A stretch of 24,127 nt of DNA from a virus. The stretch is taken from the IMG/VR virus record IMGVR_UViG_3300044302_001895, positions 1 through 24,127 of that record. One strand, given 5' to 3'. The translations under genes and the position numbers were made by a program. The notes beneath the pieces were generated by a model, which worked only from the letters and a program-made list of their open reading frames with translations, had not been told where the DNA came from and made no database searches. This document shows positions 1 through 24,127 of the stretch, piece after piece; positions within the stretch are counted from its first letter, which is position 1; each line of letters begins with the position of its first letter.

Positions 1-2
1 TG

Positions 3-122
3 GGTACCATCAAGTACGAGATAGACAACGAGATCTGTTGGTCTGTTTGTATTGATTGGGACAATGGGTCTTCTTTGTCTATGTTGCCTCTTGAGGGTGA
101 CAGCTTCGGGGAGGTGATGTAA
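3..122 (+). CDS. Small phage protein, 5' end outside window
   Basis: An open frame enters from the left edge and ends with TAA at 120-122, giving 39 visible residues rich in acidic and aromatic residues (around ICWSVCIDWDNG). The next gene starts with GTG directly after the stop, and the strong GGAGGTGA ribosome binding site for that gene (about 109-116) lies inside this frame, as in the rest of this operon. I do not recognise the family. Only the tail is visible, so the true length and start are unknown. It could be the end of a larger early protein. Confidence 0.5.
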   Translation, partial: GTIKYEIDNEICWSVCIDWDNGSSLSMLPLEGDSFGEVM

Positions 123-320
123 GTGACAGATAAGACAATAGAGATAGAACCCTATTGGCCCAACGTAGAAAGGTTCCTCCAGTGTCTAGTTGATGATGAC
201 AGGACCGAACCTGAAGCGAGGGAAAAAGCTAGGGCAGCATTAGCGGAGGTTACAGCCTATTTAGACTTTGACCCTGAGCGTAGGAAAGCGAGCATGACAG
301 AGGAGGTAAGTGATGAATAA
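123..320 (+). CDS. Hypothetical acidic small protein (65 aa)
   Basis: This 65-residue acidic protein starts with GTG, preceded by a near-perfect GGAGGTGA ribosome binding site ending about 6 bases upstream. It is mostly charged and probably helical (residues 25-45 are rich in Glu, Ala, Arg and Lys). There is no signal peptide, membrane segment or Cys cluster. Its end overlaps the start of the next gene, which implies coupled translation. I do not recognise the family. Small acidic early proteins in phage operons are often host-takeover factors, but nothing here shows that. Confidence 0.7.
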   Translation: MTDKTIEIEPYWPNVERFLQCLVDDDRTEPEAREKARAALAEVTAYLDFDPERRKASMTEEVSDE

Positions 321-516
321 CTTCTCAGTATGGGTGAATCATTCCATCGAAGCGGAAGAAGTAGACTTCTTCACAGCTCTGACTACTGCGTTCAAAGCTT
401 TTGAGCGAGGTGAGGAAAGCGTCAACGTGTATGCGAATGGCCCCGAAGATCAGCGGAAGCAGGCTGAAATGATAATGGACGCACTAGATGATATGGGGGG
501 AGGTGAGAACAGATGA
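313..516 (+). CDS. Hypothetical small protein (67 aa)
   Basis: A 67-residue protein beginning MNNFSVWVNHSIEAEEVDFF. A GTG at 310 is possible, but the AGGAGG at 301-306 is better spaced for the ATG at 313, so I chose the ATG. The N-terminal third looks like a beta strand plus an acidic helix, and the C-terminal half is a charged helix ending in a Gly-rich tail. It overlaps the preceding gene by 8 bases and ends in an ATGA overlap with the next. No known family or catalytic motif is recognised. Confidence 0.7.
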   Translation: MNNFSVWVNHSIEAEEVDFFTALTTAFKAFERGEESVNVYANGPEDQRKQAEMIMDALDDMGGGENR

Positions 517-662
517 GTGATGAATATATAGATTACTTAGTTTACGAGCGCCGTATGGAAAGGGCGTTTGGAAGTGAAATGGTTGCCAGCAGAAAGCTGG
601 CACCAATCGCTGATAAAAACCTGGAGGGAACTCCAGATGAAGGACAGATAGTCAAGCCTTGA
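513..662 (+). CDS. Hypothetical small protein (49 aa)
   Basis: This 49-residue frame opens with ATG inside an ATGA overlap with the previous gene. It is preceded by GGGAGGTGAG about 8 bases upstream and closes with TGA at 660-662. The protein begins MSDEYIDYLVYERRMERAFG, an amphipathic helical stretch, and has a Pro/Asp-rich tail. The start overlap, the strong ribosome binding site and the exact fit between neighbours support it as real. A 7-bp hairpin at 584-602 lies inside it. No function is recognised. Confidence 0.65.
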   Translation: MSDEYIDYLVYERRMERAFGSEMVASRKLAPIADKNLEGTPDEGQIVKP

Positions 663-674
663 AGGAGGTGAACA

Positions 675-872
675 ATGCCTGATTATGAGGTAGATGTAAC
701 AGTCAGCTTTGAAGTTAATGTCGTTGCACGTGACTGCGATGATGTCTTTGAGGCAGAAGAACAAGGTGAAGCGATAGTTGCTGCCTTAATAGATAAGTCA
801 GGCATCCCTGCGGATGCTTGGCCTAGCGTAGAGGCTTGGCAAACTACCAAAATAACAAAAGGAGGTGAATAA
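675..872 (+). CDS. Hypothetical acidic small protein (65 aa)
   Basis: ATG at 675 follows AAGGAGGTGA with ideal spacing. The 65-residue protein begins with alternating hydrophobic residues (MPDYEVDVTVSFEVNVVARD), a likely beta hairpin, followed by an acidic helix. It has no Cys motif or membrane segment. Its stop overlaps the next ATG by one base (TAATG), so the two are probably coupled. I do not recognise a named family. Confidence 0.7.
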   Translation: MPDYEVDVTVSFEVNVVARDCDDVFEAEEQGEAIVAALIDKSGIPADAWPSVEAWQTTKITKGGE

Positions 873-1651
873 TGTTAGAAACACCAGTTAAATTTGCAGG
901 AGACAGGAAGGTCACGAACCACGCCACCCAAAAGGGTGAGCTGGGTACGGACGCTACTGTCAACGACAAGAACAGTTTCGGCTTGTCTGCCAGCAGATGC
1001 ACTAATAGGACACCGTTCTGTGATTCGTGTTATGCGGAATCTACGGAGCGCCAATGGGCTACTGTGAGGAATGCGCTAGAGCACAACTGGAAAACGATAG
1101 AACCACATCTAAACGACAAGGTAGCTTTATATAAGCTGCTTGAGGTTGGGGTGAAGGCATCTATCGACCAGAAGATCAAGCGTAACGTGCCAGTGGACAA
1201 ATGGCAGTTTCGTTGGTTCTGGGATGGGGACATCCCATCGCAAGCATTTGCGGAAGCGATGGACATGATCGCCATAGCTTACCCTGATGTGAAGTTCTGG
1301 GTATACACCAGATGCTTCCAGTATGTGCCGACGCTGACTGCTGAGAACCTGGCCGTGTATATGAGCACTGACATGTGGAATTGGGAATGGGCTGTGCAAG
1401 TCCGATCCGAGAATCCGCATGTCATGTTTGCTTTTAACGGTAAGGACTGGGCAGAGACACAGGCTGTAGCAGAGCTATGTGGTGAACCCAGAGGCCTTAA
1501 ATGCCCAGAACAAGTTGGGCGCATAGATCTTGTCGAGTGGTCTGAAGAGACTACAAAGGCAGGCAAATATATCGGGGAGGGCGCTTGCGCTAAGTGCGAT
1601 TACTGCACTGTAGGTAAGGGCAATGTCCGATTCGCTATTAACCCAAGATAG
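872..1651 (+). CDS. Gp88/DUF5131-like cysteine-motif phage protein
   Basis: A 259-residue protein with an N-terminal Cys group (C43, C50, C53 in CTNRTPFCDSCYAE), a central WDGD element at 117-120 followed by helix and strand (through FWVYTR at 142-147), and a C-terminal CAKCDYC cluster (C239, C242, C245). The order Cys-Cys-CYA, then a DGD-type motif, then an aromatic YTR/YTK motif is what I recall for mycobacteriophage Gp88-like and Gp37/Gp68 (DUF5131) proteins, whose function is not established. Metal or Fe-S binding is plausible given six clustered Cys, but there is no canonical CxxxCxxC radical-SAM motif. It starts with ATG after AAGGAGGTGA, coupled to the previous gene. Family assignment is moderate; no enzymatic role is claimed. 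Confidence 0.6.
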   Translation: MLETPVKFAGDRKVTNHATQKGELGTDATVNDKNSFGLSASRCTNRTPFCDSCYAESTERQWATVRNALEHNWKTIEPHLNDKVALYKLLEVGVKASIDQKIKRNVPVDKWQFRWFWDGDIPSQAFAEAMDMIAIAYPDVKFWVYTRCFQYVPTLTAENLAVYMSTDMWNWEWAVQVRSENPHVMFAFNGKDWAETQAVAELCGEPRGLKCPEQVGRIDLVEWSEETTKAGKYIGEGACAKCDYCTVGKGNVRFAINPR

Positions 1652-1665
1652 AAAGGAGGTGAGTC

Positions 1666-1920
1666 ATGGAACGGAATGCAATCACCCAAGACTGGGATGA
1701 GAAACAAGTCGAATGCAACATGTGCAAAGCTGAAACAGTCGTGCTTGTTGACCCTCATCGATGGAGTACCTATACAAAAGGTGCTTTGGTTCAGGACGTA
1801 TGGCCTGAAGCTACCCCTGCGTACAGGGAGCAGATCATTGGCATACGCTCTGGATACCATGTGTGCGATAACTGCTGGTCTTCAGTGGGGGAAGATTTTA
1901 CTGAAGATGATGATGAATAA
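1666..1920 (+). CDS. Small zinc-finger-like phage protein (84 aa)
   Basis: An 84-residue protein with two Cys pairs, CNMC (residues 17-20) and CDNC (about 67-70, followed by Trp), separated by about 46 residues. The pattern LVQDVWPEATPAYREQIIG followed by SGYHVCDNCW resembles a common phage small-protein family of the form 'Q-x-x-F/W-P ... REqlisG ... C-x-x-C-W'. A four-Cys zinc site is the likely fold. It has a very strong ribosome binding site (AAAGGAGGTGAG, 1651-1662) and ends in an acidic tail. It is the last gene before the promoter at 1963. Function is unknown; nucleic-acid or protein binding is a guess. Confidence 0.7.
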   Translation: MERNAITQDWDEKQVECNMCKAETVVLVDPHRWSTYTKGALVQDVWPEATPAYREQIIGIRSGYHVCDNCWSSVGEDFTEDDDE

Positions 1921-1962
1921 CGAAGAAGTTCACCCCAAGTCAACAAGAAGATGACTTTGTTT

Positions 1963-1971
1963 TGATATAAT
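1963..1971 (+). promoter_or_regulatory. Extended -10 promoter
   Basis: TGATATAAT matches the extended -10 consensus TGnTATAAT exactly, with TATAAT at 1966-1971. No good TTGACA box sits 16-18 bases upstream, which extended -10 promoters can tolerate. A start site near 1978-1980 would give a leader of roughly 18 bases before the ATG at 1997. It lies in a 76-base non-coding gap, supporting a real promoter over a chance match. Confidence 0.6.
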
Positions 1972-1996
1972 AAGTGTAACAAGAAAGGTGCATTAT

Positions 1997-2212
1997 ATGA
2001 AGCACACACTGAAGTCGTTAGCCACATTTATCACTAAATGGACAGGTCTAATTCGACATGCAATATACGAGGGCGAATACGCTAGGGCATTAAATTTGTT
2101 AGACAGCGTAGAGAACTCGGCGTACAAGGTAATCCTTGACGAAACTGTTGAAGATCCAGAAGTATCATTTGCGGATCTTCGAGAAAATGACGCATGGAGG
2201 AAGGACGATTAG
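1997..2212 (+). CDS. Hypothetical protein in its own transcription unit (71 aa)
   Basis: A 71-residue protein beginning MKHTLKSLATFITKWTGLIR. A GTG nine bases earlier is in frame, but AAGAAAGG lies at the right distance for the ATG, so I chose that. The N-terminal 30 residues form a basic, amphipathic helix; the rest is acidic with a helical stretch at 30-47. It is flanked by an extended -10 promoter and an intrinsic terminator whose stem begins within its last codons, so it looks like a single-gene cassette inserted between larger operons. The family is not recognised. It could bind DNA or protein, or associate with the membrane through the basic N-terminus, but there is no direct evidence. 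Confidence 0.65.
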   Translation: MKHTLKSLATFITKWTGLIRHAIYEGEYARALNLLDSVENSAYKVILDETVEDPEVSFADLRENDAWRKDD

Positions 2213-2239
2213 CTCTGGTAGATGGGGCTAGTCGTTTTT
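2205..2239 (+). terminator. Intrinsic terminator
   Basis: An 11-bp stem pairs 2205-2215 with 2225-2235 (ACGATTAGCTC against GGGCTAGTCGT, with G-T pairs), enclosing a 9-base loop, and is followed directly by TTTTTCC. It overlaps the stop codon of the preceding small gene and ends that gene's unit. It also stands between this unit and the methyltransferase operon, so it would attenuate read-through. Confidence 0.7.
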
Positions 2240-2291
2240 CCTTTCGGCGGTTACGGGCGAGTGCCACTCGCCTGCCCCTACTACCGAAGGG
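2240..2291 (+). promoter_or_regulatory. Structured leader covering the methyltransferase RBS
   Basis: An outer stem pairs CCTTTCGG (2240-2247) with CCGAAGGG (2284-2291). An inner hairpin pairs GGCGAG (2256-2261) with CTCGCC (2267-2272) around a 5-base loop. The 3' arm of the outer stem contains most of the AAGGGAG ribosome binding site (2287-2293) of the methyltransferase gene that starts at 2299, so folding would hide it. The 5' arm touches the T-tract of the terminator just upstream. It does not fit a tRNA or a riboswitch class that I recognise. Confidence 0.5.
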
Positions 2292-2298
2292 AGAATAT

Positions 2299-3096
2299 AT
2301 GAAAGTAGGTTCAGTATGCTCAGGCATAGGAGGTTTAGAGCTCGGCTTAGGAATGATAGCTGACACTGACCTTCAATGGGTGAGCGAAACGGATGCGGCT
2401 GCATCCAAGATCCTAGATAAGCACTTTGGTGTGCCTAATCTAGGTGACTTAACACAAATCCAGGATCCCCCAAAGGTGGACTTGGTGGTTGGTGGGTTCC
2501 CCTGCCAGCCTGTTTCCATAGCTGGAGAAAGGAAAGGTATAGCAGATGAAAGATTCATCATTGCGGATATTTGCAAGCTGGCGCAAGAAGCAGGAGCAAA
2601 ATGGCTCCTCCTTGAAAACGTCAGAGGACTTCTATCCGCTAACAACGGAGACGCTCTTGCCAGAGTCTGTGCAGAAATGGCCCACAGAGGTTTCGTCAGA
2701 TGGGAGTGGCGCACTTTATATGCGGCAGAAGTCGGAGCGCCTCACCGTAGGGATAGATGGTTCTGCGTTGCTACCAACACCAACGGCAAGGGACTGGAAG
2801 GACAGAGGGAAGAACATGAACTGGAGCCATGCGTGGAAGAAAAGGAGACTACCTGGGGTCGTTATGATGGAGCTATACGAAGATGGGAAGCCGTCCTAGG
2901 TAGGCCTGCTCCTACACCTGCTATTGATTGGAGGATGAACCCTGCGTTTATCGAGTGGATGATGGGGTTTCCTGAAGGGTGGATTACGTCGAGCGACATA
3001 AGTTTCAATAGAACGATGAAGTGCTTAGGGAACGCTGTAGTTCCATTGCAAGCAGCGTACGCATACGCAGATTTGTTTAGGAGGATAAATGATTAA
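2299..3096 (+). CDS. C5-cytosine-specific DNA methyltransferase
   Basis: This enzyme transfers a methyl group from S-adenosylmethionine to carbon 5 of cytosine in DNA. The conserved motifs appear in order in 265 residues: motif I VCSGIGGLELGL (6-17, AdoMet binding), motif IV GGFPCQP with catalytic Cys69, motif VI ENV (106-108), motif VIII PHRRDR (148-153) and the late GNAVVP motif (244-249). The target-recognition region is short (about 155-235), so the protein is small for the family. I chose the ATG at 2299, after AAGGGAG, because it begins just before motif I; an open frame extends to 2194 but would cross the terminator. No partner restriction enzyme is visible, which suggests an orphan phage methyltransferase that shields phage DNA from host restriction or marks it. 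A second frame across the recognition region also looks methyltransferase-like (see findings). Confidence 0.92.
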   Translation: MKVGSVCSGIGGLELGLGMIADTDLQWVSETDAAASKILDKHFGVPNLGDLTQIQDPPKVDLVVGGFPCQPVSIAGERKGIADERFIIADICKLAQEAGAKWLLLENVRGLLSANNGDALARVCAEMAHRGFVRWEWRTLYAAEVGAPHRRDRWFCVATNTNGKGLEGQREEHELEPCVEEKETTWGRYDGAIRRWEAVLGRPAPTPAIDWRMNPAFIEWMMGFPEGWITSSDISFNRTMKCLGNAVVPLQAAYAYADLFRRIND

Positions 3097-3484
3097 TTTA
3101 CTGTGGTTCTTTACCATTCCGTGGATACCTGTGGTGGAACCTGTCCCTGAAGTATGGGGATGGCAAACCGACAGGTGGGCTCCTATAGTCGCTGAAGCTT
3201 TAGAGGACTATGGGATACCAGAAGAATTTAGCACCTTCATGAAGGTACTCCATTGCGAGAGTCGTGGCGATCCGTATGCTCATAACACGGACGTGTACTC
3301 TAACCCTGTCGATCAGGCATCAGGTTTGATGCAACACATGCCTCGTTATTGGGATGATCGGGCTGCCGCTATAGGCATGCCAGGATACTCGCCCTTTGAT
3401 CCTGTGGCTAATATCTATGCGTCAGCGTGGCTATTAACCACAAGGGGTGGAGGTTGGCAGCATTGGAGTTGTTATGGACTTTGA
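3089..3484 (+). CDS. Lytic-transglycosylase-like (SLT) protein with N-terminal anchor
   Basis: A 131-residue protein with a hydrophobic start (about 2-17), suggesting a signal or membrane anchor, followed by a compact lysozyme-like domain. HCESRGDPYAHN (55-66) carries the probable catalytic Glu57, GLMQHM (79-84) is the second hallmark, and NIYASAWLL (108-116) with GWQHWSCYG is the third. These match soluble-lytic-transglycosylase/lysozyme families that cleave the glycan strands of peptidoglycan. The ATG follows AGGAGG and overlaps the methyltransferase stop by 8 bases. It lies among early genes on the strand opposite the endolysin and holin, so it may not be the main lysin. It could be an exported lysis helper or a misplaced virion-associated hydrolase. 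Confidence 0.75.
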   Translation: MINLLWFFTIPWIPVVEPVPEVWGWQTDRWAPIVAEALEDYGIPEEFSTFMKVLHCESRGDPYAHNTDVYSNPVDQASGLMQHMPRYWDDRAAAIGMPGYSPFDPVANIYASAWLLTTRGGGWQHWSCYGL

Positions 3485-3653
3485 TACAGAAGATTTTAAT
3501 AAAGGTCGTAGGCGTAAGCCTTCGTATGTGAAGCCAAAGTGGTGGAACAAATGTTTAGATTGTCGTGCGATCATTTCAGATCGTGTGACGGAAAGGTATG
3601 ACACTTGCCCATTTTGTGCAGGTGCGAATTGGAGTGAAGATGAACAACGATGA
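3474..3653 (+). CDS. Zinc-ribbon small protein (59 aa)
   Basis: A 59-residue protein beginning MDFDTEDFNKGRRRKPSYVK, with two Cys pairs, CLDC and CPFC, about 20 residues apart: a classic zinc-ribbon arrangement. The ATG at 3474 overlaps the end of the preceding gene by 11 bases and has GGAG at 3464-3467. An upstream GTG at 3447 is possible but has no ribosome binding site. The basic N-terminus plus zinc ribbon suggests nucleic-acid binding, but no named family is recognised. Confidence 0.65.
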   Translation: MDFDTEDFNKGRRRKPSYVKPKWWNKCLDCRAIISDRVTERYDTCPFCAGANWSEDEQR

Positions 3654-3891
3654 AACTAGAATAAATTTTGGAGCCTTAGAAGGCCCATTTGTAGATGCTT
3701 TGATGCTTTTGCTTGACCGCATTTCTACGATGGTTGAGCATTTTGAAGCTGTGGATGAAGCCTTCGGGCTTATGTGTGGAGCACTTAGTATCGCCATAGA
3801 AGATGACGAGAACGTGGTAGACATGGAAGAGCAGCGGCAAAGGCTTCGTAAAGACCCAAATGAAATATACAACAACAAAGGAGATGAATAA
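3640..3891 (+). CDS. Hypothetical acidic helical protein (83 aa)
   Basis: This 83-residue protein starts at the ATG at 3640, with GGAG at 3631-3634, overlapping the zinc-ribbon gene by 14 bases. It has a hydrophobic helical core (about 9-45, including VDALMLLLDRISTMVEHFEA) and a charged C-terminal helix. The core is too charged and interrupted to be a confident membrane segment. It ends in a TAATG overlap with the next gene. No family is recognised. Confidence 0.65.
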   Translation: MNNDETRINFGALEGPFVDALMLLLDRISTMVEHFEAVDEAFGLMCGALSIAIEDDENVVDMEEQRQRLRKDPNEIYNNKGDE

Positions 3892-4268
3892 TGAGTTTGG
3901 AACCAGAATACAAATCACATAGAGGGCTATTCCAGGAGGTGAGTAGCATCCTAGGTGTAGATGAAACTTCGGCGTATTGGACTGACGAGGATTTCATTGA
4001 TGCCTGCCAGTACGATGGTAGACAACCTGTCTTTAGGATGAAACAGTTTGATGCTTGGTATAAGCGGCTCGAACGCTGGATGAAGATAGCTTCATACTTC
4101 AAGCGGCAATCTCTTTACACATATGCAACTGAGAATGGCCACGGCGGTATTGCTAGCGCAGCGAAAGTGCTAGGTGTAACTAGGCAGCGAGCTCATGACA
4201 TGTACAAGGAAGCAGAGTCTGAACGACTATCACAGTTCACCCCTAAATTCTATTGCGAAGATGTTTGA
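3891..4268 (+). CDS. Hypothetical HTH-containing protein (125 aa)
   Basis: This 125-residue protein begins at the TAATG junction and has AAAGGAG upstream. The C-terminal part (about 85-108, GGIASAAKVLGVTRQRAHDM) reads as a helix-turn-helix of the sigma-region-4/Fis-like type: a helix starting with Ala-Ser-Ala-Ala, a turn at LGVT, and a recognition helix with Arg-Gln-Arg. The N-terminal 80 residues are aromatic-rich and unrecognised. It sits directly before WhiB and overlaps it by 8 bases, so the two may form a regulatory pair. DNA binding is inferred from the HTH only. Confidence 0.6.
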   Translation: MSLEPEYKSHRGLFQEVSSILGVDETSAYWTDEDFIDACQYDGRQPVFRMKQFDAWYKRLERWMKIASYFKRQSLYTYATENGHGGIASAAKVLGVTRQRAHDMYKEAESERLSQFTPKFYCEDV

Positions 4269-4536
4269 TACATCAAACGTTCCTTGCAAGGGGAAGACAG
4301 AGCTCTTCTTCAATGAAAGGACCAGGCGAGGGCAATACCAAGCCAAAACAATATGTAGGAAATGTGACAAGAAAGCAGAATGCTTGGATTACGCAGTCAA
4401 TAACCACATATTTTTTGGGGTGTGGGGAGGTCTAAATAGCAAGGAAATTGAGGCCCAGCGGCGTTTGAAAGGAATTGTCCTAGAGCCGCACTATGGTTAT
4501 ACACGAGTCAGAAGGGAAAGAAAAAATTATGGTTGA
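4261..4536 (+). CDS. whiB: WhiB-family Fe-S transcriptional regulator
   Basis: A 91-residue WhiB-like protein. The four cluster cysteines are C9, C32, C35 and C41 (C-x2-C-x5-C for the last three), followed by GVWGGL (53-58) and a basic C-terminal tail. TELFF after the first Cys is also typical. WhiB proteins bind a [4Fe-4S] cluster, contact the primary sigma factor and alter transcription; they are characteristic of Actinobacteria and their phages. The start at 4261 places the Cys motif at the usual position. It ends the second early operon, directly before the promoter-like leader at 4533. A phage copy probably represses or redirects host WhiB-dependent transcription, or blocks superinfection, as reported for mycobacteriophage TM4 WhiB. 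Confidence 0.92.
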   Translation: MFDTSNVPCKGKTELFFNERTRRGQYQAKTICRKCDKKAECLDYAVNNHIFFGVWGGLNSKEIEAQRRLKGIVLEPHYGYTRVRRERKNYG

Positions 4537-4538
4537 CG

Positions 4539-4566
4539 TTGCTTTGTCTATCGTAAACCCTATAAT
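4539..4566 (+). promoter_or_regulatory. Candidate promoter for replication operon
   Basis: A perfect TATAAT (4561-4566) has a weak TTGCTT 16 bases upstream (4539-4544). A better -35 match, TTGACG (4533-4538), lies 22 bases away, which is too far for a normal spacer. A start near 4572 would place the transcript's 5' end inside the long GC hairpin that follows. It sits in the only gap before the replication operon, which otherwise has no visible promoter. Confidence 0.45.
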
Positions 4567-4612
4567 GGGGGGTAAGGGGGGCCACCCCAAAGGTGGCCCT
4601 ACCTTACCCCCC
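4567..4612 (+). repeat. Long GC-rich inverted repeat (about 19-20 bp stem)
   Basis: GGGGGGTAAGG (4567-4577) pairs perfectly with CCTTACCCCCC (4602-4612). GGGCCACC (4579-4586) pairs perfectly with GGTGGCCC (4592-4599) around a 5-base loop. Only one G-T pair and one bulged A lie between the two helices. No T-run follows on either strand, so it is not an ordinary intrinsic terminator. It begins right after the TATAAT box. Possible roles are a 5' mRNA stabiliser, a protein-binding site or part of an origin. Confidence 0.8.
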
Positions 4613-4623
4613 AAGGTAACACC

Positions 4624-4679
4624 GTTGAGGTCAAGTGTTAACTCTCCCTTGCACTTGGCCTCAACATTAAAGGAGAGAG
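4624..4679 (+). promoter_or_regulatory. Hairpin with loop complementary to downstream RBS (possible pseudoknot)
   Basis: A 14-bp stem pairs 4624-4637 with 4652-4665 (GTTGAGGTCAAGTG against CACTTGGCCTCAAC, with one T-G pair) around a 14-base loop. CTCTCC in the loop (4642-4647) is complementary to GGAGAG (4672-4677), the ribosome binding site for the ATG at 4680. This would make an H-type pseudoknot that blocks translation of the nuclease gene. I do not recognise it as a known riboswitch class. Confidence 0.55.
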
Positions 4680-5453
4680 ATGCAAGAAATTAGGTTACGC
4701 CAAAGTTGGATAAACAATTTCTTGAGATGCCCTGAGCAAGCTAGACAAGAGCGGCTTGGGCTAGTCACGCAGAAACAAACAAGTGACTTGATCCGAGGTA
4801 ACGCTGTACATGCCGCAATAGAGCATGCTGGTTTAGTTAGAATGGGGGGATCCGAAGAAGTTGACTACGATGAGCTCATAGATGTTTCAGATACATTCTT
4901 AGCGGAGAACGGAAATTCTGTTGATGTCTGGCGACACAGTTACGAGCAAGTGGTCGATATATGTCGTGCCAATGTCACAACTTGGTACAACGAGCTGAAC
5001 CCCATCTTAGATCCAGTTGGGGTTGAACAGACTTTTGAAAAGTCGATGGGTGTTAGGCATGGGGTTCAGCTCATTCTAACTGGTACTGCCGATTGGAACG
5101 ATAAAAGCGGCGTGCTTTGGGACTGGAAGAATCCCTCTAGACATTATCCTGCTTGGGAGAAAAAACGTTGGGATATACAATCTCATGCGTATACTTGGGC
5201 TTTGGAGAAAGAACAATTTAATTTAGCCGTCTTTGCGAATGGAGATTTGCAGGTCATAGAGATCTACAGGTCAGAGCAGGATAAGGCGGCGTTTATAGAA
5301 CTTTGCTGGTCCATAGTGCCGACACTATTGACCATTGAGGAGGCAACAACGTGGCCTCAACGATGGGAAGGGTGGCATTGCTCACCTAAATGGTGTCCAG
5401 TATGGCAGGCAGGTAAATGCCGAGGAGAACACCTCGGAGAAGACCCCTGGTAA
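4680..5453 (+). CDS. Cas4/RecB-like PD-(D/E)XK exonuclease
   Basis: A 257-residue nuclease-fold protein. Motifs in order: FLRCPEQAR (14-22), GNAVH (40-44), GTADW with metal-binding Asp138, WDWK (147-150) giving the D-x-K core (Asp148, Lys150), and QSHAY (167-171). These are the RecB/Cas4 nuclease signatures. C17 together with C234, C239 and C247 matches the split four-Cys iron-sulphur arrangement of Cas4 and AddB. In phages such proteins probably process DNA ends for recombination and replication, as a lambda-Exo analogue. There is no adjacent CRISPR array, so a spacer-acquisition role is not supported. It is the first gene of the replication module, and its ribosome binding site may be masked by the leader hairpin. 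Confidence 0.85.
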   Translation: MQEIRLRQSWINNFLRCPEQARQERLGLVTQKQTSDLIRGNAVHAAIEHAGLVRMGGSEEVDYDELIDVSDTFLAENGNSVDVWRHSYEQVVDICRANVTTWYNELNPILDPVGVEQTFEKSMGVRHGVQLILTGTADWNDKSGVLWDWKNPSRHYPAWEKKRWDIQSHAYTWALEKEQFNLAVFANGDLQVIEIYRSEQDKAAFIELCWSIVPTLLTIEEATTWPQRWEGWHCSPKWCPVWQAGKCRGEHLGEDPW

Positions 5454-5472
5454 AGGGAGAAAGAAGATAGAG

Positions 5473-6237
5473 ATGACAGAGACATCTAAAATTACTGTTC
5501 ATTTCGCCCAAAAGGTGAGTGAACAAAGTTATGAGACAGCGGATTATTCCCTCATGATTGAGCGAGTAGTTCCTGTGTCAATGGGTGATGAAGGTATCGC
5601 TGCCGAAGCAGCTTCACTTTTTGAATTAGCAAAGAGCGAAGTGTTAAAGCAGGCAGGTCAAGAATTTGACATAAGTGATACTGGCGTGGTGATGCGGAAA
5701 CTCAAAAGTGCTGTTTCCAAACCTGCAAGTAATGCGCCAAGCGCCCCTGCGAAAGCACCCACCAATAGTAGCCAAAGTGGTCCAACAGCTCAATCCGTAG
5801 CTGCACCGCCACAGAAGCCAGCAGGTGGTAAAATGAGCGGCAGGGTTTACAAGCGTCTACCTACATGTGTTGGGAAGAACGCTGAGATAAACCAAGCAGC
5901 GTTTAATATCCTGGCTTTCCACCCCAACAAGTGGAATGACTCTACTAGCGGAACTGAAACAACCGTTTATGAAGTCAAGGAAAGAGCAGATGGTTCAACT
6001 GATGTGGCTAAGAGTGGGAACAACTTCCCGAACTTCTCCATATCACCTGAAGCCCTTGCTTTCGCTGGCTTTGAGATCCAGAAGAACCACGGCATATGGA
6101 TACGAGAAGGCGACAGTAATGTACCTCTCACTGTCTGGGATGTCGTTGGGGGACAGACCGAGGATGATGCTATTGAGTGGGATTGGGTAGCTCGTCGAGC
6201 AGAGCTCCAAGACTACGCTTACAAGCCTAGGTCATAA
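5473..6237 (+). CDS. Replication-module protein with Pro/Ala-rich linker, possible ssDNA-binding
   Basis: A 254-residue protein starting at the ATG at 5473, about 9 bases after GGGAGAAAG. It has three parts: an N-terminal alpha/beta region (1-80) starting with strands (TSKITVHFAQKVSEQSYE), a low-complexity linker rich in Pro, Ala, Ser and Gln (about 82-122), and a C-terminal domain (about 125-254) rich in aromatic residues. A nuclease lies upstream and a helicase downstream, overlapping by one base. That position, and strands plus a flexible linker, would suit a single-strand-binding or annealing protein, but I do not recognise a family and no OB-fold motif is certain. It could also be a helicase loader or a nuclease partner. 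Confidence 0.6.
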   Translation: MTETSKITVHFAQKVSEQSYETADYSLMIERVVPVSMGDEGIAAEAASLFELAKSEVLKQAGQEFDISDTGVVMRKLKSAVSKPASNAPSAPAKAPTNSSQSGPTAQSVAAPPQKPAGGKMSGRVYKRLPTCVGKNAEINQAAFNILAFHPNKWNDSTSGTETTVYEVKERADGSTDVAKSGNNFPNFSISPEALAFAGFEIQKNHGIWIREGDSNVPLTVWDVVGGQTEDDAIEWDWVARRAELQDYAYKPRS

Positions 6238-7211
6238 TGGAGGAGAGCGTAACGGCTCTCACCGAAGAGGAGATTGAGGCCAGATTGACTGGCCTTGATC
6301 TTCCAGAAGAGGGAGAGCAATACAAATTCTTTAGACCCACATCAGAAGCAGTGGACAAATGGGTAAACTACGCTCAAGCTTCCCACGATTGCTTCCACAT
6401 GGGATTGCAAGCGATAGACGAGAAGATGCGAGGAGTGTGGCCAAGCGATGTACTAGTCGTAACTGGCAGAGCGCACTCAGGTAAAAGCGCCGTCTTGTTG
6501 TCTAGCATCGCTCGCAACCTACAGGAAGACCCTGACTTCTACGGTGTGATCTACACCCCAGACGAGCCAGAGATCTTGGTTGTGTCAAAGCTATACGCTT
6601 TGCTTTACCGCAGAAACCTCGCACAAGTAGAAGAAGCTTTACGGACAGAAGACAGAGATGTGATCTCAGAGATCAAAGAAGCCAGAGATGGCTTCCTAGA
6701 TCGTGTCAAGATCTTTCCGACGGCGTTAAGCTTCGATGACATGAGCGAAGCCATGCGAGAATGCGAAGACTACTGGCAACACAAGCCACGTTTCGTCATG
6801 GTGGATTTCCTGGAACAGCTACCCAAGGCTTCAGGATACGAAGGCGTATCAAATGTGCTTAAGGGCATGAAGGAATGGGCCGAAGCAGAGAACCTACCAG
6901 TGGGCTTGATACACCAATCAGGTAAGCAATCCCATAGAGGTTCGAGCAGAGGGATGGACGACGGTAAATTCAACGCCGACGAATATGCTATACTTCAATT
7001 AAACGTATTCAGGAAGAGGGACAACCCGAAGCTATCAGACGAAGAACGAAGGATACACAGCGTGAGTGTTTCACTTGACTTATGTAAGAACAAGAGGCCA
7101 CCGTGTAAGATAACTTCGCCCCCCATAGATTACTTCATGGACCCAGACTGCGGATTCGTTAGAGAATACTACGAATCCGACATCCCAGAGGATGACCGAT
7201 GGCTAGAGTAG
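6237..7211 (+). CDS. DnaB-like replicative helicase (RecA-fold ATPase)
   Basis: A 324-residue ATPase. Walker A is GRAHSGKS (77-84), Walker B is RFVMVDFLEQL (185-195, Asp190), and the IHQSGKQSHRG stretch (225-235) matches the DnaB/RepA-type motif after Walker B. Acidic residues at 108-110 (PDE) could supply the catalytic base. The N-terminal 55 residues are a short acidic region in place of the full DnaB N-terminal domain, as in many phage helicases. Expected role: a hexameric 5'-3' helicase unwinding the fork with the primase encoded two genes downstream. Its ATG overlaps the previous stop by one base. Confidence 0.8.
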   Translation: MEESVTALTEEEIEARLTGLDLPEEGEQYKFFRPTSEAVDKWVNYAQASHDCFHMGLQAIDEKMRGVWPSDVLVVTGRAHSGKSAVLLSSIARNLQEDPDFYGVIYTPDEPEILVVSKLYALLYRRNLAQVEEALRTEDRDVISEIKEARDGFLDRVKIFPTALSFDDMSEAMRECEDYWQHKPRFVMVDFLEQLPKASGYEGVSNVLKGMKEWAEAENLPVGLIHQSGKQSHRGSSRGMDDGKFNADEYAILQLNVFRKRDNPKLSDEERRIHSVSVSLDLCKNKRPPCKITSPPIDYFMDPDCGFVREYYESDIPEDDRWLE

Positions 7212-7369
7212 AAACAATAGATCCGTTTGAAGAAGGACACGTTTGTGAAGATAACCCTTTTCAATACTACGAAAACACTAGCGAATTTGAAGAACAGGGA
7301 ATGCAACTAGCTGTGCATTACCAATGTGGAATATGTGGCACACAACTTCAGGTTGGTCATCATGGCTAG
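7199..7369 (+). CDS. Small CxxC protein between helicase and primase (56 aa)
   Basis: This 56-residue frame starts with ATG at 7199, overlaps the helicase by 13 bases, and ends with TAG at 7367-7369, overlapping the primase start by 8 bases. Its protein has one Cys at 16 and a CGIC pair (43-46) plus His residues near the end (GHH, 53-55), which could bind a metal. The N-terminal part is acidic. The tight overlaps on both sides support a real gene. Its first 12 bases are identical to the first 12 of the primase gene. Function is unknown. Confidence 0.6.
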   Translation: MARVETIDPFEEGHVCEDNPFQYYENTSEFEEQGMQLAVHYQCGICGTQLQVGHHG

Positions 7370-8276
7370 AGTAAAACAACTACTAGAAGACTTCGCTACC
7401 CTCCACGAAGGAGGCGCAGTCGCATCAGTCAAAGACAAAGTACACCCCCTGAGCAAAAATGTCACACCAGAAGACTACCTTGAATACGTTGCCGAGCATC
7501 TCAATGGGGACACACCAATCGGTGTCTACCCATTATGGCAACGCAACAACGTGTGGATGGTCAACTGGGCCGCAGTCGATCTAGACGAAGGCGACATCAG
7601 CGACGTACACGCAGATAACCTAGTTGCGCTACTAGCCAAGATGAATATAACAGCTTGGAAAGAACCTTCAAGGAGCAAAGGCTATCACGTTTGGGTCTAC
7701 CTCAAAGAAGCGTTATCAGCAACGGTAGCTAGAAACGGAATGATCGGAGCCTGCCGAACAGTAGACGTACCAATCAGAGAAGTCTACCCGAAACAAACAA
7801 GCCTAGAAAAAGGCAAGATAGGAAACTGCCTACGACTCCCATACCCAAAGATAAGGACCAAGGGAAAACAAGTCGTAGCAGGATACAACCTGAACGAGTT
7901 TGTAGAAGCAGCAATGGAATCCAGGACTCCCCCTTCTGTCTATCGAAAGCTACTGGCGTTACATCGGGCTACAGAACCAGCTCCTTTACGCATAAAGGAT
8001 AAGGGGACACGCATCGACGGAGAGTTCCAAGGAGTGGCTAAAGAGATATGGGAAGACCCAACAAGCAAGCGAGGGACACCTGTTACTGACCGTTCAGCGA
8101 CGCTATTGGCGTTTGCTGGTAGCCTTATATGGCAAGAATTTTCAATCCAAGCTACTATAGATTGGGTAAGAAGACTAGACGATAGGGTAGGTAAATACGT
8201 GGGACGTGCAGATCGAGAGACACGGATCAGAGAGCTTGTCGAACTAGCAGCATCTAGGGTGCAAGTTCGTGACTAA
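7362..8276 (+). CDS. AEP-type DNA primase
   Basis: A 304-residue protein resembling archaeo-eukaryotic primase (AEP) domains of phages and of TOTE-type systems. AAVDLDEGD (70-78) provides the paired metal-binding Asp residues, SRSKGYHVWVYL (103-114) is the conserved sxH motif with His109, and EVYPKQ (140-145) with GNCLRLPYPK (154-163) forms the third conserved block. The C-terminal region (about 240-304) is helical and may be the PriCT-like part that contacts the helicase. Role: primer synthesis for the phage fork. I chose the ATG at 7362; a longer frame from 7326 would overlap the small Cys protein much more. It ends overlapping the resolvase start by 8 bases. Confidence 0.75.
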   Translation: MARVKQLLEDFATLHEGGAVASVKDKVHPLSKNVTPEDYLEYVAEHLNGDTPIGVYPLWQRNNVWMVNWAAVDLDEGDISDVHADNLVALLAKMNITAWKEPSRSKGYHVWVYLKEALSATVARNGMIGACRTVDVPIREVYPKQTSLEKGKIGNCLRLPYPKIRTKGKQVVAGYNLNEFVEAAMESRTPPSVYRKLLALHRATEPAPLRIKDKGTRIDGEFQGVAKEIWEDPTSKRGTPVTDRSATLLAFAGSLIWQEFSIQATIDWVRRLDDRVGKYVGRADRETRIRELVELAASRVQVRD

Positions 8277-8616
8277 AACATACAAGTTCTCAATCCCTAT
8301 AAGACCCAAAAGCAAAGGAAGGCCTAGGGTCACCAGCAAGAATGGTAAACAATGGGCCTACACGCCAAAGGGAACTAGGGACTATGAACAAGCAGTACGT
8401 GACTATTACAAAGGTCCAAAATTCGATGGCCCAGTTTCAATGACAATAACTTTGTCGAAGAAACGAGCTATTGTCACAATCACAGAAATGGATTGTGAAT
8501 CTTCTCCTCTAAGGGGCGACATATCTAATTATGTTAAGGGCATAGAGGATGCATTAAACGGTCTCGCCTATGATGATGACCGTCAAATACACCGCTTAGT
8601 AGGAAGGAAAAAATGA
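8269..8616 (+). CDS. rusA: RusA-family Holliday junction resolvase
   Basis: A 115-residue protein of normal RusA length. It has the N-terminal KSKGRPRVT (14-22) and the family signature RGDISNYVKGIEDALNGLAY followed by DDDRQI (82-107), with the catalytic acidic residues probably Asp84, Asp94 and Asp102/103. RusA cuts four-way DNA junctions, resolving recombination or replication intermediates before packaging. It starts with GTG at 8269 inside the primase gene's end and finishes with an ATGA overlap to the next gene. Confidence 0.88.
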   Translation: MTKTYKFSIPIRPKSKGRPRVTSKNGKQWAYTPKGTRDYEQAVRDYYKGPKFDGPVSMTITLSKKRAIVTITEMDCESSPLRGDISNYVKGIEDALNGLAYDDDRQIHRLVGRKK

Positions 8617-9071
8617 CAGACAAACCATTCCACCAAGGAACATACGCAGAGCGTTTTGTTTCTATGGGAGACGAAGCAGAATCTCAATTTGAAGCCCACA
8701 ACATACAGTGGGCTCGTTTTGGTTTTAACAGGCCAGAAGGAATGACCAAATTTCACTACCTCCCCCACGTTATACGCTACACTCCAGATTACGTGCAGGC
8801 AGACCCTACACGACTAGTAGAAGTAATGGGTATGGGTAGAACACCTTTGAAAATAAAGATGGAAAAAATTGCAGCTATGCAATGGTGGGACGGACTAGAA
8901 GCTCCGCTATACCTATGGGTCTGGTCGTCTACCAGGCAAAATTATGCTGAAGTTAAATTTAGGGAGTTAATGAATATCATTAATAAGAATGATGTTCCGC
9001 TAGGTAACTTTCAAGAAGGTAAAAAATACTTCTCTATAAGTTCCAAGCTACTCCCTTGGAATGACGAGTGA
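8613..9071 (+). CDS. Probable PD-(D/E)XK-like protein (152 aa)
   Basis: This 152-residue protein starts at ATG after AGGAAGG. The stretch RYTPDYV (55-61) followed by RLVEVMGMG (67-75) resembles the PD...(D/E)-x-x core of small PD-(D/E)XK nucleases, with Asp59 and Glu70. The usual Lys two residues after the Glu is Met here, although Lys80 or Lys82 could take its place. An aromatic strand LYLWVWSS (99-106) follows. It sits beside RusA in the recombination block, which favours a nuclease or repair role, but a decayed catalytic core with a structural role is also possible. Confidence 0.6.
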   Translation: MTDKPFHQGTYAERFVSMGDEAESQFEAHNIQWARFGFNRPEGMTKFHYLPHVIRYTPDYVQADPTRLVEVMGMGRTPLKIKMEKIAAMQWWDGLEAPLYLWVWSSTRQNYAEVKFRELMNIINKNDVPLGNFQEGKKYFSISSKLLPWNDE

Positions 9072-9480
9072 AGCAAGCGAGGGAGAAAAATTATTTAATA
9101 GGCTAAAGCTCCTCAAGTTCCCCTCCCTAGCTCCTGTGCGTACACGCAAAGGAGCTAATTCTATATCGTCTTACTACTCTACAGAAATAGAAGCGATCCT
9201 AAACGCTAAACCTGGCCAAGAGCCAGAAGTCTCGCAAGAGCTAATGGAACGTCAACACGACGAGCTTTACAAAGCTGTCGAAGATATGTTCTCAAGGCTC
9301 ACAGAAGAAGAACAATGGATATACCACATGCTGGTAGACATAGGATTGTCCATGAGGTTTGTAGCTAGAGTACTAGGCATACCCAAGACAACGTTTGCTC
9401 GCAGAAGAGACGCACTCGCAAGCAAGATGCGGCGAATACTGTTAGAACATGAAGTAGTCCGAGATAAACTAGGTTTCTAG
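9061..9480 (+). CDS. Sigma-region-4-like HTH protein
   Basis: A 139-residue protein beginning at the ATG at 9061, overlapping the previous gene by 11 bases. The region LTEEEQWIYHML (80-91) followed by LSMRFVARVLGIPKTTFARR (96-115) matches the pattern of sigma-70 region 4: a helix, then a helix-turn-helix, then a recognition helix starting PKTT. The first 60 residues are basic and probably flexible. No region 2 is visible, so it is not a full sigma factor. It is the last early gene, so it could help switch to late transcription or act as a sigma appropriator. Its 3' end overlaps the convergent ferredoxin gene by 12 bases. Confidence 0.65.
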   Translation: MTSEASEGEKLFNRLKLLKFPSLAPVRTRKGANSISSYYSTEIEAILNAKPGQEPEVSQELMERQHDELYKAVEDMFSRLTEEEQWIYHMLVDIGLSMRFVARVLGIPKTTFARRRDALASKMRRILLEHEVVRDKLGF

Positions 9481-9714
9481 AAAGATGCACTCACCAGGAC
9501 ATTCCTCGGCTGCTTCGATTGTAGACTCTACAAGATCGTTAGGCACATCAACAGTTTGATACATTTGATGTGTGGGTTCAACAGGCACATCAGTGCCAGC
9601 TTCCCTAACATAAAACAATCCGTCACTGTGGCCAAAAAAAATAGCAGGAACTATTTCCTCACACAGGCCATCACCTGTGCAAAGGTCTTGGTCAATCCAA
9701 ACCTTCACTCCCAT
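9469..9714 (-). CDS. Single-cluster ferredoxin (3Fe-4S/4Fe-4S)
   Basis: An 81-residue ferredoxin beginning MGVKVWIDQDLCTGDGLCEE and ending with ECPGECIFLE. The C-x5-C pair (12 and 18) plus a late Cys-Pro (72) is the single-cluster pattern of actinobacterial 3Fe-4S ferredoxins that feed electrons to P450s and oxygenases; Cys76 is extra. An in-frame TTG at 9729 would add five residues, but the ATG gives a typical ferredoxin N-terminus. It overlaps the upstream gene by 23 bases. Ferredoxins are known in cyanophages (petF), but this one is not of the plant [2Fe-2S] type. It is the last gene of the late operon, downstream of the holin, and probably acts as an auxiliary metabolic gene. The electron donor and acceptor are unknown. 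Confidence 0.85.
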   Translation of the reverse strand: MGVKVWIDQDLCTGDGLCEEIVPAIFFGHSDGLFYVREAGTDVPVEPTHQMYQTVDVPNDLVESTIEAAEECPGECIFLET

Positions 9715-10045
9715 AGTCTCTCGTTTCAATGCAGTCTTGCAGGAAGTAAGAAAAACCTTCGACCCAATTAAGAATACAAGTCAAAGAAATAAGGTTCCCC
9801 TTAGCTGACTCTTTCCAATGTTTAACAATGTTTCGTGCTTCTTCATTGTCAAAGACAATGAGCACACCTAGTCGCCCGTCATGCCATTGACCGTGAGTGC
9901 CATCCATAATATCTAACTTGGTTAAATTAGATCGTATTTCTTCAGCGACTTCTACCTCTATGTCTAACCCCTCAATAGCCATGAAGTCAGCCCAACGGTC
10001 TTCAAACTCATCTGATGGACCGACATAGTATTCCTCATATGACAT
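9692..10045 (-). CDS. Hypothetical acidic protein (117 aa)
   Basis: This 117-residue protein starts at an ATG 5 bases after the holin stop, with no clear ribosome binding site, so it may depend on translational coupling. It is acidic at the N-terminus (EEYYVGPSDEFEDRWADF) and has a strand-like segment LGVLIVFDNEEARNIV (59-74) and a hydrophobic C-terminal helix. The pattern resembles small alpha/beta proteins, but I do not recognise the family. It lies between holin and ferredoxin and overlaps the ferredoxin start, so the pair may be co-expressed. Confidence 0.6.
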   Translation of the reverse strand: MSYEEYYVGPSDEFEDRWADFMAIEGLDIEVEVAEEIRSNLTKLDIMDGTHGQWHDGRLGVLIVFDNEEARNIVKHWKESAKGNLISLTCILNWVEGFSYFLQDCIETRDYGSEGLD

Positions 10046-10050
10046 GAGGG

Positions 10051-10236
10051 CTACGATTTAAGTCGTTCTTGGGCTAAAGTTTTAACAGCAGATAGCAGCG
10101 CTGCTCCACCAGCAGTAGCTGCTGCCGTCAAGGTAGATAGATCAGTTATTACAAATATGGCTAGAAAAGATTGAGCCGCTGTCCATAAGGTGCGTTCAAG
10201 CCAGTTAGCTAAACTGAATTTGGCTAACTCTGTCAT
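10051..10236 (-). CDS. Holin-like small membrane protein
   Basis: A 61-residue protein whose N-terminus carries WLERTLWTAAQSFLAIFVI, followed by an Ala/Gly-rich hydrophobic segment (about 36-52) and a charged C-terminus (QERLKS). The arrangement of two closely spaced hydrophobic segments with a charged tail matches the small actinobacteriophage holins of the r1t type. It would form membrane lesions that time lysis and release the endolysin. It lies two genes downstream of the 61-residue gene that follows the amidase, in the same late operon. The ATG has only a weak ribosome binding site. Confidence 0.75.
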   Translation of the reverse strand: MTELAKFSLANWLERTLWTAAQSFLAIFVITDLSTLTAAATAGGAALLSAVKTLAQERLKS

Positions 10237-10242
10237 CGCTGC

Positions 10243-11133
10243 CTATTTCTTTCGTTTCTTAGTTGGTGCAACACCAGGAACAAACCCTGTCCCCATGCCA
10301 CCTTTTCTAGCTGCTGCTTTTCTAACGCCAGCATGGAACTTTGTGTTCCATTTGTTGTAGTCATCAAATAGATTGTGATGCCCACCACCTGTCGCCACAT
10401 TGCGTGAAGGTTTAGGTCGTGGCTTAGGAGTTCCTGTTCTAGGATCTACGTTGCCCCTTGATGGGTAGTTTTTCCGAGCCGCTACTGTGCCACCTCTCAT
10501 AGTAGGCCTATCAGTTCTAGGGTCTGCCTTGCCTCTTTTCGGGCCTTTCGCCTTATGCTCTATGCGACCCTTAGAAGCCCCTTTAGAGACTTTAGGTTTT
10601 CTAGCGGTGTGCTCTATACGAGGCTTGGATTTAGTCGGACCCTTTTTAGGAGTTTTACCCCTCTTGGCTACTGTTCCACCCTTCATGCCTGGCCTAGCTG
10701 TCCGTGGATCTGCCTTACCTCTTTTTGGCCCCTTTGCCTTATGCTCTACACGACCCTTAGAAGCTCCTTTAGAGACTTTAGGTTTTCTGGCTTTATGTTC
10801 TACACGAGGTTTAGCTGGACCTTTTTTAGGAGTAGTGCCTCTCTTGGCTACTGTACCACCTCGCATCGTTGGTCTATCTGTAGCTGGATTAGCTGTGCCT
10901 CGTTTCTTAGCTGCTGCGCCACCTCTTTTTTTAGCCGCAGTCTTTCCTGCATAGGGTACTGGTTTTTTAGGCTTCCCACCAGGTTTCCTTGGCCCTATAG
11001 GTTTAGCTTTAGACTTTGAACCAGGTTTCCTTGGCCCTATAGGTTGAGCTTTAGGCTTAGGCTTAGACGGCCTTCCTGTCCTAGGGTCCACGTTACCTCG
11101 CCCACGGTAGCTTGGGGATTTTTTCTTTGGCAT
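10243..11133 (-). CDS. Strongly basic repetitive (histone H1-like) protein
   Basis: A 296-residue protein of very unusual composition, dominated by Lys, Arg, Gly, Pro and Ala. It contains a tandem repeat of about 60 residues (87-146 and 147-208, each with GGTVAKRG, TPKKGP, KPKVSKGASKGR, EHKAKGPKRGKADPRT) with a third partial copy, and shorter repeats PIGPRKPG (31-38 and 45-52) and NVDPRTG (14-20 and 228-234). A less repetitive C-terminal domain (about 245-296) has aromatic and His residues (GGGHHNLFDDYNKWN). Such composition suggests nucleic-acid binding or condensation, like histone H1 or adenovirus core proteins, but that is inference. It sits in the late lysis region, and could be virion-packaged, a host-chromosome binder, or a cell-wall binder. 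Confidence 0.75.
   Translation of the reverse strand: MPKKKSPSYRGRGNVDPRTGRPSKPKPKAQPIGPRKPGSKSKAKPIGPRKPGGKPKKPVPYAGKTAAKKRGGAAAKKRGTANPATDRPTMRGGTVAKRGTTPKKGPAKPRVEHKARKPKVSKGASKGRVEHKAKGPKRGKADPRTARPGMKGGTVAKRGKTPKKGPTKSKPRIEHTARKPKVSKGASKGRIEHKAKGPKRGKADPRTDRPTMRGGTVAARKNYPSRGNVDPRTGTPKPRPKPSRNVATGGGHHNLFDDYNKWNTKFHAGVRKAAARKGGMGTGFVPGVAPTKKRKK
10510..10875 (-). repeat. Tandem repeat of about 180-186 bp inside basic-protein gene
   Basis: Two in-frame copies (10696-10875 and 10510-10695) encode nearly identical 60- and 62-residue units, with a partial third copy (RPTMRGGTVA) below 10510. Copy 2 carries a two-residue insertion (SK) relative to copy 1. The frame is kept, as expected for recombination-driven expansion of a protein repeat. 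Confidence 0.85.
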
Positions 11134-11139
11134 GATTCT

Positions 11140-11325
11140 TTACTTTCCGAATGGCCGACCATTACTGGTGGCATTCCCTAATCCAGTAGACCGTAAGTAC
11201 GCTGCATTCGCTTTAGCAGCTTCACTTACGTCTGCTTTGTTCATAATTGACGTAGAATCATAGGGTTGTTCGTTCTGGGAACCAAACGTATCCTCGAAAC
11301 TTCCGTAACCTTTTCCTTCTGGCAT
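11140..11325 (-). CDS. Hypothetical small Gly/Asn-rich protein (61 aa)
   Basis: A 61-residue hydrophilic protein beginning MPEGKGYGSFEDTFGSQNEQ, with an excellent AGGAGG ribosome binding site just upstream on the minus strand. The first half is rich in Gly, Ser and Asn and probably disordered, and the rest includes a short helix (AAKANAAYLRSTGLGN). It has no membrane segment. It lies between the endolysin and the basic repetitive protein. The family is not recognised; a small virion or lysis accessory protein is possible. Confidence 0.7.
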   Translation of the reverse strand: MPEGKGYGSFEDTFGSQNEQPYDSTSIMNKADVSEAAKANAAYLRSTGLGNATSNGRPFGK

Positions 11326-11358
11326 AATAGCCTCCTATTTAATGTAAAGTCTGTCCCA

Positions 11359-12126
11359 CTACGAGAACAACACTTTCCAAGTGTTGCGGCCAATGACTCC
11401 ATCGACTGACAACACGTCTTTATATTTCCGTTGGAAATTCAATACCGCTATACGTGTACGACCTCCAAACACGCCATCTACAGGGCCAGGGTCTATCCCT
11501 ATTGCCTTCAGACGCTCCTGAGCGACCCTCACAGCCTCTCCACGGCTTCTACGCCGCCTAGACAGTGGCTTCCTAGCCACAATAGCTCCAAGACGCTCTA
11601 TTTGGGCTTTAATACCATCCCACTCTTGAGGTTCAGGCATACGAGTAATCCCCATACCGCTCTGCAACCAATTATACAACCAAGTCCCTGGACAAGACGT
11701 AGATGCAAGATCACGATGGCCCTTAACCCACAACTTCTGACCGTAACGCTCCTGAATATCGCCAATAAGCCAACGAATAGACTCCAACGACTTCTCAGGA
11801 ACAACCTTATCGCCATCCCCTGTATAACAAATAGATTCAGTCCTACTATTATATGGTCGTGTCGCAGCCGAAATAACGCCAGCGCCACGCCCCTCATAAA
11901 TAACACCCTCTTCATCAACCAACCAGTTATACGCAATAGCGTTCCAACCATTAGCATCCATATGATGACGCTCAAACGCTTTAACAGCAGCCACACCCTT
12001 CGGGCCATTCTTCACACCAGAATGATGCAAAGCAATACCTTGCACACGCCGCTTATTTAACCAGCTAAAAGGTTTTCGTGGCCCTCTTGAACCCCAACCT
12101 TTTCTACTAATAATTGTTTTACTCAT
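11359..12126 (-). CDS. Endolysin: N-acetylmuramoyl-L-alanine amidase with peptidoglycan-binding domain
   Basis: A 255-residue endolysin. The N-terminal Amidase_2/PGRP domain (about 5-155) has the zinc ligands His34 (in ALHHSG), His137 (KGHRDL) and Cys145 (SCPG), plus the typical YNWLVDEEGVIYEGRG stretch. A basic linker follows, then a PG_binding_1 domain (about 197-255) with GPVDGVFGGRTRIAVLNFQR and VDGVIGRNTW. It cuts the amide bond between muramic acid and the peptide stem at lysis. It has no signal peptide, so export would rely on the holin encoded downstream in the same operon. The ATG follows GAGGG and overlaps the giant virion gene by 4 bases. Confidence 0.93.
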   Translation of the reverse strand: MSKTIISRKGWGSRGPRKPFSWLNKRRVQGIALHHSGVKNGPKGVAAVKAFERHHMDANGWNAIAYNWLVDEEGVIYEGRGAGVISAATRPYNSRTESICYTGDGDKVVPEKSLESIRWLIGDIQERYGQKLWVKGHRDLASTSCPGTWLYNWLQSGMGITRMPEPQEWDGIKAQIERLGAIVARKPLSRRRRSRGEAVRVAQERLKAIGIDPGPVDGVFGGRTRIAVLNFQRKYKDVLSVDGVIGRNTWKVLFS

Positions 12127-15100
12127 CTGACCCTCATTTCAATATCTATATTGTCTCTCCAAGTTTGTTCAAATTCTTTTTGGCGACGTATAAACTCACT
12201 ATATTTCATCCTAGGAGTATTAACCCTAATGCCAGTACCCAGCATAGTATTCATCCACGTAGTAAAGGCGGCTTCTTCCTTAGATCTTTCGTTAGGTAAC
12301 AACCTTCGCATTCTCCCTATCAACGGTGACCACTGGTCAAAGCTATAAATATCGTTATCTCTCATAACCAAACGACCATTTTTCGCTCGTTTGGCTAAAC
12401 CTGTCGTAATCAAAGCTTGGCTAACTCCAGGAATTTGCGCCCAGAAAGGAGCTTGTTGGTATCTTCCGCTAAAGGGGATACCTTGAAACATTTGCTTACC
12501 CATCATGAGCTCTATTGGGAGCTTTACAGGAGGTAAGGCAGATTCCATCCCAAGCCTAAACACTCCCTCGCCCAAACCTTTAAGATCTATACCGCTTTCC
12601 ATTTCTTTCGTAATTTTATTCAAATCACGGAAAGGAAGATCAGGCATCACATAAACTCGATTACCGCCTCTAGTGAAAGGTAACCTTATTCCCATGTTCT
12701 CACCAAACCAATGTGGGACCATCCCCTCTTGGTCTGAATACAATTCCAGCTCACCCTTAACCTGCTGCAACCTTCCCCAAGCTTTAGGATTCTTACCTAT
12801 AGACTCCACAAGCACAGGAAGGATATTTCTCTGCCAGACATAGAAAGGGATAACTTTCTTTATTCGACGTTCACCCATGCTTAAATCGCCGTAATCAAAA
12901 TGAAACTTCCTAACGGAGTTCCATGCGTCCTCAACGGTAGCGCCTGTCATCATATTATGGTGCGCTAAAGCACCACGAAGCATAAACTCTGAATCAGCGT
13001 TTCTAGCACGAACCCAGTTCATAGGCTTCCAATCGACGTGCCAAGGTTTCAAAGATCCTTGTTTCCAAGCGCCACCTCTTACCCCAGCAAACGCTGTAGG
13101 TAATTCCATCGTCACCTGACCTTGACCAGCCATCCCAGTTTCAAACCAATTCTTGAAAGTCCGCAACTCGTCGATACTTACAGTCCGCATACCTGTACCG
13201 CCAGAAATTAACCTGCCATACAAGCCGCCCAAATCAACATGCTTTCCTTTGGCAATCAACCGCTCCAAACCTACAAGAGCATTACCGTCTCCTTCTTGCA
13301 CCGCAAGTTGCCTAATTTGTCGAACACGTGCATGAGTGTGCATAGGGACATCGTTCAACTGATTATTTATCCACATTCCACCCATCTGGTTTCGCATAAA
13401 GAAACCAGGGCTAGTAACAGCCTGAGCCTTCCACCAATTAAGAAACTTATCGTAGCGCTTCCAAAATTCACCTAGCTGCTGCGGATCCTGCATCTTCCCA
13501 AGGGTGGCCATCCCATTCAATAACAATTCCATCTCATCATCAGTAAATTCACCAACAACGCTCCTGCCAGCAAAAGCCCTCTCAGCTCGCCCATAGGTTT
13601 GCTTACCACCTGGCCCTATTGTGCGTGGAACCATCGTCCCATTCTTAAACTGCATAGAAGTATGCTTCAACATGTACTCGTTCAAAGCGCCGCCATACGC
13701 ATCAAAAAGCTGGTGCTGGCCCCTAGCGGTACGAATCATACTTATCGCTTTGCGTTGAGCGTCCCCAGCAGCAAATTTAGCACCAACAGGTATCTCTCCC
13801 TGACGGCCCACATCCGCATATTGTAAATCTACACGACCTAAATTAGCTAACCTATCTGAAAGAGTCCCTGCGACCTGCCCCCTTGGAATTATCTCCAACT
13901 GGACCCGATCCAACATAACCTGTCTAGCATCATTCAAAGATTCTATCCTTGCCGTGAGCTCCTCAACAGTTATTTGCCGCTTTTGATACAAGTCATTCCA
14001 ATACGCAGCTTTCTGCTCCCACTCTGTTTGTATATCGATAAGAGCAGCTTTATTAGCTTCGTTAACATCCTCCAAATACCGCAGCTCAGACTCTAACGTA
14101 TCTCTCAAAGCTTGCGACTTAGGATCAAGGTTGTTAATACCAGAGCTACTCGATATTAACTGATCTACTTCGTCGATCTGATTTTGGATAACGTTGATTC
14201 CAGCTATCTCGTCAATCTTAACAACACCTTCATCAACAGATTTAATTAAATTAAGCACACCAGAATAGATACGCTGCTCACCCAACTGAGAAGATAACTT
14301 CTTAGCAGAAGCCACACGGTCAAGCCACTGTTCAACACGTTTAGCATCTGCAAGTATGTTGGCCTTAACGACAGGATCCTTAGCGTTCTTAGCGGCAGTA
14401 GTCATACGTTTCACAAAGTTACGCAACTCCCTTTCAACAGGTGTCGTAAACGTTTTGGAAGAAAGTTTACGACCATTCCTTGTTATCTTATACGTCGTAT
14501 CCTTTGTAACAATTTCGCCCAACTCATCATAATGGTGGAGAAAGCTTACACCAGGATCGTTTTTCAAAATGTTATCCATATAGTTCAAGTTCAATTCTTG
14601 AACCCCAAGAGTCCCTGATTCAATAGCTTCGTCCAACTCATCAAGTAAGTTCTTAAATTGTTGCTTTGTTGCAGGGCTAGCGCCAGACATAGCGTCTAAC
14701 GTTTGCTGAATGCTAACCCTCATCTGAGTAATGTCATTAATTGTTTCAGCCATATCGTTAACGACTAGAACAGCTTGTTCAGCGTCGTCTAAATAGCCAG
14801 CATGGTCTACGAGGGCTTTATTGAATATCTTTGATCCCCTACTTGGATTGTTCGTAGGTGGTCGAAGCAACTCAAAAACGTCAACGCTGATACCTTCGGG
14901 CAAATTCTTAATGTTCGGGTCATTGATAGCAGCTATGATATTTTTAATTTCCCCAATTTGACGAGTAGCTTCAGTTACCTCTTCGTTTGCTCGGTCAAAT
15001 TTTCGTGCGCTTGCGACATCAATGCCTTCACCGCCAGTAGCTTCTTCATACGCAGTTTTGCGTTTAGCAGCTTGATCTAGTAAAGGTTCTTCACGAGCCA

Positions 15101-17387
15101 ACCTAGCATCAGCGTCATCTAAACCCTTACCAATGTCATTAAGGAAACCATTTAATTGAGAACTAATCCTTCTACTTTCTTGGCCCCACCACATTGTTGC
15201 TCCGTCAAGATCCTGGACCCTGATTGTTATACCAGCGTTATCCAAAGCCGACATATACATATTTTCACGCAGCCTATGGGAAGCTTGATTAACATAACGT
15301 TCCATAGCCTGATCGAAGTCTTCAGTGTATATTTTCTTGTAGTCTGCCCCTAGTTCTTCTGCGCCTATTTTTTCCATTTGGCTTCTAACGCCGCCAGCTC
15401 TTTCGACATCATCCAGTTGCCTTCCAAGGTAGCTGTTAGACACTTTAGAACCATTCGCATATTCAAACGAAACACCAGTTGGGCTAAGTAACAAATCGTC
15501 AAATAACGCATCAAGCTGCTCAGGAGTGTACATGCCAACTTTGAAAGTGCCTTTCTTTGCCCCATCAAGCTTTTGAGCAACAGCAGCCTTATGAACCATT
15601 TCATCAGTAATCATGTCAGCGTTCTTAGGTCCAATACCCATTCGACCTGCAACATCTGACTTGTCTGCTCGAAAGTTGTTCCTCATGGTTTTAGGAGTAA
15701 TGTACTGGCGTGATCTTAAAAAAGCGTTACCTACCAGACCAGAAGCATTTGACTTCCCAATAGCAGTATTGATAGTTACCCTGCTACCAGTATCTGCCCG
15801 AACGCCTTTAACTACCCCTTCAGCTTCCACCTCATCAAGGAAACGAGGAACATAAAACTCGTCCCTAAAGTCCATGAGATCAACACGAACACCAAATGGC
15901 TCCAGCTCTCTTTGGAGGCGTTGCCCAGCGTTTTCCCAGAACTTTTGAGCCCTAGCGTGCAACGCCATAACTTCATCAGATTCAGTTAAACCAATATCTG
16001 CCAAACGAGGATTAAAAAAAGAATTACCAGCGTCATCTACAAGCTGCCAAGGTTCCTCAGCAGCACGCCACATCAAATCATCGTAATTAACACCAAGACC
16101 ATCAGCCATAGTATGAACATCTCTAAGTTCTTCAAGAGTAGAATGCTGCCAAGTACCAACACGAACATTAGCCGTATCAGCAGCACCTTTAGCCACACGC
16201 AAATAATCATACATGTTCAAAGCATTCTGATCGCCCTGAGCCATCCCCTTACCAATTTTACGAATAGCTCTGTTATACTCACCCTGAGTCCCAAACAAAT
16301 TACCCATCGAACGACCAAACTTCGTACTGGCAGAAGCCGCAAACGCAGTCCCAGCAAGACCTGCTGAAAGTTTAAGAAATGCCTGATTGCCAGGAATAGG
16401 TATCCTAACCATCTCAACAGGCATTCTCATCGCTTGTCTAGCAGGATCAGTAAAAGCAGTCCTAGGAGCCAACTTATTCTTACGTATCGTATTCATCTTC
16501 TGCACCAGCTTTTCCCGATTCGCAGGCTTAGAAAAATCATAAGACTTTTTACCTTGCTTGGCCCAAGGATTATTTGCGCCTTTCAAAAGATCAGGAAGAT
16601 TCGCTTCAGGCAACTGACGCACACGCCTAGCATCAAGAGCGGCCCCAGCTTTCTTAGAGATAGCCCTTAAAGGCTTTTCAATAATGTTACGACCAATACG
16701 ACCAGTTCCAGGCACTGTCATACGTAAACCAACACCCATACCTATATGACTAAGAGCTTCATCTCCAGCAGAAAGAACAGAGCGCTTTGAAGTAACATTA
16801 CCAGCAGCTTTCAACAACATCTCAGCCTCATCAAGCTTACCAGCAGCCCTATACGTCTTAGACGCAGAAGACAACGCATCAGCAACCTTATTAGGATTAG
16901 CGAACCTAGCAGACAAAGTACCAGCAGCCAAATACGTCAATGGATCAAGAGCTATATCAAGGCCAAGACCAACCACAAAGTCCAAAGGACCAGGAAGGTC
17001 AACACCCCAATCACGTAGCACTTCACCCATCATCATATTGTCACCAGTTTGCTTCCACCAATCAGAAGCACTAAACCCTTCACCCCGAAACAAATCGCCT
17101 GTTTCTTTGATAGTGGAAACAATGGCAGCACGTGGAGTGTCAATAACGCCAATTACGTCACCCAAGAAACCTAAGAATCCACCGCCGCCCTTCTCAGGAG
17201 GAGGTGGAGTATACACATACGGCTCAATCGGGCGTGCAACTTTCCATTGGACAGGTTTAATAACAGGAGTAGCAGAAGCAATACCCATATCTGCGAGTAT
17301 TTCTTCCCTCGTCTTAATCCTATGTTGCTTTGGCTTGTCCTTGCTAGACAACGATTTGAAAGCAGCAGTTCGTGGATCTTCCGACAC
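12123..17387 (-). CDS. Giant probable internal virion/ejection protein (1754 aa)
   Basis: The largest gene in the window. The start is GTG at 17387, two bases after the previous stop, with no clear ribosome binding site, so coupling is likely. N-terminal features: a Pro/Gly-rich stretch at about 55-72 (TPPPPEKGGGG), then hydrophobic amphipathic segments (GFLGFLGDVIGVIDT, DFVVGLGLDIALDPLTYLA). The middle (about 750-1180) is rich in Glu, Asp, Ile and Lys with long helices, probably coiled coil. The C-terminal third has SPGFFMRNQMGGMW (1326-1339) and IPFYVWQRNILP (1513-1524), motifs I associate with very large phage internal virion or polyvalent proteins. No transglycosylase, protease or kinase site is recognised. 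It is likely carried in the head or tail and ejected with DNA, analogous to T7 gp15/gp16. Confidence 0.75.
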   Translation of the reverse strand: MSEDPRTAAFKSLSSKDKPKQHRIKTREEILADMGIASATPVIKPVQWKVARPIEPYVYTPPPPEKGGGGFLGFLGDVIGVIDTPRAAIVSTIKETGDLFRGEGFSASDWWKQTGDNMMMGEVLRDWGVDLPGPLDFVVGLGLDIALDPLTYLAAGTLSARFANPNKVADALSSASKTYRAAGKLDEAEMLLKAAGNVTSKRSVLSAGDEALSHIGMGVGLRMTVPGTGRIGRNIIEKPLRAISKKAGAALDARRVRQLPEANLPDLLKGANNPWAKQGKKSYDFSKPANREKLVQKMNTIRKNKLAPRTAFTDPARQAMRMPVEMVRIPIPGNQAFLKLSAGLAGTAFAASASTKFGRSMGNLFGTQGEYNRAIRKIGKGMAQGDQNALNMYDYLRVAKGAADTANVRVGTWQHSTLEELRDVHTMADGLGVNYDDLMWRAAEEPWQLVDDAGNSFFNPRLADIGLTESDEVMALHARAQKFWENAGQRLQRELEPFGVRVDLMDFRDEFYVPRFLDEVEAEGVVKGVRADTGSRVTINTAIGKSNASGLVGNAFLRSRQYITPKTMRNNFRADKSDVAGRMGIGPKNADMITDEMVHKAAVAQKLDGAKKGTFKVGMYTPEQLDALFDDLLLSPTGVSFEYANGSKVSNSYLGRQLDDVERAGGVRSQMEKIGAEELGADYKKIYTEDFDQAMERYVNQASHRLRENMYMSALDNAGITIRVQDLDGATMWWGQESRRISSQLNGFLNDIGKGLDDADARLAREEPLLDQAAKRKTAYEEATGGEGIDVASARKFDRANEEVTEATRQIGEIKNIIAAINDPNIKNLPEGISVDVFELLRPPTNNPSRGSKIFNKALVDHAGYLDDAEQAVLVVNDMAETINDITQMRVSIQQTLDAMSGASPATKQQFKNLLDELDEAIESGTLGVQELNLNYMDNILKNDPGVSFLHHYDELGEIVTKDTTYKITRNGRKLSSKTFTTPVERELRNFVKRMTTAAKNAKDPVVKANILADAKRVEQWLDRVASAKKLSSQLGEQRIYSGVLNLIKSVDEGVVKIDEIAGINVIQNQIDEVDQLISSSSGINNLDPKSQALRDTLESELRYLEDVNEANKAALIDIQTEWEQKAAYWNDLYQKRQITVEELTARIESLNDARQVMLDRVQLEIIPRGQVAGTLSDRLANLGRVDLQYADVGRQGEIPVGAKFAAGDAQRKAISMIRTARGQHQLFDAYGGALNEYMLKHTSMQFKNGTMVPRTIGPGGKQTYGRAERAFAGRSVVGEFTDDEMELLLNGMATLGKMQDPQQLGEFWKRYDKFLNWWKAQAVTSPGFFMRNQMGGMWINNQLNDVPMHTHARVRQIRQLAVQEGDGNALVGLERLIAKGKHVDLGGLYGRLISGGTGMRTVSIDELRTFKNWFETGMAGQGQVTMELPTAFAGVRGGAWKQGSLKPWHVDWKPMNWVRARNADSEFMLRGALAHHNMMTGATVEDAWNSVRKFHFDYGDLSMGERRIKKVIPFYVWQRNILPVLVESIGKNPKAWGRLQQVKGELELYSDQEGMVPHWFGENMGIRLPFTRGGNRVYVMPDLPFRDLNKITKEMESGIDLKGLGEGVFRLGMESALPPVKLPIELMMGKQMFQGIPFSGRYQQAPFWAQIPGVSQALITTGLAKRAKNGRLVMRDNDIYSFDQWSPLIGRMRRLLPNERSKEEAAFTTWMNTMLGTGIRVNTPRMKYSEFIRRQKEFEQTWRDNIDIEMRVR

Positions 17388-17388
17388 G

Positions 17389-18903
17389 TTAACTTTGTGC
17401 CTGCGCTTGCATGACGTTCAACAAATCAGAAGCAGATTCCACAGGAACTGTCAAACCTGTTGCTGGGTCTTGATAGTACTGCGGCGCTTGGCCCTGATTA
17501 GTCATTGCATGCATCGTCGCCATCATTTGTAGTTGTTCTTGAGTCATGGGAGAACCTGTTTCAGGAGTCGCACCCCACGGAATGGTTGTAGGTTCAGGAA
17601 GCCCTGGTTGCATAGCAGCTTGAATAAGTGGATCTAACAGCCCAGTATTACCCATAGCCACCAACTCAGCGTCAGTAGCTTCAGGAGCGTACACACGCCC
17701 AGCAGTAATAAAGTAAGCGTTCATCTTCTCTTCAGCTTCACTAGCTCTTGCTAGAGCAGCGTTCGCTTCGGCAGTAGCTTTCTCTTGAGCTATTGCAGCT
17801 TCTATCTCGCTTATCCCAAAGGAATCTTTAGCCAACTGGATATTAGCCATCTCTTGCGCCAAAGCCATTTCAGACTGCTGCAAACCTGCACTAATACTTC
17901 GAGAAGAAGCAGATTTCCCAAAATTAAGCATCTGATTGCTTATGAACCGCATCGTGTTAAGCATGTCAGCTCCGCTTTGCTGCTGAGAGAACAACATATT
18001 GTCTGTCTCGCCAGTAACAGAATCAAACGTAGTGGTATCTGGAGTAATACCCAAACTCGCCAAAGTGTCCATAGCCAAACCGCTACGATCACCGCCCATA
18101 GCAAAAGCTTCTTCAAAACGTTCATCCCTTGAAGTCTGCATCGCATCGTACTGCTGCGACATGTCTGCCATGTCTTGCTGGTACTGTGCGTCAGCACCAA
18201 GTTGAAGTTCGTTCAAATAAGAAGTTATCGAATTATATCTATCTTGAGCAAAGCCCTCTTGATTAGCGAAATAATCAGCGTACATCGCCGCACGTTGATT
18301 CTGTAAGCTAGTTAAAGCAGATTCGCCATACTGGAAAGGATCAGTTTGACTGCCTTCAGTGTAACCTTCAGTGTAAGGAGTCCCACCAGCAGATGGAGCC
18401 CCATCAAACATCCCAGCAAAAGCACCAATGCTTTCATAGTACTCAAGATCTTCAGGAGTCATACCAGTAGCTACACCAGCCTCGCTCAAATCAAACGGAT
18501 CTGTAGCGCTCTTAGTCGTAGCAAGCTCACTAGCCATTGTCCCAGGAGCAACTTTACCACCAGGGTAAAGGGCCATTCCTTCAAACTGCGCTCCTGGATC
18601 GTTGTAATATATTTGTCCATAATTTCCAGGATTGACAGCTCCGCCCATCATAGCTTGGTCACGAGCTACTTGCTCCATCGCATTTCGCTGATTCCAAGCG
18701 TCTCTAGAAATAGCTCTTTCGTTTGTAGTTCGGTGAGGGGTATATGTAGGAACTTCTCCTCGATCTAATGCCTGCTGGTATATTATTTCGTTAGCAGTTT
18801 TTTCCCTAGCTTTTTCTGCTTCGACTTCTCTAGCAGCTTCCCTTTCTTCAGGAGTTAGCTTTCGCTCCTCACGTGCTGAACCGTATCTTCCACCTTTACT
18901 CAT
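17389..18903 (-). CDS. Probable internal virion protein (504 aa)
   Basis: A 504-residue protein with a highly charged helical start (about 1-40), a Gly/Thr/Ala-rich low-complexity middle, a long Gln/Ala/Met-rich region with helices (about 200-400, including AIAQEKATAEANAALARASE, likely coiled coil), and a Gln/Met/Pro-rich tail. No enzymatic motif is seen. Composition and position between a small virion-like protein and the 1754-residue protein suggest an internal virion or tail-core protein. The ATG overlaps the stop of the preceding gene (TAATG) and has a strong AGGAGGTG ribosome binding site. Confidence 0.7.
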   Translation of the reverse strand: MSKGGRYGSAREERKLTPEEREAAREVEAEKAREKTANEIIYQQALDRGEVPTYTPHRTTNERAISRDAWNQRNAMEQVARDQAMMGGAVNPGNYGQIYYNDPGAQFEGMALYPGGKVAPGTMASELATTKSATDPFDLSEAGVATGMTPEDLEYYESIGAFAGMFDGAPSAGGTPYTEGYTEGSQTDPFQYGESALTSLQNQRAAMYADYFANQEGFAQDRYNSITSYLNELQLGADAQYQQDMADMSQQYDAMQTSRDERFEEAFAMGGDRSGLAMDTLASLGITPDTTTFDSVTGETDNMLFSQQQSGADMLNTMRFISNQMLNFGKSASSRSISAGLQQSEMALAQEMANIQLAKDSFGISEIEAAIAQEKATAEANAALARASEAEEKMNAYFITAGRVYAPEATDAELVAMGNTGLLDPLIQAAMQPGLPEPTTIPWGATPETGSPMTQEQLQMMATMHAMTNQGQAPQYYQDPATGLTVPVESASDLLNVMQAQAQS

Positions 18904-19352
18904 TAGGCTACACCTCCTGAATTTTTAACCATTGAGGCCACCAAAGACTGGTAATCTTGAGTATTAAGCTGGTTACGCAAATTAGATAAATCACCCAACA
19001 TAATGTCATCCATCAAGCGAGAACGATCCATCCTCTGGTTATAGTCCTGAAAAGATCTGTCATAATTCCGCAAGTGATCCGTCACAGCCCTATTAGCACC
19101 AGCTTGATAGACACCACTGTCTAGCATCCCTTTCCTGTTGTACTGGCCAGGCAGCGCCTTCGCTAAATCTTCAAACCCACGGTTAAAATCAGATTCGGTC
19201 CTTGCCCAATTTCTTCTTTCTTGGTTACGGTTATACTCGTTCCAGCCAAGGTTTTTCATCGTGTTCCAACTAGCCTGTTGGAATGTTGGTGCTGTTTGAC
19301 TAGCAGTACCCCCCATAGCCGCAGAAGCTATATCTTGGTAGTTTATTGCCAT
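18903..19352 (-). CDS. Probable small virion protein (149 aa)
   Basis: A 149-residue hydrophilic protein rich in Asn, Gln, Arg and Asp. RRNWARTESDFNRGFEDLAK (46-65) is helical and basic, and the QYNRKGMLDSGVYQAGANRA stretch (70-89) resembles a motif seen in small phage structural proteins that precede internal virion proteins. It lies in a row of late structural genes, all joined by TAATG-type overlaps. It has GGAG before the ATG. No specific function is recognised; a virion component or assembly factor is likely. Confidence 0.65.
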   Translation of the reverse strand: MAINYQDIASAAMGGTASQTAPTFQQASWNTMKNLGWNEYNRNQERRNWARTESDFNRGFEDLAKALPGQYNRKGMLDSGVYQAGANRAVTDHLRNYDRSFQDYNQRMDRSRLMDDIMLGDLSNLRNQLNTQDYQSLVASMVKNSGGVA

Positions 19353-19365
19353 AATGTCTCCTATA

Positions 19366-19533
19366 TTAAGCCTCTATTGTCCCAGCGTGCGCCCTACAAT
19401 GCTCACATTCACACTCTTTCATGTGGTTAAGCAACGCAGCTATACGCACCGCTTGCACAGAAATAAGGAACTCCTGTGGGTAACGTGCTTGTATTTCTTT
19501 CAGTATTGTTTCTTGCGGTATTTGTTCTTCCAT
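19366..19533 (-). CDS. Small Cys-motif protein (55 aa)
   Basis: A 55-residue frame starting at ATG 19533 (GGAG about 5 bases upstream, and a one-base TAATG overlap with the preceding chaperone-like gene) and ending with TAA at 19366-19368. It begins [20 protein letters not shown], an amphipathic helix, and ends with KECECEHCRAH (39-49), three Cys and two His that could bind one metal. It fills what would otherwise be a 180-base gap in the late operon. The overlap and ribosome binding site make it a confident gene. Function is unknown. Confidence 0.75.
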   Translation of the reverse strand: MEEQIPQETILKEIQARYPQEFLISVQAVRIAALLNHMKECECEHCRAHAGTIEA

Positions 19534-19823
19534 TACGCTCCTTCAGGTGGATCAGGGAAATCTACAACCATACCCAAAATAGCAGATGCAGGTAGGTCCC
19601 TCAACGCCGTTCTATACGCAGCCCATTCAGCTTTCTTAGAATCTGTTAAAGGACTATCCGCTGCTTGAGTCCAGTCAGAAGTTCCAAGCCGTCGATCTCT
19701 TTCTCGTCTGAGCATTACCGCCCATTGAGCATCACTCACTGGACCGTCAGTACCATCATCCCACTGTTCGGTCCCAGAATTGTAAACTCCATGTGCTGGT
19801 TCTAAACCTATTTGGATCATCAT
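19533..19823 (-). CDS. Tail-assembly-chaperone-like protein (Phage_tail_APC type)
   Basis: This 96-residue protein begins at ATG 19823 (overlapping the collagen-fibre stop as ATGA; a second ATG follows at 19820). It contains [14 protein letters not shown] (39-52) and [12 protein letters not shown] (67-78), the typical 'R-R-x-R-D-x-x-L-x-x-S-D-W ... W-x-x-Y-R-x-x-L-R-D-x-P' pattern of small phage tail-assembly chaperones encoded beside fibre genes. The longer upstream frame runs through the fibre gene in another frame and is spurious. It probably helps fold or trimerise the adjacent fibre protein. Confidence 0.8.
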
Positions 19824-21601
19824 GCTGCCCGATACCATCCGTTCATATAAATGATTGCACTTGTACCCCATCCTGCTGGAACACTTGTACCACCGTTGGC
19901 ATTCGTCAAAGAAGCGTAAGTGCCACTTGCAACCTCTGTGCAAGGGTACGCTGTAGACCCTGAAGTCAGAACTGGCCCTTCATAAAGCGTTCCTCCTGCT
20001 GGGGCTAGCGCACAGGTTAACCATTGGTAGCCAGTATCACCATTCGTTGCCACTGGCAATGAAATCGTCATAGACCCTGATGAATAGCTAGTCGAACTAC
20101 CTGCCGTGGCTTTTAATTTGACGAATACCCATTCGTCAAGTTGGACATATTGTGCAGTCACCGTAGCATTTCCGATTGACACGTTGCCCCATGTTGGAGT
20201 CCACGTTTTCCAAGCGCCGTCGCCAACAAATTCTACCTTTCCACTGACCACCATTCTGTCGTCGCTTTCATCCCACCAAAAGTAACTAGTGTCGGCTGTC
20301 GCTCCGTAGAAAATTACATCATGCCCAGTGTCATTAACACCAACAGTCAACGCTGCCTTAGCGGTTAACGTTGAGCCATCATAAGTAAGATTAGCGTCAG
20401 CCCCAAAGCTACCACCGTCGTTCCATTGCACCTGATGATCTGAACCAGCAGGAGTACCAGAAGGACCAGTCGGCCCAGTAGGTCCAGTTGGTCCTGTAGG
20501 ACCAGTTGGACCAGAAGGACCAGTACCACCAGACGGACCAGGAGGGCCAGCAGGACCAGTAGGACCATTAGGACCATCAGGTCCAGTTGGGCCTGTTGGC
20601 CCAGTAGGACCAGTCCCACCACTAGGTCCGCTCGGCCCTGTAGGACCAGTCGGACCGCTTGGTCCAGTCGGCCCTACCAACGAAGTACCAGAACCCCAGC
20701 CAGAACCTGACTTAGGGCCAAAGATTTCGTTATCCCCAGTATCTATATAAAAGTCACCGTTAGAACCTGTGGGACCAGAAGGGTCACCACTACCATTAAG
20801 AATCTGTGCGCCTGTAGGCCCAGTCGGGCCAGTCGGACCTGTAGGTCCAGTGCCACCAGTAGGCCCACTAGGACCAGTAGGTCCAGTAGGGCCGTCAGGC
20901 CCAGGAGGACCAGCGCTACCTGTAGGGCCAGTAGGCCCAGTGGGGCCAGTAGGTCCAGTACCGCCAGGCCCAGTTGGTCCTGTGGGACCAGTCGGACCTG
21001 TGGGGCCGTTCGGCCCAGTCGGGCCTGTCGGCCCTGTGGGACCAGTGGGACCAACTAGAGAAGTTCCTGAACCCCAAGAACCACTCGACTTGGGACCAAA
21101 GATCTCATTGTCGCTTGTTTGAATATAAAAATCGCCATCAGCTCCAGTAGGCCCAGAAGGATCACCAGAACCATTCAATACCGTCTTACCATCAGAACCT
21201 GCTGGACCTGTCGGACCAGTACTACCTGTCGGACCTGTCGGGCCAGATGGACCTGTAGGTCCAGTCGGACCAGGTGGCCCTGCGCTTCCTGTTGGCCCAC
21301 TTGGACCTGTTGGTCCTGTGGGGCCGTTTGGTCCTGTTGGGCCTGTAGGTCCAGTTGGCCCTGTTGGGCCTGTACCACCAGATGAACCTTGCGAAGCTAA
21401 CGTCTGCCAATAAGCAGTATCGCCAGGAGTGTTGCCTGTCGTCGCTTGTCTAGCGATATATGAAGAGTTGTTATACGTTACGACATCTCCAGCAGCGTAA
21501 GTAGTGCCAGAAGCATACGTACCCTCATAATCAGGGCCGTTAGTCATGGTTATTTCGACTTGTGGTCCTAGAAGTTTGGTGTATTGAATATCTTTAGGCA
21601 T
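19820..21601 (-). CDS. Collagen-like tail fibre protein with carbohydrate-binding-like N-terminus
   Basis: A 593-residue fibre. Order: N-terminal region with a chitin-binding type-3-like segment (about 26-68, [20 protein letters not shown] and AYWQTLA), then three Gly-Pro-Thr collagen-like stretches (about 76-138, 184-265, 309-382) separated by two near-identical modules (141-183 and 267-309, with [26 protein letters not shown]), then a C-terminal part with [20 protein letters not shown] (390-409), one 'FYGAT...[13 protein letters not shown]' module (about 417-455) and a beta-rich receptor-like tip. Collagen-like triplets form a trimeric stalk, so this is likely a host-attachment fibre. It is joined to the chaperone gene downstream. 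Confidence 0.88.
20456..21376 (-). repeat. Collagen-like Gly-X-Y coding repeats, three blocks
   Basis: Blocks of 9-base GGN-CCN-ACN-type repeats occur at about 21188-21376, 20807-21052 and 20456-20677 (minus strand). They are separated by two copies of a module of about 130 bp (21053-21181 and 20675-20803) that encode nearly the same peptide. Low-complexity DNA of this kind is prone to expansion and contraction, and to assembly error, so the exact repeat number should be treated with care. Confidence 0.9.
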
Positions 21602-21612
21602 TACATATCCGT

Positions 21613-22641
21613 TTATTCATATTCGACAATTAATTTACCGTTATCGTCAGTAATAGTGCTATCTTTCATTTCATTGTCGTTGCGTTCGCCTATGACCATC
21701 CACGAACAAACGGCCCCATCAGGGCCAGTTATCGTCAATGTTTTGCCAGACAAAGACCAAGTAACAGCATTGCCAGAACTGGAAACCATAGACCAAGGGT
21801 TAGTGTTTAGCGCCTCCCAAGTTCCGTCAGTCATCTCAGAAACAGCGTCAAGATCGACACTTACGGAATCACCAGATATGGTGACTGTTCCCCTGTAGAT
21901 ATTGTCGGCTGTTGGGCCTTCAATGAATGAGTGACGTAAGCGCCAATCTCCACCCTTTGTCGGGTGGGCGATGTCGAAAGATCCAGAGCTTTTTGAAAGA
22001 GCGCCTGTAATTTCGACAGCACCTACAACTTTGAAAGTATCTTCACTTTCATCCCATTGCATGAGCTTTGTGTCAGTAGCGCCGTAAGCAAGGATGTCGC
22101 AACCTTTGGAACCACCTGAGTCCCCAAGCTGCAACCTGTCGTTAGCTTGGTCCCATTTAAGATACTTATTAGCCGTAGCGCCGTAGAAATAGACGTTATG
22201 GCCTGTATCGCTAACGCCTACTGTGAGCGCTCCAACGATATTTGTAACTTTAAGAGCTGTAGTTCCAGTAGTAACAGTAAGGTTATCGTCGATAACAACG
22301 TGACCTTCCTGCACCTCAAGCGCTGTTGAACCTGCTGTACCAACAATAAGCAACTTGTTAGTGTCAGCATCCCAAGCCATATAATCTCCAGCGGTATCGC
22401 CGTGTAAAATTACATCATGGCCAGTACCTGACACACCTACAGTAACTGTGCTGGTATACGTTGTAGCCCCAGAAACAGCTAAAGCAGCATTTATCGTCAC
22501 CGCACCAGTGAACGTAGCGCCAGTAAGCCCAGCCATACCAGGCGAACTATTAACATAGTTCTCAATAGTTGCAAAATTAGTATTCATCGCAGAAGCAGTA
22601 ATAACCGTTCCTGCCGTAAAGTCATTGACTGAAAGAGTCAT
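21613..22641 (-). CDS. Tail fibre/virion protein with repeated beta modules (342 aa)
   Basis: A 342-residue beta-rich protein. An N-terminal part (1-60) has [17 protein letters not shown], common in phage fibre bases. Then come three copies of a module of the form 'V-G-V-S-x-T-G-H-x-V-x-x-x-G-x-T-A-x-x-Y-x-x-W-D' (about 66-100, 139-173, and a shorter one at 180-207). The C-terminal domain (about 222-342) carries [17 protein letters not shown] (237-253), MTDGTWEAL and [10 protein letters not shown] (313-322), a conserved block I have seen at the ends of many marine phage fibre proteins. A related repeat module occurs in the next gene. Likely a trimeric fibre or adhesin. The start is a TAATG overlap with the upstream gene. 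Confidence 0.75.
22021..22446 (-). repeat. Three fibre-module repeats
   Basis: Three related units at about 22342-22446, 22123-22227 and 22021-22104 each encode the pattern 'G-x-T-x-x-x-Y/L-x-x-W-D-x-x-x-D/N-x-L/F'. The same module recurs in the collagen-like fibre gene at about 20236-20353. The DNA copies have diverged, so this is an old protein-level repeat. Confidence 0.7.
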
Positions 22642-24127
22642 TACCGTAATCTCCTTGGTTTGTAGGTAAACATAATTCCATTAATTTCCCAGCTACTTGA
22701 TTGGCTAGGGCCATTAATTTTTAACGCAACAGACTTGGCGTTGCCAAGGCTCTGTACACGAACAACATCAGTTATCTTGTTAGCTGATTCAGCACCCCAA
22801 ACCCCTAAATTAGAATCGCCAGTACCCTCAGCAGACCCCCAAGTAGCAGTATCCCACACAGACGACGACTCACGGCCCTCGATATTAATATCTACTGTTT
22901 TGCGAGAAGAAGCCTTGTCATAATCCGTGTAAACCTCGACCTGCATTGTTAAAGCAGCAGCAGCATCCATAACCACCTGCGGCCTACCCCAACGCTTCTT
23001 CGTAATAGGATTTCTGCCAGACAACCACGGAGTCGTAAAATGCGATTCAATACGAGCAGCAGTAGAACCATCATACGCATCAGTAGACGTAGACTGCTCT
23101 AACTTAATAACACGTCCAGTATGGTCAGGACTTGAAGTAGAATCACAAGCACCCAACAGCAACGGCGTACCCCCTGGAGGGGCATGCACATGCAAAGTTG
23201 CAGCATCTATGTCTGTCAAACTCCAAGATTGAATACTGGGATCATAAATAAACACATGGCGTTTCGTTGCCTGCGTCCCAGATTTATAATACTGCAACAT
23301 ATCTACAGAAACATACAAACGATTCTCATACCAAGCCAACTGAGGAGGAGTAGTGAAACTAATCCTTGCGTTGTCTATAGCTGGGCGTAGTTTTTCAAAT
23401 ACGTTAATAAATCCTTGTCCGTTATACAAGTACACGCCTTCGCGCCCATGCCAGAAGAACACACCATACGGTGTCGAAACAGGAGTAGATTTTTCGACAG
23501 ATCCCACATCTCTTGATAACGCAGTTAACTGGAATGATTCAGAATCGAAACCATAAATAGCATGAACACTGTTGTTCTTAAAAATTAGTAAACGGTCAGC
23601 AAGAGGAACCATGCCTGTAATAACATCTCCACGTTCCCCTATATCTACATCTACATAGTCTGTGTTAGTCCATTTCTCAGCTTGATTAGCGTTTGACCAA
23701 CGAACCCTAGAATTATGATAGGTAGTAGGTTCTCTTGTTTTTCCTACCCAAGCAAAGTTATTCCAAAAAGTAACATACTGGGCTATAGGGAAATTACCAG
23801 CAGTTCCATCGATGTCCGTACCTAGATCACTGCCGCTGCCAGTACCAGTCCACTTAAATGAAACTTTGTCTCCTGACACACCATAGAACACGTTGTTCAT
23901 TGTTACGCCGTACATGCGAGAACCAGCAGTTCTCGCTGTCTGACCTGTCATAGCAGTAAAGTTCCCACCTGTGCTATGCACAACAGCAGTACCATGATTA
24001 GCGATAATCTGAGAAGTTCCGCCATCCGTAAAAAACGAAGCGATACCTTCCACATTAGCGCCTAAAGCAGTTCCATTAATAGCTGTAACGCCGTTACGTA
24101 ATTTGACTCCACCACGTGGGTCAATCC
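22641..24127 (-). CDS. Beta-propeller-like virion (tail/stabilisation) protein, 5' end outside window
   Basis: The frame is open to the window edge. A GTG at 24053 is available, but upstream codons without a stop (reading IDPRGGVKLRNGVTAINGTA) are clearly part of the same protein, so at least 495 residues are visible. It has repeated beta-strand units containing Trp, Tyr and Gly, with segments such as LADRLLIFKNNSVHAIYGFD and TPYGVFFWHGREGVYLYNGQ. These resemble the repeats of phage tail-tubular B (T7 gp12-like) or P22 gp10-like stabilisation proteins. It is the first late gene in view and precedes the fibre genes, consistent with a tail hub or nozzle. Assignment is by fold pattern only. Confidence 0.65.
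   Translation of the reverse strand, partial: IDPRGGVKLRNGVTAINGTALGANVEGIASFFTDGGTSQIIANHGTAVVHSTGGNFTAMTGQTARTAGSRMYGVTMNNVFYGVSGDKVSFKWTGTGSGSDLGTDIDGTAGNFPIAQYVTFWNNFAWVGKTREPTTYHNSRVRWSNANQAEKWTNTDYVDVDIGERGDVITGMVPLADRLLIFKNNSVHAIYGFDSESFQLTALSRDVGSVEKSTPVSTPYGVFFWHGREGVYLYNGQGFINVFEKLRPAIDNARISFTTPPQLAWYENRLYVSVDMLQYYKSGTQATKRHVFIYDPSIQSWSLTDIDAATLHVHAPPGGTPLLLGACDSTSSPDHTGRVIKLEQSTSTDAYDGSTAARIESHFTTPWLSGRNPITKKRWGRPQVVMDAAAALTMQVEVYTDYDKASSRKTVDINIEGRESSSVWDTATWGSAEGTGDSNLGVWGAESANKITDVVRVQSLGNAKSVALKINGPSQSSSWEINGIMFTYKPRRLR

What the first reader, a model, noticed from the sequence alone, without database searches (positions are those of the whole stretch)
4533..4682. Promoter, giant GC hairpin and RBS-pairing pseudoknot before the replication operon
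Between WhiB and the Cas4/RecB-like gene lie, in order, a TATAAT box (4561-4566), a nearly perfect 19-20 bp hairpin with six G-C pairs at its base (4567-4612), and a second 14-bp hairpin (4624-4637 with 4652-4665) whose loop CTCTCC (4642-4647) is exactly complementary to the ribosome binding site GGAGAG (4672-4677) of the next gene. Neither hairpin is followed by a T-run, so they are not simple terminators. The layout suggests an RNA switch or protein-binding leader controlling entry into replication. It matches no riboswitch class I know.
Basis: partly seen in the sequence, partly recalled or inferred. Interest (0 to 1): 0.75.

Follow-up and report, generated by a model that had tools for sequence, protein, structure and literature searches.

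The report
Phage mRNA knot masks replication ribosome site
In a family of marine actinobacterial phages, the messenger RNA for the DNA-replication genes begins with two strong hairpins, and the loop of the second one is built to pair with the ribosome-binding site just after it, so the phage very probably uses a folded RNA knot to limit when its replication proteins are made.

Summary
Relatives of the downstream PD-(D/E)XK exonuclease in IMG/VR and two actinobacterial MAG contigs keep the layout. 51 of 53 distinct leaders have hairpin 2 (HP2), and 49 also pair a CUCC loop with a GGAG Shine-Dalgarno (SD). The HP2 stem covaries strongly. Between the window and its nearest diverged relative, four stem pairs change on both sides, while the 14-nt loop and the SD are identical. 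The loop:SD helix is 5-12 bp. Its core never varies. The flanking pairs fit their own partner better than swapped ones (0 of 20,000 permutations as good), although only one position shows same-branch compensation after tree correction. The element was found only in front of this gene (about 2.2 Mb, both strands). It has no Rfam match above threshold; a sub-threshold 6C hit is probably convergence. Hairpin 1 (HP1) abuts a -10-like hexamer in nearly all relatives and also covaries, but its role is unresolved. Best reading: a new cis-acting leader family, an H-type pseudoknot that masks the SD of the replication operon, plausibly a feedback operator like T4 gene 32 or rpsO. No ligand, protein or transcript start has been shown. 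Some sub-lineages have lost it.

The parts
4561..4566 (+). -10-like hexamer TATAAT directly abutting HP1
   Evidence: Sequence; a TANNNT-like hexamer abuts HP1 in nearly all relatives. A promoter is inferred, not mapped.
4566..4613 (+). HP1: GC hairpin of about 20 bp with one bulge, at or just after the presumed transcript start
   Evidence: conserved in position with different stem sequences in relatives. Role unresolved.
4624..4637 (+). HP2 stem (S1), 5' arm GTTGAGGTCAAGTG
   Evidence: covariation
4638..4651 (+). HP2 loop TTAACTCTCCCTTG, an anti-Shine-Dalgarno loop
   Evidence: Loop identical in L006 although the stem changed; the CTCC core is invariant in 49 leaders
4642..4647 (+). S2 5' strand CTCTCC, pairs with 4672-4677
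   Evidence: Exact complement; swap test; energies
4652..4665 (+). HP2 stem (S1), 3' arm CACTTGGCCTCAAC
4666..4671 (+). L3 linker ATTAAA (6 nt) between S1 and the paired SD
   Evidence: linker lengths in relatives
4672..4677 (+). S2 3' strand GGAGAG, the Shine-Dalgarno of the next gene
4680..5453 (+). First gene of the replication operon: PD-(D/E)XK exonuclease (Cas4/RecB-like)
   Evidence: Pfam PF12705 E 4.6e-11; PHROG exonuclease; always the gene after the leader
5473..6237 (+). Second gene, conserved protein of unknown function
   Evidence: No Pfam hit, only a marginal unknown-function PHROG; AlphaFold pLDDT 71, no PDB match
6237..9480 (+). Rest of the operon: DnaB-type helicase, AEP-type primase, RusA resolvase, unknown protein, sigma-like protein
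   Evidence: synteny

Best explanation
The 4624-4677 segment is a cis-acting RNA element at the head of the phage replication operon. HP2 folds first during transcription. Its anti-SD loop then pairs with the SD that emerges a few nucleotides later and forms an H-type pseudoknot that hides the ribosome-binding site of the exonuclease gene. Translation of the operon head therefore depends on the balance between this knot and the 30S subunit. Most likely an excess of a replication protein stabilises the knot as feedback, as T4 gp32 or ribosomal protein S15 do on their own leaders; failing that, the knot is a constitutive brake. HP1 is a separate element at the transcript start, most likely a 5'-end hairpin that protects or insulates the mRNA. 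Shown here: the structure, its conservation and covariation, loop/SD co-adaptation, position and specificity. Inferred: SD occlusion in vivo. Speculative: the feedback protein and the role of HP1.
For: Fold z -7.7. 51 of 53 distinct leaders hold HP2 with a TCC-containing loop, and 49 have a CTCC loop core with a GGAG partner. Window versus L006: four double-sided stem changes with an identical loop and SD. S1: 63 same-branch double changes, 59 pair-to-pair, against 9.6 expected. Loop:RBS energy: cognate mean -12.55 against permuted -10.6 (sd 0.36), 0 of 20,000. S2 flanking pairs: 128 paired cells against 109.7 (sd 3.6) in shuffles. Within one ungapped clade the structure beats every slid version: 96% paired against 41-55%. 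Loop:RBS is stronger than 16S anti-SD:RBS in 26 of 27, and these RBSs are GGAGA in 26 of 27 against 49 of 255 other genes. A crude pseudoknot energy model favours the knot in all 21 tested. The motif occurs once per genome, only before this gene. Own loops do not match other genes' RBSs better than foreign loops overall, so a cis role fits best.
Against: The linker L3 is only 2-6 nt in many members while S1 is 14-15 bp, so the full H-type knot is strained and the bottom 2-4 pairs of S1 may have to open. After tree correction only position x2 shows excess same-branch changes in S2 (4 against 1.2 expected, 3 pair-to-pair); the S2 core never varies and so says nothing by covariation. In L044-L063 types the pairing stops at TCTCCC. 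Sub-lineages L067/L115/L117, L074/L075 and L121-L129 lack the pairing or HP2 altogether, so it is not essential for the operon. No RNA, protein or expression data exist, and no regulator was identified.
Confidence: 0.68

Rival explanations
1. Protein operator without a pseudoknot: HP2 is a recognition hairpin whose CUCC(C) loop is read by a protein (as the T4 gp43 operator hairpin is), and the match to the SD is incidental or secondary.
For: The loop core is invariant while the stem is free, as expected for a protein-read loop. T4/RB69 gp43 uses a hairpin upstream of the RBS without a pseudoknot (PMC3014915). The short L3 strains the knot.
Against: The loop matches its own SD outside the core better than swapped SDs do. 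Matches extend to 11-12 bp in L009, with 3 compensatory changes at x2. L043/L050/L081 change z1 from C-G to T-A on both sides.
Confidence: 0.17
2. Trans-acting RNA: the two-hairpin leader is released as a small RNA whose C-rich loop blocks G-rich SDs of other phage or host mRNAs, like actinobacterial 6C RNA or Gram-positive UCCC-loop sRNAs.
For: A sub-threshold 6C match at 4592-4667 (31.8 bits, gathering 47) and an anti-SD loop.
Against: The 6C match needs HP1 opened and was not seen in 14 relatives. Own loops do not match other genes' RBSs better than foreign loops overall. The leader always directly precedes the exonuclease gene. No terminator separates it from the gene.
Confidence: 0.07
3. 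DNA element: the inverted repeats serve as a replication origin (ssDNA initiation hairpins) or as a repressor operator over the promoter; RNA folding is irrelevant.
For: It precedes the replication genes; HP1 is a dyad over the presumed start site; a distant clade has palindromic TACTTAGTA repeats in the same place.
Against: Stem sequence changes freely with pairing kept, unlike a protein-DNA site. HP2 loop complementarity is to the SD, at fixed distance from the start codon. Long perfect arms with small loops are typical of RNA.
Confidence: 0.05
4. HP1 is a readthrough insulator or terminator that is complete only in transcripts from upstream, because the local transcript starts inside its 5' arm (this concerns HP1 only and can be true together with the best explanation).
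For: The -10-like hexamer abuts HP1. L013/L014 have a T-run terminator hairpin in that place instead.
Against: No T-run after HP1. L047 has a T-rich, terminator-like stretch and L064 a terminator-like hairpin further upstream, yet both keep HP1. In L074 (and L009/L010 types) the TTGACA-17-TAnnnT spacing would put the start at HP1's first G.
Confidence: 0.3
5. Metabolite riboswitch of the preQ1-II/SAM-II kind (H-type knot that buries the SD).
For: Same topology: a hairpin loop pairs with the SD.
Against: No Rfam match at threshold; no conserved unpaired nucleotides for a pocket; the downstream genes are replication genes.
Confidence: 0.02

Closest known systems
T4/T2/RB69 gene 32 leader pseudoknot (gp32 autogenous operator; PMC535899, PMC3014915)
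   Same: A phage replication-gene leader with an RNA pseudoknot upstream of the gene; thought to control translation of a replication protein.
   Different: In T4 the pseudoknot lies about 67 nt upstream of the start codon and the SD stays in an adjacent, less structured UUAAA-rich stretch; here the SD itself is the pseudoknot's second strand, and no regulator is known.
rpsO (S15) leader pseudoknot of E. coli and mycobacteria (PMC8470358)
   Same: A leader that folds as hairpins or as a pseudoknot next to a GGAG SD, controlling translation by feedback, including in an actinobacterium.
   Different: That one is read by S15 through a U-G/C-G motif in a ribosomal-protein gene; here the gene is a phage exonuclease and no such motif was looked for.
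preQ1-II / SAM-II type H-type riboswitches
   Same: A hairpin loop pairs with the downstream SD to hide it (from general knowledge of these classes).
   Different: No ligand-pocket nucleotides are conserved here and there is no Rfam match.
6C RNA of Actinobacteria (RF01066)
   Same: C-rich hairpin loops that can bind G-rich SDs; actinobacterial setting.
   Different: Below gathering score (31.8 against 47), several non-standard pairs, not seen in relatives, and 6C acts in trans.
T4/RB69 gene 43 operator
   Same: A hairpin just upstream of the RBS of a replication gene.
   Different: It has a conserved UAAC-type loop read by DNA polymerase and no evidence of a pseudoknot (PMC3014915).

Membership tests
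6C RNA (RF01066) | Covariance-model score at or above gathering (47 bits) | tested here: not met
   31.8 bits; no 6C match in 14 relatives
6C RNA (RF01066) | Two hairpins with runs of six C in both loops | tested here: not met
   Only the alternative first hairpin has CCCCCC; the HP2 loop is CTCTCCC
SD-sequestering H-type pseudoknot leader (structural kind) | Hairpin loop complementary to the downstream SD, conserved in relatives | tested here: met
SD-sequestering H-type pseudoknot leader (structural kind) | Compensatory changes in both helices | tested here: inconclusive
   S1 clearly; S2 only at flanking positions, weak after tree correction
SD-sequestering H-type pseudoknot leader (structural kind) | Translation repressed when the knot forms | not testable with these tools
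   Needs a reporter or toeprint assay
Autogenous replication-protein operator (T4 gene 32 type) | The encoded protein binds the leader and represses translation | not testable with these tools
   No binding data; the second gene product gave no significant solved-structure match
Metabolite riboswitch (preQ1-II, SAM-II and others) | Rfam model match at gathering threshold | tested here: not met
   0 matches in the window
Intrinsic terminator | GC hairpin followed by a T-run | tested here: not met
   0 found at 4200-4900; no T-run after HP1 or HP2 in relatives

The most novel reading that the evidence does not exclude
A previously undescribed family of phage leader RNAs in which a hairpin carries a mimic of the 16S anti-SD that locks the SD of the whole replication operon in a strained, tunable H-type pseudoknot, read by a phage replication protein as a feedback operator. 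It would be a second, unrelated phage pseudoknot operator after T4 gene 32, spread through marine actinobacterial phages.
Probability: 0.35. Interest if true: 0.75.

Novelty: new variant of a known kind. Interest (0 to 1): 0.6.

Why it matters
A 2010 review called the T4 gene 32 pseudoknot possibly the only viral example used in autoregulation of translation (PMC3014915). A conserved, covarying knot at the head of a replication operon in uncultured marine actinobacterial phages would be a second case, with the SD inside the knot. It gives a sequence-defined element that can be tested in a reporter without culturing phage or host. The loop being a better partner for the SD than the 16S tail is, in 26 of 27 members, makes loop-versus-ribosome competition directly measurable.

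Tried and rejected
(1) Rfam at gathering and relaxed thresholds: no accepted match; 6C, ftsZ-DE and assorted miRNA hits are below threshold and inconsistent between relatives. (2) MAFFT across all leaders misaligns the free-sequence stems, so hairpins were anchored in a script and one ungapped clade was checked with the pair counter. (3) An anti-HP2 switch by pairing HP1's C-run with HP2's G-rich arm: examined by eye on the sequences, fits L043/L050/L006 but not L009, L010, L019 or L060; rejected as not general. (4) Trans action on other RBSs: no overall excess. (5) The second operon protein as a recognisable SSB that could be the regulator: no Pfam hit, no PDB fold match, and only one significant viral match, an unnamed protein. 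(6) A more distant exonuclease clade (27% identity, L138-L163) does not have this leader but palindromic TACTNAGTA repeats. (7) The pseudoknot energy estimate uses a flat 9.6 kcal/mol penalty and a rough loop-length rule, so it shows plausibility only.

Full report
Check of the observation. The 124-nt segment folds at -69.6 kcal/mol against -39.8 (sd 3.9) for dinucleotide shuffles, z -7.7. HP2 and HP1 rank fourth and eighth by raw score among hairpins of the 24-kb window; higher-ranked ones include stems in the collagen-like repeat gene. HP2 was the only intergenic hairpin of the window above the cut-off of a second scan, which allowed no bulges and so missed HP1. No T-run terminator is present.

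Gene context. The next gene is a PD-(D/E)XK exonuclease (PF12705). It heads a syntenic operon: unknown protein, DnaB-type helicase, AEP-type primase, RusA resolvase, unknown protein, sigma-like protein. The gene before the leader in the window is WhiB; WhiB-like matches are found only in the closer relatives. The only matches among 84,980 prokaryotic species genomes are two MAG contigs labelled Actinomycetota (L088) and marine Acidimicrobiaceae (L089), so the hosts are probably marine actinobacteria. An earlier paper assigned a WhiB-bearing marine phage fragment to Ca. Actinomarina (PMC3861242).

Comparative evidence. Two searches gave about 85 viral contigs with the exonuclease. Of 53 distinct 110-nt upstream sequences, 51 contain HP2 with a TCC-containing loop; L074 and L075 do not. 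In 49 the loop holds CTCC and the SD holds GGAG. Stem sequences are almost wholly different between groups. Window versus L006: pairs 5, 9, 10 and 11 change on both sides (A-T to G-C, C-G to T-A, A-T to G-C, A-T to G-C) while the 14-nt loop and TTAAAGGAGAGAG are identical. On an exonuclease tree of 49 tips, S1 shows 63 same-branch double changes, 59 of them pair-to-pair, against 9.6 expected; some are over-counted because stems of different length were anchored at the base. In one ungapped clade the full structure, with S2, has 96% of cells paired against 41-55% when slid.

The loop-SD helix. The core CTCC/GGAG never varies, so covariation cannot test it; what is notable is that a loop core stays invariant in a hairpin whose stem is free. 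Outside the core, pairing is better for a leader's own SD than for swapped SDs: mean -12.55 against -10.6 kcal/mol, 0 of 20,000 permutations as good, 20 representatives under 85% alike. Positions x3, x2, z1 and z3 are paired more often than in shuffles. L009 reaches 11-12 bp (GTTATTCTCCC with GGGAGAATAAC); L043, L050 and L081 change the C-G next to the core to T-A. These tests do not correct for shared ancestry. With a tree, only x2 shows an excess of same-branch changes (4 against 1.2; 3 pair-to-pair), so the support for S2 beyond the invariant core is moderate. The loop binds the RBS more strongly than the 16S tail does in 26 of 27 members (the 16S tail sequence is from general knowledge).

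Geometry. L3 is 2-6 nt in many members and S1 is 14-15 bp. By general knowledge of H-type knots such a linker is short, so the bottom of S1 probably opens by a few pairs, or the L2 nucleotides give slack. A crude model favours the knot in all 21 leaders tried, by 1.5 to 13 kcal/mol. The strain could make the knot easy to tip, but that is inference.

Specificity. A scan for a stable hairpin with at least 6 nt of loop complementarity to an SD found one genuine site per genome in ten long contigs (the window included), always before the exonuclease (in L091 the scan picked an overlapping, shifted hairpin of the same leader). Across all loci (2.2 Mb, both strands) nearly all hits were the same leader; the exceptions were shifted or antisense calls in the same leader, the L013 terminator and a collagen-like repeat. 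The loci were fetched through the exonuclease, so an occurrence before other genes in unrelated phages is not excluded.

HP1. A TANNNT-like hexamer ends within a few bases of HP1 in nearly all relatives, and HP1's stem also varies with pairing kept. In L044, L057, L062, L019 and L067 a TTGAC(N) element lies 16-18 nt upstream, so transcription should start 6-7 nt inside HP1. In L074 the spacing puts the start at HP1's first G. HP1 can be lost alone (L013/L014, which have a T-run terminator hairpin in that place) and kept alone (L074, L121-L129). A comparable GC hairpin follows a TATA-like element at another, divergent locus in two relatives. I read it as a 5'-end hairpin or insulator; evidence is thin.

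What it is. The sequence evidence makes a structured, cis-acting mRNA leader close to certain and an SD-masking pseudoknot likely. Regulation by a protein is a reasonable guess from T4 gp32 (PMC535899; PMC3014915) and rpsO (PMC8470358), not a result. The 6C resemblance fails its membership test. Loss in several sub-lineages fits a fine-tuning device rather than an essential part.

Noticed in passing
L104:3224-3266 (- strand), L105:257-297 (- strand): In two relatives another very GC-rich hairpin (18-19 bp) follows a TATA-like element at a divergent, non-coding locus away from the exonuclease; promoter-proximal GC hairpins may be a general habit of these phages.
   Followed up: partly
L138-L163, upstream of the exonuclease homologue: A distant marine clade (27% identity) has repeated TACT(T/A)AGTA palindromes around a hairpin instead of the pseudoknot leader, which looks like a DNA operator.
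   Followed up: partly
L015, L076, L077 between HP2 and the SD; L095:9074, L095:17404, L095:19869, L096:1226: An extra hairpin (CCGTCGCG-TAAA-CGCGACGG in L015) sits between HP2 and the SD. Hairpins with the same CGCGACGGG stem recur at several intergenic places in that phage (L095:19869 and L096:69 are one site in overlapping loci), like a dispersed hairpin repeat.
   Followed up: no
L044, L055, L057, L062 upstream of the start codon: Two copies of GGGAG(A) precede the ATG close together; the loop can pair with either, so one may be a decoy or standby SD.
   Followed up: no
L067, L115, L117 upstream of the start codon: These have HP2 but lost the loop-SD match and instead have CAGTGT...ACACTG-like arms flanking the SD, a possible replacement hairpin.
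   Followed up: no
window 5473-6237: The second operon protein is conserved in all relatives of the main clade but has no Pfam hit, only a marginal unknown-function PHROG, and no PDB fold match; its only significant viral structure match is an unnamed protein, A0A1B1IRI4.
   Followed up: partly
window 19820-21601 (- strand): A collagen-like GPT-repeat protein among the structural genes gives several of the other strong inverted repeats of the window.
   Followed up: no
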